Below, piece after piece: positions 1 to 64,000 of a stretch of DNA of 64,000 bases (position 1 is the first letter of the stretch; each line of letters starts with the position of its first letter). The position numbers and the translations under genes are program-made. Source of the DNA: Vampirovibrio chlorellavorus (GTDB lineage: Bacteria > Cyanobacteriota > Vampirovibrionia > Vampirovibrionales > Vampirovibrionaceae). The stretch covers positions 1-64,000 of the forward strand of contig CM007359.1 in assembly GCA_001858525.1 (NCBI GenBank). Reading direction: 5' to 3'. Under the pieces are notes generated by a model. It did not search any database and was not told the origin of the DNA. It worked only from the letters and a program-made list of their open reading frames with translations.

Positions 1-1755
1 ATGTCACCAAAGAAAACAGCTCCCCAGAGCCAGCCCCAAGTAGAAGTTCCACCACCACCCCCAAGACCTCGCCTTTCCAAAATTCGCATCAAAAATTTTC
101 GTTCAATAGGGACAACGGCTGTAGAAATCGAGCTTGACGATATTGTTGTATTAGTTGGACCTAATAACTCTGGAAAGAGTTCTATATTAAGGGCTTACCA
201 AGTGGTTATGGCTCATGGAAGTACCGAAGGGAAATTAACAATGGAGGATTTCCCAAATGGCTATGTCAATAAAAAAGATTATCCAGAAATAGAACTGGAA
301 ACTATTGTTTACGATAGAACAGCCCCAGGCGAACAGTGGGTTCTTTCTAATGAACAAGGTGAAATGTACGTAAAAGAAAAATGGGTATGGCTTGAGCCAA
401 AGAAAGACCCTGTTAAAGTTGGATGGGATACTACCACACAAAACTGGCATGCTTCAAGGGGTCCATGGGGAGCTCCAAATGTAGCAAAGGCATGTAGGCC
501 AAAGCCGCATAGAATTGAGGCTTTTGAAGGCCCTGAAAAACAGGCTGAAAATGTAATCAAACTTCTGAAAGAGGCCCTTGAACAAAAGGTAAAAGCGTTA
601 AAATCTGGGAACCCAAAATACCAAGAGTTACTTTCTTCTCTTGCTGAAATTCATCAAACCATTTTAAGTGAAACAAATACTGAAATTGACACTGTTGAGA
701 GACACATCACCGAAACAATTTCAAGCATTTTTCCAAATCACGTTGTAAAATTCGACGCGAATATTGATGGTGACTTAGACAACTGCTTATCATTTTTTAA
801 AACATCTCCCATTTTGAGGATGGGCATTGATAAAGACGGACACCACCTAAGCAGCATAGATAGACAAGGAAGTGGTGCGAGACGAACACTTTTATGGGCT
901 GCGTTAAGGTTGTTACAAGAAGGAAGAAATGATGATACAGTTATGCCGAACGTCCTCCTTCTTGATGAACCAGAGTTGTGCCTGCACCCTAACGCAGTAA
1001 GAGATGCCTGCAAGATTCTATACGATTTGCCTAAAACTAATAGCTGGCAGGTCATGGTTACAACCCACTCCCCAGTTTTTATTGACTTTTCCAGAGACAA
1101 CACCTCGATTGTCAGAGTAGAACGGAAAGATGGAGAATCAATCCAAGGGACAACTCTGTTTCGACCATTAAGGGCTAGGCTGGATGAGAATGATAAAACA
1201 CTTCTCAAGATTTTAAACCTCTGCGATCCTTATTTAGCGGAATTCTTTTTTGGGGGTAAAACAATCGTAGTTGAAGGCGATACCGAATATACAGCATTTA
1301 AATACATTGTTCATCACCATCCCGATGAATTCAAAGATATTCATATACTCAGAGCAAGGGGTAAGGCAACAATCGTCTCTCTATGTAAAATTTTAAATCA
1401 ATTCGGCTCAAGTTATTCTGTCCTGCATGATTCAGACACGCCGACCAATTCAGACGGCAGCAAAAATTCAGCCTGGACAATGAATGAAAATATTCTTCAA
1501 GAAACCAAGCTAAACTCCTCCGCCACTAATGTGCGCTTGGTGGCATCAAAAAAGAATTTTGAAAATACTTTTTTCAAAAAAGAAGTTGCCAAAGATAAGC
1601 CCTATAATGCAATTACACAATTATCAACAGACTCAACCTCTTTTAAGAACATTAAAAAGCTTTTAGAGGGTTTAATGGACCACTCTAAAGAGTTACCTTC
1701 TGAAGTATTGGAATGGACCTCACTGCAAACACTTGAAAGTTTCTTAAATAATTAA
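1..1755 (+). CDS. OLD-family ATP-dependent endonuclease (ATPase plus Toprim)
   Basis: A 584-residue protein with the two-part layout of OLD (overcoming lysogenization defect) nucleases, which couple an ABC/SMC-type ATPase to a metal-dependent Toprim nuclease and usually serve in phage defence. A proline-rich head (about 1-23) precedes the typical RIKNFRSIG entry. Walker A is GPNNSGKS at 53-60, a coiled-coil-like stretch lies near 175-240, Walker B is LLLDEPELCLHP with D322/E323, and an H-loop TTHSP sits near 356. The Toprim domain shows VVEGDTEY (E425) and HDSDTP (D477, D479). No UvrD-like helicase follows, so it is not a Gabija pair; it resembles stand-alone OLD proteins. A KTSC-domain gene follows after 19 bases, probably co-transcribed. 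The first ATG is base 1 of the window, so a longer start cannot be excluded. Confidence 0.9.
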   Translation: MSPKKTAPQSQPQVEVPPPPPRPRLSKIRIKNFRSIGTTAVEIELDDIVVLVGPNNSGKSSILRAYQVVMAHGSTEGKLTMEDFPNGYVNKKDYPEIELETIVYDRTAPGEQWVLSNEQGEMYVKEKWVWLEPKKDPVKVGWDTTTQNWHASRGPWGAPNVAKACRPKPHRIEAFEGPEKQAENVIKLLKEALEQKVKALKSGNPKYQELLSSLAEIHQTILSETNTEIDTVERHITETISSIFPNHVVKFDANIDGDLDNCLSFFKTSPILRMGIDKDGHHLSSIDRQGSGARRTLLWAALRLLQEGRNDDTVMPNVLLLDEPELCLHPNAVRDACKILYDLPKTNSWQVMVTTHSPVFIDFSRDNTSIVRVERKDGESIQGTTLFRPLRARLDENDKTLLKILNLCDPYLAEFFFGGKTIVVEGDTEYTAFKYIVHHHPDEFKDIHILRARGKATIVSLCKILNQFGSSYSVLHDSDTPTNSDGSKNSAWTMNENILQETKLNSSATNVRLVASKKNFENTFFKKEVAKDKPYNAITQLSTDSTSFKNIKKLLEGLMDHSKELPSEVLEWTSLQTLESFLNN

Positions 1756-1774
1756 GGAAAGGTAAAAGCCAGAA

Positions 1775-1987
1775 ATGAATTGGAACTTTACTCCTGAATC
1801 TTCTAATCTTGCAGGTTTTGGTTATGATGAAATCAATCTAACATTAATTGTAGAGTTTAAAAATGGAACAAGTTACCATTACTTTAGTGTTCCCATAGAT
1901 GTTTTCAATGCAATGTGTGTAGCCTCTTCAAAAGGTACTTTTTTAGCACAAAACGTTAAGGGTATATATAACTACCAAAAAGTGTAA
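1775..1987 (+). CDS. Small KTSC-domain protein
   Basis: A 70-residue protein that is essentially one KTSC domain. The family pattern is visible: SSNLAGFGYD at the start, a strand LTLIVEF, then NGTSYHYFSVPIDVF, and a closing ASSKGTF...NVKGIYNY. KTSC domains occur alone or attached to lysyl-tRNA synthetases and are thought to bind nucleic acid, but no biochemical role is settled. A good ribosome site (AAGGAAAGG) lies 12 bases before the ATG, and the OLD gene ends 19 bases upstream, so the two look like one operon. Its stop codon abuts the stop of the convergent DUF2130 gene with no base between. A role as accessory factor to the nuclease is inference. Confidence 0.8.
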   Translation: MNWNFTPESSNLAGFGYDEINLTLIVEFKNGTSYHYFSVPIDVFNAMCVASSKGTFLAQNVKGIYNYQKV

Positions 1988-3268
1988 TTAATTCTGTGCT
2001 TCATTTTTAATAGGTTCAAGCATTGGCAAACTCAGACCCTCAATCTCTTGTATAGCGCGACCTGCAATGCCTTGCAGGTCCCCATACATTCCAACAGTAG
2101 ATTCAATGACACCCTCGATCTGGGTCTGCCTTTTGGCCCACTGGCGAGTCATAGACTTCTTTTCTCTATCTAAATCAAGTTGCATATCAGTAAATTTTTC
2201 AACAATAGCTTCAATTCGATGCTTGAAGCGTGGCCCTGTCAGATAATCATAAACCAGTTCCATTTTTGTTTGCTGCCCCTCTTGAGATTTTCGAGCATTT
2301 GAAATCTCAATCAAGCTTTGTCTGAGAGCAATTGCTAGAGGCACAGTGTATTGCGGGGCTGCAATCCAAACCCCATCAATCTGGCCAAAAGTCTCTATTT
2401 CCTTGGGTAGTGAGTAAGAAATCAGGATAGAAATTTCAGCTTTAGCTGTTCGTTGGTCATCTCTAAGTTTAGAGAGCCAACCATCACTCCAATGTTTAGT
2501 TCTTTTCAACTCCCACAGGATGGAACCACATCCCTGGCCCATTGTACCATTTACGCGCTGAAGACAGTCGCCCCCAAACTCACCTTTTCCAACTGACTCG
2601 ATAGCATCAAAAGGGAACTTTGTTCTGAGCATTTCTTCCAAAATCAATTCCAACACTTCCCCTTGAAGTTGCTGAGAGCCCTGCTCTGCCTTCTGTTTCA
2701 ACTCTTCGATCTTACGCTGCATAGATGCCATTTGCTCTTCTTTTTCAGCAAGCTTAAGCTTCAACCCCTCTTCAGCTTCCCTCTTGGCCTTTTCACGGAC
2801 TTCATTGACAGAAGATTGGACACGTTTCTCAATCGTCAAATCAAGCTCTCGTTTTTCGTCGTCTAATTCTCTCTGTTTACGCAATAAATCCGCCTGAACT
2901 TTTTGAGCCTCTTCCAATTTGGCATTTTTTTTGTCTATCAGCTCTTGCAACTCAGTCACTATTTTATTCTTAGATTCCAGCTCTGATGCTGCGGCCAATT
3001 TCGCCTTTTGAGCCTCCTCAACTATAATAGACTGGCGCTCTAGTTTTACTTTTTCTGCTATTTGGTCATCAATGGCTTTTTGAGCCTCTAACAGAGCTTT
3101 TTGTTGCTCTTTTATTGAAGCTTCTCTTTGAGCAACTATCAATTCTTGTTGAGCAATTTTCTGCTCATATTCTTGTCGGGTGGCTTGTAAAAGCGGAGCC
3201 GCAAGCGACTCCGTAACCTTAACTTGGGTAGAACAATTAGGACACGTAATAAGCGGTTCAAAACTCAT
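1988..3268 (-). CDS. DUF2130 protein: coiled coil plus PD-(D/E)XK-like domain
   Basis: A 426-residue DUF2130-family protein. The N-terminus has one CPNC pair (residues 9-12), half of a possible zinc ribbon. Residues about 25-205 are a long charged, glutamine-rich coiled coil. The globular part begins near LQGEVLELILEEML and contains GGDCLQ followed by ILWELKRTK, so a D...ExK pair sits in the order expected of PD-(D/E)XK nucleases; a second coil follows to the C-terminus. The coiled coil plus nuclease layout recalls RmuC. DUF2130 function is not established, so nuclease activity is inferred from motif only. It is convergent with the OLD-KTSC pair and shares no regulatory region with it. Confidence 0.8.
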   Translation of the reverse strand: MSFEPLITCPNCSTQVKVTESLAAPLLQATRQEYEQKIAQQELIVAQREASIKEQQKALLEAQKAIDDQIAEKVKLERQSIIVEEAQKAKLAAASELESKNKIVTELQELIDKKNAKLEEAQKVQADLLRKQRELDDEKRELDLTIEKRVQSSVNEVREKAKREAEEGLKLKLAEKEEQMASMQRKIEELKQKAEQGSQQLQGEVLELILEEMLRTKFPFDAIESVGKGEFGGDCLQRVNGTMGQGCGSILWELKRTKHWSDGWLSKLRDDQRTAKAEISILISYSLPKEIETFGQIDGVWIAAPQYTVPLAIALRQSLIEISNARKSQEGQQTKMELVYDYLTGPRFKHRIEAIVEKFTDMQLDLDREKKSMTRQWAKRQTQIEGVIESTVGMYGDLQGIAGRAIQEIEGLSLPMLEPIKNEAQN

Positions 3269-3690
3269 TGATCTATAGCCCTGTTAGCCACGAGTACCAA
3301 ACATATAATAAGTATATTGAATTATAAACTATTTCAATCTTAAATTATTCTACTCATAGCATTATACCAGAATCAAGTTACCCAAAATATAGTTACAGCC
3401 AGTAGTCCGGCTGGTAGAGTAATACAAACTTTGAATTTCAGATTAACATAGCCCCTAACAGTTAGACCAGAGCTCCGGAATTGAAACACTATAGGTAATT
3501 CTGTTTCAGCATCCGAACGTTCCAGCATCCACCAGAACCCAGCTTTGGGTTTTCAACGTTTAGCCGGGGCGTTCTTCTTGAAACAATATTTTTTTAGAAA
3601 GTATTGTTTCAACTGAGATTTCCCCGTAATGACCGCTTCCCTGGTCGATGCTAACGGTCAGCGCCTTTATCGACATTGATGCCTACTGAC
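3269..3690. other. Intergenic region, no gene seen
   Basis: These 422 bases separate the DUF2130 start from the end of the Abi_2 gene. I see no convincing reading frame. The only clear structure is an 11-bp inverted repeat listed separately. Promoter elements for the DUF2130 gene should lie in its left, AT-rich part. Confidence 0.5.
3578..3612. repeat. 11-bp perfect inverted repeat
   Basis: TTGAAACAATA at 3578-3588 is matched by TATTGTTTCAA at 3602-3612 around a 13-base spacer. It lies downstream of the Abi_2 gene. It lacks a following T-run on either strand, so it is not a standard terminator; a protein-binding site or RNA hairpin is possible. Confidence 0.6.
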
Positions 3691-4347
3691 CTATTCTGGT
3701 TTGTCGTTCCAGACAATGAGGAAACGGTCTAAATCATTGGCCATCGCTTCCAGAGGTTGACTCATTGCCGCCAAGAGGAAGAGAATTGTCTGGTAATCCT
3801 CCTGCAAGGTTGGCTTATTCCAGATCGCTTCATGGTGTGCAATGCGATTACGGAGCGTTCTAACTCGACTGAGAGCATCGTAAGCCTTTTTGGGTGATAT
3901 TTTTGGACTCTCTGGAAATACCATTCGCATGGGTTTTTCTTTACTGTGCCAGATGGTGGGGTGGTAATGGGACTTGAACAGGTTCGTCCAGAAGCCAAAA
4001 TTAAGTTCTGCAACTAGTTTTGGGTGGCTCCACCCTCCATTGTCCCGAATCAGCTTTTGCTTTGCTTTGAAAATGGCGTCTTGCTCTGGGTTTGGGAATC
4101 CCTTTGACTGCATCCAGGACGTCTTTATCCAGTAATGGCAGCTTTCCTGAAGCCAATCAGAGCCATGGAGGTTGGATAATGTGTTATCTATCCGGTTTCT
4201 CAGCCCTATTTCCAGCAGGGAGAGTGATGGATATAGAGCCTCCGAGAGTGCGAGATTCCATTTGTACCGGGCAATAACAAGCGATTCCTCCGCTTGTCCC
4301 CATCCGTATGCATGGAGTCTTGGTTCAGATAATAAATCGGAGATCAT
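3691..4347 (-). CDS. Abi_2/AbiF-like HEPN protein
   Basis: An Abi-like protein (218 residues from the ATG chosen here; a TTG at 4359 would add four). The C-terminal half carries the HEPN signature LRNRIAHHE, with the R-x4-H pair expected of the RNase active site; a second related LRNRI lies near residue 50. The N-terminal SLLEIGLRN region is typical of Abi_2. Family members are abortive-infection or toxin-like RNases that cut RNA on phage attack. No protein antitoxin neighbour is present, but the upstream DNA has a strong divergent promoter and a structured-looking segment. I recall reports that some AbiF-type HEPN proteins are held in check by an adjacent small RNA; whether that applies here is inference. 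Confidence 0.8.
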   Translation of the reverse strand: MISDLLSEPRLHAYGWGQAEESLVIARYKWNLALSEALYPSLSLLEIGLRNRIDNTLSNLHGSDWLQESCHYWIKTSWMQSKGFPNPEQDAIFKAKQKLIRDNGGWSHPKLVAELNFGFWTNLFKSHYHPTIWHSKEKPMRMVFPESPKISPKKAYDALSRVRTLRNRIAHHEAIWNKPTLQEDYQTILFLLAAMSQPLEAMANDLDRFLIVWNDKPE

Positions 4348-4348
4348 C

Positions 4349-4376
4349 TTGATTCTCAAACAAAAACTGTTATAAT
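4349..4376 (+). promoter_or_regulatory. Sigma70-type promoter, divergent from the Abi_2 gene
   Basis: TTGATT (4349-4354), a 16-base spacer and a perfect TATAAT (4371-4376) point rightward, away from the Abi_2 gene. No protein gene lies immediately downstream on this strand, so it would transcribe the structured segment at 4383-4511. Confidence 0.6.
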
Positions 4377-4382
4377 TTTAAT

Positions 4383-4511
4383 GTATGCCCCGGTTTTCTT
4401 CCTAGCGCTTCCGCGTTTTACAGATGCCGGGGATATGCCTTTTTAAGGCTTATAGACCCTGGATGTAACCTCTCCCAGACTTACCAGTTTGGTGATGACG
4501 CCGGGGTTTTT
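4383..4511 (+). ncRNA. Candidate structured RNA next to the Abi_2 gene
   Basis: A non-coding segment directly upstream of the HEPN gene and directly after a strong divergent promoter. CCCCGG near 4387 can pair with CCGGGG near 4427 or with the final CCGGGGTTTTT near 4501, giving two competing folds. Between them lies a hairpin, AUA-GCCUU / AAGGC-UUAU (about 4432-4454), and a small ACCA/UGGU hairpin. Read on the minus strand, CGC-GGAA-GCG forms a GNRA-type tetraloop, so the functional RNA could instead be the Abi_2 leader. Strand and ends are therefore uncertain; no covariance evidence is available here. Confidence 0.3.
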
Positions 4512-4569
4512 GCTTGTATATGAGATTATTTTACTGCTGTTGGGCATGGATGGCGAGACAAAACGAAAA

Positions 4570-4590
4570 CCCCGGCGAGGATGGCCGGGG
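4570..4590 (-). terminator. Terminator of the truncated primase copy
   Basis: CCCCGGC (4570-4576) pairs with GCCGGGG (4584-4590). On the minus strand the hairpin is followed by TTTTCG. It is the counterpart of the terminator at 6076-6093 behind the intact gene, so it was duplicated along with the gene tail. Confidence 0.6.
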
Positions 4591-4616
4591 CGGTTGAGTA
4601 GTGTTGGAGTTTTCCC

Positions 4617-5040
4617 GGGTAAGGCTTCGCCCTTCCGCTTGCACCCGAAGCTTCTCAGGGGCGAGGGTCAGACTGACCTTGATATGCCTCTCTAACTCCC
4701 GTTGATGCTCTTGCATGACCTGTTTTGGGGATGTGACCTGGTTCATGCCTAATTGGAGCCGTGCTTGGGTGTTTCGGGTCTCTTGGGCTTTTCAGAAGTC
4801 GTTCCAGTCGCTTCTGGAAGTATCTTTGTCAAATTCCGGAATTATAGGGTAAACCCACCTACCTTTTGAGCGGCTTCCTGGGCTTTCAAACGGCCCACGT
4901 TCTTCTCAATGGGTTGGGTGTGATCGTTATCGCCCGCAATCACCAGAACCTTTTCCGGAAATTGTTTCCGGTAAATTTCCGCCACTGTTGGCAGGTTTCC
5001 GGAATTAAAGTTCACAATAACCGGAAAGCCGGTCAGTTAG
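4617..5040 (-). pseudogene. Truncated second copy of the ArdC/primase gene 3' end
   Basis: This stretch is clearly homologous to the last ~420 bases of the intact gene at 6116-8359. The block near 4866-5030 is almost base-for-base the same as about 6366-6530, and encodes the end of the Toprim region. The last residues remain readable near 4617-4746 (VNQ...QEHQ...APEK...GRSLTR), but the original stop codon is lost and the middle is eroded by small indels. Similarity stops sharply near 5040, where unrelated AT-rich DNA begins. It has no start and is taken as a dead fragment of a partial duplication or of a second related element. Confidence 0.8.
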
Positions 5041-5121
5041 GAGGATCAAACCCCGGGATTCCAATGCCTCTGTTAAGTTTGTTTCTTGCCAACGCCTGTA
5101 CATGTTCAATATCTATAGCTC

Positions 5122-5177
5122 GCTATTTTTCCATTACAACACCCGCTATTTTTGCAATAAGGAGACTGCTATTTTTT
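5122..5177 (+). repeat. Three direct GCTATTTTT repeats at 23-bp spacing
   Basis: GCTATTTTT begins at 5122, 5145 and 5168, exactly 23 bases apart, followed by weakly similar spacers. The regular two-turn spacing is like plasmid iterons or a transposon end with repeated protein-binding sites. No replication gene is adjacent, and no fourth copy is seen. Confidence 0.5.
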
Positions 5178-5220
5178 TCTTGATTTACGACATATATACA
5201 TAAAAGAAAATCCCGGTACA

Positions 5221-5269
5221 AATGGCAATCAAAAACTGAGCCAGTGTGGCCAACAAAAAGCAACTGCCT
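5221..5269 (+). repeat. Solitary IS21-end-like repeat, copy a
   Basis: AATGGCAA at 5221, then GTGTGGCCA exactly 23 bases further on and an AAAA-rich inner unit. The layout matches the left end of the intact IS21-family element at 24096. Similar solitary copies are at 22636 and, inverted, at 54963. No transposase gene is attached. Confidence 0.6.
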
Positions 5270-5325
5270 TAAAAGTGAGGTTCACCGCGTGTGTCAGCCG
5301 CTAAACCTAAGGTTAGTGAGGCAAT

Positions 5326-5745
5326 TTATAGTTCCCAAGGGTTTATTAGTAAAGCCCCGGTGGATTGAAAATCATTTACATTGCGGGTGATTAGATGTAG
5401 CCCGTGATGCATTGCTGTGGCGGCAATCAGGCCATCAATGGCGGGCAGTCCTATGCCTTGTTGATGGGCCTTGGCCAACAATTCTCCCCACAGCCTTGCC
5501 ACATTTGTTGAAACAGGCAATATACGACCTGCATAATCTGATTCTAGCTCATTCAACCAGTGCTCAAAGGCCTGTTTTCGTTTCCCATCTTCCAGACGTT
5601 TTACGCCTTTGGTAATTTCACCCACCGTAATGGCGCTAATGAAAAAATGAAGGCTGTTCAGGCTTTCCAGGTAGGCTAAAACCTCTGGATTGGGTTTCGG
5701 TTGTCGATATTCTGAGAGAACACAGGTGTCCAGGAGGTACTTCAA
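5326..5745 (-). CDS. vapC: VapC-like PIN-domain ribonuclease toxin
   Basis: A 139-residue PIN-domain protein. The acidic metal-binding residues of VapC are visible: LLDTCVLSE at the N-terminus (D6), the ISAITVGEI helix (E near 43), AIDGLIAATA (D near 101) and TRNVNDF (D near 120). VapC toxins cut tRNA or rRNA and are neutralised by the partner encoded just upstream. The start is a TTG that overlaps the TGA stop of the antitoxin gene, so the two are translationally coupled. Length is normal and the frame is intact. It lies between a solitary IS end and the conjugation operon and may stabilise that element. Confidence 0.88.
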   Translation of the reverse strand: MKYLLDTCVLSEYRQPKPNPEVLAYLESLNSLHFFISAITVGEITKGVKRLEDGKRKQAFEHWLNELESDYAGRILPVSTNVARLWGELLAKAHQQGIGLPAIDGLIAATAMHHGLHLITRNVNDFQSTGALLINPWEL

Positions 5746-5999
5746 AACTCAAACTCCCGTGCTTGGGAGCGATCTCGCTCTAAATCCAACCCTTCAAAAA
5801 CCGGGCTGGATTTCAAAAAATCAATAAAGCTCTTTTTTTTGCCAGATAAGCGTTCAAACTCTTCCAGGGAGAGAACAACGACTTCATCCCTGTTCCGCTT
5901 GATCCGTTGTGGCCCTATGGTCATAGCCCGATTTACCACTTCACTCAAGCGGTTCTTGGCGTCGTATAATCGCCATTCGTTTTCGGCCATGTCTGCCAT
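5742..5999 (-). CDS. vapB: Phd/YefM-type antitoxin (VapB partner)
   Basis: An 85-residue antitoxin. The Phd/YefM pattern is clear: WRLYDAKNRLSEVVNRA, then GPQRIKRNRDEVVVLSLEEFERL, followed by a flexible acidic tail (SSPVFEGLDLERD) that should wrap the toxin. GAGG seven bases before the ATG at 5999 supports this start; an internal ATG nine bases on is possible. It probably represses its own operon through the site just upstream. Confidence 0.88.
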   Translation of the reverse strand: MADMAENEWRLYDAKNRLSEVVNRAMTIGPQRIKRNRDEVVVLSLEEFERLSGKKKSFIDFLKSSPVFEGLDLERDRSQAREFEF

Positions 6000-6015
6000 A
6001 GAGGCACCTCTTATT

Positions 6016-6040
6016 CTAGCCAGTCTAGCTATATTTTAGC
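6016..6040 (-). promoter_or_regulatory. Likely operator/promoter of vapBC
   Basis: The 25 bases before the ribosome site hold the imperfect palindrome GCTATATTTTAGC (6028-6040) and a repeated CTAGC/TCTAGC pair. On the minus strand TATAGC or TAAAAT can act as the -10 element, with a TTGATT upstream near 6050. The position fits autorepression by the antitoxin. Confidence 0.45.
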
Positions 6041-6075
6041 ATGAGTGAGAATCAACCGCTAGCCCCAAAAGAAAA

Positions 6076-6093
6076 CCCCGGCGGTGGCCGGGG
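6076..6093 (-). terminator. Terminator at the end of the conjugation operon
   Basis: CCCCGGC (6076-6082) and GCCGGGG (6087-6093) form a 7-bp GC stem with a 4-base loop. On the minus strand it is followed by TTTTCTTTT. It stands 23 bases after the stop of the primase gene, the last gene of the trb operon. Confidence 0.75.
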
Positions 6094-6115
6094 CAGGTTG
6101 GGTTTCGTTGGACTA

Positions 6116-8359
6116 TTATCGAGTCAGGCTTCGTCCACCGGTCTGTACCAGTGTTTTTTCAGGTGCCTTGGCCATACTGACTCTTTTTTCTTTCTCTAAC
6201 GATGGTTGGTGTTCTTGACTGGCCTGTTTTTGGGCCTTGGCCTGGTTCACGCCGAGTTGGAGCCTTGCCTGGGTGGCTTGGGTCCCTTGGGCTTTCCGGA
6301 AGTCGTTCCAGTCGCTTCCGGAAGTACCTTTGTCAAATTCCGGAAGCATGGCAAACCCGCCTACCCTTTGAGCGGCTTCCTGGGCTTTCAAACGGCCCAC
6401 GTTCTTCTCAATGGGTTTGGTGTGATCGTTATCGCCCGCAATGACCAGAATCTTTTCCGGAAATTTCTTCCGGTAAATTTCCGCCACTGTTGGCAGGTTT
6501 CCGGAATTAAAGGCCACAATAACCGGCAAGCCGGTCAACTCGTGCAGGGTAGCTGCAGTGGCATAACCTTCGGCGATCAGGATTGTCTCGGATGCAGTCA
6601 AATTACCAATGGGGAAATGTCCACCCTCGAGTTTTCCGCCACGGGGGAAGCTTTTTCGTCCGGAGGCGTCAATGGTTTGTGCCGCCCAAAAGCGACCGTT
6701 TTCATCCAACACTGGCACCAGGAGTTCCCCGGGTTTACTCCATAGTTGGGGCGGCTCATCCAACTTCCCGCCAGTCAGCGCTAAGGCCCCCAATGCATTG
6801 ACTCTTAAGCCATGGGCTTGTACCCCTTTGGCACTGAGGTAAGGATGAGAATGAGCGGGGGCTGCTGCTTGCCAATGGGCTTCCACCAGTCCTGCAGTTT
6901 CGATGGCTAAGGCTTCCCGCTCTTTGGCTCTCAGAACACGTTTTTGAGCGGCTTCCACTTCAAGGCCTTCCCGATCCTTGTCACTCAGGATGGGTGTCCT
7001 TTGAGAGGATTTCCAGGTGGTTTCCAGTCCGGTTTTATGATTCTGGATGTAGCCAGCTGGGTGGCCATCAGTAAAACCCACATAGGCTCCGCTGCGCTCA
7101 CCGCTAGGGTCTCCTTCCACTGGGACCCGGTGAAGTCCCCCGTCCATAATCGGTATTCCAGGCAACAGCAGCCCGGCCTCCTGCAGGGCTTGAGCAAACT
7201 CAGTGGCAGGATCCAGCTGAGGTTGAATTACGCTCTCCTGTTTTCCCCATCGGGTTATCAATTCTTCGGTATCCCCGTGGGGCCCAATATACCAGGATTT
7301 TACTTCCCGATCCCAGATGGCTCCTTTTGCTTTGGCCTGGTTCTTCTCGGCATAAGGAACATTGAGATACAGGCGTTCAGTCGGCTGATTTAGCATGACA
7401 GGCTCCTTGGGTTCGATGGCCAATACCGGGGCTTGAATTGGTGAGATTGAATGTTCCTGACTCTGCTCTTGTTGTATTTCTCGGCCCCTCAGATATTGAA
7501 CAATGCGTTCTGCGTCAGTTGATGCCCGGAAGATTTCACGGGGGTCTTCTTGCAGAGCTTGAATCCAGGAGCTAATGTAGGCCACATGTTGGCCAGGATC
7601 GTGCCCGATGCCGAGTTGTTCACCCAGCATTAAAGAGGCGATTTCGGCGCGTAGTTCTTCTTTGGCATAGCCCATAGAGCCAAATGGATGGCGAAGATCT
7701 CGGTTAAGTCTGCTTTCATGACCGCTCCAATGACCGAGCTCATGCAAAGCAGTGGCGTAATACCGGTCAGCCGTTGGAAACTGCTCCCGTAGTGGGAGGG
7801 TGATGCTGTCAGTTGAGGGACGATAAAAGGCCCGATCTCCAGCTGCATGCTGAATGATTGCCCCAGTCTCTTTTAAAATAGATTCGGCTTCCGTATGGCG
7901 TTCCCATTCCGTGAGAGCCGTTTTGAGTTCCATTGGCGGCAAACCGCTAATTTGATCGGCATTAAAGACCACAGCTGAACGGACTTTGGGCCGTTGCAGG
8001 CGAACAGTGACTTTAATCGGTTTACCCTTCTCATCCAAAACAGGTTGACCATTTTCATCCAGTTTCAGAATCTCGTCTTGCCATTTCCAGAATTGAATGA
8101 CAGTTCCTTTTTCCCCCTTGTTGACCTGTGTATCCAGACTGGTGGCTTGTTTATAGGTCATCCAGCGGGTATCCCCATAGCCTCTGGCTTCAGCCACAGA
8201 CAAAAGCCAAACGGCGTTCATGCCTTTGTAGGGATTGCCACTGACTGCATTAAAGGGTAAATACCGCTGACCTGCCTGCCAAGGCTTGAGCCAGGGGGCG
8301 GTGCCCTGTTCTAATTGGCGAATAATGGATTCTGAAACAGTTTTAGCGTAGTCACTCAT
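6116..8359 (-). CDS. ArdC / zincin / Toprim primase fusion (TraC-like)
   Basis: A 747-residue multidomain plasmid protein. Residues about 1-135 match the ArdC N-terminal ssDNA-binding domain (APWLKPWQ, NPYKGMNAVWL, KGEKGTVIQFWKW). Residues about 150-300 form a zincin-like domain with HELGH at 206-210. A short DUF5710-like domain (YLNVPYAEKNQAKAKGAIWD) lies near 328-375. The C-terminal half has a TraC-type Toprim primase: HPYLSAKGV near 495, ILIAEGYATAATL (conserved E) and IAGDNDHT (D-x-D). Such proteins are carried into recipients, where they could protect and prime incoming single-stranded DNA. It is the last gene of the conjugation operon, overlapping the small ORF upstream by 4 bases. A broken copy of its 3' end lies at 4617-5040. 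Confidence 0.88.
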   Translation of the reverse strand: MSDYAKTVSESIIRQLEQGTAPWLKPWQAGQRYLPFNAVSGNPYKGMNAVWLLSVAEARGYGDTRWMTYKQATSLDTQVNKGEKGTVIQFWKWQDEILKLDENGQPVLDEKGKPIKVTVRLQRPKVRSAVVFNADQISGLPPMELKTALTEWERHTEAESILKETGAIIQHAAGDRAFYRPSTDSITLPLREQFPTADRYYATALHELGHWSGHESRLNRDLRHPFGSMGYAKEELRAEIASLMLGEQLGIGHDPGQHVAYISSWIQALQEDPREIFRASTDAERIVQYLRGREIQQEQSQEHSISPIQAPVLAIEPKEPVMLNQPTERLYLNVPYAEKNQAKAKGAIWDREVKSWYIGPHGDTEELITRWGKQESVIQPQLDPATEFAQALQEAGLLLPGIPIMDGGLHRVPVEGDPSGERSGAYVGFTDGHPAGYIQNHKTGLETTWKSSQRTPILSDKDREGLEVEAAQKRVLRAKEREALAIETAGLVEAHWQAAAPAHSHPYLSAKGVQAHGLRVNALGALALTGGKLDEPPQLWSKPGELLVPVLDENGRFWAAQTIDASGRKSFPRGGKLEGGHFPIGNLTASETILIAEGYATAATLHELTGLPVIVAFNSGNLPTVAEIYRKKFPEKILVIAGDNDHTKPIEKNVGRLKAQEAAQRVGGFAMLPEFDKGTSGSDWNDFRKAQGTQATQARLQLGVNQAKAQKQASQEHQPSLEKEKRVSMAKAPEKTLVQTGGRSLTR

Positions 8360-8538
8360 TCTGCGACCTCCACGCTCAGCTCTATATCTATTTCGGAGTC
8401 AATGGCATCTTGTTCGGTGATGGCGGTTTCCTCAAAGGCCCCCCAAGCTTCGGCCTCATCGGGATCCAGTTCGATGATGACGCCTGGGAGGCCGAAATCG
8501 GCCATGCTCTGGCTGATGATTGGATTAGTCATAGACAA
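8356..8538 (-). CDS. Small acidic conjugation-linked protein, unknown function
   Basis: A 60-residue, strongly acidic protein with the run ELDPDEAEAWGAFEE and an aspartate/glutamate-rich tail. I do not recognise a named family. Its start lies inside the end of the virB1-like gene (14-base overlap) and its stop overlaps the start of the ArdC/primase gene by 4 bases, which argues strongly that it is translated as part of the operon. A role as a small partner of the primase or coupling apparatus is only inferred from position. Confidence 0.65.
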   Translation of the reverse strand: MSMTNPIISQSMADFGLPGVIIELDPDEAEAWGAFEETAITEQDAIDSEIDIELSVEVAE

Positions 8539-9172
8539 GCTCCTGTGGTTTGGGTTGGGTTATTCGGGTTGGTTGAGTCTCGATAGACCGTTTATAAACG
8601 GTGGTGTCCGCAAAATAAGGGGTGGATGTATCCGCTAACGGATCCACTGGCAGGCTTGGTTTATATGCAGGGGCCTTGCTTATCCTTAGGCTTGCTGGTT
8701 GGGAGCGCACCACCACCTGAATACCTTTGTTCCGGTAATATTTGGCCACATAGCCATTTTTGAAGCCCTTTTCGTAATTGCCGGTGTTATAGGCAGATAA
8801 TGCTGCCATTAAGGCGTCTTGTCCCTCTCCATAGCGTTTAACTGCTCCGGCATACCCTCGGCTTAAAATTCGACTTCCAGCCCGCAGATTGTTGCAGGGG
8901 TCTAAAATTGTTTCCACGGTGTAACCCAGACCCCGCAAATTATTGGAATTGATCTGCATGAGGCCTAGATCCACGCTATACCCCAAGTTCAAATAGTAAC
9001 GGGCTTGCCGGGCAGCTTCTTGAGCATTCGTGGGCCTTGGCAAGCGCTTCACAGGTCCATTGACTCCAAGCGCAAATTGATTGCCACCGCTTTCCACTTG
9101 AATAATGGCGGCCAGAGTTTGCGGGGCGACATTCGGGGCGCACATTTGCATCAGCTCGAATGAGGGCATCAT
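8525..9172 (-). CDS. VirB1/TrbN-like lytic transglycosylase
   Basis: A 215-residue lysozyme-like protein that should open peptidoglycan for assembly of the secretion channel. The catalytic glutamate is E27 in IIQVESGGNQFA, followed by the family motifs YSVDLGLMQINS, NLRAGSRIL and AALSAYNTGN. No classic signal peptide precedes the domain, which starts almost at once, as in several conjugative transglycosylases; export would need the channel itself or an unrecognised signal. The C-terminal ~60 residues are low complexity. It follows traF by 7 bases within the operon. Confidence 0.85.
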   Translation of the reverse strand: MMPSFELMQMCAPNVAPQTLAAIIQVESGGNQFALGVNGPVKRLPRPTNAQEAARQARYYLNLGYSVDLGLMQINSNNLRGLGYTVETILDPCNNLRAGSRILSRGYAGAVKRYGEGQDALMAALSAYNTGNYEKGFKNGYVAKYYRNKGIQVVVRSQPASLRISKAPAYKPSLPVDPLADTSTPYFADTTVYKRSIETQPTRITQPKPQELVYD

Positions 9173-9179
9173 GGCGGGG

Positions 9180-9722
9180 CTAGCCTCCTGTCCACAGTGG
9201 GGTTACGGAAGTGGTAATTCGGGCTTCATCGATTGGACCAAAATAACGGCTGTCGTAACTCTGCAAAGAATGGGTACTGAATAACCAAACCTCTCCGGAA
9301 TGGACGGTATAGAGGCCATAAGGCCAGTGTGGCAAGGGGCGTTCAGCGGAATCGTAATTAAAGATTTTGCTCTGCGGCAGCCAGGTTTGATTCACCTGGA
9401 CTCCTTGAGGGCTTAATGTCACCGTGTCGCCTGCCACGGCGGCGACGGGTTTGAGTAAGGGGCTACTCTGATTGGGACATGAGCCAGCGCCAATATAATT
9501 GCGATTCATTGCCAGACGAAAGGCAGGTGTTTCCAGGGGACAGAGTAGAACCAAAGTGCCTCGTTGCAGAGGGTGGTTAGGTCCAGTGTGCGTAAGATAA
9601 AGGCCGACTGGCATTGAGGGGGTCAGGTTGATGCATAGACCTAGTGCGGTGGCTAGGTATCCAAGCGCCAGAATCACCCCGGCCATAGTGCAAAGTAGGA
9701 TTGCCATTCGTTTTCTATCCAT
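9180..9722 (-). CDS. traF: TraF-type conjugative signal peptidase (S26)
   Basis: A 180-residue S26-family peptidase. One N-terminal membrane helix (about 7-29) leads to TPSMPVGLY with the catalytic serine. The general-base lysine is in LLKPVAAVAGD, and box E-like YDSRYFGPI lies near the C-terminus. In RP4, TraF matures and cyclises the TrbC pilin; a TrbC homologue is encoded in this operon, so the same role is likely. Its start overlaps the stop of traG/virD4. Confidence 0.87.
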   Translation of the reverse strand: MDRKRMAILLCTMAGVILALGYLATALGLCINLTPSMPVGLYLTHTGPNHPLQRGTLVLLCPLETPAFRLAMNRNYIGAGSCPNQSSPLLKPVAAVAGDTVTLSPQGVQVNQTWLPQSKIFNYDSAERPLPHWPYGLYTVHSGEVWLFSTHSLQSYDSRYFGPIDEARITTSVTPLWTGG

Positions 9723-11575
9723 TATTGGGCAACCTCCGCCTGCTCTAGACTGGGGGAAAGGCTTTCGGTCTTTGGCGGTGCCATCAGTGCCGCCCGCTCT
9801 TTGAATACCGGATCAATGAAATACAAAATCTGAGTGCCATAAATGGGGGCAAAACCTGCCACAAAAATCAACATGGCCCCTGCCCGAAGAATTTCCCCGG
9901 TTTGTTCATTCTTTATAGGTCCTTGCAGGCGCTGGCATTCATCGGGAGTCATGAGAGGACGGGCTACAGTCTGTTGGGACTGATTCACTTGTTGGAGCAC
10001 GGCGCCAAAGCGCTGGCCAGAGGTGGAAATTTCCTGGACGGTGACGGTCGTTGTGCCGGTGAGTTTAGACAGCCATTCGGCGGTCTCTGGTTTATTTGGG
10101 GCATAGGCTACCCGTACATGGCAATTCGAGAGAATGGATTCATCATTGCCGTATGCGGCGCGCAGTTGGGAAATATCTTGCATGATCAAATAGGCTTTAA
10201 TGCCGTAGCCTGCAATAAAGGCTAGGGCTTCCTGAAATACTTCCAACCTTCCAAAGGAGGGAAACTCATCGAGCATCAGTAATAGCCGGTGTTTGTATGC
10301 CTTGACTGGTTTCCCGTTTTCAAACTGCATTTCTTCCCGAGTGAGCGTTCGAACAATCTGGTTCAGAATTAACCGCATGAGGGGTTTTAACCGGTCTTTA
10401 TCGGCAGGACGAACCACCAGATACAGGGACACCGGCTGGTCATGGTGCATGAGATCCTGAATCTCAAAGTCGCTCATTCGGGTATTGGCTTCTACCAGTG
10501 GATCACGGTAGAGGCTCAAATAGGACATGGCCGAAGAAAGGACAGAGCCGCGTTCAGCTTCCGGTCGGTTCAGCATATCGCGGGCCGCTGCGGCAACCAC
10601 GGGATGCGTTGCACCCTGTTTGTGCAAAATATTCAGCATTTCCTTGTATAAATCATTGATTTCCCGGTTTGGATCGCTCAAGGCCATTGCCACATCGTAT
10701 AAACTGGCGGGCGGCTCTTTCTTTTGTTGTTTCAGATAGAGCAAATGCAGGGTGACACCGGTTAAGAAGGCGTGGGCGGTTTTGGTCCAGTGGTCATTCA
10801 ACCCCTTGCCATCGGGATCGACAATGATCGTCACCAAGTTCTGCACGTCCGCCACTTCATGATCCGAGTTCAGGCGGACTTCGTTCAGCGGGTTAAAGCG
10901 GCAACTCCCGGATACGGCTGCGGGATCAAATTTTAGAACTTTATTTTTGGCGATCTTTTGCCGCCATCCGGCGGTGAGGGCCCAAAGCTCTCCTTTCATG
11001 TCGTGAATCACAGCACTTTGAGGCCAGGATAAGAGGGTGGGGATGACCAGTCCTACGCCTTTCCCGGATCGGGTGGGGGCAATGGCTGCGATATGCTCTG
11101 GGCCGTCATGGCGGAGATACTGGGTTTGGCCCTGCTGATCGGTCCAGGCCCCCACATAGACCCCGCTGCCTGCTTTGCCCCGTTTGGGTAGCAAGCCGGT
11201 TTGCCGGATTTCTCTCCGGCTGGCCCAATGAGCAGTCCCATGCAATCCATGATGGGTTTGGGCGCGACGGTTGGTAAAGCCTTGGTACAGCGCTGCTGCC
11301 AGTAATATGAGAACATAGGCAGTTAAGGATGCCACATCGGCCTGATTGAACCAGTGTTTGGCGTGACTGTAATACTGGAACTGCCAGAGGTTCCAGGCAA
11401 AAGGGTTATACCAATGACCCCATAATGGTCGCCCCAGAGCGGGATGGTAGCTGAATTGTCGGGCCAATGTTTGGGTTAATACGCTGTTAGTGGCCGTAAT
11501 GGCCACGGCCAAGAGTACCCAACTCCAGTAGTTGGGCTTAGGGCGAGGGGTACTGAAAACGGGCGGGTTCATCAC
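9722..11575 (-). CDS. traG: Type IV coupling protein TraG/VirD4
   Basis: A 617-residue coupling ATPase that feeds substrates into the transfer channel. Two N-terminal membrane helices (about 17-37 and 84-101) anchor it. Walker A is APTRSGKG at 166-173, followed by PTLLSWP and VIHDMKGELW; Walker B is LLLMLDEFPSFGRL near 425. The conserved ending region with LTGTTTVT and MTPDEC is present. Length is typical. It follows trbI with a 4-base overlap, so channel and coupling genes form one unit. No relaxase gene, its usual partner, is inside the window. Confidence 0.93.
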   Translation of the reverse strand: MMNPPVFSTPRPKPNYWSWVLLAVAITATNSVLTQTLARQFSYHPALGRPLWGHWYNPFAWNLWQFQYYSHAKHWFNQADVASLTAYVLILLAAALYQGFTNRRAQTHHGLHGTAHWASRREIRQTGLLPKRGKAGSGVYVGAWTDQQGQTQYLRHDGPEHIAAIAPTRSGKGVGLVIPTLLSWPQSAVIHDMKGELWALTAGWRQKIAKNKVLKFDPAAVSGSCRFNPLNEVRLNSDHEVADVQNLVTIIVDPDGKGLNDHWTKTAHAFLTGVTLHLLYLKQQKKEPPASLYDVAMALSDPNREINDLYKEMLNILHKQGATHPVVAAAARDMLNRPEAERGSVLSSAMSYLSLYRDPLVEANTRMSDFEIQDLMHHDQPVSLYLVVRPADKDRLKPLMRLILNQIVRTLTREEMQFENGKPVKAYKHRLLLMLDEFPSFGRLEVFQEALAFIAGYGIKAYLIMQDISQLRAAYGNDESILSNCHVRVAYAPNKPETAEWLSKLTGTTTVTVQEISTSGQRFGAVLQQVNQSQQTVARPLMTPDECQRLQGPIKNEQTGEILRAGAMLIFVAGFAPIYGTQILYFIDPVFKERAALMAPPKTESLSPSLEQAEVAQ

Positions 11576-12828
11576 CGTTGGGCGCTCTCCGGTTGCCAGG
11601 GAGGGAGAATGATGTCTTTGTTTATCATCACGTTAAAGACATAACCGGGCCGAATAGTCAGGGTGGGGGCTTGACTGAGCCCGCGTCCCACCGTGGCCAT
11701 CCCCAGTTGAGCCATTTGCTGGCCAAGGGCACCAGCGGCCATTTGCTGGCTGGAATAACTGAAATCCCCTTGTTGAGCGCGAGGTTGGGAGAGTTGAACA
11801 CCAGCGGTAATGGCCGAAAGCATCAGGGCGTTGCGGAAGGTGGGCCAAAAATGATTGTTGGTTTTGTCTTTAAAACCGGCATAGCCTGATTGATCGGTGC
11901 CAGGCATCCCGGCCAAGGTGACGCTAGAAGCATCGGGGTAAATTAGCCGGTTCCAGATGACCAGCACTTGACTTTGACCGGAAGCCACTTGGTGATCGTA
12001 ATTTCCGACCAATTTGGTGCCTTGAGGGATCAGTAAATATTGGCCGGTGGCCGTGTCATAAACATTCTGGGCCACTTGGGCTGTGATTTGCCCAGGAAGA
12101 TTGCTGTTTACGCCGCCCAACATCACCGATGGAATAACCGTTCCGGCTTTCACCTCATAAGGGGAAACGGCTTTGACACGGGTATGGAGTAAATAATTTT
12201 CCGGTTCCGGTTGATTGCTGGCAAAGGTTGTTTCCTTGATGCCTGCTTGAAGCCCATTGCCAAGAGGCGTCGTTTTTGTATTGGGGTTGCTGTAGATGGT
12301 GGTATCAGCTTGAAGTGCATTCTGGAGCGAAGTCCGACGCGTTTCTTCCAGTTGTTGGCGTTGTTGCTCACGGTGTTGCCAAGCTTGAAACTGAGCTTCC
12401 TGATAAGGGGTCATGGGCGTTGGCGCTTGGTTACTGGGAGGGGAGGCTGTTTCGAGGTTAGGGATGTCTGTGGATTCCTTGGTTTGGGATAAGTCTACCG
12501 GGGCAGAAGACTCGGTTTCCATGGAGCCAATCACTCCTTCCTGCTGCTTTTTGGCAAACCAGTCTGGGGTGTCGGGGGTGGTTTGGGCTTTGGGATCTGC
12601 TTCGGTCTCGATGACTGGCTTTTGAAAGCTGGCCGCTTTGGAATAAGCGATGGCGAAAATACCAATGGATATTATGGTGGCGAGTATTCCAAAAATAACC
12701 AGTGGGGCTTGGGTGATACGTCTTACGTCGGGGTTGTTTGGGTTTTGGGAGGTTAACTGATCGGGACTTGCGGGTGTTTGGGCTTGCAGTAGACTGGAGG
12801 CCCATTGTTTTAGTTTTTCAATGATCAC
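11572..12828 (-). CDS. trbI: TrbI/VirB10 channel protein
   Basis: A 418-residue VirB10-family protein that spans the periplasm. A single membrane helix lies near 42-65 (ILATIISIGIFAIAY), followed by a long proline/glutamine-rich linker (about 70-185) and the conserved beta-rich C-terminal domain: AGTVIPSVMLGGVNSNLPGQ, QNVYDTATGQYLLIPQGTKL and PGYVFNVMINKDI. The start is GTG, sharing GTGA with the stop of the preceding gene. The short TEQSGYAG-type antenna (MPGTDQSGYAGF) is visible. Confidence 0.92.
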   Translation of the reverse strand: MIIEKLKQWASSLLQAQTPASPDQLTSQNPNNPDVRRITQAPLVIFGILATIISIGIFAIAYSKAASFQKPVIETEADPKAQTTPDTPDWFAKKQQEGVIGSMETESSAPVDLSQTKESTDIPNLETASPPSNQAPTPMTPYQEAQFQAWQHREQQRQQLEETRRTSLQNALQADTTIYSNPNTKTTPLGNGLQAGIKETTFASNQPEPENYLLHTRVKAVSPYEVKAGTVIPSVMLGGVNSNLPGQITAQVAQNVYDTATGQYLLIPQGTKLVGNYDHQVASGQSQVLVIWNRLIYPDASSVTLAGMPGTDQSGYAGFKDKTNNHFWPTFRNALMLSAITAGVQLSQPRAQQGDFSYSSQQMAAGALGQQMAQLGMATVGRGLSQAPTLTIRPGYVFNVMINKDIILPPWQPESAQR

Positions 12829-13580
12829 GGGTTGGTGTCTCCCAGGGTGCGGATGCTAAAGGGGTGGGTCGCCATGAGGGCCTGAGTGGAGGTCAATGGA
12901 TAATATCGGCTTGCCCATTGATTCGACGTTTGCAGTTGAACCAGGATGCCAGATCCCAGTGCACTGACCTGGTAGCGGACGCGCTGAGCCTGGGGCGCTT
13001 CCGATCGCGTTTGGGCCAGCGTAAATCCAGCTTGGCGAAGTTGTGTTTCCAGTTCTGGGCTCAAGGGGTTGTTGAGTTGCTTTTTGTGGGGCATGGCCAG
13101 AAGCAGGGTGGTTGTCACAGGATTAAATTGGCTGGCCAAAAACGCTGCGATATTGGCTGCCAATGGGATGGCCTGTGGCACTGTGAGATCACTAACCCAG
13201 GAGCGCTCTGCATAGTCTGGCCTCAAGGAGCCTGCTCGCTTGGATGGGGGTGTTTTGGAGTTAACGGATGCAGTGGTTAACTGGTTTTTTTCGGAGGTAG
13301 CTGGTGCTGGGGGAATATTGGGCTGAGGGGCCGGTAGAAAGACTTGTGTATAAACAGGTTGAATTGGTGCTAATTCACGTTCTTGCTCCACTCGGCCCTG
13401 CAAAGTAGACTGCAGACGGGCCAGGGTAGGACTCGGTTGGGAGGGTGTGATAAAGGAAAACGGAATCTGGGGTTTCACGGATACAGCTTTCTGAGGCTTT
13501 CGATGGCCTGCCTGTGCTGGAAGCCCGTTAAGCACCAGGGATAATAAGAGCAGAGGAATAAGTGTTTTAAAATTGGCCAT
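12825..13580 (-). CDS. TrbH-like conjugation protein
   Basis: A 251-residue exported protein between the TrbG and TrbI genes, the position of trbH in IncP operons. A signal peptide (about 1-24, ending in AQA) is followed by a proline-rich region (about 40-110). The C-terminal third (LRQAGFTLAQ, RVRYQVSALGSGILVQL, ASRYYPL) resembles the TrbH C-terminus. It is longer than RP4 TrbH and lacks a clear lipobox. It overlaps both neighbours by a few bases. Assignment rests on order plus weak similarity. Confidence 0.6.
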   Translation of the reverse strand: MANFKTLIPLLLLSLVLNGLPAQAGHRKPQKAVSVKPQIPFSFITPSQPSPTLARLQSTLQGRVEQERELAPIQPVYTQVFLPAPQPNIPPAPATSEKNQLTTASVNSKTPPSKRAGSLRPDYAERSWVSDLTVPQAIPLAANIAAFLASQFNPVTTTLLLAMPHKKQLNNPLSPELETQLRQAGFTLAQTRSEAPQAQRVRYQVSALGSGILVQLQTSNQWASRYYPLTSTQALMATHPFSIRTLGDTNP

Positions 13581-14524
13581 TAACTGCCCTCCCGTTGAAT
13601 TTCCACGCGGCTTTGATTGCGGCCCACTCCGGAGATGAGCGCCGCTTTATCAATGACTCGATCCACCACATAGCGATTGCCAACCATACGGTAATTGACG
13701 AGCTGATCTTGATTGCCCGGCCCCAGGATGACCAGGGCGGGAATTTCATGGTTTTGCGCATTGGCCGGGAACTGGATAAATGTTTTGCTGGCATTGGCAT
13801 ACACCCGAACCGGCTTCCAGCGAGGATTATCCCCTTTCAAACGATAATTAAAATCCAGTTCGCCTGATGCTAAGGTATTGCTTTCCTGAAATACGGTGGC
13901 GTTTGGGGAACCCTTTTGTGAATGGGTCTGGTGATAGGCCTCCCAGGCTGCATCTGTGTCTTCAGGATAGGAGAAACTGACCAAGGGCATCCAGCCGTCT
14001 TTTTTGCTCACCAGGCGGATGTTATAGGTTCTGCGGTCGGTATTGACGATCATATTGCTGGTTAGCCCCACATCGGCGGGCTTGATAATCAAGTGGGTGA
14101 TGGCGTTTTTCCCGATACCGCTTGATGCGGGTGTGACTTTCCAGCGGGGGGAATCGCCCACATCCACTTGATTGACGATTTCACCGGGCTGTAAACCAAC
14201 ATCACAGGCATAGAGCGGGGCGCAAACGACTGAAGGTAGTGTGACGCCGAAAGGAAAACTCACTGCCCCATCTTCTCCAATAACGGGCATGGCGGCTTTG
14301 TTTTTCCATTGGTTGGCAAGACTGACCGCTTTTTGTTCTTTCGGATTGAGTTTTATGGTGTCATCCGATAAGACGGGCAATTTGCCGTAACCTTGCATGG
14401 AGACGTAGCCAGTGGGCATGTAAGTGGCCCTTATGTCTGAAGTGTCCAGGGCAGGGACTTGCTGAGCGATTGCTGTCATTGGCAGGCTGGCAGTCAGGAA
14501 GGCAAGAAATAGACGATGTTTCAT
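13580..14524 (-). CDS. trbG: TrbG/VirB9 outer-membrane channel protein
   Basis: A 314-residue VirB9/TrbG/CagX-family protein. A signal peptide (1-20, ending AIAQ) is followed by the N-terminal domain with FPFGVTLPSVVCAPLYACDVGLQPGE and the C-terminal beta-sandwich with NYRLKGDNPRWKPVRVYANASKTFIQFP, the family hallmark. It should form the outer-membrane core with TrbI and the TrbH-like protein. Its stop shares bases with the next start; TrbF lies 15 bases upstream. Confidence 0.92.
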   Translation of the reverse strand: MKHRLFLAFLTASLPMTAIAQQVPALDTSDIRATYMPTGYVSMQGYGKLPVLSDDTIKLNPKEQKAVSLANQWKNKAAMPVIGEDGAVSFPFGVTLPSVVCAPLYACDVGLQPGEIVNQVDVGDSPRWKVTPASSGIGKNAITHLIIKPADVGLTSNMIVNTDRRTYNIRLVSKKDGWMPLVSFSYPEDTDAAWEAYHQTHSQKGSPNATVFQESNTLASGELDFNYRLKGDNPRWKPVRVYANASKTFIQFPANAQNHEIPALVILGPGNQDQLVNYRMVGNRYVVDRVIDKAALISGVGRNQSRVEIQREGS

Positions 14525-14539
14525 AGGGTTTTTCCTCTC

Positions 14540-15277
14540 TTAAAGCCGGGGTGACCAGTTAAAGTGGGTTATGTAAACGCCCGTTGGATTTTTCAAAAGT
14601 ATGCTTTCCTCATGAGGTGGCTGAATGGCCACGGTAAGGTTGGCTTGCATGGGCGTGGTACTGAGTAATTCACCCTTAGAAGAATGGACGGTTTCTGTCC
14701 ATTGCACCTGCCAGGTATTCTCGGAAATAGGTAAAACGGTGCTGATCTCTACGCTCACCCCTTCTGTTTTGGCACGCTCAAAGGGGTCATGCTTGCTAAA
14801 GTAGTCATTCAGAGCGTTATAGGCGGCATCTGTACGGCGTACCATGGCATAAGCATTGCTCAAGTTGGTGCGCTCGGCTCCGGCATCCTGATAGAGGCTG
14901 CGAACCTGGGTGACCCAGGCGGCCAGTTGGGCACGAATGATCCGGGCATCTACTTTCGTTGCGCTGTCAGCCCGCTGGATGGCCAGGGAGGCTCCCAATT
15001 TATCCACTTCCACCACATACGGTACCAATTTACTTTGTGCACCCAAATAAGCCATGCCACCCGCGCAGACCAGAGCGATTCCCAATGAGAGGAAGGCGAC
15101 CCGCTTCCAGGTGCGTTCACGGGCAATGTGATCGGCAATGGCTTCATTCCATTGGCGGCGCATATCCAGAAACACGCTTTGATAATCGGGATTGGCTGTA
15201 CCGGGTTGATCCCAGGCTGAAACGGTTGGTTTTCGAGGCCGAGGATTAGGTATTGTACTGGTAGATGCCTGTTTCAT
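14540..15277 (-). CDS. trbF: TrbF/VirB8 inner-membrane assembly protein
   Basis: A 245-residue VirB8/TrbF-family protein. A cytoplasmic head with RRQWNEAIADHIARERTW precedes one membrane helix (about 61-80, VAFLSLGIALVCAGGMAYLG) and a periplasmic domain with VPYVVEVDKLG and NTWQVQWTETVHS. It nucleates the inner-membrane platform. Gaps to the neighbours are 27 and 15 bases, consistent with one transcript. Confidence 0.9.
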   Translation of the reverse strand: MKQASTSTIPNPRPRKPTVSAWDQPGTANPDYQSVFLDMRRQWNEAIADHIARERTWKRVAFLSLGIALVCAGGMAYLGAQSKLVPYVVEVDKLGASLAIQRADSATKVDARIIRAQLAAWVTQVRSLYQDAGAERTNLSNAYAMVRRTDAAYNALNDYFSKHDPFERAKTEGVSVEISTVLPISENTWQVQWTETVHSSKGELLSTTPMQANLTVAIQPPHEESILLKNPTGVYITHFNWSPRL

Positions 15278-15304
15278 GGTTTCACTGTTTATTCCTTCCT
15301 GGTG

Positions 15305-16558
15305 TTAACCCTCTGATTGTTGGGGGTAGATTTTGTTTTCTTCTTTTTCTGATTTCTGAGAGGCTGCTGTTGCTTTGGCTTTTCGGTTTGTATTGATGGC
15401 TTCGGCCTGTTGGGACATGGCATGGCCCATTTGTCCGCCAAAATTTCCATGCCGTGTTTCGCCCCGAAAACGCTGCCCCAATGTGCTCATCCCTGCTTGT
15501 GCTGTGTTTTTGGCCAATTGTTGGAAATAGGATGGCTTACTTCCGGGAGCTGCGTCCTGGCGTTGCTGAGCGGTCAATTGATGAGCGCCAACAAGCGTAC
15601 TGGCTGTTCCTGCTAATGTGCTGGCAGAACCGGTGGCTGCTGCCGCTCCGATGCTTGCCGCCGCTGTCATTCCAGCGGTAATGGCCCCTGCAATCATGCC
15701 GCCTTGACCAAAAGATGTTCCGTTGATGAGGGCTTGCAGCTTGTTGGGGATGTTTAGGGAAAGAAGCCACATGATGAGAGCGGCCCCAACCATGACCAAC
15801 GTATCCTGAATACTGCTTGGATCGAATCGGGATGCCAAATCTAGTAAGACTGTTTGTGCAAGCCCTATCACAAGTTGCAGCACGAACAATTTCACACCAA
15901 CTGAAAACGCGTATACTAGGAGCTTTTTGGCATATTCACTTGTCCAGCTTGAGCCGCCAAAGCCCATTAGGATAACGCCAGCTGAGATTACAAAGTAAGA
16001 TTCAATGATGGCTTCGATCATATTGGCTGCCATAAGGCCCATGCAGATGATGATTGCAAGAGCACTTAGGCAGGCAACAATTAGGTTGCTAATGTTGGTG
16101 GCAAAATTCCAGTTTAAAAGTTTTGAGCCGATATTTAACCCAATGGAAAATATTTGTGCAATGTCCGGGGGCGGGGTTGAACTGGCATTAATTGCCGCTA
16201 TTTTAAAACTCTGAATCAGGGCATTGGCCAAATCGTTGGAATGGAGAAGCAGAAACCAGAAGAAGCCAAGCCGGAGAACCGTTCTGATCAATTCTGCCAA
16301 TATCTCGTTGAAGTCCATGCCTTTGAGCGCCAATCGGATGGCCGACCATGTAAACTCGATCCCGGCAAGAAGCCAGAACAAACGCTCGGCAGCTCCCCGC
16401 AGTGCGGGCTCCCAAGCTGCCATATTGTCACGAAAATATTGCAATAAATCGGTGGTTGTTTCCGATGGTTCCAGTGCATAGCTTGTGTCGCATTGGAGAA
16501 AAAAACCAATGAAAATCGCTATACCTAGCCAAATTGGCCTTTTTAACTTCATGAACAA
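15305..16558 (-). CDS. trbL: TrbL/VirB6 polytopic membrane protein
   Basis: A 417-residue TrbL-family protein. An N-terminal signal-like helix (about 8-28) and at least five further membrane helices (about 88-110, 165-190, 190-215, 225-250, 260-278) are visible, with the family segment ERLFWLLAGIEFTWS. From about residue 285 the protein is alanine/serine/glutamine rich and ends in a charged tail. It would form the inner-membrane pore. It follows the small TrbK-like gene by 11 bases. Confidence 0.87.
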   Translation of the reverse strand: MFMKLKRPIWLGIAIFIGFFLQCDTSYALEPSETTTDLLQYFRDNMAAWEPALRGAAERLFWLLAGIEFTWSAIRLALKGMDFNEILAELIRTVLRLGFFWFLLLHSNDLANALIQSFKIAAINASSTPPPDIAQIFSIGLNIGSKLLNWNFATNISNLIVACLSALAIIICMGLMAANMIEAIIESYFVISAGVILMGFGGSSWTSEYAKKLLVYAFSVGVKLFVLQLVIGLAQTVLLDLASRFDPSSIQDTLVMVGAALIMWLLSLNIPNKLQALINGTSFGQGGMIAGAITAGMTAAASIGAAAATGSASTLAGTASTLVGAHQLTAQQRQDAAPGSKPSYFQQLAKNTAQAGMSTLGQRFRGETRHGNFGGQMGHAMSQQAEAINTNRKAKATAASQKSEKEENKIYPQQSEG

Positions 16559-16569
16559 AAATTCTCTTC

Positions 16570-16773
16570 CTAATAAAGATCGGTCATTTGTTTGCCTTTT
16601 TGGATTGGGATAACCCTAGGGCCAGCTTTGCTTTTTGCCTGTTGTTCGGGAGGGCATGCCTGACTTATGGGGGCGGGAGACTTTGGAACAGCGAATTGAT
16701 AAGTAACAAAAGATGATACGCTTGCTGTTCCCAAAATAATCAAAATCAGGTAGCCAAGTTTTAAATGAATCAT
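16570..16773 (-). CDS. TrbK-position small membrane protein
   Basis: A 67-residue protein with one N-terminal membrane helix (about 5-25) and a short periplasmic tail. It sits where trbK (entry exclusion lipoprotein) lies in IncP operons, between trbJ and trbL, but it has no lipobox, so the name is positional only. Its C-terminus, VIPIQKGKQMTDLY, strongly resembles the C-terminus of the adjacent TrbJ protein, VIPTQTGGKTMTDLY. Confidence 0.6.
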   Translation of the reverse strand: MIHLKLGYLILIILGTASVSSFVTYQFAVPKSPAPISQACPPEQQAKSKAGPRVIPIQKGKQMTDLY

Positions 16774-16793
16774 GGTCGAGTCCTCTTAGTGGG

Positions 16794-17555
16794 TTAATAA
16801 AGGTCTGTCATTGTTTTTCCGCCCGTTTGTGTCGGAATTACTTTGAAATAGTTTTTGCTGGCGGCATCCTGGACGGCTTGCCGGTCTTGTTGCTGGGCGA
16901 TGAAATTGGCCTGCATTTGGAGTTGTAGCATCATGAGTTCGCGCAATTTCATCAGTTGGTCAGCGTTTTGGGCCGCCATCATATTAGCCACCTGTAGGGC
17001 TTCCATTCGCCCTTGGGCGGAGCTGGCCATTGCTTGAAGGCGTTGTTGGAGTAATTGATCGTTTTGAAGCTGGGAGGCATGTAGACCCAAGCCTTTCATT
17101 GTATAGAGGGCGTTATCGCTTCCCTCTTTGGACCATTGGGCATATTTATTTTTCCAGTCATTGGCCCCCATTTTTTTATTTAGGTAGGCGTCATAGGTGC
17201 CATACCGATTGGCAAAATGGCCATCCAAATCACCAGCGGAGTAGGCCAATGAGCGGGAACGGCCCATGAGTTGGTTAAGCTGGTTGAAATCTGACATGGC
17301 TTTACCCCACAGATGTTGGGATACACCATTTGAGTTGGTGAGCATATCCTTATACTGGTTGATCTGGGTGCTAAGCTGCTGGGCCTGATTGGCCAGTTGC
17401 TTGACCTGCATGGCCTTGTTCATCAGTTGGGTCCATTCCGTTCCGCAGTTGGTGCAGTAAACTGCGTCGAGTCCATGGGCTGGTAGGGATGGCAAGCTAA
17501 GCAAGGCTGAACTGACCACTAGGGCCAATCCGGCATTAATCCAATAATGATTCAT
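16794..17555 (-). CDS. trbJ: TrbJ/VirB5-like protein
   Basis: A 253-residue TrbJ-family protein, a likely minor pilus component. A signal peptide (1-29, ending AHG) precedes YCTNCGTEWTQLMN and a long helical, glutamine-rich region (QVKQLANQAQQLSTQINQY). The family pattern of T/Q-rich helices after a CTNC-like pair is clear. Its start lies 20 bases inside the end of trbE. The C-terminal MTDLY tail is shared with the next small protein. Confidence 0.86.
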   Translation of the reverse strand: MNHYWINAGLALVVSSALLSLPSLPAHGLDAVYCTNCGTEWTQLMNKAMQVKQLANQAQQLSTQINQYKDMLTNSNGVSQHLWGKAMSDFNQLNQLMGRSRSLAYSAGDLDGHFANRYGTYDAYLNKKMGANDWKNKYAQWSKEGSDNALYTMKGLGLHASQLQNDQLLQQRLQAMASSAQGRMEALQVANMMAAQNADQLMKLRELMMLQLQMQANFIAQQQDRQAVQDAASKNYFKVIPTQTGGKTMTDLY

Positions 17556-20004
17556 AATTCACTCCTCTCTCTTCAAGCCAAATATAGGACCAATGGTCTC
17601 CGTGAAGGGATCTCAACTCTTGTAAATGAGCCAATGTCTTCTTGTCTGACACGGCAGTAAAGGCCAAGGCCACTGGCCCCAAGTTCAATTCAAAGAGGCG
17701 GCGGCCCTCCGGGGACAGGTAGTAATACTCCCGTTTCTTAATGGCGGTCTTAATCATTTGAATCTGGGCGCTATTTAATCCCAGAATAGTGTACAAATCG
17801 CGCGGCCCAAGGTGATTGTCTGTTCCCGCTTTGTCGGCCTCTTCATTGGGCAGCAGGATTTTTGTAGGACAAGATTCCACCAGAACATCAAAAATCCCAG
17901 AATGAACGGCGTCTGAAAGGCTTTGAGTGGCCATTACGACTGCGCAATTGGCTTTGCGAAGCACCTTTAACCATTCCCGGATTTTTTCCCGGAATACCGG
18001 ATGGCCTAGCATCACCCAGGCTTCATCCAGAACCAGCAAGGCCGGTTGACCTTTCAACGACTTTTCAAAGCGCCGGAACAGGTAAAGCAAGACAGGGATG
18101 GCAGCTTTTTCACCCATTGCCATCAGGTCTTCGATTTCTAAAACGGTGAAAGTATCTGCTTGAAGGCCGTCTCTTGCGCTGTCTAGCAAATGTCCAAGTG
18201 CTCCGGATACGGTGTAAAAGCTCAAGGCTGAGCGAATGGATTCATCCTGAACGGTAGAGCAGAAATCGGTAAGTGAGCGGTGTTCAGAACCACTACTCTC
18301 TCTAAATATGGTCATTGCCTTGTGAATGGCTTGTCTTTGACCGGGACTCGGAGCTGACCCAGCTTGGAGTTCGTAACAAGTGGCGATCCAGTCTTCCGCC
18401 CAGGCCAAATCGGCTTGGGATTCTAATACCGCCAGCGGTGTAAAGTTTGGGGTTTGTTCAGCAGCAATGTTGTAATGTCTCCCGCCAGTGGCATTGGCCA
18501 AGGCCCAAAGGGATTGCCCCTTATCAAAGGCAAAAACAGAGGCGTCCGGGTAGCGACGGAATTGAGCAATCAGGGTGGCCAATAACGTCGATTTCCCGCT
18601 TCCAGTAGGTCCAAAAATTAAAGTGTGCCCAACATCTTCTACATGCAGATTCAGTCGAAAGGGGGTGGCACCCGTGGAAGCCCCGTAAAGCAGGGGAGGC
18701 ATGTCGTTTGGATACAACGGGCATGGACAGGTTGGTTTTCCTGCCCACACGCTGGCCAGGGGTAATAGGTGAGCCAAATTGACGGTGTGAATTAAAGCCC
18801 GACGCAGGTTTGGATGGCTATGCCCAGGAAGAGAGCCTAACCATGCTTCCAGAGTGTTTAGGGTTTCCAGACGGCAGCTAAAGCCCTGGCGTTGTACTTC
18901 TCGGATAAGCAGGCGGGCGTTTTCTTGAAGTTCCTGTTTATCCGGCCCCATGAGGGTAATCACTGGCGTGTAATAACCAAAAGCAACTAGGGCGCTTTGC
19001 GCGTCTGTAATGGCAGCTTCTGATTGCGTGGCCATCGATACGGCGTCTTCATTGACGATGCCGCCGGAAGTTCGGAATACTTGGGCAAAGAAACCTCGGG
19101 CCTTTTGCCGCCATTTACGCCGAAAGCGTTTGAGCTCACTCACGCTTTCGTGCGGATCCAGGTATAGCATGCGGGTAGACCAGCGATACGCGATGGGTAA
19201 ATGCTCCAGAATATCCAGCATGTTGGGGTAAGACTCAAAGGGAAAGCCTTCCAGTGCCACGGTGCAAATAAAGTTTTCCCCGATTTTGGGAGTATCACCG
19301 ACCCAGAGTTCTTGCCCGCCCAAATAGCCACTGGTAAACATGGCCACAGGTGGAATATTGATGGGATGGGAAAGGCCTGTTAAGGCAAAGTGTAGGTAAT
19401 TGATCAGTTCATCTCGAAGGTGTGCTTGACCAAACGAATCGGTATGGGTGTAGCAGCCCATGCGCTCAATGGTGAGCACCGTTGAAAGCGTATCTTGCAG
19501 GTCTTCTAGCGTTTTTTTGAATCCCGCCAGAATGCGATCCCCGGTATGTGCGGGAGTAGTTGAATCCTGGGCATACATGAGATCCACCACCTTGGATTCT
19601 CGCTTCAGCGGTGGGGTGTAGGCAACCACCAAGACATAATGGCTTTCAAAGTGAGCGCCCTGGGTGAGAAATTGCATACGACGCTCTGCATCGATGAGTT
19701 GCGTAATTGGGTCAGGAAAGGCGGATTCGTTCAGGTCTGGATAGCCAATTGCAGGAAGGCGAACGGCATCCATCCAGGTGGCCCAGCCACTTCCTAACCG
19801 GGTTAAAGCTCGGTTGATCTGCTGGCTAATATAATTTCGTTCGGCGGGAGTGGCGCTTGCTGTGTCAGGACCGCGATAGAAAAATCCGGCCAATAAGGTA
19901 CCGTCCTTGCATTGAACAATTCCGTCATCAACCAGGGCGGCCCAGTTGAGGAAATCGGCTACGCCTGCGGATTTGTCCCGATAGAGTGCGAGTGAGTGTG
20001 GCAT
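17536..20004 (-). CDS. trbE: TrbE/VirB4 ATPase
   Basis: An 822-residue VirB4-family ATPase, the largest motor of the transfer channel. The N-terminal CagE/TrbE domain starts HSLALYRDKSAGVADFLNWAALVDDG. Walker A is GPTGSGKST near 465, Walker B is ALLVLDEAWVML in the C-terminal part, followed by VVMATQSLSDAV and the conserved LLPNEEA. AAGGGAA stands before the ATG at 20004. Length and motifs are intact, so the gene is probably functional. Confidence 0.95.
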   Translation of the reverse strand: MPHSLALYRDKSAGVADFLNWAALVDDGIVQCKDGTLLAGFFYRGPDTASATPAERNYISQQINRALTRLGSGWATWMDAVRLPAIGYPDLNESAFPDPITQLIDAERRMQFLTQGAHFESHYVLVVAYTPPLKRESKVVDLMYAQDSTTPAHTGDRILAGFKKTLEDLQDTLSTVLTIERMGCYTHTDSFGQAHLRDELINYLHFALTGLSHPINIPPVAMFTSGYLGGQELWVGDTPKIGENFICTVALEGFPFESYPNMLDILEHLPIAYRWSTRMLYLDPHESVSELKRFRRKWRQKARGFFAQVFRTSGGIVNEDAVSMATQSEAAITDAQSALVAFGYYTPVITLMGPDKQELQENARLLIREVQRQGFSCRLETLNTLEAWLGSLPGHSHPNLRRALIHTVNLAHLLPLASVWAGKPTCPCPLYPNDMPPLLYGASTGATPFRLNLHVEDVGHTLIFGPTGSGKSTLLATLIAQFRRYPDASVFAFDKGQSLWALANATGGRHYNIAAEQTPNFTPLAVLESQADLAWAEDWIATCYELQAGSAPSPGQRQAIHKAMTIFRESSGSEHRSLTDFCSTVQDESIRSALSFYTVSGALGHLLDSARDGLQADTFTVLEIEDLMAMGEKAAIPVLLYLFRRFEKSLKGQPALLVLDEAWVMLGHPVFREKIREWLKVLRKANCAVVMATQSLSDAVHSGIFDVLVESCPTKILLPNEEADKAGTDNHLGPRDLYTILGLNSAQIQMIKTAIKKREYYYLSPEGRRLFELNLGPVALAFTAVSDKKTLAHLQELRSLHGDHWSYIWLEERGVNYESLLD

Positions 20005-20015
20005 AATGTTCCCTT

Positions 20016-20312
20016 TTAATCGAGCCGGGCTGGACGTGAGCGAGGTGGGTAGTAGGACTGGTATTTCAGATGGCGCAGATAGATGCGGCTTAAATGGGGG
20101 TCAAATTTGGCCATCTGACGGAAAAAACCAATGCAAAGCATCCAAATGGCCAGACTCAACAGGGCGGCCCAAACTGTTTGGGAACTTACGGCAAACCCTG
20201 CACAAACCAGTGCTGTAAACATGACCAGTTCTCGTTCTCCACCCAGAAAAAGATGGGGTCGGTGGAGTACCCTGTGGAAGGGCACCTTTTCCAATTCATC
20301 TTCGGAGGCCAT
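20016..20312 (-). CDS. trbD: TrbD/VirB3 membrane protein
   Basis: A 98-residue VirB3/TrbD protein. The start chosen is the ATG at 20312, which overlaps the trbC stop as TAATG; a longer open frame upstream only shadows trbC. The sequence shows VPFHRVLHRPHLFLGGERELV, the TrbD signature, then two close membrane helices (about 30-70) and a charged tail. It ends 11 bases before trbE. Confidence 0.88.
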   Translation of the reverse strand: MASEDELEKVPFHRVLHRPHLFLGGERELVMFTALVCAGFAVSSQTVWAALLSLAIWMLCIGFFRQMAKFDPHLSRIYLRHLKYQSYYPPRSRPARLD

Positions 20313-20656
20313 TAAAAAACAGCTCCTGTGGAATACAGGCTGGATAAGACCTGAGAGGCCAGCATAACCAGTGCAATGACCAGAACGAGCATAATGCCCC
20401 GACGCAGGAATTCGTTGATTTCTCCGCCCCAAATAAGCATCCCCCCGCAACCAATAATTCCCAGCAAGGAAATGGCATAAGCGACTGGGCCTTGAATGCT
20501 GCGGGTGATGGTTTGAAGGGGTGTTTCCCAAGGTAATCCTGCTCCCCCGGCAGAGGCGGCTTGGGCCTGTTCCGGGCAAATGAGAGAACATAGGGCCAAG
20601 GTGGCTAACAGTGCATAGACCAAGGCAGTTTTGGTTTGTGGGGGGAACAATGCCAT
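20312..20656 (-). CDS. trbC: TrbC/VirB2 pilin precursor
   Basis: A 114-residue prepilin. A signal peptide (about 1-34, ending AQA) is followed by two hydrophobic helices (about 58-78 and 86-106) with GPVAYAISLLGIIGCGGMLIWGGEI, typical of TrbC. In IncP systems the pilin is trimmed and cyclised by TraF, which is encoded at 9180-9722. The last residues are GAVF. The stop overlaps the trbD start. Confidence 0.9.
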   Translation of the reverse strand: MALFPPQTKTALVYALLATLALCSLICPEQAQAASAGGAGLPWETPLQTITRSIQGPVAYAISLLGIIGCGGMLIWGGEINEFLRRGIMLVLVIALVMLASQVLSSLYSTGAVF

Positions 20657-20788
20657 TTGATTTCCTCTTTCTTTGTTGACATGCCGCAGCCACCGTTGGA
20701 TTAGAACGGTATTTTCAAGGTATGGATGCGAAAGTGTTGATAAATCAAACCCGAGTGGGTTTGGCCAAACGATAACGGATAAGACGAC

Positions 20789-21748
20789 TTAAACGGTTAG
20801 ATAACCGTCCTGTGGAGAATAGCCGAGGACTTGAAGAATTTCATGAACCTTTCGGCCTATGGGTGTTTTGACAATTGAGACAACCAGATCCACAGCTTCA
20901 CCAATTAGAACAGGCATTGGGGTCGGCGTGGCTTCGGCGATTAACTGCTCCATTCGAATCAACCCGGCGGCTGCGCTGTTGGCGTGTATTGTGGCCACAC
21001 CGCCAGGATGGCCGGTATTCCAGGCTTTAAGTAAGGCCAAGGCCTCAGGACCTCGAACCTCACCGACCAGGATACGATCCGGCCTTAAGCGCATGGTGGC
21101 TTTAAGCAAACGGAGCATATCCACGTTATCAGTGGCGTGAAGGAGAACCGCATTTTCAGCGGAACACTGAATTTCAGCGGTGTCTTCAATAATGACCAGC
21201 CGGTGCTCTGGGTGGGCCTGAACGATTTCCGCAATCAGGGCATTGGCCAGCGTGGTTTTTCCTGAGCCTGTACCGCCTGCCACTAGAATATTTTTTCGGT
21301 CTCGAATGGCAATTTCCAGCTGTTCTTTCTGGTGTTTATCCATAATGTTAGCCGCTACATAATCAGCTAAGGTAAAGACTTGAGAGGCTCGGCACCGGAT
21401 GGTGAATACGGGCGCGGATACCACTGGGGGAATCAGGGCTTCAAATCGTGATCCGTATCCTGGTAACTCACATTCCAGTATGGGGTTTTCGCGGGTGATG
21501 GTAGAGTTATGATAGGCCGCAACGCTGTATATCAGTGCCTCTGCTTTGCTGGTGGGAATTTGGCCAATTGCCTGCATTGCTTGTCCTAAATATTCCACCC
21601 AAAGGGTTCCATCTGCATTCAGCAATATTTCCACGACAGTGGAATCACCCAATAATGCTTGGATGGTCGTGCCCAGTTCACGTTGTATTTTTTCAATACA
21701 ACGATTTTTTTCATCTGAAAATGTAATCGCCCCGTGCGAAATGACCAT
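20789..21748 (-). CDS. trbB: TrbB/VirB11 secretion ATPase
   Basis: A 319-residue VirB11/PulE-class ATPase, the first gene of the trb block. Walker A is ILVAGGTGSGKTTLANAL, the Asp box IIEDTAEIQC follows, then RLRPDRILVGEVRGPEAL and the His box GGVATIHANSA. The frame is intact. A 132-base gap separates it from trbC; a two-HTH regulator gene lies upstream on the same strand after 123 bases. Confidence 0.94.
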   Translation of the reverse strand: MVISHGAITFSDEKNRCIEKIQRELGTTIQALLGDSTVVEILLNADGTLWVEYLGQAMQAIGQIPTSKAEALIYSVAAYHNSTITRENPILECELPGYGSRFEALIPPVVSAPVFTIRCRASQVFTLADYVAANIMDKHQKEQLEIAIRDRKNILVAGGTGSGKTTLANALIAEIVQAHPEHRLVIIEDTAEIQCSAENAVLLHATDNVDMLRLLKATMRLRPDRILVGEVRGPEALALLKAWNTGHPGGVATIHANSAAAGLIRMEQLIAEATPTPMPVLIGEAVDLVVSIVKTPIGRKVHEILQVLGYSPQDGYLTV

Positions 21749-21871
21749 GCGAAAGAACTCGCCCTCAACAAATATGAAAACTGAAACCTACTGCTAGAAA
21801 ATAATGGAAATAGTATAAGGATCGCTTGAAAAAATAGCAAGTAGTGAGTTTGTAGGTTCTGAAAATATGGT

Positions 21872-22393
21872 TTAGGGCATTAATAGCGCAAATAATGGTT
21901 GGGCAACCACTTGAGCCAACTTGGTTGCCCGGTCAATCCCGATGCCGATTTCTCCGCGCTCAAAATCGATTAAAAAATCGTTGCTTATGCCGGTAAGAGC
22001 TGTGATTTCTTTTTTTCTGAGCCTAGAGGCCAAGCGGGCCGCGATAAAATTCCGAATTAAAAGTTTGCGCTCGTAGCAAATGCCCTCTGAATCATCCAGT
22101 TTTTCTTTGTAATCTTCCCATATAAGGCTACTGGAAAAGTCAAAAGCTCTCTCAAACTCTGGCTGTAGCAAACAGTAAAGGGGGATCTTGACCGTGCGGG
22201 ATAGCTTGGCAAGGGTGTCAACTCTGCCATTGAGCAGCTGGCGTTCTAAATCAGAAAGGTAGGCTTGTCCAACCCCAGTGAGTTCATGGATTTGTTGTTG
22301 CGTGAGCCCCCGGGAGACTCTGGCCGCTTTGAAGTTTTTGGCAAATACACGTTGTTCAAAAGTCACTGGCTTTTTGATGTCCAGTTTAGACAT
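21872..22393 (-). CDS. Regulator with two XRE-type HTH domains
   Basis: A 173-residue protein with two helix-turn-helix units in one chain. The first (about 17-60) reads NFKAARVSRGLTQQQIHELTGVGQAYLSDLE. The second (about 115-160) reads NFIAARLASRLRKKEITALTGISNDFLIDFE and is a diverged repeat of the first. Both are followed by a similar ending (VKIPLYCLLQPE and VVAQPLFALLMP), so the protein arose by internal duplication. It lies just upstream of trbB on the same strand and is the obvious candidate controller of the conjugation operon; this is inferred from position. Confidence 0.8.
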   Translation of the reverse strand: MSKLDIKKPVTFEQRVFAKNFKAARVSRGLTQQQIHELTGVGQAYLSDLERQLLNGRVDTLAKLSRTVKIPLYCLLQPEFERAFDFSSSLIWEDYKEKLDDSEGICYERKLLIRNFIAARLASRLRKKEITALTGISNDFLIDFERGEIGIGIDRATKLAQVVAQPLFALLMP

Positions 22394-22635
22394 ATTAACT
22401 ATTACCTTTGCCTTGGCTAAAGCTTAAAGAAAGCGGCCGGGCAGTTACTCAGGCACTTTAAAGGCTTCAGAAAGCTTGTCTCTCTATCACGAGCAAGATT
22501 ATTAGATCCACCATGTCCAGATTGCAAGGCATTCTGGGATTTTGATATCAAATTGATATGGTGTGAGAGTTACTGTTATGAAATCAAAGCCGCTGTAACT
22601 TCTCTTAAAGGTGACCAGAGTCTTTGTTAGAGGGG

Positions 22636-22684
22636 AATGGCAAATAAGAATTGACCGACTGTGGCCAACATAAACTGAGCCACC
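22636..22684 (+). repeat. Solitary IS21-end-like repeat, copy b
   Basis: AATGGCAA at 22636 and CTGTGGCCA 23 bases later, then AAACTGAGCCACC. It has the same internal spacing and orientation as copy a (5221) and as the true IS left end (24098). It lies just after the thermonuclease stop, with no transposase attached. Confidence 0.6.
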
Positions 22685-22692
22685 CAACCTTT

Positions 22693-23214
22693 TTAAGGTT
22701 GATATTGGGGATCACGGTTACAGGCATCCTTCCCCGTCCAACGCCAACAATAGGGGCTGGTGATATTGCTATCCTTCCATAAGCCAACTTTAGCGGCTTT
22801 GGCTTTCGCTTGCTCTTGGGCATAACGGCCATTTGAATATTCTGGGTAGTCCCAGGCATAGCCCGCCCTTACCAAGATTGCAGAAACGTCTTTTCCGTTT
22901 AGGTAAATACTGCAAGTTTTGCGGTCATACGATATCCCGGAACATCTGAGACTTACTTGCTTATGCCCAACCAGGTTATTCATAAAGCGCTTGGCCTCTG
23001 GCCCATAGGGCTGATCGCTCTCTGGAGCATCCACTCCATGAAGCCGAATCTTGTATTGCTTCCCTTCATCCTTAATCCAGCAAGTATCAGCATCCGAACA
23101 GTGGTTTACTTCTGCTGCCAGGCTGGGAAGTGACAAGAGAACTGTGGCGCTTAAAATTAACGCTTTGCTTGCCTGTACCCTGCCTTTTGGGCTTGTGATT
23201 CTGTTTGGAAGCAC
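22693..23214 (-). CDS. Secreted thermonuclease (SNase-like)
   Basis: A 173-residue staphylococcal-nuclease-fold protein. The start chosen is the GTG at 23214, preceded by AGGGGA nine bases upstream; it gives a positively charged head and the signal core ALILSATVLLSLPSLAA. The catalytic region YKIRLHGVDAPESDQPYG (Arg and Glu) is present, followed by a DRK-type strand and VRAGYAW...EYSNGRYAQEQAKAKAAKVGLW, all family hallmarks. Six or more cysteines and a short tail CWRWTGKDACNRD suggest disulfides in the periplasm. The gene begins inside the 3' end of the preceding small secreted-protein gene, so the two are coupled. Confidence 0.85.
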   Translation of the reverse strand: MLPNRITSPKGRVQASKALILSATVLLSLPSLAAEVNHCSDADTCWIKDEGKQYKIRLHGVDAPESDQPYGPEAKRFMNNLVGHKQVSLRCSGISYDRKTCSIYLNGKDVSAILVRAGYAWDYPEYSNGRYAQEQAKAKAAKVGLWKDSNITSPYCWRWTGKDACNRDPQYQP

Positions 23215-23399
23215 TTCCGGTTGTCCCCTGACTTGTTTTGTCTGAGCATTTTGGCATAACTGTTGCCGCCCGGAACATGGTAAATGCGGCTGTTTAAGTT
23301 TCCCACAACTGGGCATTCTTTAGGCGTGTAGTCTTTGGCCTCGGCTGTTGGCGCAATCAATAGGAGCAAGCCTGCAATTAATAGAATTTGTTTTTTCAT
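23157..23399 (-). CDS. Small secreted sunset-type domain protein
   Basis: An 80-residue exported protein. A signal peptide (about 1-21, ending AEA) is followed by CPVVGNLNSRIYHVPGGNSYAKML and CFQTESQAQKAGYRQAKR. This CxxxGN-xxxx-IYHxPGxxxY...F.tE.eA..AGyR pattern is the short domain often called sunset, commonly fused or adjacent to thermonucleases. Here it is a separate gene overlapping the nuclease gene by 58 bases in another frame. Its exact role is unknown. Confidence 0.75.
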   Translation of the reverse strand: MKKQILLIAGLLLLIAPTAEAKDYTPKECPVVGNLNSRIYHVPGGNSYAKMLRQNKSGDNRKCFQTESQAQKAGYRQAKR

Positions 23400-23601
23400 C
23401 AGTGGGCCTCCTTGAATCGTCTGTTTTGACCATTATGCCCAAAGTCTGTATTTCTGTGAACTCGTTGAGTGGTTTGTGTCTTCTTCTGCTCTACCAACAA
23501 AAGGAAACAAAGATTTCAAGCTGAAAAAGTGGCTCAAAATATTCTAGATATTTGGTTTAAGAATGGCTTAATTTCAGATTGCACTACTATCTTTTGTAAA
23601 G

Positions 23602-24012
23602 TTATTCAATTTCTTCCAGTTTTTCAATAGCTTGTAACGATTCAATTTGGGCCGATTTTGCCTTAATGATAATATTCGTACCTACTCCAGCCAAGAAAAG
23701 ATTGAATTCTGATACAGGTTTTTCACTTCCAATTGGAAGCAAGGAGACCTCTTTTCCCTCAGCGTCTAATAGGCTACCATCCAAATAAGTATCTAAAAAC
23801 ACATTATCTATACTAAAGAAACTGACTTGTTTCAATATAATTTCAGCTTTTGAACTCCAAACTTCAGTGTTGCCTGTATCCGGTTGATGATATGAGCAAA
23901 TATGTTCAAAACAGAGCAATAAGTCTCCTCCAGGACGCAGCTCGATTTTCCCAAGTTTTGCATCATGCCACTCTATATATTGAAGTTTCATTGATTGCAT
24001 AATATTAACCAT
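23602..24012 (-). CDS. Putative immunity protein for a displaced Rhs tip
   Basis: A 136-residue cytoplasmic protein of no family I can name; it has YIEWHDAKLGKIEL near the start and an acidic C-terminus (IEKLEEIE). Its start lies about 30 bases after the stop of the Rhs tail fragment ending at 24043. In polymorphic-toxin loci the gene directly after a toxin tip is usually its immunity gene, and the IS21 element that split the tip left this gene intact. The immunity role is inferred from that position alone. Confidence 0.55.
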   Translation of the reverse strand: MVNIMQSMKLQYIEWHDAKLGKIELRPGGDLLLCFEHICSYHQPDTGNTEVWSSKAEIILKQVSFFSIDNVFLDTYLDGSLLDAEGKEVSLLPIGSEKPVSEFNLFLAGVGTNIIIKAKSAQIESLQAIEKLEEIE

Positions 24013-24042
24013 TTTAAAATGCTAATTTTGTGTACAGTGACT

Positions 24043-24095
24043 TTATGGTATCGCAGGCACAAAGGTTGGTCCAACAGGAATAACCGGTAGAGTTG
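24043..24095 (-). pseudogene. Distal end of the displaced Rhs tip split by IS21
   Basis: On the minus strand these bases read LPVIPVGPTFVPAIP and a stop, in exactly the frame left open at 26457 on the other side of the IS21 element once the element and one target copy are removed. The proline-rich style (TGIPATPT before the join) continues smoothly. This is the original C-terminus of the toxin tip encoded at 26451-27020. Confidence 0.75.
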
Positions 24096-24266
24096 CAAAT
24101 GGCAAGCGAAAACTGATCCAGTGCGGCCACTGAAAAGTGAGCCACTTATCTCTCTTTAAAACCTCGTCGTAAAAACATCTAAAAACCGTTGTAGAGAACC
24201 TGTTTGAAACCCCGCAGGGTTTTGAATAGGTTCTCTACAACATACATTCGGGTCGAAAAAAATGAA

Positions 24267-25025
24267 TTATTGCCCTTTTTGGCGGCGTAAGCCCTCTTTA
24301 AAGCGATAGCTATCGCCATTCATTTCCAGCAAATGGCAATGGTGTGTGAGCCGGTCTACCAGAGCGGCGGTCATGGCAGGGTCAGTAAAAATAGTTTCCC
24401 ATTGGTCAAAGGGCAGATTCGTGGTCACAATAGTCGACTTTCGTTCGTAGCGACTGGCAAAAACGGAAAAGAGCAGCTTCACTCCGTTGCCATCCAAGGC
24501 CAGATAGCCCAGTTCATCCACAATTAACAAGTCCAACTGGTTTAACCGGTGCTCCACACGGCTTAATCGGTATTGTGCCTGGGCTTCCAAAAGAAGATTG
24601 ACCAATTCTGCGGCGGTATAAAAGGCGACTCGCTTACCTTGGGTACAAGCCTCCATCCCAAGAGCAATTGCCAAATGGGTTTTGCCAGTGCCGGAGTTGC
24701 CCAGTAATACAATATTTTCAGCCTGACTCAAGTATTCTCCTTGGGCTAGTTTCAGAATCAAGGGTTTGTTGAGGTTGGGTAAGGCTGAGAAATCAAATTG
24801 AGCCAGCATTTTGGCGGCTGGAAAGCGGGCTTGGTGAATACGCTTTTTTCGAGCATTTTCTTCCCGACATTGGACTTCCTGTTCCAGAATCGCTAGCAAG
24901 AATTGTTCATGAGTGAGGTTGCCCTGTGCGGCCTGAGAAGCCAGCTTTCGATAAGTTTTGGCCACACTGGGCAGTCGAAGCTTTTTCAGATGTGTATCGA
25001 GCAGGAGAGCGTGGGATTGTGACAT
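24267..25025 (-). CDS. istB: IS21 helper ATPase IstB
   Basis: A 252-residue DnaC-like AAA+ protein that directs IS21 target selection. Walker A is [17 protein letters not shown] near 107-123, Walker [13 protein letters not shown], and the sensor [17 protein letters not shown]. The N-terminal helical part ([17 protein letters not shown]) is typical. It starts two bases after the istA stop and is complete. Confidence 0.95.
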
Positions 25026-25027
25026 GG

Positions 25028-26371
25028 TCAGGGATTCCTTAATAGTTGACGGTACTGGGTGAGATTGGGAGGACGGACATACACTTGCGGATAACGAAAG
25101 GGTTCAGATTTGGCACTTTTGAGAGGCAACGGCGCTTTGTCTTTTGAGCGTAAGTGCTGAAGCCCACCGGGTTTCCGTTCTAATGTTTTACGGTAATGTT
25201 CAAAACAAATGGACTCCTGAAACCGGCCTTTCAGTCTAGAATGTGCCGCAATTACAGTTTCCTGATTGGTGATTTCGACACGATTCACAAAGGCTTTCAG
25301 CCAGAGTGTCTTATAGGCATATTCCATGGGAACTGAATAGCGGTTGGTTTCAAACTGTACCAGCGCCGATTTATCGGCCTTGAGAGAAATGATTCGGCAA
25401 CACTCTGGCTGATATTCAGGAATGGTCAACAACGCCGGTTGTTCAATGTGCAAGCGTTCTCCTACTGTTTGGGATTGGCGAGCCTGGGTGTGTTTTAGAT
25501 AACGTTCACAATGGGCTTTTAGCTGCTTATTCAGTTCGTTTAAATCGGCGATTAAGGGGACTGGCACAAAGAAATTACGTTCCGCGAATTTCACCATGTT
25601 TTCCACGCGCCCTTTTTCATTCCCTCGGGCCGGGTTACAAAATCGACTATTAAAGAGCCAGGCGCTACGAAAGGTTACAAACCGCTCGTTCTCTTCCCGG
25701 TTTCTCCCTTCCAATACCTTTTTCACGGCGCTGGTTAGGTTGTCATACGTAATGGTTTTGGGAACGCCGCCCAAAAACTGAAATGCTTGAGAATGCCCCT
25801 CAAAGAAGGCTTCCTGGTTCGCCCGTTCAAACGCTTGGCAATACAGGGCACCCGAGTAATTCAGCACTAGGCAAAATAATTGAACCTTCCTGCGCTGTCC
25901 TGCTATATCGACAGTTACTTCCGCCCAATCCACCTGAGCCATTTCAGCCGGTTGGAAGGCCAAAGGAAGAAAGACTTCAGGACGTTTCTTTCTCAGTTCA
26001 GCAACCAACCGGCGAATACTGCGCGCACTGCCTGTATAGCCAAACTCTATTTTTAAGCGCTCGTATAGACGTTGAGCAGTATGTCGTTGCTTTGGAGGTG
26101 ATAGCTCATCTGCGCTCAGTACCGCCTCAATCCAAGCCTGATAGGATTCCAGTGCCGGTTTGGCTCTTGCCTTTTGCAAAGCATAACGTCGGTTTTCTCC
26201 AGCTTTCGTTTGTAATAGCCGACTTACTGTATTCCGCGAAAATCCCAACTCACGGGCTATTTGGCGCTGGCTTTTCCCATCCACCCAATACGCTTTGCGA
26301 ACTGCTTCCTGGTCGTACACGCTTTTCACCCGCGTTCTTTCCTCTCTTGATTTGGCTTTGGTGTTCACCAA
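25028..26371 (-). CDS. istA: IS21 transposase IstA
   Basis: A 447-residue DDE transposase. An N-terminal HTH ([22 protein letters not shown]) binds the ends. The catalytic core shows [10 protein letters not shown] (first Asp), [12 protein letters not shown] (second Asp) and [13 protein letters not shown] (Glu). The C-terminal beta-domain with [23 protein letters not shown] is complete. With IstB intact and both ends present the element may be active. Confidence 0.95.
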
Positions 26372-26450
26372 AACTTAACTCAAAAGAGGTGGCTCACTTT
26401 TCGGTGGCCATTTCCCTTAAAAATGGCTCACTTTTAGATTACCGTTTCCA

Positions 26451-27020
26451 AGAGTTGGTGTTGCGGGAATACCGGTTGGTGCAGGGAGGAAAAATGGGAA
26501 AGGCGTAAACGGTAAAATTGGATCTCCATAACTCGTTGGGCATTCCTGTCCGGGTAAATAATGCTTTTTTCCCTCGTTAAGATGCCAGTGGGGCTTTTCT
26601 TGCCACTTCTTCCCATTACCTCCACCACCGTCGTTATTACCACCTGCGCGAGGCTTATGATAATCCAAGATATCTCCATGTGGACTACGGTAGCGCTCTC
26701 CGTATGGGTAGCGATGTGAAGGATCATACTTCCACTCATTAGGTAAGCCAGATGGATCACTTGGGAGTTTAAAAAGCCCTAAAGGATCAATCATTAATAG
26801 AGGATTCCCTCCGACATAGCGCTGATCATCACCTAGGGGGTCTTGAGAGAGGAAGCTCTGGAGGCTGGGATCATAATAGCGAGCACGGTAGTACAGGAGC
26901 CCAGTGCCATCATCTTCTCGGCCTGTAAAGGTATACGGGCTTCCACTTAAAGGAGTGCTAGTGGATAACAGACGACTACCATAAGGTCGGTACTAGTAGT
27001 GTCCAATGTCTGCCCCGTTA
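26451..27020 (-). pseudogene. Displaced Rhs tip 3 (core fragment plus toxin domain)
   Basis: This fragment begins inside the Rhs core, homologous to the complete gene near residues 1115-1200 (GSPYTFTGREDD, LSQDPLGDDQRY, DPLGLF), then continues into a different C-terminus. A TAG replaces the glutamine codon of HYQY, so no start and a stop separate it from any promoter-proximal Rhs. The new tip has a glycine/asparagine-rich hinge (NNDGGGGNG), the motif EKPHWHLNEGKKHYLPGQE that looks like a catalytic HxH-type core, and a proline-rich tail. The tip is interrupted by the IS21 element and resumes at 24095. It is a stored toxin module, not an expressible gene as it stands. Confidence 0.8.
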
Positions 27021-27047
27021 TTCATCCGTAAATCGATACTCATGTCA

Positions 27048-27377
27048 CTATTTGGTATTATCAAGGCCCTTCAAAATAGAGCAGTCAAATTTATATATTT
27101 TCCCTTTCTGGGGAATCATAATACTCTCACAAATACCATCATTATCTAAAATCATAAATTGTTTATTTTTAACGATGCGTGTCCTTACCTCATTAATTGG
27201 TTTTACTATAAAATATGAAGTCATAAAAGATGATGTGACCAAGAAAAAAGCCAGATAAACAATTTTATTTTTCTCTTTTTTCTGTAAGGATTGGCTCAAG
27301 AAAATACCTAAAAGAAAGGAGGCATTGTAGGAGAATAGCAGGCAGCCCATATGTATTATAAAATTATCAAAAATCAT
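27048..27377 (-). CDS. Small membrane protein in the Rhs tip array
   Basis: A 109-residue protein with two hydrophobic helices (about 6-30 and 38-58) and a soluble C-terminal half with two cysteines. I do not recognise its family. It starts 5 bases after the stop of the preceding small membrane gene and was probably inherited with it as part of the immunity segment for tip 2. Low base composition (AT-rich) matches its neighbour and differs from the rhs core. Confidence 0.5.
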   Translation of the reverse strand: MIFDNFIIHMGCLLFSYNASFLLGIFLSQSLQKKEKNKIVYLAFFLVTSSFMTSYFIVKPINEVRTRIVKNKQFMILDNDGICESIMIPQKGKIYKFDCSILKGLDNTK

Positions 27378-27382
27378 ACTAC

Positions 27383-27631
27383 CTACCTTATTAGAAATAA
27401 TTCAGATTCACTAATTTCATTAGACATATAGCCAAGCATTATCCCTGTATGCAAACCTGCTGTCAGAAGAACTGCTGTATTGAGCACTAGGAAAATCAAT
27501 AAGATCAACAACTTGTATCTAGGTTTTACCCTTTGAGAAAGAGCTTGACAGCAGACAAACAAGACCAATAGAAACAAGCCGCACAAGAATATTAACATTT
27601 GATTGAAGTCATTCATATTTAAAAACCACAT
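27383..27631 (-). CDS. Putative membrane immunity protein for Rhs tip 2
   Basis: An 82-residue protein made largely of two to three hydrophobic helices (about 11-30, 40-62). Its ATG lies inside the last codons of the tip 2 toxin frame (AAATGTGGTTTTTAA holds both the start and the toxin stop), which is the overlap expected between a toxin and its immunity gene. A membrane immunity protein suggests that the toxin acts at or across the inner membrane; this is inference. Confidence 0.55.
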   Translation of the reverse strand: MWFLNMNDFNQMLIFLCGLFLLVLFVCCQALSQRVKPRYKLLILLIFLVLNTAVLLTAGLHTGIMLGYMSNEISESELFLIR

Positions 27632-28166
27632 TTAGGTCTATTGGTTTCAGGTTTTAATAAGTTCATATACTCCTGTATTAGGGCCTCCGCAAAATTTTGA
27701 CAGTTGTTGCCAAATAAAAAATACTTACTTTGCTTTGGGTTTTTAACGTTCTCTTACATTTCGCAAAGCTTGGCGCATTAAGCAGTCATTATAGCGAATA
27801 CTTTCCTTGTATTGACAGTCATTAATATTTTGATTATTGAATTCCCCGTCTGGCCAAAAACTTGCGTTGTTTGGAACTTGACCATCTTCAAAGAAAAGAT
27901 GCTCAAGGCTTGGCTCTATATTATATTGATTTAAAGTTGGATTTCCATATGATTGTCCTGGCAGAAAAGGGAGGTTTGGTAAGTTTTGTTTCGCAAAGTA
28001 GGCTAAGCCAAGTGGATCAACAAAAATTAAGGGATTCCCTCCGACATAGCGCTGATCATCACCTAGGGGGTCTTGAGAGAGGAAGCTCTGGAGGACGGGG
28101 TCATATTAGCGAGCCCGGTAGTACAAGAGCCCGGTGCTGTCATCCTTTCGTCCTGCACAGGTATAC
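27619..28166 (-). pseudogene. Displaced Rhs tip 2, papain-like toxin, frameshifted
   Basis: The fragment starts in the Rhs core (YT.AGR.DD..TGLLYYRAR) and passes through DPLGDDQRYVGGNPL into a distinct tip. A TAA replaces a tyrosine codon at 28106-28108. After DPLGLAYFAKQNLPNLP the tip contains EHLFFEDGQVP and NDCLMRQALRNVRER, then stops at 27743. If one T in the CGTTAAAAAC run (about 27745) is removed, the frame continues as KNPKQSKYFLFGNNCQNFAEAL and ends at 27619, overlapping the next gene. NNCQNF is the cysteine motif expected of permuted papain/NlpC-like peptidases. The one-base insertion is therefore a true lesion or a sequencing error. Confidence 0.8.
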
Positions 28167-28189
28167 ATATCTTGTATTATTAATTCACG

Positions 28190-28477
28190 TCATTTTTTCA
28201 CAAACAACTTGAAAACTTTCAAATAAATGCCAATCAAAATAGTAAATGCAAGTGACCATATTAATGGGTTCACCAAGTAGATCAAAAAGGGCTCAAAATA
28301 GATCTCTGGAAAAAAATGAAATGGAAAATATACCACGTCAACAACCTTAATCCATATTGATTTTTCCTGGGACGTTCCCACGACTTCTGTGCTCAAAAAC
28401 CCTACAGACTGCAAAGTTAAAACACCCAAATATGTCCCCAAAAAAGACTTACTCTGTAGTCCAAAACTTTTTGACAT
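28190..28477 (-). CDS. Putative membrane immunity protein for the complete Rhs
   Basis: A 95-residue protein with hydrophobic helices near 14-30, 44-60 and 68-92 and a lysine-rich end. It starts 12 bases after the rhs stop codon, the usual place for the immunity gene. I know no family for it. As with tip 2, a membrane immunity protein goes with a toxin tip bearing an NNC motif, so both toxins may act on the envelope. Confidence 0.55.
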   Translation of the reverse strand: MSKSFGLQSKSFLGTYLGVLTLQSVGFLSTEVVGTSQEKSIWIKVVDVVYFPFHFFPEIYFEPFLIYLVNPLIWSLAFTILIGIYLKVFKLFVKK

Positions 28478-28489
28478 TAATCAAAGCCT

Positions 28490-31400
28490 TTATCTTTTAT
28501 TCCCATAAACATAATCATTTTTTAATTTGCTATATTTTTTGCGGCTATAGGTTCGACAATTGTTATTAAAAACATTGTATGCACCAGGTTTATTAAACTC
28601 ATTGATTAGATCTAGCTGCATTTTTACATCTATCGAAGGGGACGTGACGACATAAGACCCAGGGACAATAGGCCCAGCTGAGGATGTGTCAGAATAAACG
28701 CTCCCCCTACCGTTAAAAGGATTTTGTCCCTTATCTCTACCAAAACTTCCACAGGTTCGAGGCCCTTGGAGATTACCTACGCATACACTTTCATGAAATG
28801 GAAAGCCTCCTTCACCCGGTACAGAACCTTCTATCCATAGGTCAAGTCCAAAAGGATCCTTATACAACAAGGGATTTCCACCCACATAGCGCTGATCATC
28901 ACCTAGTGGGTCTTGAGAGAGGAAGTTCTGGAGGCTGGGATCATAATAGCGAGCACGGTAGTACAGGAGCCCAGTGCCATCATCTTCTCGGCCTGTAAAA
29001 GTATAGGGACTTCCACTTAAAGGGGTGCTACTGGATAACAAACCGCCATAAGGCAGGTACTGGTAGTGTCCAATGCTTGCCCCACTGCCATCGCTTAAGC
29101 GTGTGACGGAGCCAATCTGGTTCTGCAAGTAATACCGATTGTTTGTCCCGTCATTTAATCGCAAGGGATTATCCAGTCCTGGTCCATTTAAGTAGCTGTT
29201 GCTGCCGTCGCTCAAAATATCCAGGCCATCGTAAAAGTAGGTTTTGGATAAACCAGTCCGACTCATGCTTGTTCGTCTTCCCAGAGGGTCATATGTAAAG
29301 TTCGTGGTGACTCCACCGGCAGTCATTTGGGTTAGGCGTTGCAGAGAATCCCAGGTAAAGCTCCGGCCTGAACTGTCCCCAGTTAAAGCGCCATACCCGT
29401 TGTAAGTTAAGGTAACGGATGAGCCAACTGGTGGGGTCACTTGGGTCAGATAATTAGCCGTATTATAGGTGTAACTGGTTGTTTGGGTGACATTGCTATC
29501 ATCCGTGTCCTTGCGCTGTGTTAAATTGCCATTGGCATCATAGGTGTATTCAATTTTCTTGGGTAAATCCTCGCCTAGAACGGCTACGGTTTTATCCATC
29601 TGGATGAGTTGGTTTAGGGCATCGTAGGTGTATGTTCGGGTTCCACCATCCCGGCTTTCCGTTACAATATTTCCAACATCGTCATGAGTGTAGTCATATT
29701 GATCGTCCAGTACACTGGTTTTAAGATGGTGGATTTGAGTTAATCGATCCGCATCATCGTACGCGTAACTGGTATTTACGCCATTGGGTCGGGTTAATGA
29801 CGTTAATCGACTATGGTCGTCGTAGGAATAGGTGTAATTTTCCAATCCTTGTGCCAAGGCAGTCAGGCGATCCAGATCATCATAACTATAAGTGACATCC
29901 GACATGCCCGTTGCGATCAGCTTGGTTCGGTAGCCCGTGGGACTGTACTCATATCCAACTGTTCCTTGTGGGCTAACCAGTCCCGTCACCCGGTTTGCAT
30001 CATCATAGCTGTAAGTCCAGGTATTTGCCCCCTCTGTAACAGTCAATAACCGATCCGCGTCATCATAGGCGTAATCGTAAGTAAATTGAGTCGTTGTACC
30101 CTGTCGTATCACATTTTTGGTAATGCGATTTGCTGCGTCGTAAGTGAAGTTTTGCTGATTATTAAGGTCATCTGAAATGCGGGTAATCCGATCCCCTGTA
30201 TCGTATGTAATCGATGTCAGATTAAGACCAGGCCGGGAAATTTGAGTCAGTCGTCCTTTCCGATCATAGGAATAGAGTGTTAAATGATTCAACTTGTCTC
30301 TAATCTGGCGAACCTGGCCATTTTGGTTATATGAGTACTCGATGGTCTTTCCATTCGGATCTGTGATTAAACTCAGAGAATTGTCTAAATTATAGGCATA
30401 TTGAGTCGTGTGATTATTAGCGTCTGTTAATGTAATCATCCGGCCCAGGTTGTCATAGGTCATTGTGGTGGTATTGCCCAATGGATCTTCCACAGTTAAC
30501 AAGTCACCAACCGTATTGTAGGTATAAGTGGTGGTTTTTCCTAATGGATTTGTTGTTGTTAGCACTTGTCCTCTGCCGTTGTAGGTGTAGGTGGTGTCTT
30601 TTCCATTAGCATCAGTTAGAGTGACCAGATTACCCGAACTATCATAGGTAAAGGTTGTGGTTTTGCCCCGTTCGTTGGTAATGGATGCTGGCTTGCTGGG
30701 CCACGTAGTGTCATAAGTAATCTGAGTCGCTTCATTAAGCGCATTGGTAATACTGGTTGGCAAGTTATTTAGGTTTAAATCATAGCGGGTCGTATGGTTT
30801 AACGCGTCTGTTTGCTCGATATACCGCCCGGTTGGTGTTCCGTCAAATAAGTTGGCGCTGTAAGTGATGGTATCTGCATGGTTCAGGCCGTCCTTGAATT
30901 CTGTCAATAGCCCCTGATTATTGTAGGTGTAAGTTCTGATATTGCCTTGGGGGTCGGTAATGATCCGTATATTCGAGTTGGGTGCGTCCAACTTGTAAAT
31001 GCCCGAGGTTGTCAGGGAACCACCCATTTTCAGAGCCTGCTGCTTCACCATTCCATTGCTGGCATAGTAATTCAGGAATCGAACATTACTGGTTTTGTCG
31101 ACCATGGTTTGAACCCGGTGCGAGGCATCCCATGTATAGGATGTTGCATTGCCGACAGGATTTGTCACCCGCAAAAGCTCTTGATTGCCACTGTATTCAT
31201 ATTTTACGGTTCGTCCTGTATGGTCTTCAATTTTTTCAATTAAGCCAGCCAGGTTATAGCTCAGCAATAGACTCCGCCCTAGAGAGCTCACTTCTTCTAG
31301 TCGTCCACCGGTGCCGCGTGTCAGGGTGACTGTGTTGCCATTAATATCTTCGATGGCGCTTAATCGGCTATCCGGACCAAAGTGCAGCTTAAGTTTGCTG

Positions 31401-32437
31401 GATGTGGTATACATCGCGCTGGCCAAATGGTTGCTTCCATCTAAAGTTAATACGAGTGCGCTTCCAGCGGTACCTAGGTGCGCTTTATCTGCAAAAGTAA
31501 GGCCTCCCGAAGGACCATTGGTGAATGGCACGAGTAACCCGCTGCCATCATTAACCTGAATCTCTTGATCGGGATTCGTGTTCACCGTGCCATCCCCATT
31601 TAAGGGTACATCAAGGGCATAGTCATACCCCTTCAAATACGTACCTACCCCAAAAGATCCAATTAGCCCTGTCTGGCTTGATGTGTAAGTCCGAATAACA
31701 CTGAGTGGAATAATACCTGGCACGACCAGATCTGACTCAGCGTAAAAGTAATCGCCACTATAGGGATCTACGGGATCGAAGTTGCTATTTTGACAACTCA
31801 CTGGGGAGGGTGTGGCCTGCGGTGGGCATTGATTCAGGCTGGGCATGGGGGATGGTTTGGAAATTAAAGTGGAGCAGCCGAGATCAAAAGTTTCAGATTG
31901 CCCTGGCAGAGTAATCGCTGAATTGTTGCCCATCGACCAGTTAGAGCGCACACTACACTGGGCAGGGGTAACTTTGGTCAAATCAACATAGTCTGGGTTC
32001 CCGCCAATCCAGGCAGAATTGGGGTAGTTCCGTGTCCAGGATAAAGTGGAGGTGCTTAACACTGTATCTCTTCGGAAAGGTGTCCAGATGTAGCTTAATG
32101 GCGTAAAGCTACAATGAGCCCCCACACAGGCCCCATAGGAAGTCACCGTCATAGAACCACCAGTACGCGTAATGTTCACTTTGGTTGGATCGCCGGGATC
32201 GGGAGTTACTGTTGCGGTAGGAACCAATAGGGAGCCTGAAATGTCAATGCGTTGCGGGTCAACACCGCATGGATGGCCTACAAAAGCAAAATCACAACAA
32301 GCAGGTAAGGTTGTTACTGTTTGATTTGGACCAGAGGGGTTCGGTGGACATTGTGCCAACGCTAAACTTTGTGCCAATGCTATTCCAGTTAATAAAAATG
32401 CACCAGAAAGCAACTGCCGGAAGGCATGATGTCTCAT
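28490..32437 (-). CDS. Rhs/YD-repeat polymorphic toxin, complete
   Basis: A 1315-residue Rhs protein. A signal peptide (about 1-28, ending ALAQ) sends it through Sec. A DUF6531-like entry (DPVDPYSGDYFYAESDLVVPG) lies near 220. More than twenty YD repeats (for example TYTYNGRGQVLTTTNPLGKTT style, GxxxxYxYDxxGR) fill about 370-1090 and should form the shell. The core, TGREDDGTGLLYYRARYYDP through DPFGLD, ends near 1198. The ~117-residue tip has FHESVCVG...CGSFG and YNVFNNNCRTYS, a His-then-Cys order as in permuted NlpC/P60 or LRAT-like enzymes. GAGGGAA precedes the ATG. The Sec signal argues against type VI delivery. Confidence 0.9.
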   Translation of the reverse strand: MRHHAFRQLLSGAFLLTGIALAQSLALAQCPPNPSGPNQTVTTLPACCDFAFVGHPCGVDPQRIDISGSLLVPTATVTPDPGDPTKVNITRTGGSMTVTSYGACVGAHCSFTPLSYIWTPFRRDTVLSTSTLSWTRNYPNSAWIGGNPDYVDLTKVTPAQCSVRSNWSMGNNSAITLPGQSETFDLGCSTLISKPSPMPSLNQCPPQATPSPVSCQNSNFDPVDPYSGDYFYAESDLVVPGIIPLSVIRTYTSSQTGLIGSFGVGTYLKGYDYALDVPLNGDGTVNTNPDQEIQVNDGSGLLVPFTNGPSGGLTFADKAHLGTAGSALVLTLDGSNHLASAMYTTSSKLKLHFGPDSRLSAIEDINGNTVTLTRGTGGRLEEVSSLGRSLLLSYNLAGLIEKIEDHTGRTVKYEYSGNQELLRVTNPVGNATSYTWDASHRVQTMVDKTSNVRFLNYYASNGMVKQQALKMGGSLTTSGIYKLDAPNSNIRIITDPQGNIRTYTYNNQGLLTEFKDGLNHADTITYSANLFDGTPTGRYIEQTDALNHTTRYDLNLNNLPTSITNALNEATQITYDTTWPSKPASITNERGKTTTFTYDSSGNLVTLTDANGKDTTYTYNGRGQVLTTTNPLGKTTTYTYNTVGDLLTVEDPLGNTTTMTYDNLGRMITLTDANNHTTQYAYNLDNSLSLITDPNGKTIEYSYNQNGQVRQIRDKLNHLTLYSYDRKGRLTQISRPGLNLTSITYDTGDRITRISDDLNNQQNFTYDAANRITKNVIRQGTTTQFTYDYAYDDADRLLTVTEGANTWTYSYDDANRVTGLVSPQGTVGYEYSPTGYRTKLIATGMSDVTYSYDDLDRLTALAQGLENYTYSYDDHSRLTSLTRPNGVNTSYAYDDADRLTQIHHLKTSVLDDQYDYTHDDVGNIVTESRDGGTRTYTYDALNQLIQMDKTVAVLGEDLPKKIEYTYDANGNLTQRKDTDDSNVTQTTSYTYNTANYLTQVTPPVGSSVTLTYNGYGALTGDSSGRSFTWDSLQRLTQMTAGGVTTNFTYDPLGRRTSMSRTGLSKTYFYDGLDILSDGSNSYLNGPGLDNPLRLNDGTNNRYYLQNQIGSVTRLSDGSGASIGHYQYLPYGGLLSSSTPLSGSPYTFTGREDDGTGLLYYRARYYDPSLQNFLSQDPLGDDQRYVGGNPLLYKDPFGLDLWIEGSVPGEGGFPFHESVCVGNLQGPRTCGSFGRDKGQNPFNGRGSVYSDTSSAGPIVPGSYVVTSPSIDVKMQLDLINEFNKPGAYNVFNNNCRTYSRKKYSKLKNDYVYGNKR

Positions 32438-32635
32438 GTAAATTCCCTCAATTGTACTAAACCACTACTACCCAATAAAAAGAGCGTGACATTTAAAAGA
32501 TAATTTTCAGGATAACATAGGATAATTTAATCCTGCAATGGTTGTCCATTGTATATCTTCAGAATAATTATTCATTTTGCTTGTTACTGGTGCTCATTAC
32601 AAATACTGTTTTTAAATCCTTGCGTCTGCTGAACT

Positions 32636-33622
32636 TTACTCATGGGGCTTTCGTGCTTCCCGTTTGGGAGGAATCTTACCCTCTTCTACTAGCTTGTCGA
32701 TCACATGCACGGTTCTAGGGAGATTAAAGGCCTGAAATGCTTGGCTCATTGGCTTGTAACCGATAGATTCCAGGTATTCGTTGTCAGCGCTGTGGGCCTT
32801 GATACTTCCCCAATAATCTTTGTAGCCAAAAAGACCAGGGACATTGTAATCCCCTGGTTTATTCTCCCCTATGAACCAGTTTGGGCTGATCTTTAGCAAG
32901 CCAGGCTTCTCTGCCACTTTAGAGCAGAGGCTAAAAAAGTAAGTTAACCGTGCAGATGAATGAGGAGCTTCATAAAAGCCTTTATGAGTCCAGTAATCCT
33001 TTTCCTGGTTCATAAGTCTTAATGCCTCTTCGGGCTGAATTCGCTTCACTAATTGGTCTAGGTAGTGACAAACCGTAAGGTCATTAGCCTTATGAGTATA
33101 ATTTTCTTCTTTTCCAGAACCATCGGGATGAAAGGCATTACTATTGAGCCATATATGCATGCCTGAAAGTTGTCGAATCTCGTCATCCGGCTGGTTATAG
33201 GGAATGCCATCAAGGAACAACATGCCTTTAGGGTAAACCATCTTCTTCTCAGCCGGATCATAGATGGGCTTCAAAAGCTGAATGCCCCCTTCCGGCAGGG
33301 AGATGGTGGCGTTCTTCTGAGCATTCTTCAAGGTGGCTTGGTAGCCAGGGAAGAGCTTCAGGTGCAGTTGTTTATGCTGCTCCTTGAGCCCCAATTTGTA
33401 AGTAGCCCAGCGAAGCAGTTTTATGACTTTTTCTGTGAGATTTTTCCAAAGTTGTCTCAGTTTTTGAATATATCTGTTGAAAGGGGCTTTATCAGTATCT
33501 GTTCGGTCAGCTCTTCCTGAAAAGCATATTGGGGTGAGGGTTTTTAGGGCTGGTGTTGGCCTCAATCCATTTAGGTGATTGGGATGCGTGGGTGGTGGTG
33601 TTATTGCGCTGATAGGATACAC
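32636..33622 (-). CDS. FSG-motif hypothetical protein
   Basis: A 328-residue protein of no recognised family, started at the GTG at 33622 (AGGA about 11 bases upstream). It has a proline-rich unstructured head with PICFSGRADR near residue 32, then a helical basic region (about 55-85) and a globular domain with several tryptophans and histidines. There is no signal peptide or membrane helix. The FSG motif resembles VHFSGQSQ in the ankyrin protein at 56335-58221, the only other place I see it in this setting. The two may share a targeting tag; the rest of the protein gives no clue to function. Confidence 0.65.
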   Translation of the reverse strand: MYPISAITPPPTHPNHLNGLRPTPALKTLTPICFSGRADRTDTDKAPFNRYIQKLRQLWKNLTEKVIKLLRWATYKLGLKEQHKQLHLKLFPGYQATLKNAQKNATISLPEGGIQLLKPIYDPAEKKMVYPKGMLFLDGIPYNQPDDEIRQLSGMHIWLNSNAFHPDGSGKEENYTHKANDLTVCHYLDQLVKRIQPEEALRLMNQEKDYWTHKGFYEAPHSSARLTYFFSLCSKVAEKPGLLKISPNWFIGENKPGDYNVPGLFGYKDYWGSIKAHSADNEYLESIGYKPMSQAFQAFNLPRTVHVIDKLVEEGKIPPKREARKPHE

Positions 33623-33952
33623 GATTAATTAAATCCTAGAATAATATTTTTGAATAAAAACAAAGCACAGAAATAAGTGTTAGTGGTACAGAAGCTGTTT
33701 TATGGGCTCACTATCATGGCATCATTTAGGTTTAGGGACTCCTTTGGTAAGCGATGTCGAGTGGCTGTCCACGTTTTAGGTGAATGCTGCAAAGGATTCT
33801 TCCGCCCTGGCAGGGTAGGGCTTGAGATTTCGATTCGGGTTATGGATGTCTTTGGGGACTTCGGGTATTCACAAGGGGGGGCTTAGTCTCATTTTTTGAA
33901 ACGATTAAAAACTTCAGCAAGGTTTTCGCCAACAAAATGTTGCAAATGTTTA
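33623..33952. other. Intergenic region, no gene supported
   Basis: A short plus-strand frame (33677-33886) exists but has no ribosome site and no recognisable domain. I see no repeats or RNA structure of note. Confidence 0.4.
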
Positions 33953-34129
33953 TTATTGATCTGTCTTATAATGGTAACGCTTCTCTCTTTGAACGATTTG
34001 GCCGATTCTGTTTGGGGTAATGCCATAGGCAAGGGCAATTGCCAAGTGTTTCTCTCCCTTTAGCGCACGCTGAAGGATCTCCAGATTCCTGTTATCGTTT
34101 CGTCGAGGGTCATTTTTACGTTTTCTCAA
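33953..34129 (-). CDS. Small HTH protein, 58 residues
   Basis: A TTG-started frame with GGGAG six bases upstream. The product is basic, with KRKNDPRRNDNRNLEILQRAL then KGEKHLAIALAYGITPNRIGQIV, which has the spacing of a helix-turn-helix of the sigma-region-4 or terminase-small-subunit kind, and two stops in a row at the end. It may be a DNA-binding regulator or a remnant of a larger protein. No partner is evident. Confidence 0.5.
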   Translation of the reverse strand: MRKRKNDPRRNDNRNLEILQRALKGEKHLAIALAYGITPNRIGQIVQREKRYHYKTDQ

Positions 34130-34480
34130 GTTGGGCTCCCTTTTTTGATCTTAAATTTAGCTTTTTGAGAACGCAAATAACAGCGAATATAATTTATGAT
34201 TTTTGGGGAGGGGTTTTGCTTCTGGTTGGGAGGGTGTCCTGAATGCCGATCTTTCCGATGGAGACTTGGCTGCCTTTCGCGAGAAGGCGTCAAAAGTTGT
34301 TGAAGTAACACTTCCTTTGCCTTGGAGATTAAAAGGCATTCTTGACGCCCTCAGATTACCATTTCCAAAATCTTGGGTTTTACACTGTTTAGTGTGCCTT
34401 TTTCTCCTTCTTTTAGGTCTTAAAAGGCGTCTTGTGAGTCCGCACGCTTATGAATAGAGGGTTATGGTTGACCAAATTAA
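34130..34480. other. Intergenic region, no gene supported
   Basis: Two overlapping minus-strand frames of about 60 residues and one plus-strand frame are open here, but none has a ribosome site, a domain or consistent codon use. The segment ends in the terminator at 34481-34516. Confidence 0.4.
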
Positions 34481-34516
34481 AAAAAGCCGCCTTTTTATGA
34501 GACAAGGCGGCTTTTT
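34481..34516. terminator. Bidirectional Rho-independent terminator
   Basis: AAAAAGCCGCC (34481-34491) pairs with GGCGGCTTTTT (34506-34516) over 11 bp with a 14-base loop. T-runs follow on both strands. It ends the exported-protein gene at 34533. Confidence 0.85.
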
Positions 34517-34532
34517 CGCAAATCAGTGATTG

Positions 34533-35123
34533 TTATCGAGCATTCTTGGTAAATGTCAATCCAGTTTTGGGATCTTTAAGTGCCAAGCTGACCTGAGGGG
34601 TCTGTCCAATAAGGGTCAAGGCTTTAAAACTTACTGTTTCGCCTTTTTGGAGCTCGTTTAACTGAATTTGATTCGGAAATTGAATAGACTCTCTTTCAGC
34701 TTTCTTGTTGCTGCTGGAGATTACGCCCAGAATAGGAAGGCCAACGATAATCACGCCACCTACACCTAGTAAAGCGCCCCACCACATATTGGCCCTGGAG
34801 GTATACATTGTCTGAGATGCTGTGACGCCCGTTGTTCCGTTCGTAATGTTTGATGACTGAACCCTTAATGCACCTGGATATTCATTGCTCAGTGTCACTT
34901 GATATGCGGTATACATCTTTTTCAGCTTGCTACGCAAAGGAATAGCAGAGTAGGTCACTCGAATCATATCTCGAGCTTGTTCATCTGTAAGGATGTTTAT
35001 TTCTTTGTTTTCGACTACTGGATGAGTATTATCGGTGTTAGGAGCCGTGGCTGAAATGTCAGACGCTGCGTAAGAAAATGTACTTATGCTGAGTGTTAAA
35101 ATCAGTGCCAATAGTTTTCTCAT
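34533..35123 (-). CDS. Exported membrane-anchored protein, paralogue A
   Basis: A 196-residue protein with a signal peptide (about 1-19, ending SYA) and one glycine-rich hydrophobic segment (about 113-135, WWGALLGVGGVIIVGLPILGV). The parts around it match the neighbour at 35147: IPLRSKLKKMYTAYQVTLSN before the helix, and the ending FPNQIQLNELQKGETVSFKALTLIGQTPQVSLALKDPKTG after it. I know no family for the pair. The soluble C-terminal domain has a beta-rich pattern. Confidence 0.7.
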   Translation of the reverse strand: MRKLLALILTLSISTFSYAASDISATAPNTDNTHPVVENKEINILTDEQARDMIRVTYSAIPLRSKLKKMYTAYQVTLSNEYPGALRVQSSNITNGTTGVTASQTMYTSRANMWWGALLGVGGVIIVGLPILGVISSSNKKAERESIQFPNQIQLNELQKGETVSFKALTLIGQTPQVSLALKDPKTGLTFTKNAR

Positions 35124-35146
35124 TGCTCAATTTCCCTTTCTGTTAA

Positions 35147-35815
35147 TTATTGTGAAATTGTGAAGATTTCACCTGTTTTAGTATCTTTTAGCGTTGCTGT
35201 AATGCCTGGCTGAGTCCCAATTGGGACTAGGCAATTCAGGCTCACAGACTCGCCCGGGTTGAAAACCCCCAGGGAAACCTGGTTGGTAAAGGGCAGTCCT
35301 TCGCGCAAGGCTCTTTTATTTTTAGAACGGTTTACCCCCCAGACTATAGGGGAAGCTACCATGCCAATAACAAGGCCAATGCCAAAGGTCACGAGACCAA
35401 CGAGTAAGCCACCTCCAAGTAAACCAGCAATGGCGGCTCCTGATTTCTTTTGAACCGTTAGGTAGCCTTGCTGACCATCTACACCTCCGGTGACATTTGC
35501 TGAGATTAATTCCAAGGGGTGTTCGGCATTGTTCTGAAGGCTTAACTGTATGCCACTGTATCTTTTGTTCAGGCGGCTAGTCAGTGGAATGGTGTTTTTA
35601 CTGACTCCTATTTGTTCCTGGAGATATGATTGGCTTTCAGAATTCGAAATACTGGGCAGAGAGGTGTTGCTTGTCTTCTCAGGCTCTTTTACAGCGCTGT
35701 TCTCCTCAATGCTGGGAGGCCTTTCTGCAATGACTGCTGGACTGTACCCTGCGAACAGAATTGCAGTGATAAGAAGCATAGCTATATTGGCTTGCCTCTG
35801 ATGTCTAATTATCAT
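35147..35815 (-). CDS. Exported membrane-anchored protein, paralogue B
   Basis: Started at the ATG at 35815, where GGAG stands seven bases upstream and a signal peptide (ANIAMLLITAILFAGYSPAV) follows; a longer frame to 35929 lacks these. The 222-residue product shares the layout of paralogue A: IPLTSRLNKRYSGIQLSL, a long Gly-rich helix pair (AAIAGLLGGGLLVGLVTFGI...), then FTNQVSLGVFNPGESVSLNCLVPIGTQPGITATLKDTKTG. The genes are 23 bases apart in one operon, evidently a tandem duplication. Function unknown; the position next to the polysaccharide locus may be chance. Confidence 0.7.
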   Translation of the reverse strand: MIIRHQRQANIAMLLITAILFAGYSPAVIAERPPSIEENSAVKEPEKTSNTSLPSISNSESQSYLQEQIGVSKNTIPLTSRLNKRYSGIQLSLQNNAEHPLELISANVTGGVDGQQGYLTVQKKSGAAIAGLLGGGLLVGLVTFGIGLVIGMVASPIVWGVNRSKNKRALREGLPFTNQVSLGVFNPGESVSLNCLVPIGTQPGITATLKDTKTGEIFTISQ

Positions 35816-36150
35816 CTTATTTCTCCACGCTGTATCAAGGCCTAAAGCAACAGCAGGGTATTGACGCAACAGCCTCAAAAGCATTACCCCGACAGAGAAC
35901 GCATTGAGCGGATGGTCACTATTAACCACTGGATAATTAAGCCTTACCTAATGATTATTTTAATAAATAAACATTAATAAGGGGAAAGAATTGTCCTCAG
36001 TGTTACAATATTGATACGGGGTACAAGATCCCCGCTGGTGTGGTGTTTAGTAATATGGCAGAACAAAATGAATCTGTCTCGGCCAGTAAGTTTAGGCGGA
36101 CAAAGTGGATTTTTGGCCAAGTAATAAAAGGGTTATGACTTCTCTTGTGC
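35816..36150. other. Intergenic region with a small GC hairpin
   Basis: Between the paralogue pair and galE. CGGGG (36017-36021) can pair with CCCCG (36030-36034). No T-run follows, so it is not a clear terminator. No gene is seen. Confidence 0.4.
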
Positions 36151-37125
36151 TTAAAACCGTCTGTTTACTTCCCATTGCCAAGCGGAATGAATGATAGTTT
36201 TTAAGTTGCTGTTCTTAGGAATCCAGTTCAACTTGTCCTTCACCAGTTGAGATTGAGCCACCAATACGGATGGATCCCCTTCCCTCCTGGTTATTTCAAT
36301 TGTTGGAATAGGATGCCCTGTTACTTCTCTGCATGTTTCAATGACTTCTTTAACTGAGTAGCCGGATCCAGTACCCAGGTTAAGTGTAATACTCTCTCCA
36401 GAGGCAGACTTAAGATATTCAAGCGCTTTTATATGAGCATCTGCCAGGTCTGTGACATGAATGTAGTCCCGAATACAGGTTCCATCTGGAGTAGGGTAGT
36501 CCGTGCCAAAGATATTCAAATGAGGCTTTTCGCCCTTGGCAACTTTCAAGGCCAAAGGAATGAGATGGGTCTCTGGATCATGGCTCTCGCCAATTTGACC
36601 GTCTAAGTCTGCTCCACAGGCATTAAAGTATCGAAGGCGCACGGACTTTAATGCATAGGCATTGTTATAGTACTCCAGTATGCTTTCAACCATCCGTTTA
36701 GACTCAGCATAGGCATTGATTGGCCGAATGGGGTGTTTTTCATCCAGCGGTACATATTCTGGATTTCCATAAATCGAGCAAGTCGAAGAAAATACAAATT
36801 TTAAAACACCAAACTCGATCATTGTATCCAGCAGCTGAAGAGTGTTTTTTGTGTTGTTGTTGAAGTATTTATGGGGAAGGAGATTTGACTCACCGACAAT
36901 TGAGAATGCTGCAAAGTGAATAACTGCATCAATTGAATATTTTTTAAATATACTTCTTATGGCTTTCTGATCTTGGAGATCAACCTGCTCAAAATGAGGG
37001 GTCAGAACGGCCTCTCTGTGTCCTTGGCTTAAATTGTCCAAAACAACAACTTCGTAGCCAATTCGGAGAAGTTCTTTGACAGTGTGACTTCCAATGTACC
37101 CGGCACCACCAGTAACAAGAATCAT
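36151..37125 (-). CDS. galE: UDP-glucose 4-epimerase GalE
   Basis: A 324-residue short-chain dehydrogenase of the GalE type, converting UDP-glucose and UDP-galactose with bound NAD. GGAGYIGSHT is the NAD loop at the N-terminus, SSTCSIYG holds the catalytic serine region, and YAESK the Tyr-x3-Lys pair. The substrate region RYFNACGAD and the closing YPTPDGTCIRDYIHVTDLA are diagnostic. Its start overlaps the stop of the nucleotidyltransferase gene by 4 bases. It would supply galactose-type precursors to the polymer. Confidence 0.93.
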   Translation of the reverse strand: MILVTGGAGYIGSHTVKELLRIGYEVVVLDNLSQGHREAVLTPHFEQVDLQDQKAIRSIFKKYSIDAVIHFAAFSIVGESNLLPHKYFNNNTKNTLQLLDTMIEFGVLKFVFSSTCSIYGNPEYVPLDEKHPIRPINAYAESKRMVESILEYYNNAYALKSVRLRYFNACGADLDGQIGESHDPETHLIPLALKVAKGEKPHLNIFGTDYPTPDGTCIRDYIHVTDLADAHIKALEYLKSASGESITLNLGTGSGYSVKEVIETCREVTGHPIPTIEITRREGDPSVLVAQSQLVKDKLNWIPKNSNLKTIIHSAWQWEVNRRF

Positions 37126-38486
37126 AAGGCATTTACCTCTTGAAACGGTCGTCCAACGATGACATTGCCGGATAGTTGGGCTGATTCTTGCTCAGCAATT
37201 TCTGCGGTTCTTTCCCAATAAATGATGCCATCACTATAGTAATCGTCTCGGTTTGCGGGCAGAGGCAGTGTCGTCTTCCCTGCATATAAATCGTGGATGG
37301 TCTCAATGTATTGAGAAGGATTTCCAATGTCATTCCAATAACCATTAACAGTTTGAGCCCATACAGAGCCTAGGGCTGGCTGCTTCTGGCTCAGATTGAG
37401 GAGTGCTGGGAATATATCACTGGCAAAATCAATGGGGACTTCGCTAGGCAGCGGTGTGTTGTTTTCTCTTGCTTTTTCTTGTGCTGTTTTGAGTAGGTCG
37501 TTATAGATTTCTGGTATGAGGGAAAAGGCTTTAGGTGAGAAAATGTAGAAGCCGGTATTTCCTAGCCGAGATAAGGCATCTTCTTGTTTAGGCTTTTCTT
37601 GGAAAGCAATAATTTTTCCTGATTGTCCATCTGAGCCAGATTGGTCTGTAACAATGATGCCAAACTTGTCGACATCTCTTTCTGCCACTATTTGGCAGCC
37701 AATTGTGAGGAGCGCATTGTTGGTAACATGTGCTTCCATCAGCTCGCTGAAATTGGCATCACTGACAGAGTCACCTTGCACGACTAATAATGCTTCCTTT
37801 TGGTTCAAAAGAGGCTTAAATGAGTCGTCTGTAAGCATTTTACGAAGCCCGCCCGCTGTACCAGAGGGCTCGGCCTCATCAATATAGGCAACTTGGACGT
37901 TTGGACATCTGGAAAGGCTTGCCTTCAGTGACTCTGGTTTAAAATAGGTGTTGACGATGATGTTTTGAAAACCGTGGGTAGCCAAGCCATTTGCAATGCA
38001 TTCAATGACACTTTTATCTCCAGTCAAGGGCACGGCGGGTTTTGAGTAGTTTGTGGTGTCTCCCGAGATTCGCTCAAAACGAGTTGCTAATCCAGCACCG
38101 AGAATAGTGGCTTGGTGACTATGTGTCTGTACTGTTATGGGTTTGGAATGACTTTCCTGCTTGTGTTTACTGGGGGTCAATACGTCACCGGATAGCTCTA
38201 ATTCAATATTTCCCACATTAATTTTCGATCCTGGCAGCCCGAAATATTTGACTCCTAAAGGTGAGCTAATAATAGCCATTAGGCCACCTTTGCCTGAGAA
38301 TATCTCGACTTCATGTGTTGTTGGGCTTGATAGAATTACAAACCCCAATTTTTTCTCGGACTTTTGGTCTAAAATATGATAAATTCTTGGATTATCGCTG
38401 ACCTTTAATACTACTTGAGTAGCGCCATCTTGGTGATGAAGTTTTATGGTGCTAGTATTGGTGGAAGCCATTGATGTCATGTTCAT
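37122..38486 (-). CDS. Sugar nucleotidyltransferase with extra N-terminal domain
   Basis: A 454-residue protein. Residues about 127-430 are an NTP-transferase domain: ATILGAGLATRFERI (the GxGxRF-type loop), KPAVPLTGDKSVIE, QGDSVSDANFSELM and a closing region with GYWNDIGNPSQYIETIHDLY as in mannose-1-phosphate guanylyltransferases. The sugar and nucleotide cannot be told from sequence. The first ~115 residues are an added beta-rich domain (VVLKVSDNPRIYHIL, LGFVILSSPTTHEVEIFSG) I cannot place, joined by a polar linker. It overlaps galE by 4 bases, so both are made together for precursor supply. Confidence 0.8.
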   Translation of the reverse strand: MNMTSMASTNTSTIKLHHQDGATQVVLKVSDNPRIYHILDQKSEKKLGFVILSSPTTHEVEIFSGKGGLMAIISSPLGVKYFGLPGSKINVGNIELELSGDVLTPSKHKQESHSKPITVQTHSHQATILGAGLATRFERISGDTTNYSKPAVPLTGDKSVIECIANGLATHGFQNIIVNTYFKPESLKASLSRCPNVQVAYIDEAEPSGTAGGLRKMLTDDSFKPLLNQKEALLVVQGDSVSDANFSELMEAHVTNNALLTIGCQIVAERDVDKFGIIVTDQSGSDGQSGKIIAFQEKPKQEDALSRLGNTGFYIFSPKAFSLIPEIYNDLLKTAQEKARENNTPLPSEVPIDFASDIFPALLNLSQKQPALGSVWAQTVNGYWNDIGNPSQYIETIHDLYAGKTTLPLPANRDDYYSDGIIYWERTAEIAEQESAQLSGNVIVGRPFQEVNAL

Positions 38487-38564
38487 ACCTATTGATTGCT
38501 GGATATGGGGGTATCATTCTACAGTCATAGTGCTTTGTTAACTATTGATTAAAGAATTTTAAGA

Positions 38565-38774
38565 ATGCTAAAAATTTCATATGGAATTGCTATAGTCGTT
38601 ATTGGTTTCTGTATATATTCATTGGGTTTTTTCTCTGGAATTACCTATGAAGGTCATTTAGCTCGGTGGAGTAACAATTTTGATCTTTCAGACATCATTA
38701 GCACTTTAATTATTGTAGCCTTGCTGATTGCATTGATATTGAGCTTAATGGCTCGTAACAAAAAAAATGAATGA
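38565..38774 (+). CDS. Small two-helix membrane protein
   Basis: A 69-residue frame with two hydrophobic helices (about 5-26 and 43-62) and a lysine/asparagine-rich end. The pattern is membrane-protein-like rather than random, but the ribosome site is weak (TTAAGA next to the ATG). It is divergent from the nucleotidyltransferase gene. No family is recognised. Confidence 0.4.
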   Translation: MLKISYGIAIVVIGFCIYSLGFFSGITYEGHLARWSNNFDLSDIISTLIIVALLIALILSLMARNKKNE

Positions 38775-38898
38775 AATTGATTGTAGGTTGCGACCTTTGA
38801 TAATTGAGAGTTTGATTTCTGTAACATTGCTATGATGGATGGGAGTGCAAATTATCCTGGGCAGGTCAGAGTGAAATGGTTTTATTAAGGGTTTTGCC

Positions 38899-40263
38899 TT
38901 AGGTTAATAAGTCGGCCCGCTCCCGTTGCGTTTCTGATTCATCCACCTCGGTGGCATCCACACCGGGACGGCCCACGCAGTAGTATTCAAAACCCCGGCG
39001 GCCCATCCGCTCAATCTCGTACTGATTGCGGCCATCAAAAATAACGGCCCGCTTCATCAGCGTTTTCATCTTGTCAAAATCCGGACGGCGGAACTCATTC
39101 CACTCGGTCACCAGTAACAAGGCATCGGCGCCACCCAAAGCCTCATAAGCGGTCTCGGTATAGGCAATTTTCTCGCCAAAAATCTGGCGGGCCACATCGG
39201 TAGCCTTGGGGTCAAAGGCCTTGATTTTGGCCCCTTTGGCCAACAGGGCTTCAATAATGGTTTTACTGGGCGCTTCCCGCAGGTCATCGGTACGGGGCTT
39301 GAAGGCCAAGCCCCACATGGCAAAGGTTTTGCCTTTCACATCGCTTTCAAAGTAAGCCAGCACCTTATCGATGAAATCCTGACGCTGCTGATCGTTTTTC
39401 TGATCCACCGCTTCCAGAATGTTCATCTGGTGCCCGTTTTCCTGACCGGTTTTAATCAGGGCTTTCACATCCTTGGGGAAGCAAGAGCCCCCGTATCCCA
39501 GGCCGGGAAACAAAAACTGCGGCCCAATACGATTGTCGGTGGAAATGCCGGTGCGCACCATGGAAATATCAGCGCCCACTTTTTCGCACAGGGTACTCAT
39601 TTCATTGATAAAGGAAATTTTGGTGGCCAAAAAGGCATTGGCCGCGTACTTGGTCATCTCGGCGGATTTAATGTCCATGTTGATGATGGGATTTCCGGTG
39701 CGCAGAAAGGGCCCGTACAGCTCTCGCATAATGTCAAAGGCCCGTTGATTATCGGCCCCAATGACCACCCGATCCGGTTTCAGGAAGTCATCCACAGCCG
39801 CCCCTTGCTTCAAGAATTCCGGGTTGGACACGATAGAAAACTCATGATCAGTCGTTTCGGCTACAATGGCCCGAATTTGATCGGCAGTACCCACCGGGAC
39901 GGTACTTTTGGTGACAATCACCCGGTAACCATCCATGGCCTTGGCAATTTGACGGGCCACCCCGAATACGGCGCCTAAATCAGCGGAGCCATCCGCTTTT
40001 TCCGGTGTTCCCACGGCAATAATACAAATCAGGGACTTTTGAACCGCTTCATCCAGATTGGTGGTGAAAGACAAGCGTTCTTCCTTGGTGTTGGAGCGGA
40101 TTAACTCTTCCAAGCCCGGCTCATAAATGGGCACCTGCCCCAGCCGTAAAGCGTCGATTTTGGCGGGGTTGTTATCCACGCAAATGACATCGTTTCCCAT
40201 TTCGGCCAAGCAAGTTCCGGCCACCAGGCCCACATATCCGGTTCCAACAACGCATACTTTCAT
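38899..40263 (-). CDS. ugd: UDP-glucose 6-dehydrogenase
   Basis: A 454-residue UDP-glucose/GDP-mannose dehydrogenase, oxidising UDP-glucose to UDP-glucuronate. The start is the ATG at 40263, with AGGG upstream and the canonical opening MKVCVVGTGYVGLVAG; a longer frame to 40359 is not needed. The catalytic cysteine is in GYGGSCFPKD, NPEFLKQGAA and KSTVPVGTADQ are present, and the C-terminal domain with AFDPKA is complete. Its codon use is visibly GC-richer than the AT-rich glycosyltransferase genes nearby. It has its own promoter region rather than a tight operon. Confidence 0.93.
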   Translation of the reverse strand: MKVCVVGTGYVGLVAGTCLAEMGNDVICVDNNPAKIDALRLGQVPIYEPGLEELIRSNTKEERLSFTTNLDEAVQKSLICIIAVGTPEKADGSADLGAVFGVARQIAKAMDGYRVIVTKSTVPVGTADQIRAIVAETTDHEFSIVSNPEFLKQGAAVDDFLKPDRVVIGADNQRAFDIMRELYGPFLRTGNPIINMDIKSAEMTKYAANAFLATKISFINEMSTLCEKVGADISMVRTGISTDNRIGPQFLFPGLGYGGSCFPKDVKALIKTGQENGHQMNILEAVDQKNDQQRQDFIDKVLAYFESDVKGKTFAMWGLAFKPRTDDLREAPSKTIIEALLAKGAKIKAFDPKATDVARQIFGEKIAYTETAYEALGGADALLLVTEWNEFRRPDFDKMKTLMKRAVIFDGRNQYEIERMGRRGFEYYCVGRPGVDATEVDESETQRERADLLT

Positions 40264-40365
40264 AATGAAATTTTCCCTTTTGGTGCGAGAATAAATATTG
40301 ATTGTTTTGCCGTGAAGTGATGTGGAATACTCTACAGGCAATAATAACGAACAAATCAAGAGCCT

Positions 40366-41217
40366 TTAAAGAGCAGTATGCTTGTTCTGTATGGAGTTCT
40401 TTTGTAGGTGCAAGGCAATGGATTGCTTAAAGATTCTAAGCAGGAATTCCGGGTTTCCGAAAATATATCGTTCGAACATGCGCTTAGGCTCTAGGCAAAA
40501 ACGGAAAAGCCATTCCAAGCCAAGATCGCCCAACCACGTGGGGCAGCGCTTCACTTTGTTGCTTAAGTAATCTAAAGTGGCACCGAAAGGGAAAAAAGCT
40601 TTTACCTTCAACTGGTGCATATTATCTTGAATCCAAAACTCTTGGAGAGGCATTCCAAAACCTACAAATAGAATATCTGGTTGCAGGGCGTTAATTTTAC
40701 TGATTACCTCAGCCTCAAGTTCTTTGTCTTTAAAAATATAGCCATGATGACAGCCAAGGACTGTGTGGTTGGGAACTTTTGTGGCGAGGTTCTTTAATGC
40801 TGATTCTGCTACACCTGGCTCACCAGCCAGGAAGAAAGCAGTTAATTTCTCATCGGCTAATCTTTGCAATAGTGCTGGCAGATAGTCTCCCGCAGCCAGA
40901 CGGCAGGGAATCTCTTCAACAGGTAGGATCTTAGATGCGATTCGTATACCGGCCCCATCACAAATCATGGTTTTGGCGCTTTGCATAATTTTTCGGAATC
41001 GAGAATTCTTTCTGGCGATATTAGACCCGTGTACGTTGACACTGAAAATATTTGCCTGTCCAGGATTTCTGATGTCACATACAATCCGGTCTAACATCGA
41101 ATGTAGGGTAGGAAAAGCATCCACCTTAATACCATCAATATCGACTTGGCCAATATTGTCTTGAATCAACTCAAGGCTGGTGACTTTGAGTGCCTCAACT
41201 ACATTCGGGGATCGCAT
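40366..41217 (-). CDS. WecG/TagA/CpsF-family glycosyltransferase
   Basis: A 283-residue GT26-type transferase. Family marks are SVNVHGSNIARKN, MICDGAGI, FFLAGEPGVAESAL, LGCHHGYI, QPDILFVGFGMPLQEFW and VKAFFPFGATLDYLSNKVKRCPTWLGDLGLEWLFR. Members add the second or a late sugar to the lipid-linked intermediate (ManNAc, or glucuronate in GumK-like pathways). Which sugar is used here cannot be read from sequence. It precedes the initiating phosphotransferase on the same strand by 41 bases. Confidence 0.9.
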   Translation of the reverse strand: MRSPNVVEALKVTSLELIQDNIGQVDIDGIKVDAFPTLHSMLDRIVCDIRNPGQANIFSVNVHGSNIARKNSRFRKIMQSAKTMICDGAGIRIASKILPVEEIPCRLAAGDYLPALLQRLADEKLTAFFLAGEPGVAESALKNLATKVPNHTVLGCHHGYIFKDKELEAEVISKINALQPDILFVGFGMPLQEFWIQDNMHQLKVKAFFPFGATLDYLSNKVKRCPTWLGDLGLEWLFRFCLEPKRMFERYIFGNPEFLLRIFKQSIALHLQKNSIQNKHTAL

Positions 41218-41258
41218 TCAGGTGATATTCTCCGTATATTTATAGAATGGGAAGTCAG

Positions 41259-41972
41259 TTAATAAGCACCTTTTTTTAAGAGTACGCAAGGAACAGTCTT
41301 GAATAGGATTACAATATCAGTCCATAAACTCCAGCGCTGAACGTAGTTCAGCTCAAGGTTGCACAGCTGATCAAAGGTTAGATCTGACCTTCCACTGACC
41401 TGCCAGGGGCCTGTCATTCCTGGTATTATTGAAAATCTTGATGTGTAGGGGTATTCAAAACTTTTGCTCTCTTTGGGGACAAATGGCCTAGGCCCCACAA
41501 GACTCATCTCGCCTTTCACAACATTAAAAAGCTGTGGAAACTCATCCAGACTGTACTTTCGAAGAAATTTGCCAAGTGGAGTAACTCGTGTGTCATTCTT
41601 TAACTTGAAAAGTCCTCCCTGTAGGTTCATTTCTTTTCTGATACGACTCCATTGCTGATCCGCGTCTTGTACCATGGTTCGAAATTTATACATATGGATT
41701 GGTTGATAATCTTTTCCAACACGCAAACTTTTGTATATTATTGGTCCCGGGGAACTAAATCGGACTAACAGGGCAATAGCGATTAACATCGGAGAAATGA
41801 TGATGATGCCAATTATTGCAAGCAATAAATCAGCCACTCTCTTTAAGACCAACTGAAAGCTTCTGCCAGGTGATGATTCAAACAATACTGTTTTGGAGAA
41901 GTCACTTTGATCAATTTTTATTGTATTATCTAAGCCTGCAGAATGGCTCCGCACTAGCATTTCCGTAGACAA
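41259..41972 (-). CDS. Undecaprenyl-phosphate sugar phosphotransferase
   Basis: A 237-residue polyprenol-phosphate hexose-1-phosphate transferase. One hydrophobic helix (about 47-70) anchors it. The family blocks are [58 protein letters not shown] and [12 protein letters not shown]. It should begin each repeat unit by moving a sugar phosphate onto undecaprenyl phosphate. It is of the short form with only the catalytic part, lacking the four-helix WbaP head. The start is TTG, with an alternative ATG nine bases on. Confidence 0.92.
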
Positions 41973-42703
41973 GTCTTATTTTCCTTCTGTGGTTGTATAG
42001 CTCAAATAGGTGACTTTATGATGGGCAAATCCAAACTTTTATAAAGATGAGAGAGGATGAAAAAGATAATATAACTTTGAAAAAGTGACAATGCCATTTT
42101 AACACTTGAGAAAAACAACCTGTCAAGTGAGGCTTGTCTAGCCTGTCTTTGAATAAAAAAACAATTGACTTTCTTGGAACACGCTTATATATTTGTGTTT
42201 CAAACTTCGTCAATCTCTTGTATGTGTATTTAATATAAAAATTCACCTTGGTTGAGATGAGTCACCTAGCTCGAAGGTCAATCTCTGCTTTCTATCTGAG
42301 ATTGTAAACACTGTATAACCCCTCGGGATATTATTCTGTGGGCGAAAAAATAGGAATAGCCCCTTTCCCGATTGCATTTGATTGATTCTGAATCTTGTGA
42401 TTGGGTTTGCGTTGTGGTTTTATTGAAAGACAATGTTATAAGGGTAGGTGTTTCTGAAACAGCTAGACGTCGACGTTTTTTTGACGGGAGAAGTTACAAA
42501 TTATTAACTTTACATGCAATTTTAATTGCTGCTTTGCTTTAAAAAAACTATAAACTAGAGCAATTGAAAAAATATCTGATTTTATACTGACTCGCCGCCG
42601 GACTTTTATCTCTCTTTAACTTCTAGTTTGCATTTCGCCTTAGCAATTACTTGATCGCCCTGTTATTTTATATTCATCACATCAATAATGTTGGACTGTA
42701 TAG
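41973..42703. other. Divergent intergenic region of the polysaccharide locus
   Basis: 731 bases separate the initiating transferase from the rightward export operon. The DNA is AT-rich and carries a probable rightward promoter (next entry). A minus-strand 76-codon frame is open here but has no ribosome site. No JUMPstart element was seen. Confidence 0.5.
42526..42554 (+). promoter_or_regulatory. Probable promoter of the rightward polysaccharide operon
   Basis: TTGCTG (42526-42531), 17 bases, then TATAAA (42549-42554). It points toward the export gene and leaves a leader of about 140 bases. Confidence 0.5.
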
Positions 42704-43834
42704 ATGATACCTTATTTTAAGTCTCAGAATAGCGCTTTCATTAGCCTCTTTCTCTCTTTTGTTTCTTTTATTTTGGCATCCCCCTTTGTTTCTTTTGCTG
42801 AAGAGCCTCAAGCTGATTCTCTAAATAGCATTATTCAAACTGGTATTAGGCTTCAAGGTGGTGAGTACCTGCTAGGTCCAGGTGATGAATTACATTTTCG
42901 GGTGTTAATGGAGCCCGAATACACTGTTGACAAAGTTCTTGTCCAGCCAGACGGTAAACTTTCTTTACCAGGTGTAGGTTTGTTGGATGTTGGAAGCCGT
43001 TCTGTATCTGAAGTCATTGATATCATTCAAAGCCGTTTATCTAAAACCATTAAAAATCCTCAGGTCAGCCTTTCTCTGTTACACCCGCGTGCAGCTACCG
43101 TTTACCTTTCAGGTGCTGTCATGCGACCCGGCATGTTCCAGATCAACTCAAGTAACACTCAGCAAAGTGGACTGAATACAACCGGTAATGAGCCGGTTGC
43201 TCGTGTAGATTTGAGACTCTCAAACATTTTGGCCGTTGCGGGTGGCGTTACGATGAACGCTGACTTAACACAAATTGAAATCCACCGGGCCAACGGTGGG
43301 GCAGTCTCCAGTGTTGACTTGTGGAAAGTTTTGAAGGGCTCAGATGTTACTCAAGATCTGCTGCTGAGTAGTGGTGACACCATAATTGTTCCTGCAATGG
43401 ATGCTATCACCCTTGACGACCAGGATTTTGAAACACTATTGCGCTCTTCAATCGGGCCAAAATCTTTTCCTGTAAGAGTCATTGGCGAAACAAATGCTCC
43501 AGGAGTATATAATATTGATGGCACCTCTCCGTACCTCAACACTGCAATAGCCAAGGCTGGAGGCTATGCGCCACAAGCAAGTCGGCGTGCTGTCGCCGTT
43601 AGGAGATTCAGTAGTCCCAACAAATTTAGCGACCTCTATATCGCTCCAGAACAATTCGACTTCTTTTTAAGGCCAAACGACATTATTGTGGTCGGAGAAA
43701 ATAAAGTCTATAAGGCTGGCCGTTTTATGAGGCAGGCTAGTGAAATCCTATCTCCTTTCCAGTCTTTATCCGTTACAGGGTCTTCAGCTTCTCAAACGTT
43801 TGGTTTTGGTGGTTGGGGTCCCAGAAGATTCTAA
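42704..43834 (+). CDS. Wza-like polysaccharide export protein (SLBB)
   Basis: A 376-residue outer-membrane export protein. A signal peptide (about 1-32, ending SFAEE) is followed by the Poly_export domain (YLLGPGDELHFRVL, PDGKLSLPGVGLLDV) and two SLBB domains (ATVYLSGAVMRPGMF; FPVRVIGETNAPGVY...AIAKAGGYAP). The second carries the closing RPNDIIVVGENKV. No lipobox cysteine is visible, unlike E. coli Wza. It is the first gene of the rightward operon and should form the exit pore. Confidence 0.9.
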   Translation: MIPYFKSQNSAFISLFLSFVSFILASPFVSFAEEPQADSLNSIIQTGIRLQGGEYLLGPGDELHFRVLMEPEYTVDKVLVQPDGKLSLPGVGLLDVGSRSVSEVIDIIQSRLSKTIKNPQVSLSLLHPRAATVYLSGAVMRPGMFQINSSNTQQSGLNTTGNEPVARVDLRLSNILAVAGGVTMNADLTQIEIHRANGGAVSSVDLWKVLKGSDVTQDLLLSSGDTIIVPAMDAITLDDQDFETLLRSSIGPKSFPVRVIGETNAPGVYNIDGTSPYLNTAIAKAGGYAPQASRRAVAVRRFSSPNKFSDLYIAPEQFDFFLRPNDIIVVGENKVYKAGRFMRQASEILSPFQSLSVTGSSASQTFGFGGWGPRRF

Positions 43835-43927
43835 AAACTACTACTAAACTACTACTAATTGATTCAAAAATTATTCGGCCATATTTAAGTCAGTGTTATC
43901 TTTGCCCACGAAATTAGGTAGCTTTAA

Positions 43928-45451
43928 ATGTCAAATACTACACCCCCAAACAAGTCAAGTTTTAGTGATATGGATATTGTAAATCCTTCCAGTGTTCTTC
44001 CTGAGAGGTCAAGCATTTCAGCTTGGCAGAAAAGTCGTAAGATTATAATATCAACCTCTATTTGCATTTGGATGTCGGGCTTGATATATACGTTTGCGGT
44101 GTTTAAGCCGGTTTATCAGTCTAAGGCGACTGTACTGATTCGTGATTCAGCTATTACGGGCAAATTGGTCACTAATGAAGACTATCACACAACATCTTCC
44201 CCTTCTGCAAACCCAGTTCTCAACACCATAGAGCTTTTAAAAAGTAATGTCATAAGAGAAAGTCTTTGGACTAGAGTCATTCAGTCTGACAAGGCTTTGA
44301 TGAATGATTTAAAAATTGAAAATAAAGAAGAATGGGGTCAGTTTTATGGTGATGGGCGGAAGTTGATCAAATATAATAACCCACCAGGCACTGATGTGAT
44401 TCAGTTGACTTTTAATTGGGATAATCCGGAATTGGCCCAACGGTGTTTGAGTGTCGTTCTGGAAGGATTTCAGGATGCTAGCCGACAACTCAACAAAGAA
44501 GAACACAAGGAGCGCTATCGCTATCTTCAAGAAAGAATCTCAAATGTTCAGTCTCAGCTCATGATGACACGAGAGTTTATTGCAAATGTAAAAAGTACTA
44601 ATCGCATTGTAGATATTAATCATGAGATGGAGCAGTACGCAAAGTATCACATGGAATTTAAATTAGCCTCATCATTGGCTAAAGCTGAATCCATGCAGAA
44701 CTCCTCTAAACTACAGGCTTACACAAATACACTTAAAATGGCCCCTTCGATGGCCGTAGATGCAATAGGTATGGGTAGTAGCCCTGCTATGCAAGCCCTT
44801 GTAAACAAGCTTTACCATGAGAAAGAGCAGCTTTCGGAACTCCAATCTCGCTATACTGACGAACATCCAAAAGTCAAGTCTGTCACATCTTCCATTAATC
44901 AACTAAATGTTGACATTAATAATGAAGCCAAGCGCCTGGGTATAAGTCCCGACGTTACAGTCATTACAGATGAGCACCGAGGGAGAGCAATTGAAAATAT
45001 GCTTGAGGTCAACTCTTCTGCAAAGGGTTCGGCACAACGTTCAGAAGCGTTGAACAGAGATCTTGACAGGTTGGAAAATCGCATGAAAGAGTTGCCGAAA
45101 ATTGAAGGGTATTTGGCAAAACTTAAAGACAGTGAAGAGTCATTGGCAAGTTCAGTTAAAGCCTTGCAAGCAAAGGCTTTAGAAGCGCAAATTCGTGAAG
45201 ATCAAACTTTGAGCAATATATTTATTGTCTCACCACCAGACTTTCCACAATCCGCTAAGCTTCCTACCAGAACTCATATGCTGATTTTGACATTCCTTGC
45301 GGGACTGCTCGGAGGCTTGGCTGTTATGAAATTTAGAACTTCGTCAATCAAACTGCCTGCATTAGCTGAGGTTTGGCCACTTGACACTGATGTGAAGAAA
45401 GCTATTGAGCTTGAGAAGTCACTTCCGACTTCCCCTTTCAATGGGAAGTAG
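43928..45451 (+). CDS. Wzz/GumC-type chain-length regulator
   Basis: A 507-residue polysaccharide co-polymerase. Membrane helices lie near 38-58 and 449-467. Between them is the Wzz domain (FKPVYQSKATVLIRD) and a long periplasmic coiled coil (about 190-410). The family ending PTRTHMLIL precedes the second helix. There is no Walker motif, so it is the kinase-less GumC/PCP type. It should control polymer length together with the exporter and the polymerase. Confidence 0.88.
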   Translation: MSNTTPPNKSSFSDMDIVNPSSVLPERSSISAWQKSRKIIISTSICIWMSGLIYTFAVFKPVYQSKATVLIRDSAITGKLVTNEDYHTTSSPSANPVLNTIELLKSNVIRESLWTRVIQSDKALMNDLKIENKEEWGQFYGDGRKLIKYNNPPGTDVIQLTFNWDNPELAQRCLSVVLEGFQDASRQLNKEEHKERYRYLQERISNVQSQLMMTREFIANVKSTNRIVDINHEMEQYAKYHMEFKLASSLAKAESMQNSSKLQAYTNTLKMAPSMAVDAIGMGSSPAMQALVNKLYHEKEQLSELQSRYTDEHPKVKSVTSSINQLNVDINNEAKRLGISPDVTVITDEHRGRAIENMLEVNSSAKGSAQRSEALNRDLDRLENRMKELPKIEGYLAKLKDSEESLASSVKALQAKALEAQIREDQTLSNIFIVSPPDFPQSAKLPTRTHMLILTFLAGLLGGLAVMKFRTSSIKLPALAEVWPLDTDVKKAIELEKSLPTSPFNGK

Positions 45452-45461
45452 CGTCTAAAGC

Positions 45462-47075
45462 ATGTTTAAGGCTTTGATTCCAGCAATAAGTTCTATATTC
45501 CAGATTCCAAAGTTTTCTGAGACAAAGGTTTATGCCTTAACTACTGTCTTGTCGTTAGGAATTTCTATACTATTTCTAATTGTTTTGCCAGAAATTGGCT
45601 ACTCTAAGTTTGTACCCCTTTTTTCCCCTTTGAATTTCATTATTTTGACTGGTGTGGCGATAGGGTTTTATGGATATGTCAAGTATCTAAGATTTATTTT
45701 AGGTAAAAGCGAGCGATTTTTTCTGTTTTATGTATTGACAGTCGATTTTTTCGTTTTTTCTTTAAAAGTTGTCGAAAGTCAGCTAGGCTTATCTTTGAAG
45801 GTTACCACCCTTAGTAGCCTTTTGTACATGATTCCGATGTTTCTACTGATTTTGCAATTCCCTATGCGAAATTTATGGAGAATACCTCTGGTAAACTACA
45901 TGTGTGTGTTTTTTGCCGTGTCATTATTATATTATGTTTTTTACAACCACCATGCTGTGGATCTTCTTTACAAGACTGCTGGCCAATATACCCCAATCGC
46001 ATGGTCGAGAGTCGTCTCCGTATTCAATATTGCAGTACTTTTGGTTGCAACTTCACAGTTTTTGCAGTTTATTCCAGACCCCGAAGCTTTTTTTGATCGA
46101 TTCACTAAGTATTACTTTCTAACGATTGTTGTATTCTCAGTTTCGGCAATTGTTTTCTACCCTTTCAATATTTTGACTGTCGTTATAGAAACAAAGCGCA
46201 TGGCCCTTTTCTTTGCACATCCCAATGCATTTGCGCAGTATCTTAGTTTAGCAATCTGCTTCCTTGCTGGAGCAGCGTTTTATTATTTGCAAAAGTCACA
46301 GATGGGCAAGGCAAAGCTGCTTTTTATATCTCTCCCAATTATTTTTGTAGCGCTAATAACTTGCGGAAGTAAGACTGCTCTAATCATTACGCTAATCGGA
46401 ATTTCAATTATTCTTTTACTCGAAGCTATATTTAACAAACAAAAGTTTGCAATATTCCGTAGTTCAAAAGCGATTGGCCTGATGATTGTGCTTTTATTTT
46501 CTGTGGCCATTTTGGCTGCTCAGTTTGGTGCTCTAGAAGGGATGCAACAGCGTTTTAGTAATGATGGAAGCTTCTCTTGGCGCGTCCAACAGTGGCAAAG
46601 GATTCTGATGAATGTAGATTCAGACAAAATCTTTTTTGGTCATGGTCATACTGCAGCTCTCATTCAAACTCAACGTTTTGTATATAACACTTGGAACTTG
46701 CAAAAAAATATTCAAGAAAGTCCTTACGTCCATAACAGTCTAATTGAACATTGTTACGATTATGGAATTTGGGGTTTTGTCTGGTTTTTAGGATTTTTGC
46801 ACTGTTTGGTTATTCATATTAAAGGGTTATTCTCAAATAAGGTACAAAAAAAATACCGCTCCATACATATTTCTTGTTTGGCAATCTTCTTTGTGCAAAT
46901 GTCTTCTTTGCTTTTCAACGAGTCTTTTTATCTCCCATCCCCTCTTTCAGTATGGTTTTTGTGGGTGATTCAGTATTTCATGGCGACAATTCCTCAATAT
47001 AAGACTGATTCAAGGATAGTACATTCAGCAACGTCACTCTCTGATACTCTCTCGGTATGTGAGGCGAAGCAATGA
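45462..47075 (+). CDS. Wzy/O-antigen-ligase-like polymerase
   Basis: A 537-residue polytopic protein with about 11-12 hydrophobic helices. The O-antigen ligase/polymerase pattern is visible in the large periplasmic loop after GSKTALIITLIGI: SWRVQQWQRILMN...FFGHGHTAAL, then SPYVHNSLIEHCYDYGIWGFVWFL. In a Wzx/Wzy pathway it joins repeat units; no ligase acceptor genes are seen here, so polymerase is preferred. It overlaps the flippase gene by 4 bases. Confidence 0.82.
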   Translation: MFKALIPAISSIFQIPKFSETKVYALTTVLSLGISILFLIVLPEIGYSKFVPLFSPLNFIILTGVAIGFYGYVKYLRFILGKSERFFLFYVLTVDFFVFSLKVVESQLGLSLKVTTLSSLLYMIPMFLLILQFPMRNLWRIPLVNYMCVFFAVSLLYYVFYNHHAVDLLYKTAGQYTPIAWSRVVSVFNIAVLLVATSQFLQFIPDPEAFFDRFTKYYFLTIVVFSVSAIVFYPFNILTVVIETKRMALFFAHPNAFAQYLSLAICFLAGAAFYYLQKSQMGKAKLLFISLPIIFVALITCGSKTALIITLIGISIILLLEAIFNKQKFAIFRSSKAIGLMIVLLFSVAILAAQFGALEGMQQRFSNDGSFSWRVQQWQRILMNVDSDKIFFGHGHTAALIQTQRFVYNTWNLQKNIQESPYVHNSLIEHCYDYGIWGFVWFLGFLHCLVIHIKGLFSNKVQKKYRSIHISCLAIFFVQMSSLLFNESFYLPSPLSVWFLWVIQYFMATIPQYKTDSRIVHSATSLSDTLSVCEAKQ

Positions 47076-48643
47076 AGCGAGAGTTTTTAAGTGGGATTGT
47101 TTCCGGAGGCCTAAGCTTTTTCGTCAAAACCGCTGCGATGTTGATCTTAACGCCTTTAATGATTGGCCTTTTGGGGGTAAAGCTCTACGGAGCTTATCTT
47201 TTGTTTGTGGGTATTTCTGAGCTATCTCTGCTTGCTGCAACAGGGTTAACAACTGGCTTCATTCAGAATTTTAGCAAGGCTGTTGGTAGCCAAAATGGAC
47301 TTTTACGGCATTCATTACTAATCAGTGCGCGATGGGTGTATAGTCTAATTGCCCTTTCTGTATTGTTTTTGGGCTGGCTGTTAATGCCATTTCTGATTGC
47401 CCAGCTTTTTAAAGTTGGTCCATATCCAGTACATTATTTGGAATGGATTGGTTATCTTGTTGTACTCACTGCTGTAATGAATATTTTTTCTCAATATTTA
47501 TCAGCAATTCTTTGGACACACTTCCTCCATAAACAAACTAATGTTGTAGAGTGTGTTAGAGGGATTTTGGAGGCTATATTAGCGGTTATTATTTTATATG
47601 CTGGAGGAGATATTGCTGGAGTTTTTGTTGGTCGTCTGGTAATTGCTTTTTTTACCGCTGTTCTTATTGGACGGTTGGCTTGGCAGGCCGAGCCTGGTTT
47701 ACGTGAAACCTGGAATAAAGTGAGTTGTTCTTTCGAGGGGATAAGCGAGTTATTCAGGGTTAGCTTGTTTGCAATGATTACTAAAATCAGTGTTTTTGTG
47801 GCACACCGTATGGATGAGTTCATTATTGCTGCATACTTAACCCTAACAGATGTGACTTGCTTCGGTTTAGTCATGCGGATGTTGGGACAAATTGCAGCTC
47901 TGATGGTTAAGCTTTCTGAGGGCACTTCTCCATTCTTCGCTAGGCTTAGCGGCCAAGATGATGTTGAATCGAGCCGTTATTTATTTTTGCGTAGCACGGC
48001 TCTAATGCACTTTATGGTTTGTCTGCTGTTAATGTTGGTGATGTTTGGCTTTCCAGAGTTTCTGGAGTATATGGGAGATGGGAAAGTCCACTTGAAGCAA
48101 GCTTTACCTTTGGCATTGATAGCATGTGGCACTATTTGGACCGGCAGTATTCAGATCCCAGCAAGCAGTTACTTGTTTTCTAGCGGATTTTACCGCTTTC
48201 AGACAGTTTCTACAGTAATTACAGCTCTCTGTAATCTTGGTTTGAGTATTGTTTTTATTAAATACTTTGGCTTACCGGGTGTAATACTTGGAACCTTGAT
48301 TCCTCATGCAATACAGAATCACTTCGTTACTATAAAGATGAGTTTGTTTAGACTCAAAATTTCTTGGATTCAATTTTTTAGTAATGTTTATATAAGAACT
48401 TTTCCGCCCCTTCTCGTGGCCGGTGTTTTGCTCACCTGCGCACGTTATAGTGGTTCATACTTATTTAAGACACCCTTGTTGCCCTTTTCTTTTTTACTTC
48501 CCCTCTTGGCCCTTTGCGGTTTTGTAAGTGCTGTCGTTTGGGCTGTTTGGTGTTTAGACTATAAAGAAAAAGAGCTTCTGATAGGCTTTGTAAGAAAAAT
48601 TCCTTTTCTTCAGTTCCTCAAAACGAATTCTATCAATTCATAG
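47072..48643 (+). CDS. Wzx-like oligosaccharide flippase
   Basis: A 523-residue membrane protein with about 12-14 helices, of the MOP/polysaccharide-synthase type. The N-terminal GGLSFFVKTAAMLILTPLMIGLLGVKLYGAYLL pattern is characteristic. A central HRMDEFIIAAYLTLTDVTCFGLVMR matches the second half of such transporters. It should move lipid-linked repeat units across the inner membrane. The ATG lies inside the wzy stop region. Confidence 0.87.
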   Translation: MKREFLSGIVSGGLSFFVKTAAMLILTPLMIGLLGVKLYGAYLLFVGISELSLLAATGLTTGFIQNFSKAVGSQNGLLRHSLLISARWVYSLIALSVLFLGWLLMPFLIAQLFKVGPYPVHYLEWIGYLVVLTAVMNIFSQYLSAILWTHFLHKQTNVVECVRGILEAILAVIILYAGGDIAGVFVGRLVIAFFTAVLIGRLAWQAEPGLRETWNKVSCSFEGISELFRVSLFAMITKISVFVAHRMDEFIIAAYLTLTDVTCFGLVMRMLGQIAALMVKLSEGTSPFFARLSGQDDVESSRYLFLRSTALMHFMVCLLLMLVMFGFPEFLEYMGDGKVHLKQALPLALIACGTIWTGSIQIPASSYLFSSGFYRFQTVSTVITALCNLGLSIVFIKYFGLPGVILGTLIPHAIQNHFVTIKMSLFRLKISWIQFFSNVYIRTFPPLLVAGVLLTCARYSGSYLFKTPLLPFSFLLPLLALCGFVSAVVWAVWCLDYKEKELLIGFVRKIPFLQFLKTNSINS

Positions 48644-48667
48644 TTGTTGGTAAAAGGTATATACTCA

Positions 48668-49699
48668 ATGTCTCACAATACTCTCCCTCTTATTTCAATA
48701 ATCATCCCCGCATATAATGCAGAGCGTTTTATTGATGAGACTTTACAGAGTATTCAGGCTCAGACTTATACGAACTGGGAAGCAATTGTGGTTGATGACC
48801 ATTCTAGCGATAGGACGGCTGATCTGGTTAAAGCTTATGCTTCAAGGGACTCTCGGATTCGTTTTCACTTGGCTCCACGTCACGGGGGGCGTCCTTCCAT
48901 TAGCCGCAATATAGGGATTACTCTGGCCCAGGGTGAGTATATCACTTTTATGGATTCAGATGATGTTTATTACCCAAATGGGCTTCAGGTACTGCTTGAA
49001 CCTTTATTGAAAAATCTGGATTTAAATGCCAGCATGGCTTTTCCTTATTACTGTGATAGTGAATTGAAGCCTTTGCACCCTTCTCCGCACCTTGTGGAGA
49101 GAGAGGATGGAAATTTTGAGCTTGCCCCCGATTATCAGTTATCGTGGGAAGCTATTTGTAAAAGGGAAATTTACTTCTTTATTTGCTGTGTAGTGATCCG
49201 GAGAAACGTGATTGATCGCATAGAACCAATGGATGAGTCACTCCTTAGCGGCGATGATTTTAAAATGATTATTGAGTTGTTTTGTCAAGGCTTTAATAAA
49301 GTCATTGTTATTCCTTTTTGCTCCTACAAGTATCGTAATTATGCCGGTAGCATTACCAAAAAACCTGAGAGGTTGATACGAACTATTTCCAGCCACATAA
49401 GTTTAACCAATTGGCTTTTTGACCTTCCTGAACTCCCTGTTCATTTGAAAGCTTTGAAGGGATACCACCTTTGCCATCGTTTGGCGATTATTGCTTCAAC
49501 AATGACAAAGATGCATGAAAAAAGACTTGCTAAGCAAGTGATTCTAGAAAGCCTTAAATACCGCTTCATTAAGCCCCTGGTTTGGATTAATTTTTTCGGG
49601 AAGGAGCTGATCCGGTTGATTTTACCCTCCGACCTACAAGATTTTTTTAGTTGGTTATTTCGCACGAACAAAGTGAACTATTTCAGGAAATCTTTATGA
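48668..49699 (+). CDS. Family 2 glycosyltransferase, tandem copy 1
   Basis: A 343-residue GT-A transferase, started at the ATG at 48668 (AAAAGG ten bases upstream). SIIIPAYNAERFIDETLQSI and VDDHSSDRT bind the nucleotide, MDSDDVYYPNG is the DxD metal site, and ELFCQGFNK...YKYRNYAGSITKKPE the acceptor half. The first ~155 residues are almost identical to copy 2 at the base level, but the rest has diverged. Its TGA overlaps the ATG of copy 2. Confidence 0.9.
   Translation: MSHNTLPLISIIIPAYNAERFIDETLQSIQAQTYTNWEAIVVDDHSSDRTADLVKAYASRDSRIRFHLAPRHGGRPSISRNIGITLAQGEYITFMDSDDVYYPNGLQVLLEPLLKNLDLNASMAFPYYCDSELKPLHPSPHLVEREDGNFELAPDYQLSWEAICKREIYFFICCVVIRRNVIDRIEPMDESLLSGDDFKMIIELFCQGFNKVIVIPFCSYKYRNYAGSITKKPERLIRTISSHISLTNWLFDLPELPVHLKALKGYHLCHRLAIIASTMTKMHEKRLAKQVILESLKYRFIKPLVWINFFGKELIRLILPSDLQDFFSWLFRTNKVNYFRKSL
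48689..49152 (+). repeat. 464-bp repeat shared by the tandem glycosyltransferase genes
   Basis: Identical to 49723-50186 except for two bases (one silent, one Lys to Arg). Beyond both edges the two genes diverge at once. It covers the nucleotide-binding half of the enzyme. Confidence 0.9.
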
Positions 49700-50739
49700 C
49701 TATTGTAGCGGCAAGTTCTCCCCTTATTTCAATAATCATCCCCGCATATAATGCAGAGCGTTTTATTGATGAGACTTTACAGAGTATTCAGGCTCAGACT
49801 TATACGAACTGGGAAGCAATTGTGGTTGATGACCATTCTAGCGACAGGACGGCTGATCTGGTTAGAGCTTATGCTTCAAGGGACTCTCGGATTCGTTTTC
49901 ACTTGGCTCCACGTCACGGGGGGCGTCCTTCCATTAGCCGCAATATAGGGATTACTCTGGCCCAGGGTGAGTATATCACTTTTATGGATTCAGATGATGT
50001 TTATTACCCAAATGGGCTTCAGGTACTGCTTGAACCTTTATTGAAAAATCTGGATTTAAATGCCAGCATGGCTTTTCCTTATTACTGTGATAGTGAATTG
50101 AAGCCTTTGCACCCTTCTCCGCACCTTGTGGAGAGAGAGGATGGAAATTTTGAGCTTGCCCCCGATTATCAGTTATCGTGGGAAGCAATCTGCCGTTCAG
50201 AGGTGACATTATCTGTTTGTTGTTTGATGCTTCGTCGCTCGACTTTAATAACATTAGGGCCTATGGATGAGACCCTTTTGATGGGTGAAGATTTTAATTA
50301 TGTGATTAATTTGCTGCGGATGGGGTGGGAGCGCCTGCTGGTGCTTCCAGAAAGCACTTTTAAATACAGGCAATATAGAGGAAGTGTTACTAAAAAGCCT
50401 GAGCATTTAATTTCAGCCGTGTCTTGTCATGTTAAATCTACCAATTGGCTTTTCAGCCTTCCTGATTTACCGGAAACTTTGAAGCCATTGAAGATGCGTT
50501 ATTTGTATAAACGTTTGAGTATCATAGCCTCCTGTTTGACTAAATTAAAACGACCTGATTTGGCCATGACTGTGATTATAAATAGTTTTCATTATGCACC
50601 CCTGTCAGGGAGTGTAAATTGGGTAGCTTTTATGGGTAAAGAAGCAATAAGGTTGATTTTGCCTGAAGCTCTACAAGATTTTTGCAGCATGCTACTAAAA
50701 ACGAACAAAGTAGATTACTACAAGGCTTACAAGCGATGA
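49696..50739 (+). CDS. Family 2 glycosyltransferase, tandem copy 2
   Basis: A 347-residue GT-A transferase whose ATG at 49696 lies inside the previous stop (ATGA). The donor half equals that of copy 1 (same SIIIPAYNAE, DDHSSD and MDSDDVY motifs). The acceptor half differs (RSEVTLSVCCLMLRRST; LRMGWERLLVLPESTFKYRQYRGSVTKKPE), so it probably adds the same sugar to another acceptor. Its stop overlaps the start of the next transferase gene. Confidence 0.9.
   Translation: MTIVAASSPLISIIIPAYNAERFIDETLQSIQAQTYTNWEAIVVDDHSSDRTADLVRAYASRDSRIRFHLAPRHGGRPSISRNIGITLAQGEYITFMDSDDVYYPNGLQVLLEPLLKNLDLNASMAFPYYCDSELKPLHPSPHLVEREDGNFELAPDYQLSWEAICRSEVTLSVCCLMLRRSTLITLGPMDETLLMGEDFNYVINLLRMGWERLLVLPESTFKYRQYRGSVTKKPEHLISAVSCHVKSTNWLFSLPDLPETLKPLKMRYLYKRLSIIASCLTKLKRPDLAMTVIINSFHYAPLSGSVNWVAFMGKEAIRLILPEALQDFCSMLLKTNKVDYYKAYKR
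49723..50186 (+). repeat. Second copy of the 464-bp glycosyltransferase repeat
   Basis: Partner of 48689-49152, offset 1034 bases, with two differences. Recent duplication or gene conversion explains the near-identity better than selection, since silent sites are also conserved. Confidence 0.9.
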
Positions 50740-51863
50740 GTCTTCCAGCCACACCGGTAAGGGTTATGCAGTTGATTTCCTCATTGGAGGTTGGTGGGGC
50801 AGAAATGATGCTGCTTGCTTTTCTCAAGAGTGTCCAAAAGTCTGAAGGTACGGATGTTGTTACTGTTATTTTAAATGACTTATTTCATCAGGGGCTGAGA
50901 TCGGAGATTGAGAGCTTGAATGGGCAGACTCATTTCTTTGAACGCACGCCTTCAAACAAGCATCCACGCTATGTCCAACGGCTGCTATCGCTGATTGACC
51001 AGCACCGAATTCAGTTAATACATGTCCATGACCCAGGTAGTAGGCTTGCTGCGCTTGCCTGTAAAATGCTTCGACCTAACCTGAAAATTGTATTCACAGT
51101 CCATGACACCCACATCATTGATCGATTTTCTAGTTACTGGCTGTGGGTACACCGCCTATTTATTGATGGTCACATTGCAATCAGTGGTTCTGTCGAAAAA
51201 GAATGCAGACAGTTTGGAATTCAAAATGTTCGAAAAATATACAATGGCGTTAATTTGTCTAATTTTCAGCGAAAACCCATAACTCAGCCCCAAGAGGAAC
51301 GCCCCCTAAGGCTTGTTCAGGTAGCGCGTTTCGAACTGGAGAAAAAGGGACAAGATCTCTTGCTGCGAGCTATTCGCCGGTGCCTTGATTTGGGCTATCC
51401 TGTTGAATGTAGTCTGGTTGGAATGGTTACTCCTTCAATGGAAGATCAGTTTTTAAGACTGAATGAGCTTATAAACAAGCTGGAGTTATCTCATCACGTC
51501 CATTTATTGACTAATAGAACAGATGTTCCTATCATTCTTCTTGATCAAGATGTTTTTATATTACCCTCTCGTAAGGAAGGTTTTGGGCTAGTCATTATCG
51601 AGGCTATGGCTTCTGGCCTCCCTGTTATTGCCAGTAATTTAGATGGGCCTGCTGAATTAATTTGCACTGAAGAGAACGGCTTGCTATTTGAACCTGAAAA
51701 TCCGGAACACCTTGCTTCACTTATCATCCGGCTTCATAAGGATGTCGGATTTAGGAACTCACTGGCCCAAAAAGGTTATCAATCAGCGCAAAGTTATAGT
51801 ATTGAGACAATGACATTTGAATATCTGCGATATTATCGAACTTTAACAACAGGAAAAGCATAA
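50736..51863 (+). CDS. Family 4 glycosyltransferase
   Basis: A 375-residue GT-B transferase. The ATG at 50736 overlaps the preceding TGA. The N-terminal half has MQLISSLEVGGAEMMLLAF and VHDPGSRLAALA; the donor domain has LVQVARFELEKKGQDLLL and the E-x7-E motif in PSRKEGFGLVIIEAMASGLPVI. It retains a nucleotide-sugar donor site but its substrate is unknown. It is followed after 30 bases by another family 4 gene. Confidence 0.9.
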   Translation: MSLPATPVRVMQLISSLEVGGAEMMLLAFLKSVQKSEGTDVVTVILNDLFHQGLRSEIESLNGQTHFFERTPSNKHPRYVQRLLSLIDQHRIQLIHVHDPGSRLAALACKMLRPNLKIVFTVHDTHIIDRFSSYWLWVHRLFIDGHIAISGSVEKECRQFGIQNVRKIYNGVNLSNFQRKPITQPQEERPLRLVQVARFELEKKGQDLLLRAIRRCLDLGYPVECSLVGMVTPSMEDQFLRLNELINKLELSHHVHLLTNRTDVPIILLDQDVFILPSRKEGFGLVIIEAMASGLPVIASNLDGPAELICTEENGLLFEPENPEHLASLIIRLHKDVGFRNSLAQKGYQSAQSYSIETMTFEYLRYYRTLTTGKA

Positions 51864-51893
51864 CATCTCACTTTCCCAAACAGGAAACTAATA

Positions 51894-53003
51894 ATGCCGA
51901 AAGAAACGTTACCCTCAGTTATAATGATTGGCTCGGATTATAAAGTTCAAGGTGGCATTGGCTCCGTGCTAAGTACCTACTACGAAAATGGTTTTTTGAA
52001 TGATAAGATTTATCTGGTTTCACACCGTGAGGGCTCTTTTTGGTATCGGATATTGATATTTGCTCGCTGTATGCTGGATTTGTTTTGGCACCTGCTGACT
52101 AAGCCGAATATTAAAATCATCCATATGCATATGTCGGAGCGCGGTAGTTTTTACCGAAAAGCGTTGCTGTGTCTACTCAGTTTTCTTTTCGGAAAAAAGG
52201 CCATCCTGCATTTTCATGGGGCAGAATTTCTAATTTTTGTTGAAAATTCTCCAGCTCCCCTGAAATGGTTTATTCATTACATTTTGGACTCTGCTTCTGC
52301 ACTTTTTGTTTTATCAGATAGCTGGAAATCTGATTTGTCCAGGATAACTATCAATAAAAATATATTTGTAGTATATAATCCCGTGTTTTTTGATGAGACA
52401 CAGATTTGTCATAAACCTTCAACGAAATCTGGTTTACGTAAACTGAAATGCTTATTCTTGGGTCGCTTTGGACAGAGAAAAGGTGTTTATGATCTCATCA
52501 GAGCATTAGCAAAATTGGGTGTTAGTGCTCCAGTGCTGCTGGAATTGTACGGCGATGGTGAATTAGACCAAGTAAAACGACTTATTGAAGAGCTTAATGT
52601 TGGCCATAATGTCCATATTCATGGCTGGATCAGGGGTGAAGCAAAGCATCAGGCTTTGTGTGATACAGATGTGTTAATTTTGCCCTCCTATAACGAGGGT
52701 CTTCCGGTTGCGATTCTGGAAGCAATGGCTTACGGCCTTGCCGTGATTAGCACACCTGTGGGTGGTATTGCTGAGGCTGTTCACCATGACCGCAATGGCT
52801 TGCTAGTTCCTCCGGGAGATGTCTCAGCTTTGGCTTCTGCCATCCTTAGACTTGCAAATGAGCCCGACACAGTTCTTCGTTTTCAGGCAGAAAGTCGTTT
52901 AATTTGTCGTGCCAATTTTGCCCATGAGTGTATTTTTGATCGGTTAAATGAACTTTACGAGAACATTATCTCCAGAGAACATATGGCTAGAGCTACGAGA
53001 TAA
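51894..53003 (+). CDS. Family 4 glycosyltransferase
   Basis: A 369-residue GT-B transferase. SDYKVQGGIGSVLSTYYE is the acceptor-domain glycine loop, FLGRFGQRKGVYDLIRAL begins the donor domain, and PSYNEGLPVAILEAMAYGLAVISTPVGGIAEAV holds the E-x7-E motif. It differs clearly from the preceding family 4 gene, so the two add different sugars or linkages. It lies 5 bases before the acetyltransferase gene. Confidence 0.9.
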   Translation: MPKETLPSVIMIGSDYKVQGGIGSVLSTYYENGFLNDKIYLVSHREGSFWYRILIFARCMLDLFWHLLTKPNIKIIHMHMSERGSFYRKALLCLLSFLFGKKAILHFHGAEFLIFVENSPAPLKWFIHYILDSASALFVLSDSWKSDLSRITINKNIFVVYNPVFFDETQICHKPSTKSGLRKLKCLFLGRFGQRKGVYDLIRALAKLGVSAPVLLELYGDGELDQVKRLIEELNVGHNVHIHGWIRGEAKHQALCDTDVLILPSYNEGLPVAILEAMAYGLAVISTPVGGIAEAVHHDRNGLLVPPGDVSALASAILRLANEPDTVLRFQAESRLICRANFAHECIFDRLNELYENIISREHMARATR

Positions 53004-53008
53004 GCATA

Positions 53009-53623
53009 ATGAAGCAATCTTATTCAAATTTAATTGCGCTTATTCAAAGTGATATGTACCGATATTATGGTTGTATCAGCTGGAAATTCTTTTTTAAACT
53101 ACTTATGCAAGAAAAAGGATTCGTTGCAAGTGTCTCATACAGAGCTACCCGGTTTTTCCACATCAATAAATGTAGGCCGATTGGTTTCTTTATGAAGCTT
53201 ACGAATAGGATTATTCAGGAACATTATCAATGCGAACTACCTTACAACTGTAGAGTTGGACCTGGCCTTCATATTAGTCACTTATCTGGGATGGTTATCA
53301 ATGGGGACTGTGTTCTTGGGAAGAATTTGAATCTATCTCATCAGATAACACTTGGTGGCAAACCTAAAGGGGCATTTTCCGGCACTCCTACATTATTGGA
53401 TAATATTTACATTGGTCCAGGCGCTAAAATCATTGGCGGGATTATAATTGGTAATTACGTTGCTATAGGTGCAAATGCAGTAGTTGTGAAGCCTTTACCT
53501 GATAATTGTGTAGCGGCGGGTGTCCCCGCAAAAATTTTAAGTGAGGATGGATCTGGAGATTATTGTTTAAACACAGATTATGAGGATAAAATACAGAACC
53601 TTCCCTCCATAGAGTTCTGTTAG
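53009..53623 (+). CDS. Serine-acetyltransferase-like sugar O-acetyltransferase
   Basis: A 204-residue left-handed beta-helix acetyltransferase. The C-terminal half shows hexapeptide repeats (GPGLHISHLSGMVINGDCVLGKNLNLSHQITLGG; NIYIGPGAKIIGGIIIGNYVAIGANAVVVKPLPDN), including the His of the active site. It looks like the CysE/SAT branch, but the setting in a polysaccharide operon makes acetylation of a sugar more likely than cysteine synthesis. Confidence 0.85.
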   Translation: MKQSYSNLIALIQSDMYRYYGCISWKFFFKLLMQEKGFVASVSYRATRFFHINKCRPIGFFMKLTNRIIQEHYQCELPYNCRVGPGLHISHLSGMVINGDCVLGKNLNLSHQITLGGKPKGAFSGTPTLLDNIYIGPGAKIIGGIIIGNYVAIGANAVVVKPLPDNCVAAGVPAKILSEDGSGDYCLNTDYEDKIQNLPSIEFC

Positions 53624-53643
53624 TACACATTCTAATTGGATTG

Positions 53644-54732
53644 ATGAATATGCATTTAGCCTTGTTCCGGATTATTGTTGGTCTCTTTGTTTTCACAGGA
53701 TGTAGTTTATGGGCCCCCTTCACAGCGCAAGCCGATTTGCCTCAAGAATCTTTGGCCTTTCAAAGGGCAGTGTTACTTTCAAGAGGAGTAAACTTTGGCG
53801 AATGGCTGTGGACTCCGACTCCCTACAATACCAATTATCATAATATTCAACCTGGGGCAAAAGATTTTAACATTTTAAAGAAATTGGGAATTACTCATGT
53901 CCGCTTACCCATTACACCTTCCTTTTTGTTTTTAGATAGAGACTATTCTAAGCCCGATAAAGAACATTTTGCTTTTCTAAAGCAATTCATCACAACAGCT
54001 GGGCAATATAAGTTAGCTGTTATTCTAGACTTGCATCCAGAGAATGCTGAATATCAGCGCGCTTTGCCGAAAGCGGCACACATTTGGAGCGTCATGGCTA
54101 CTCATTTCGTTTCTGAGCCAGAAAATATTTTCTATGAGACTTTTAATGAACCTAAATTTAGTGATGCTCGGGAATGGAGGGTATTTCAAACTGAGATTAT
54201 TAAGAGCATTCGTAAGATTGATTCCAAACATACTATTATAGTAGATGGTCTTTACCAAGCTTACTATACTGGATTAAATCAGCTTTCCCCTTTAGAAGAT
54301 CGCAATGTGATTTATTCCTTTCATTACTACAATCCACTAACTTTTACTCATCAAGGTGCAAAATGGGTTCCTCCATTCAATCATTTTTATAATATACATT
54401 ACCCTACTAATGCTAGTCATATCAGAAGCATCGGTTCACTCATCCCAGATTACAAACAGAGTTTAGCCTTAGTTCGAGAGATGGAGTTGAACTATAATAA
54501 AACCCTTATACAACAGGAATTGGCTGTTCCAGCTGCATTCTCAAAAAAATATAATGTTCCTGTTTATTGTGGTGAATTTGGGGTTCATAATGTAAAAACC
54601 CCTTATCCTGACCGCATTCAATGGTATTTAGATGTCATTGAAGGGCTGAAGGCAAATAATATGGGCTTTGCGATGTGGAATTACATTGGTCAAGATTTCG
54701 CTTTAGACTTGCCTATTTTTGCCGGGCTTTAG
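53644..54732 (+). CDS. Exported GH5 glycoside hydrolase
   Basis: A 362-residue family 5 glycosidase. The start used is the ATG at 53644 (a TTG stands three bases earlier). A signal peptide ends at TAQA; a cysteine in VFTGC could also make it a lipoprotein. The catalytic acid is in FYETFNEPKF and the nucleophile in VYCGEFGVHN. MWNYIGQDFALD is the eighth strand. The protein ends within about 12 residues after it, shorter than usual for GH5, so the last helix may be missing. It could trim or release the exopolysaccharide in the periplasm. Confidence 0.85.
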   Translation: MNMHLALFRIIVGLFVFTGCSLWAPFTAQADLPQESLAFQRAVLLSRGVNFGEWLWTPTPYNTNYHNIQPGAKDFNILKKLGITHVRLPITPSFLFLDRDYSKPDKEHFAFLKQFITTAGQYKLAVILDLHPENAEYQRALPKAAHIWSVMATHFVSEPENIFYETFNEPKFSDAREWRVFQTEIIKSIRKIDSKHTIIVDGLYQAYYTGLNQLSPLEDRNVIYSFHYYNPLTFTHQGAKWVPPFNHFYNIHYPTNASHIRSIGSLIPDYKQSLALVREMELNYNKTLIQQELAVPAAFSKKYNVPVYCGEFGVHNVKTPYPDRIQWYLDVIEGLKANNMGFAMWNYIGQDFALDLPIFAGL

Positions 54733-54962
54733 GTATTCCTGCAAGAGCCACTTTTTTTATACCTATCAGGTCTTCTTCGGCGCTATATATGATTTTGATT
54801 TCTGAACACCCTTTTGGCAGGGAGAATTGGTATTTTGTGATCCGAAAATGAACGCTATGTTACCGGCATAGACTGACGAGGTCAGCTGTACTTTTTTTAA
54901 TTTAGCTATATTCCACTCTAAAGGACAATTGCTTTTTTGGATGGACCAATTTTCATCGGCTA

Positions 54963-55010
54963 GCGGCTCAGTTTTTGATGGCCACACTTGTATCCACAGC
55001 GTTTGCCATT
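54963..55010 (-). repeat. Solitary IS21-end-like repeat, copy d (inverted)
   Basis: On the minus strand AATGGCAA starts at 55010, GTGTGGCCA 23 bases further, then TCAAAAACTGAGCC. Same spacing as copies a, b and the true IS left end, but opposite orientation. No transposase is attached. Confidence 0.6.
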
Positions 55011-55022
55011 TACAACACAGTA

Positions 55023-55054
55023 TTGATATATAAAAAATATTTATTTTATATCAA
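55023..55054. repeat. AT-rich near-palindrome upstream of the recombinase
   Basis: TTGATATATAAA (55023-55034) and TTTATATCAA (55045-55054) form an inverted repeat with one bulged base. It could be one subsite of a resolution site. Confidence 0.5.
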
Positions 55055-55121
55055 CTGTTTGGATTTTCTTATCTAAAGTCCACTTATAATCCAGATAAAT
55101 ACAGTTCTTGAGGCTAGTAGC

Positions 55122-55147
55122 TTGTGATCTATTTCAATAGATCACAA
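55122..55147. repeat. 26-bp perfect palindrome next to the recombinase gene
   Basis: TTGTGATCTAT (55122-55132) and ATAGATCACAA (55137-55147), an 11-bp perfect inverted repeat around TTCA. It lies four bases before the first possible start of the recombinase gene and fits a recombination core site or an operator. Confidence 0.6.
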
Positions 55148-55199
55148 ACCAATGGTAGACTTAAATCAAGCAGAGCGATGGAAAGCATTGGGGCTGGAT

Positions 55200-55892
55200 A
55201 TGAGGCTAATCGGATACATCCGGGTATCCACCGCTGGCCAGGAGGATAATACCTCTTTGGCAGAGCAGGAACGTAGATTAAAAGCTTATTGTGAGCTGTA
55301 TGGCCATAAACTGGTTAAGCTATACCGGGAAGTAGCCAGTGCCAAGAATACTATAGCTAGACCTGTGTTCAATGAAGCTTTGAATGCTCTGTCCAAAGCC
55401 GACGGTATTGTATCCACAAAGCTGGATCGAGTTGCCCGTTCGACCCGGGACGTGCTGACTTTAATTGAAGATATTCTCCAACCTTCCAATAAGGCCTTGA
55501 TTTTACTGGATCAAAATATAGATACTTCAAGCCCTTATGGCATGATGGTACTTACAATGATGGCTTCAGTGGCCCAGCTAGAGCGTGATGTCATTAAAGA
55601 GCGAACACAAACAGGTCGTCGGGCTAAAGCGGAGAAAGGTGGTTATGCTTTTGGCTCTCCTGCTTTTGGATTTATGGCGTTAGATGGGGTTTTGGTACAA
55701 CATCCTGAGGAATACCCCGTATTGCAACTGATGAAAAATCATCGTCGTGCCGGTAAGGGATTAACCGAGATTGCAAAAATGCTGAATGAACGGGGGCATA
55801 GGTCTAAAAAAGGGACGTTGTGGACTATTATTAAAGTAGGTGAGGCGGTGGGAGCCTATGCACGTAGTCGGCGTAAGCCTAAAAAGGCCTAA
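55200..55892 (+). CDS. Serine recombinase (resolvase/invertase family)
   Basis: A 230-residue small serine recombinase. The start at 55200 gives the canonical opening MRLIGYIRVSTAGQEDNTSL with the nucleophile serine in RVST; an ATG at 55152 would add 16 residues but has no ribosome site. TKLDRVARSTRDVL and MMVLTMMASVAQLERDVIKERT are the catalytic-domain and E-helix motifs, and a C-terminal HTH follows (GLTEIAKMLNERGHRSKKGTLW). It could resolve plasmid multimers or act on the palindromes upstream. Confidence 0.92.
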   Translation: MRLIGYIRVSTAGQEDNTSLAEQERRLKAYCELYGHKLVKLYREVASAKNTIARPVFNEALNALSKADGIVSTKLDRVARSTRDVLTLIEDILQPSNKALILLDQNIDTSSPYGMMVLTMMASVAQLERDVIKERTQTGRRAKAEKGGYAFGSPAFGFMALDGVLVQHPEEYPVLQLMKNHRRAGKGLTEIAKMLNERGHRSKKGTLWTIIKVGEAVGAYARSRRKPKKA

Positions 55893-56334
55893 GTTATCTA
55901 AAAATAAAAAAGAGTTAGTGTATTCGATAAGTGGTGTTGCCAAGTGTGTTGCAAGGAGACGCGTTGCAATTTTGAGTATTCCGGGAGTGGCTTCTCTGAG
56001 CTAATTTTCAGTGGCTGTGACTGGTTTATGCTCTGAGTGGATCATTTTGGGTCTGTTCCGCAATTTGGGGTTTTAAGGCCTCCAAAACCAGTTAGGCTAT
56101 ACTTAACTACCTAAATCTATTTTTCGTGTCTCCATGGGGCAGCCAGCCAAAAATGCGCTTCAGGATCTACGTTTACCCTTATTTGAGATCGTTTGGAATT
56201 TCCAAGTGGCATTTGGCTTTGTGAAGTTACTCAAATAAGAAAACAAACTTGACACACGCCAAGAAAATGGCCTGTATTTACCAGTCTTCGACTCATTCGG
56301 AACTATGAGTTGATGACCTAAATGTCAATTTGCC
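55893..56334. other. Intergenic region, no gene supported
   Basis: Between the recombinase and the ankyrin gene. Short repeats of TTGCAA (about 55947-55970) and a lone TTGACA (56249-56254) are visible. No reading frame is convincing. Confidence 0.4.
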
Positions 56335-58221
56335 CTAGCGCTGAGTTGTTGGATCCTCTGAGGACTGCAATGCTTCCAGTTCTTCAGAGAATAACTGAAC
56401 CACAGCTGGATTCTCCCAAAGTTGGGCTTCTTCCAAGGGCGTTCTGCCTTGACCATGAAATCTCAAGAGGAGGCTTTTTGCGGCCCCATGTTCAAATAGC
56501 AGTCTGGCCAGAGCAAGGCCATTTTCTTTATTTCTGGCTACTATGTGCAACGGGGTTTCGTTTTCATGCCAATAGTTTACTGTTGCCCCATGCGCTAACA
56601 GGCGCTTGACCAATGTCAGGTTGCCCCGCTGAAGCGCAATACCCAAGGGTCTTCTGTTATGAGCCTCTGGCTCGTTTACCATGGAAACGCCCGGTTGATA
56701 ATTGCCAGGCCACCATTTTCCGATGCGTGGCGGCTCCAATGTATGGTCAGCCGCTCCATGCGTTAAAAGAAAATCGACGATGTCCGTTGACTCCCCACTC
56801 ACTGCTGTGTACAGAATGTTCTCATCGGAGTCATTCCGAACATGTAGGGAAGGGCTACCCCCATGGTCCCATAGTAACTGAAAGGTTGAAAATACGCCTC
56901 TTTTTGCCGCGTAATATAGCGGAGAATGTTGGTCAGCGTCAAGCCGATTAATACCGCTAAGGGCCCCAGTCTCCAGTAACAGTTGAACGGCATCTACATT
57001 GCCTGCTCCTGCCGCGTGGTGTAGTGCGGTTTTTCCATCTCTATCGACTGCGTTGACAGTATCTAAAGCCCCTTGATCTAATAATATTCCCACAGCCTCT
57101 GGCTGGCCTGTTCTAGCCGCCATCATCAAGGCGGTTTTGTTGTGGTTGTTAACCGTGTTAATGAGGGATTGGGCGCCGTTATTGAGCAATAAGGCAATGG
57201 CCCGTGCATTACCGGAACTGGCTACCGCATGTAGGCTGGTATTGTCTTCTTCTTCCCAGTCTCCTCCCTCCTCATCTTCGTTCTCATTCGCATCCACATA
57301 GCGCTTGTCACGTTTGAGCACCAGCTCACTCGCCCCCCGATCCAGCAAGTCTTGCAGCAAGGCTTCATTTCCGCTGTTGGCGGCCCGGTGGAATACCAGT
57401 GAATTAGCTCCATCCGGTGTACTGGTTAAAGCCTCAGGCCGCTTATCCAAGAGAAAACGAATGGATCTTAAATCCCCTCTGCAGGCCAGATGTTCCAACG
57501 GGCGAATGTTGTACTCAATGGGGGAATACAGATCAATACCCGCCCGGTGCAGTTGCTTGATCATTGCTGGTGTGGCCGAATACCCGGCCCATTCCCGAAT
57601 TTTATCACCTTGCTTCGCAACCTGGAGATCGAGTTGGGGATGGATAAAGAGTTGGGTAATCCGCCGAAACTTCTCTTGCTGGTTTTGGTCGTAGCCCTTT
57701 TTTATTTCTAGATATCCTCTAGCCAAGTGGGTCAGGGCCGTCCATTCGTTAGCATCTGCAGCGTTTATATTCAGGGTGGGCTCTTTTATCAGCCAGTCGT
57801 ATATCTTGCTGTTCTTTTTTTTCAGGGCTTCAATCAAGGCGGGTGTGCCCTGCGGGTTTTTGATATTGGGGTCCGCCCCGTATTTTAGCAGCTGAAATAC
57901 TTTTTCTTCTCCCTGAGGATCACCTGAGTAGAGCTGCTGCAAAGCGCTTTGCAGCAGCTTAGGGGTTCTAGAAACAACCTCTCGAAAAATAGTATGCCCA
58001 TGAGGGCCGGTATAGTGGGATTCTTCAGCTGTGGAAGGTTTATTGCGGACACTGGTGTCAGGCTGTAAAGTCTGGCTTTGACCGGAAAAGTGCACACTGT
58101 CGATATCTGGCTGTTTTTTATGGCTGAAAGGGCCAGCGGTGCTTTGCTCAGTAGTTACCTTGGAACGAGGGGCTTGAGCAGGATGATTTTTGCTCATAAA
58201 CGATGGAAACCCAGTTAGCAT
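56335..58221 (-). CDS. Ankyrin-repeat protein with FSG motif
   Basis: A 628-residue protein. The first ~95 residues are unstructured and polar, with VHFSGQSQ near residue 43. From about 100 to 610 it is built of a dozen or so ankyrin repeats (for example KTALMMAARTGQPEAVGILLDQGA, KTALHHAAGAGNVDAVQLLLETGA, ETPLHIVARNKENGLALARLLFEHGA), with an acidic insertion (NENEDEEGGDWEEED) near 300. No signal peptide or membrane helix is seen. Ankyrin proteins mediate protein contacts and are often effectors of host-associated bacteria, which is a possibility only. AAAGG stands seven bases before the ATG. Confidence 0.85.
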   Translation of the reverse strand: MLTGFPSFMSKNHPAQAPRSKVTTEQSTAGPFSHKKQPDIDSVHFSGQSQTLQPDTSVRNKPSTAEESHYTGPHGHTIFREVVSRTPKLLQSALQQLYSGDPQGEEKVFQLLKYGADPNIKNPQGTPALIEALKKKNSKIYDWLIKEPTLNINAADANEWTALTHLARGYLEIKKGYDQNQQEKFRRITQLFIHPQLDLQVAKQGDKIREWAGYSATPAMIKQLHRAGIDLYSPIEYNIRPLEHLACRGDLRSIRFLLDKRPEALTSTPDGANSLVFHRAANSGNEALLQDLLDRGASELVLKRDKRYVDANENEDEEGGDWEEEDNTSLHAVASSGNARAIALLLNNGAQSLINTVNNHNKTALMMAARTGQPEAVGILLDQGALDTVNAVDRDGKTALHHAAGAGNVDAVQLLLETGALSGINRLDADQHSPLYYAAKRGVFSTFQLLWDHGGSPSLHVRNDSDENILYTAVSGESTDIVDFLLTHGAADHTLEPPRIGKWWPGNYQPGVSMVNEPEAHNRRPLGIALQRGNLTLVKRLLAHGATVNYWHENETPLHIVARNKENGLALARLLFEHGAAKSLLLRFHGQGRTPLEEAQLWENPAVVQLFSEELEALQSSEDPTTQR

Positions 58222-58287
58222 GGAATCGCCTTTCTGATTGTAGGTTGATTATCTTGACCTAAACCCAGAGGCATTCTCAAAATGCCA

Positions 58288-58923
58288 TTAGTGCCCCAGA
58301 ATAGCAGCACCTCTGGCCAGTTTGTAGCCATAGTCACCGCGTTTGAGTGCGGCCAAGAAAAAGGCTCGGGGATGTCTGACGTTGGGTCTATTTGCGGTGT
58401 CCCGCAGCCCGTCCAGAATGGTCAGGACGCCATAATCTTTGCAGGCATTGGTGAGCACTTGAGGAAAGAGCCCCCAACCTCCTTTGGCCAGTGGCAAAGT
58501 GGCTTGGCGAAACACGGGGTGATTGTCCACAATGCCCATGATGTCGCCGTATTTCTGGTGAAGTAAGGCCAATTCAACGTCTCGGCTTGAGTTCACTATG
58601 TCTGGGCCCAAGGTGGGTTTTTGAGCGGCCTTCTCGATGATCCTGGATTGCCCCAGAACGATCGAGATTGATACCGGGCGGTTGGTAGCCTGGGATAAGG
58701 TTTTTTGCAGCACTCTGGTGAGTTTTTGCTCGCAGATTGTTTTGAGAGACTCGGTACAAACGGATACAACGGCCTTCCCAAACTCCAGACTGTCCAAATA
58801 TGCATCTTTACGGAGCATGAAATACAAACCGGGGTCGATAGTCTCCGCCAATTCATCAATGACGTGTTGCCAAAGGGCTTGTTTGTCGGGGAGTGTCAGG
58901 GGATTCTGGGCCACAAGCGTCAT
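58288..58923 (-). CDS. DnaA domain I-like protein with a novel C-terminal domain
   Basis: A 211-residue protein, started at the ATG at 58923 (GGAAG seven bases upstream). Residues about 12-90 resemble domain I of DnaA: LWQHVIDELAETIDPGLYFML, then EFGKAVVSVCTESLKTICEQKL, and NRPVSISIVLG. The C-terminal ~90 residues (KYGDIMGIVDNHPVFRQATLPL..GGWGLFPQVLTNACK) match the neighbour encoded at 58926-59456, and I know no name for this domain. There is no AAA+ ATPase or domain IV, so it is not DnaA itself. It may bind a replication partner through domain I. The two genes touch and are co-transcribed. Confidence 0.7.
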   Translation of the reverse strand: MTLVAQNPLTLPDKQALWQHVIDELAETIDPGLYFMLRKDAYLDSLEFGKAVVSVCTESLKTICEQKLTRVLQKTLSQATNRPVSISIVLGQSRIIEKAAQKPTLGPDIVNSSRDVELALLHQKYGDIMGIVDNHPVFRQATLPLAKGGWGLFPQVLTNACKDYGVLTILDGLRDTANRPNVRHPRAFFLAALKRGDYGYKLARGAAILGH

Positions 58924-58925
58924 GG

Positions 58926-59456
58926 TCAAGCTTCCTTGCGGGTGCCGTTGCGAAGCACGGCCCAGAAAAAAGCGGCTTTATTGCGAGCGGCCCGGTAATT
59001 GGCTGTATAGCGAATGGCTTCCAGCACTTTTAAAACACCGGTTCCCAAGTCTCCATCTGTGCTGTGTTGCTTGCATGCATTGGTTAAAGCCTGGGGAAAG
59101 AGACCCCAACCCCCTTGATCAATGGGTGTAGTGGCTTTTCGGAAAGCCGGATGCTGATCCACCACCCCCATAACATCGCCGTAGCGGTCAAATAGCACAC
59201 TCGCCTCTCCAGTGGGGGTACATTTTTTTGCCATATAAGACTCATTTAGAGCTACTTGGGTAGAGCAAGCACCTAAAATCCTCTTGGTTTCTTGGTCTCT
59301 TGGTTTAGATCTACCCAAGAAACCAAGATGCTCTTGCTTTTCTTGAGTCATTTCCGGCGCGCATGCGATTATTGCGCCCAGTTGCGCTTCAGCAGGCGGT
59401 TCAATTCCTTTTTTATGCGCAGCAATTACTGCCTCGATTTTCTGTCGAGAGTTCAT
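58926..59456 (-). CDS. Partner protein sharing the GGWGLFPQ domain
   Basis: A 176-residue protein started at the ATG at 59456 (GGAG nine bases upstream); a longer frame to 59507 is less likely. The C-terminal half (RYGDVMGVVDQHPAFRKATTPIDQGGWGLFPQALTNACK...RNKAAFFWAVLRNG) is clearly homologous to that of the next protein; the N-terminal half differs and is helical and basic. Function unknown. Its stop lies three bases before the ATG of the DnaA domain I-like gene, so a joint product is likely. The position next to a small-RNA candidate and a KfrA-like gene suggests a plasmid replication role. Confidence 0.65.
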   Translation of the reverse strand: MNSRQKIEAVIAAHKKGIEPPAEAQLGAIIACAPEMTQEKQEHLGFLGRSKPRDQETKRILGACSTQVALNESYMAKKCTPTGEASVLFDRYGDVMGVVDQHPAFRKATTPIDQGGWGLFPQALTNACKQHSTDGDLGTGVLKVLEAIRYTANYRAARNKAAFFWAVLRNGTRKEA

Positions 59457-59489
59457 ATTGATATTCTCCAAGCTTGCGCCCACGAAAAC

Positions 59490-59518
59490 TTGACCGCGCG
59501 TACGCAAGGCGGTAGAAT
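59490..59518 (+). promoter_or_regulatory. Strong promoter of a small-RNA candidate
   Basis: TTGACC (59490-59495), exactly 17 bases, TAGAAT (59513-59518), pointing rightward. On the other strand TTGCAG and TATAAG (59541-59536) with 17 bases between could drive the two-gene operon leftward, so the two start sites would be only a few bases apart. Confidence 0.6.
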
Positions 59519-59524
59519 AGTCGT

Positions 59525-59579
59525 AAGCTTAAATTCTTATATTTTTAAAAGTCTCTGGCTGCAACCAGGGACTTTTTCT
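59525..59579 (+). ncRNA. Candidate ~55-nt small RNA
   Basis: A promoter (59490-59518) and a strong terminator (59547-59577) on the plus strand enclose about 55 bases with no reading frame. The RNA would start near 59525 and end in the U-run. It is divergent from the leader of the 58926-59456 gene, the place where plasmids often encode a replication-control RNA. No transcript evidence is available. Confidence 0.45.
59547..59577 (+). terminator. Rho-independent terminator of the small-RNA candidate
   Basis: AAAAGTCTCTGG (59547-59558) and CCAGGGACTTTT (59565-59576) form a 12-bp stem with one G-U pair and a CTGCAA loop, followed by TTTTTCT. Confidence 0.8.
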
Positions 59580-59653
59580 ATTTCTTCCTATTTTTTTCTC
59601 TACCTCTCCTATCCGTTTAATAAACAAATTAGAGACGATCCGATCTTATCGTG

Positions 59654-59726
59654 CTATTGAAGCTTGTCAATAGTGCCTATTGACATTTCAAGTAGCTATA
59701 AGACTAAAAGCCTTTTGTATCAATAG
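59654..59726. repeat. CTATTGA/TCAATAG sites including a palindrome
   Basis: CTATTGA at 59654 and 59677, and TCAATAG at 59667 and 59720. The inner two form the perfect palindrome TGTCAATAG-TGC-CTATTGACA (59665-59685). The cluster lies in the control region of the KfrA-like gene and may bind a regulator or initiator. Confidence 0.6.
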
Positions 59727-59776
59727 TTTCCATATGCTTTCCAATACCATCCAGAAGAGGGTATAATTGATCTTCA

Positions 59777-59840
59777 GGAAGGGTATGGAATCGATCCTAG
59801 CAGAGTTCCAGAATAGATCAATCCGGTTCCATACCCTTCC
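59777..59840. promoter_or_regulatory. Long inverted repeat upstream of the KfrA-like gene
   Basis: GGAAGGGTATGGAA (59777-59790) and its exact complement TTCCATACCCTTCC (59827-59840), a 14-bp perfect inverted repeat with a 36-base spacer. A weaker relative, TTTCCAATACCATCC, starts near 59738. It ends 26 bases before the chosen start codon, where a self-regulating KfrA-type protein would bind. Confidence 0.65.
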
Positions 59841-59866
59841 AGTTGAACTACCATAAGGAAATGGAA

Positions 59867-60688
59867 ATGAATGGAAACCTTCCGGTACCCGGTGAATATA
59901 GCTTCACAGAGCTGGGTGAAACCTTTAATGTCTCCAGAAAGACTGCTGAAGCATATAAAGACAGATTCAAGCTCGAATATAAAGAGTTGGTAAGGAATAA
60001 TCGGTCTGTTCATGGTGTTGTTTTAACAGAAGATGATATTGAAAAAATATTGTCTTCCATAACCCCTTCCGGACAAAAGTTCTTGCTTCCAGAAGTAAGA
60101 GTGGAATCTTCTGGAGTCATTCCGGAGCCCCGCCGGATGGTAGAGGAGGAGTTATTGGATGAGTATCGGAACCGTTTGGAAGATATTCAGAATGAGAATT
60201 CTCAATTAATGGCTCGTTTGGATTCATTTAAAGATGAAAATATGAATGAAAAAATTAAGTCCGCAAGGCTGGAAAAAGATATAGAAAAATTAGAGGCTCT
60301 CAATAGCCAGCTAAATATTCGCTTGGAAGAAAAGGATGGCGTGATTGAAACGCTTCGAGCACATATAGATTCTGAAAAGAACCGCGCAGATTCATTCAAT
60401 AATCAAATAAGAGGGTTGAATGATAAAATTCAGACCATGCGTACTGGCACATCACCTGCTGATTTAGAGCTTTGGATGCAAAGTGCCTATGAAAAGCAAA
60501 AGCAGGAAGTTGCTCAAATGATGTCTCAAAAGCTTCAGATTGAAGTCCAAGAAGCGTTAGAGGCCAAGAGCAAAAAAGGGTTTCGGATCTTTGGCATTGA
60601 GATTTCCAGAGCGTCTAATCGTTGGGAAGGATCCATGTCAAAACGCCATCCTGGTGCACAGCGTAAACGTCCCAAGCACTATCAATAG
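59867..60688 (+). CDS. KfrA-like HTH plus coiled-coil protein
   Basis: A 273-residue protein from the ATG at 59867 (AAGGA seven bases upstream; a TTG at 59843 is possible). The N-terminus has a helix-turn-helix (YSFTELGETFNVSRKTAEAYKDRF), followed by a linker and a long coiled coil (about 95-235, with ENSQLMARLDSFKDENMNEK and EALNSQLNIRLEE). This layout is that of KfrA-type plasmid proteins, which bind operator DNA upstream of their own gene and help stable maintenance. The basic tail (QRKRPKHYQ) may contact DNA too. No relative of known ParA or ParB is adjacent. Confidence 0.7.
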   Translation: MNGNLPVPGEYSFTELGETFNVSRKTAEAYKDRFKLEYKELVRNNRSVHGVVLTEDDIEKILSSITPSGQKFLLPEVRVESSGVIPEPRRMVEEELLDEYRNRLEDIQNENSQLMARLDSFKDENMNEKIKSARLEKDIEKLEALNSQLNIRLEEKDGVIETLRAHIDSEKNRADSFNNQIRGLNDKIQTMRTGTSPADLELWMQSAYEKQKQEVAQMMSQKLQIEVQEALEAKSKKGFRIFGIEISRASNRWEGSMSKRHPGAQRKRPKHYQ

Positions 60689-60732
60689 CCACTAATGTAT
60701 TGCGCCGCTTTTATTTTTAAAACTTACCAACT

Positions 60733-61896
60733 CTAAAGAGAATGGAGTTGGTTCATTAAGCCTGTAAGGCCAATGGCCTCAAATCCATCCCCTAAAGGAT
60801 ATTGCTCGGTTCCGGCATACAAGAGTAATTTTTTATCTGCTTGAATGTCCTCACAAGCAATTCGAAATCCTTTGCTGGGCGATGGCTTGAGCGTTCGTTT
60901 GATTTCAATTGCCCATCGCTGGCGTTTCAAGTCTTCTAAAACCAAGTCGATTTCCGCCCCTGCACTGCTTCGATAGAAGCTGGGCTGTCCTTGATCTCCA
61001 ATTATATTTAAGAGGTTTTCAATGGCAAAGCCTTCCCAGCTTAGGCCTACAACGGGGTGTCCCAGTAAATCTTCCTGAGAATGAATATTGAGTAGAGTGT
61101 GGGTTAATCCGGAATCTCTTACATACACCTTGGGGGATTTGATCAGCCGTTTCCCCGCGTTGTTATGCCAGGGTTGGAGACGTCTTACCAGGAGTAAATC
61201 CACCATAAGATCCAGATAATTGGCGACTGTTTTACCATCGACACCTAGACCACTTGCCAGCTTTGCTGCGTTTAATAATCCCCCTTGATTGTGGGCTAGC
61301 ATTGTCCAGAAGCGCTTTAATGTTTCCGCCGGTATTCGTGGGCCCAACAGGGGAATATCTCGTTCCAGATACGTTTTAATAAAATTTTGTCGCCATTGGA
61401 AGCTTTGCTCGTCTGAGAGTGCTACTGCACTATCTGGAAACCCACCTCTCAGCCATAATTGATTCAGGTCCTGGCTTTGAAGTTCAATTGCATCGAAGGG
61501 AGGTAATTCCAGGTAAGCAATCCGCCCTGCCAGGCTTTCTCCCGACTGCTGAAGCAGATCCATGGAAGCTGACCCAAGTAATAAAAAGCGGTTGGCTTTG
61601 CGCCCTCGTCTCTTTCCTTGATCAATTAAGCCACGCAGGACCTGAAAGAGGTTGGGCATCCGTTGCACTTCATCCAGAATGACCAGCTTGTCTTCGTGCT
61701 GAGTTAGGTAAAGCTCTGGATCGGCTAACTTGGCTCGGTCGGCGTCTGACTCCAAGTCCAGATAAATGGAGGGATATTGTTCCCCCATTTCAAGCGCCAG
61801 GGTCGTTTTTCCTACCTGTCGTGGTCCCAATAGGGCGACAGCCGGGAATTGACTGAGATAGTTCGCAAGCTGAGTTTTTAGTCGTCGTGTAATCAT
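60733..61896 (-). CDS. DUF4143-type AAA+ ATPase
   Basis: A 387-residue ATPase of the widespread AAA-plus-DUF4143 group. VALLGPRQVGKTTLALEM is Walker A, KLVILDEVQRMPNL Walker B, and LLLGSASMDLLQQSGESLAGRI the sensor region. The C-terminal DUF4143 part ends with AIEIKRTLKPSPSKGF, a PD-(D/E)XK-like ExK pattern. The function of this group is not settled. The gene ends 44 bases from the end of the convergent KfrA-like gene. Confidence 0.88.
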   Translation of the reverse strand: MITRRLKTQLANYLSQFPAVALLGPRQVGKTTLALEMGEQYPSIYLDLESDADRAKLADPELYLTQHEDKLVILDEVQRMPNLFQVLRGLIDQGKRRGRKANRFLLLGSASMDLLQQSGESLAGRIAYLELPPFDAIELQSQDLNQLWLRGGFPDSAVALSDEQSFQWRQNFIKTYLERDIPLLGPRIPAETLKRFWTMLAHNQGGLLNAAKLASGLGVDGKTVANYLDLMVDLLLVRRLQPWHNNAGKRLIKSPKVYVRDSGLTHTLLNIHSQEDLLGHPVVGLSWEGFAIENLLNIIGDQGQPSFYRSSAGAEIDLVLEDLKRQRWAIEIKRTLKPSPSKGFRIACEDIQADKKLLLYAGTEQYPLGDGFEAIGLTGLMNQLHSL

Positions 61897-62140
61897 CCTT
61901 GTAATTATGGAACATTATTCCAGATTTGCAAGGTTCTATAGAGTGATTTGAGTGCGAGGGGCAAGTCGGGTCTGCTTGTAATAATTTACTGGAGAACTAC
62001 AGGGCTTTGCCCTCGAAAGTACAAGGGTAAAGGCTTTCGCCCGCTCCTGCGTCGCGCCCTTGCGCTTTCTCACCCTTCATAAACGCCAGGGGGAGAGCGG
62101 TCATTGAGCCGCACAATAAAGCGCAAAGGAGCTTAGAACC

Positions 62141-62473
62141 ATGGCAGAAACCAACATGAACCCCATTGCCATCCTGAATGATGCCTTTAGAAGCACGTTC
62201 ATCGGCGGCACTGTGGTTTTAACCGCTGGCGTTCAGGCACTGGATGAGGCCGAGCAGCGGGTGGTAATACAGGCTGTTCAATCGTTTTCAGATTTTTCAG
62301 AAGACAACGATCCTTATCAGGAGCATGATTGCGCCGTATTTGTCGTGAACAATAAGCGCTATCTCTTCAAAATAGACTATTACGATTTGAATCTGGAATA
62401 CGGGAGTCAGAACCCTGCAGATCCCAACTTGACCAAGCGGGTCTTGACCGTGATGTTGGCAGATGAGTATTAG
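62141..62473 (+). CDS. DUF3768-family protein
   Basis: A 110-residue protein matching DUF3768: AILNDAFRSTFIGGTVVLTAGV, FSDFSEDNDPYQEHDCAVF, KIDYYDLNLEYGSQNPADP and TKRVLTVMLADEY. The family is common on plasmids and conjugative elements and its function is unknown. AAAGGAG stands nine bases before the ATG. Confidence 0.88.
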   Translation: MAETNMNPIAILNDAFRSTFIGGTVVLTAGVQALDEAEQRVVIQAVQSFSDFSEDNDPYQEHDCAVFVVNNKRYLFKIDYYDLNLEYGSQNPADPNLTKRVLTVMLADEY

Positions 62474-62480
62474 AAACGAA

Positions 62481-62508
62481 TCCCACCCGGCTTTTAAGCC
62501 GGGTGGGA
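62481..62508. repeat. 13-bp perfect hairpin between two small genes
   Basis: TCCCACCCGGCTT (62481-62493) pairs with AAGCCGGGTGGGA (62496-62508) around two bases. No T-run follows; the next gene's ribosome site AAAGGAG begins four bases later. It could pause ribosomes or stabilise RNA. Confidence 0.75.
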
Positions 62509-62526
62509 TAAAGGAGTGATTCTGTT

Positions 62527-62823
62527 ATGAACAATCCATACCTCAGATTGCCGGGCTTTTCGAATCGGGTGGCCTACGCCGAGCGCAGGCTTTGCCAACT
62601 GACCCAAGATCCGCATTGCCCGATTTTTAGCCGGGCCTTTGATAACTGCTTTGAGGAAGGGGACGGGGAGGCGGTGGTCTTTGCCCTAATGAATAAGACA
62701 ACCCGGAACCCGCTGTTACTCAAAGGAATCCAGCAGGCTCATCATGGAGAAGTGCCGCAACGGTGGCAAGCCTTGTTTCAGGGTGACTCTGGCCAGATGA
62801 ATTTACTGGACGGGCTATCCTGA
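62527..62823 (+). CDS. Small hypothetical protein after DUF3768
   Basis: A 98-residue soluble protein (starts NNPYLRLPGFSNRVAYAERRL) with no family I recognise. It has a ribosome site (AAAGGAG, ten bases) and a terminator right after its stop, so it is very probably expressed, as a pair with the DUF3768 gene. Confidence 0.65.
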   Translation: MNNPYLRLPGFSNRVAYAERRLCQLTQDPHCPIFSRAFDNCFEEGDGEAVVFALMNKTTRNPLLLKGIQQAHHGEVPQRWQALFQGDSGQMNLLDGLS

Positions 62824-62831
62824 AAAAATTG

Positions 62832-62853
62832 GCCCCGGCCTGAGGGCCGGGGC
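62832..62853. terminator. Bidirectional terminator between convergent genes
   Basis: GCCCCGGCC (62832-62840) and GGCCGGGGC (62845-62853), a 9-bp GC stem. TTTCTTT follows on the plus strand and AATTTTTT on the minus strand, serving both the small gene and the polymerase gene. Confidence 0.85.
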
Positions 62854-62865
62854 TTTCTTTCTCTT

Positions 62866-64000
62866 TTACAAGGCCCGGATTAGGGCGGTGCTTTGTCCCA
62901 GTTCACAAATCCGTTTAACCTGCTGATGCTCCGTCATTAGGCCTTGATTGTTCTGGCTGGACAGGTGATTTTGGCGCATCTGCCAAGCGGCTTTGCGAAA
63001 CCCTTGTGACCCGTAACGCAGGGTTCCTGGCCCAAATTGTCGGTTGATTCCATCCAGTGCCTGCATCAGTCCGACAACCTTGTCCCGGTTATAGGAATCC
63101 AGCAAACTGGTTTGGCGTTCAGAGGCCGGAATCAGTTGCCCCAGCATGACCCCGCCTTTGTTGTAGCGATAACCGTCTTGAAAAATTGCATCCAGTGCGC
63201 TTAAGGCGATCTGGATGATTTCGGCGGCATGATCGGTGGGATATGGGAGCGGCAGGGTGATTCCGGGGAAATATTGAGGCTCCTGAATGAAGCGATTGGT
63301 TTGCAGAAACACATGCACTGAGCCGCAAGCCAGTTGCTCGCGTCGCATTTTGGCTGAGGATTCAGCGGCATAGGTGCTAATGACTTGCCGTAATGAGGCA
63401 TAATCCTCCACCAGTTTGCCAAAGCTCATGGAATGCATGATGCTTTTGCTGAGAGGCGGATCTAATTGCAAGGAAAGACAGAATTGCCCCCGCAATTCCA
63501 AAGCGGTGCGGGTGAGAACCACATTGAAGGTTTTTAGTAACCATTTGGGATCGGCATGGGCTAAATCATAGGCTGTTAAAATGCTATGGCCTCGTAATCG
63601 TTCTGCCCAACGTCTGCCTACCCCCCAAACGTCTTTGGCCTCTACACGCTTCAGGGCGTCATCCAGATAGTGGGAATCCACCAGGTTTAACACCCCGTTT
63701 TTTACTTTGGGCGACTTTTTGGCGATCCGGTTGGCCAGTTTGGCCAGGGTTTTGGTTTTGGCTATGCCAACAGATACCGGGATGCCACAGTGTTGCAGCA
63801 CTGTTTCTCGAATCAATTGCCCGTAGGTATCCAGATTCTCTATGCCGGTGAGATCCAGAAAGGCTTCATCACAGCTATAGACTTCCATGCGGGGAGCAAA
63901 CTGCTTGAGAATAGCCATCACCCGCCCGCTGATTTCACTATAAAGCGGGTAATTGCTGGAATAGACCTGAATATCGTAATAGCGGATCTTGTCCTTAATC
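62866..64000 (-). CDS. umuC: UmuC-type Y-family DNA polymerase, 5' end outside the window
   Basis: The frame is open to the last base of the window, giving 377 residues without a start. VYSCDEAFLDLTG holds the catalytic acid pair, SVGIAKTKTLAKLANRIAKK is the fingers motif, WGVGRRWAERLRG the HhH region, and a little-finger domain plus the UmuC C-terminal part (NKGGVMLGQLIP) follow. About 65 N-terminal residues with the first catalytic Asp lie beyond the edge. It would copy damaged DNA during the SOS response; plasmids often carry umuDC. The umuD gene should lie just outside. Confidence 0.9.
   Translation of the reverse strand, partial: IKDKIRYYDIQVYSSNYPLYSEISGRVMAILKQFAPRMEVYSCDEAFLDLTGIENLDTYGQLIRETVLQHCGIPVSVGIAKTKTLAKLANRIAKKSPKVKNGVLNLVDSHYLDDALKRVEAKDVWGVGRRWAERLRGHSILTAYDLAHADPKWLLKTFNVVLTRTALELRGQFCLSLQLDPPLSKSIMHSMSFGKLVEDYASLRQVISTYAAESSAKMRREQLACGSVHVFLQTNRFIQEPQYFPGITLPLPYPTDHAAEIIQIALSALDAIFQDGYRYNKGGVMLGQLIPASERQTSLLDSYNRDKVVGLMQALDGINRQFGPGTLRYGSQGFRKAAWQMRQNHLSSQNNQGLMTEHQQVKRICELGQSTALIRAL

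Follow-up and report, generated by a model that had tools for sequence, protein, structure and literature searches.

A divergently oriented structured RNA as the probable partner of a predicted Abi_2/HEPN toxin in Vampirovibrio chlorellavorus

The window analysed here, a stretch of 64,000 nucleotides of Vampirovibrio chlorellavorus (contig CM007359.1), contains a short open reading frame at 3691-4359 on the minus strand which encodes an Abi_2/HEPN protein (Pfam PF07751, E 3.4e-8, 34.4 bits against a curated cut-off of 25.6). The TTG start of the listed frame is probably wrong, as a paralogue with 64% protein identity on another contig of the same genome (G000:C2:11062-11718, locus L002 among the loci we extracted) shares an ATG followed by [DN]LLS, placing the probable start at ATG 4347 and giving a gene at 3691-4347 (-) for a protein of 218 aa. 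The best PADLOC match was PD-T4-5 (E 7e-19, over profile positions 8-214 of 309), with AbiD at E 1.5e-7. The HEPN catalytic motif RxxxxH lies at 3835-3852 (-) as RNRIAH, residues 166-171, and R166, N167, R168 and H171 were invariant in 64 aligned homologues. The gene lies on a conjugative element (T4SS coupling protein, transglycosylase and a signal peptidase-like protein) and is flanked at 1-3268 by an OLD-like AAA/TOPRIM protein, a KTSC protein and a DUF2130 protein, perhaps forming a small defence cluster. A PIN-domain toxin with a Phd/YefM-type antitoxin lies at 5326-5999, between two stretches (4587-5035 and 6091-6537; 74% over 255 nt and 94% over 188 nt) that repeat the 3' end of the ArdC/primase-like gene 6116-8359. 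The HEPN-RNA unit lies just beyond the outer of these copies, suggesting insertion by duplication. A search for DNA similarity to plasmids gave none.

Reading away from the HEPN gene is a near-consensus promoter, TTGATT-16-TATAAT, at 4349-4376 (+), whose -35 box abuts the toxin start codon. It matches 10 of 12 consensus positions with a TG and was the best of 8 sites in 2,001 bases, where shuffled sequences gave a mean of 2.9. The 129-nt segment that follows at 4383-4511 (+) folds strongly, with a minimum free energy of -51.8 kcal/mol against -34.3 for shuffles (z -4.68, 0 of 200 as low), while the opposite strand of 4360-4530 reached a z of only -1.98. A 21-aa ATG frame (4381-4446, +) and the ends of two others (34 aa on the minus strand and a 68-aa TTG frame on the plus strand) touch the segment, however the 21-aa frame lacks its ATG in the paralogue and no conserved peptide is seen, and a coding reading was therefore dropped. 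The earlier note, which described this promoter and a segment without an ORF containing competing GC helices and two hairpins, was thus confirmed in its observation, although the competing helices are better read as the repeated CCCCGG/CCGGGG stems of two copies of one RNA element (4382-4441 and 4452-4511), the 3' copy being also the terminator.

The paralogue retains the promoter, with TATAAT at the same distance from the RNA, and the first hairpin only, with 52 of 61 aligned bases identical against 408 of 657 in the gene. The rest of the segment is not conserved there and no type B match (see below) was found at E <= 1. Single-protein scans of genome and viral contigs gave no further relatives, however alignment-based scans did. 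Several distant homologues of the same class (31-37% identity; loci L007, L009-L013, L015 and L016) showed a promoter and a GC-rich hairpin reading away from the gene, L010-L013 having a minimal ~20-nt GCAA-loop hairpin (such as CCCCCGGCGCAAGCUGGGGG) behind the divergent promoter and the hairpin of L016 being identified by eye only. L014, L017 and L018 showed no RNA that we accept. In Gastranaerophilales no RNA was seen upstream, and it lies instead downstream of the gene, as in L005, L006 and L008. Plasmid homologues of Pantoea, Aeromonas, Pseudomonas syringae, rhizobia, sphingomonads and Xanthomonas also show the hairpin, and those of Pantoea, Aeromonas and P. syringae share the inner motif CUCUCC...GGUGAUGA with window bases 4469-4498. 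No DNA relative of the Pantoea gene plus RNA was found in E. coli genomes.

From the flanks of these plasmid, class and viral loci three groups of RNAs were aligned, type B (35 sequences), type A (21) and type C (16), and covariance models (R1 for type B, R2, and R3 for type C) were used for all counts, as a simple hairpin finder picked the intended hairpin in many loci but other hairpins or none in the rest. In type B 94.2% of cells were paired and 63 cells had both sides changed (shuffled mean 22.4), with a double change in 9 of 15 pairs and a covariation score of 0.406 against 0.188 for shuffles (0 of 500) and at most 0.123 when the structure was slid along the alignment. Type C gave 93.1%, 44 cells, 10 of 14 pairs and 0.570 against 0.269, and type A 90.9%, 39 cells and 0.496 against 0.247. 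Covariation was above shuffles and slid controls in all three types. Weaker measures were less clear, with the number of pairs showing a double change reached by 93 of 500 shuffles in type A and 7 of 500 in type C, and the number of further pair types by 45, 322 and 391 of 500 in B, A and C. The structures were drawn from these same alignments, which favours them in the slid control.

In order to place the window RNA within this family, models built without it were run against the window. R1 has its best match in the 64 kb at 4452-4511 (+), with 38.3 bits and E 9.2e-10, the next, at 15.7 bits, being a plain terminator. This type B copy consists of P1 CCCUGG/CCGGGG, an inner CCUCUCC (from 4469) and GGUGAUGA (4491-4498) around P2, and a U-run terminator. 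R3 matches the first copy at 4382-4441 (+), a type C-like hairpin of the form GUAUGCCCCGG...CUUCCUAG-P2-...CCGGGGAUAU, with 22.8 bits and E 0.02, and the paralogue at the expected place with 17.7 bits and E 0.42; both of these matches are weak. A small linker hairpin GCCUUUUUAAGGC at 4437-4449 (+) lies between the copies and is not kept in the paralogue. The window RNA is therefore best read as two tandem copies, the first less surely. Most relatives have a single match, however an actinomycete locus (L105, 1727-1932) carries three tandem matches to the type A RNA, like type III antitoxin repeats.

Among the 80 best homologues kept from a genome collection, 73 have a match to R1, R2 or R3 beside the gene at E <= 0.01 (34 type B, 19 type A and 20 type C). 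Of these, 56 were model seeds and match by construction while 17 were not, some of them near-copies of seeds. Of the seven without, L044, L050 and L069 are cut by a contig end on the likely side, L081 has another hairpin identified by eye, and L072, L088 and L104 show none that we accept, although L104 has an R2 match at E 0.07. Types A and B are divergent and upstream, with the exception of L094, while type C is convergent and overlaps or abuts the end of the gene in most. Other matches at this threshold in these 322,658 bases are extra copies (L074 beside a second gene, L068 near a contig end downstream of the gene and two further copies in L105) or the same places hit by a second model. Among 40 homologues from viral contigs, many of them more distant and with 15 near-copies of the 55 left out, only 15 have a match at E <= 0.01, 4 of which are R3 seeds. 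In 250 genomes of one order 12 matches to the protein profile were found, of which 7 score 165 bits or more; 5 of these 7 have an R1 or R2 match (one, L233, is a seed and one, L231, is convergent) and 2 (L232 and L234) a different hairpin by eye, while the 5 weaker ones have no accepted match. L232, L234 and L024 appear to share a fourth form (type D, by eye only) with a GCAAG hairpin loop followed by UCCC or CUCCC upstream of the gene. A search of 382 genomes of the window's class gave 31 gene copies (E <= 2.2e-28, one weaker match, G365:C8, left out) of a family, f6, whose contigs fit Gastranaerophilales records, and 29 of the 31 have an R3 match within about 200 bases of the 3' end on the opposite strand, at least 8 of these being R3 seeds or their genomes' own copies. 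The two others are in genomes G197 (contig end) and G343.

Matches away from a recognised gene were also observed. R1 over 32 genomes gave 35 matches, 32 of them seeds, with one of the other three beside a second gene, one near a contig end downstream of the seed's gene and one an orphan in the gap between frames that we read as hsdM-like and hsdR-like. R1 over 250 genomes of one order gave 4 matches, the seed, two orphans (57.9 and 36.2 bits, the first beside an AbiTii gene) and a plain terminator. R3 over 382 genomes gave 46 matches in 39 genomes, of which by coordinates 30 lie beside a gene of the family and 16 do not; of the 30 loci extracted 22 hold the gene and 8 do not, 2 of the 8 at contig ends. 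These counts are lower bounds, as the searches scored only part of the initial candidates (150, 22 and 15 per genome, respectively). Orphan copies without a recognised HEPN gene (L223 1501-1558, L224 1501-1559, L229 1823-1879, and L248, L250, L263, L269, L271 and L272, several of them in class relatives) are thus fairly common, and while they fit solitary antitoxins they also fit other roles and are the main result against a strict pair.

Host-type promoters precede the RNA. In 17 RNAs of Bacteroidota type the box TAnnTT[TA]G lies within the 30 bases upstream in 16, against 2.6% at random places in the same loci. In 49 other RNAs (window and paralogue included, near-copies and several plasmid loci left out) a TATAAT match of 5 of 6 or better stands 1-12 bases before the model start in 30 (5.8% at random), and of 4 or better in 41 (21%). 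A host-specific promoter box at a fixed place is strong evidence for a transcribed RNA, but no transcript was seen. The type of RNA also follows the protein, as on an IQ-TREE tree of 87 proteins the RNA-type labels need 12 changes against 43.6 for shuffled labels (0 of 200 as low), although labels were set from the models or by eye (the window as B although its first copy is C-like) and near-copies cluster by themselves. Hosts of types A and B together belong to Bacteroidota, Pseudomonadota, Verrucomicrobiota, Spirochaetota, Planctomycetota, Chlorobiota, Thermodesulfobacteriota, Myxococcota, Actinomycetota and Cyanobacteriota. A Lokiarchaeota bin (L058) carries a Bacteroidota-type HEPN gene, RNA and promoter and is probably a mis-binned contig.

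An AlphaFold2 model of the protein built on 64 homologues (pLDDT 92.6, pTM 0.88) was compared with the PDB using Foldseek, which gave one match at E <= 0.001, the PbAbiF dimer bound to ncRNA (8vz6_A, E 7.8e-4). Alignment with VIA-align gave Z 13.1 and 2.8 A over 195 residues at 19% identity, with the next match at Z 5.3. In contrast, a profile search of PDB sequences gave almost only designed ankyrin-type proteins, which we take as chance. The predicted AbiF fold has one clear counterpart among solved structures, although the sequence is barely alignable to AbiF of phiC2 and the protein is shorter (218 aa against 287).

The RNA itself was not matched by any Rfam family. No Rfam family matches the window at gathering thresholds, and RF03085, the abiF RNA, was not found in 4300-4800 at E up to 10 nor in 20 and 14 related loci at gathering, where only tRNA and suhB were found elsewhere; phiC2, as a positive control, matches with 37.6 bits. 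Weak matches to PrrF, snoR116 and PsrR1 lie far below their cut-offs. RF03085 has the consensus CCCGCCAAGC..GCUCAAAUCGGCGGG and in phiC2 lies on the same strand as AbiF, whereas the RNA described here is on the opposite strand with its own promoter-like sequence and shares only the plan of a GC-rich outer stem, an uneven inner loop and an inner stem. RCd22 of C. difficile carries two motif copies in one RNA, as probably does the window. PD-T4-5, described as plasmid-borne, TA-like and a distant relative of AbiF/D (PMC9519451), has a 309-aa profile with a C-terminal part absent here, and an E. coli plasmid gene (L243) matches that profile at E 4.6e-134. PD-T4-5-like enterobacterial plasmid genes (L242 and L245) have upstream a divergent promoter-like stretch followed by a shared element ATCAAGGCGGAGTCGCCTC and a terminator, possibly another RNA family of the same kind. 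In type III toxin-antitoxin systems such as ToxIN a ribonuclease, which appears to be of a different fold, seems to be held by a small structured and partly tandem RNA, as is inferred here, though less surely for the tandem copies, however the RNA repeats there seem to precede the toxin in one operon while the present RNA is a separate divergent unit. With 218 aa and one RxxxxH motif the protein also does not have the two HEPN domains of a Cas13 effector. We found no earlier report in an open-access literature library.

Taken together these data are best explained, with good though not complete confidence, by a two-part toxin-antidote unit in which a likely dimeric ribonuclease toxin of the AbiD/F fold is neutralised by a small RNA with its own strong promoter sequence and intrinsic terminator, RNA binding and toxicity being inferred. 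By this reading the RNA is abundant, folds, and binds the HEPN dimer as a ribonucleoprotein, one hairpin per monomer, with the inner-loop nucleotides (CCUCUCC/GGUGAUGA) blocking the RNase groove. AbiF of C. difficile is toxic and is neutralised through direct binding of RCd22, in cis and in trans (PMC12373285), and each PbAbiF monomer binds one ncRNA whose bulge nucleotides inhibit the RNase (PMC12737573). The toxin may trim the tandem precursor. When phage infection, host take-over or loss of the element stops RNA synthesis the RNA would decay and free HEPN dimers would cut cellular RNA, leading to arrest or death of the cell (abortive defence and/or retention of the conjugative element). The suggestion of the earlier note that the locus could belong to the AbiF RNA-antitoxin type is in this sense well supported, and the covariance analysis that it asked for was positive, with two corrections, namely that the RNA does not match RF03085 and that it is not a co-directional leader.

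Other roles for the RNA appear unlikely but were considered. As AbiD/F is the proposed ancestor of Cas13, and RNA-guided ability before Cas13 has been suggested (PMC12165695), the RNA could be a crRNA-like guide or cofactor that directs or activates the RNase on a target, and the two copies in the window and three in L105 might be seen in this light. However, in the aligned type B loci the unpaired parts are short and conserved, the hairpin is followed by a U-run and no variable spacer-like segment is seen, and the ncRNA of AbiF itself is described as an inhibitor (PMC12737573). Since AbiF is also described as processing its cognate ncRNA (PMC12737573), and orphan RNA copies exist, the RNA may instead be a natural substrate or sensor of the RNase, although a dedicated RNA gene beside 73 of 80 relatives, the promoter boxes, the tree-wise pairing and the RCd22 precedent speak for an antidote.

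Type I-like antisense control of the toxin mRNA is similarly doubtful. In Gastranaerophilales the RNA abuts or overlaps the end of the gene on the other strand, and in the window a weak toxin promoter candidate at 4556-4528 (-) would give a 5' UTR antisense to the RNA, however the window RNA does not overlap the coding region, and antisense pairing does not explain covarying stems with fixed inner loops over many phyla, a related RNA at either end of the gene or tandem copies. The least likely alternative is that the unit is only a terminator or insulator with its promoter, or acts on the toxin promoter by transcriptional interference. P1 plus the U-run is indeed an intrinsic terminator, and part of the conservation is what any terminator would keep, with only the inner loop and P2 speaking for more. 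These inner parts are nevertheless conserved and covary without need for termination, in one clade the unit sits at the 3' end of the gene with its own promoter, and RNA type follows the protein tree.

A broader reading, which remains tentative and on balance somewhat less likely than not, is that the Abi_2/HEPN toxins as a whole are a two-gene kind in which each branch has its own independently transcribed, co-evolving antidote RNA. The co-directional abiF RNA would then be one variant, with divergent and convergent RNA genes (types A-D, plus others beside PD-T4-5-like plasmid genes) being the rule and orphan copies serving as free-standing antitoxins, and this would be the RNA-protein ground state from which Cas13 and its crRNA arose.

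If the toxin-antidote interpretation is true, a widespread group of HEPN defence genes, now annotated as single-gene Abi family proteins or hypothetical proteins, is really a set of two-component systems with an RNA antidote that Rfam does not hold. This would explain how cells tolerate these genes, and would also give models to annotate many loci and many natural protein-RNA pairs for testing how a non-guided inhibitory RNA could become a guide RNA on the way to Cas13.
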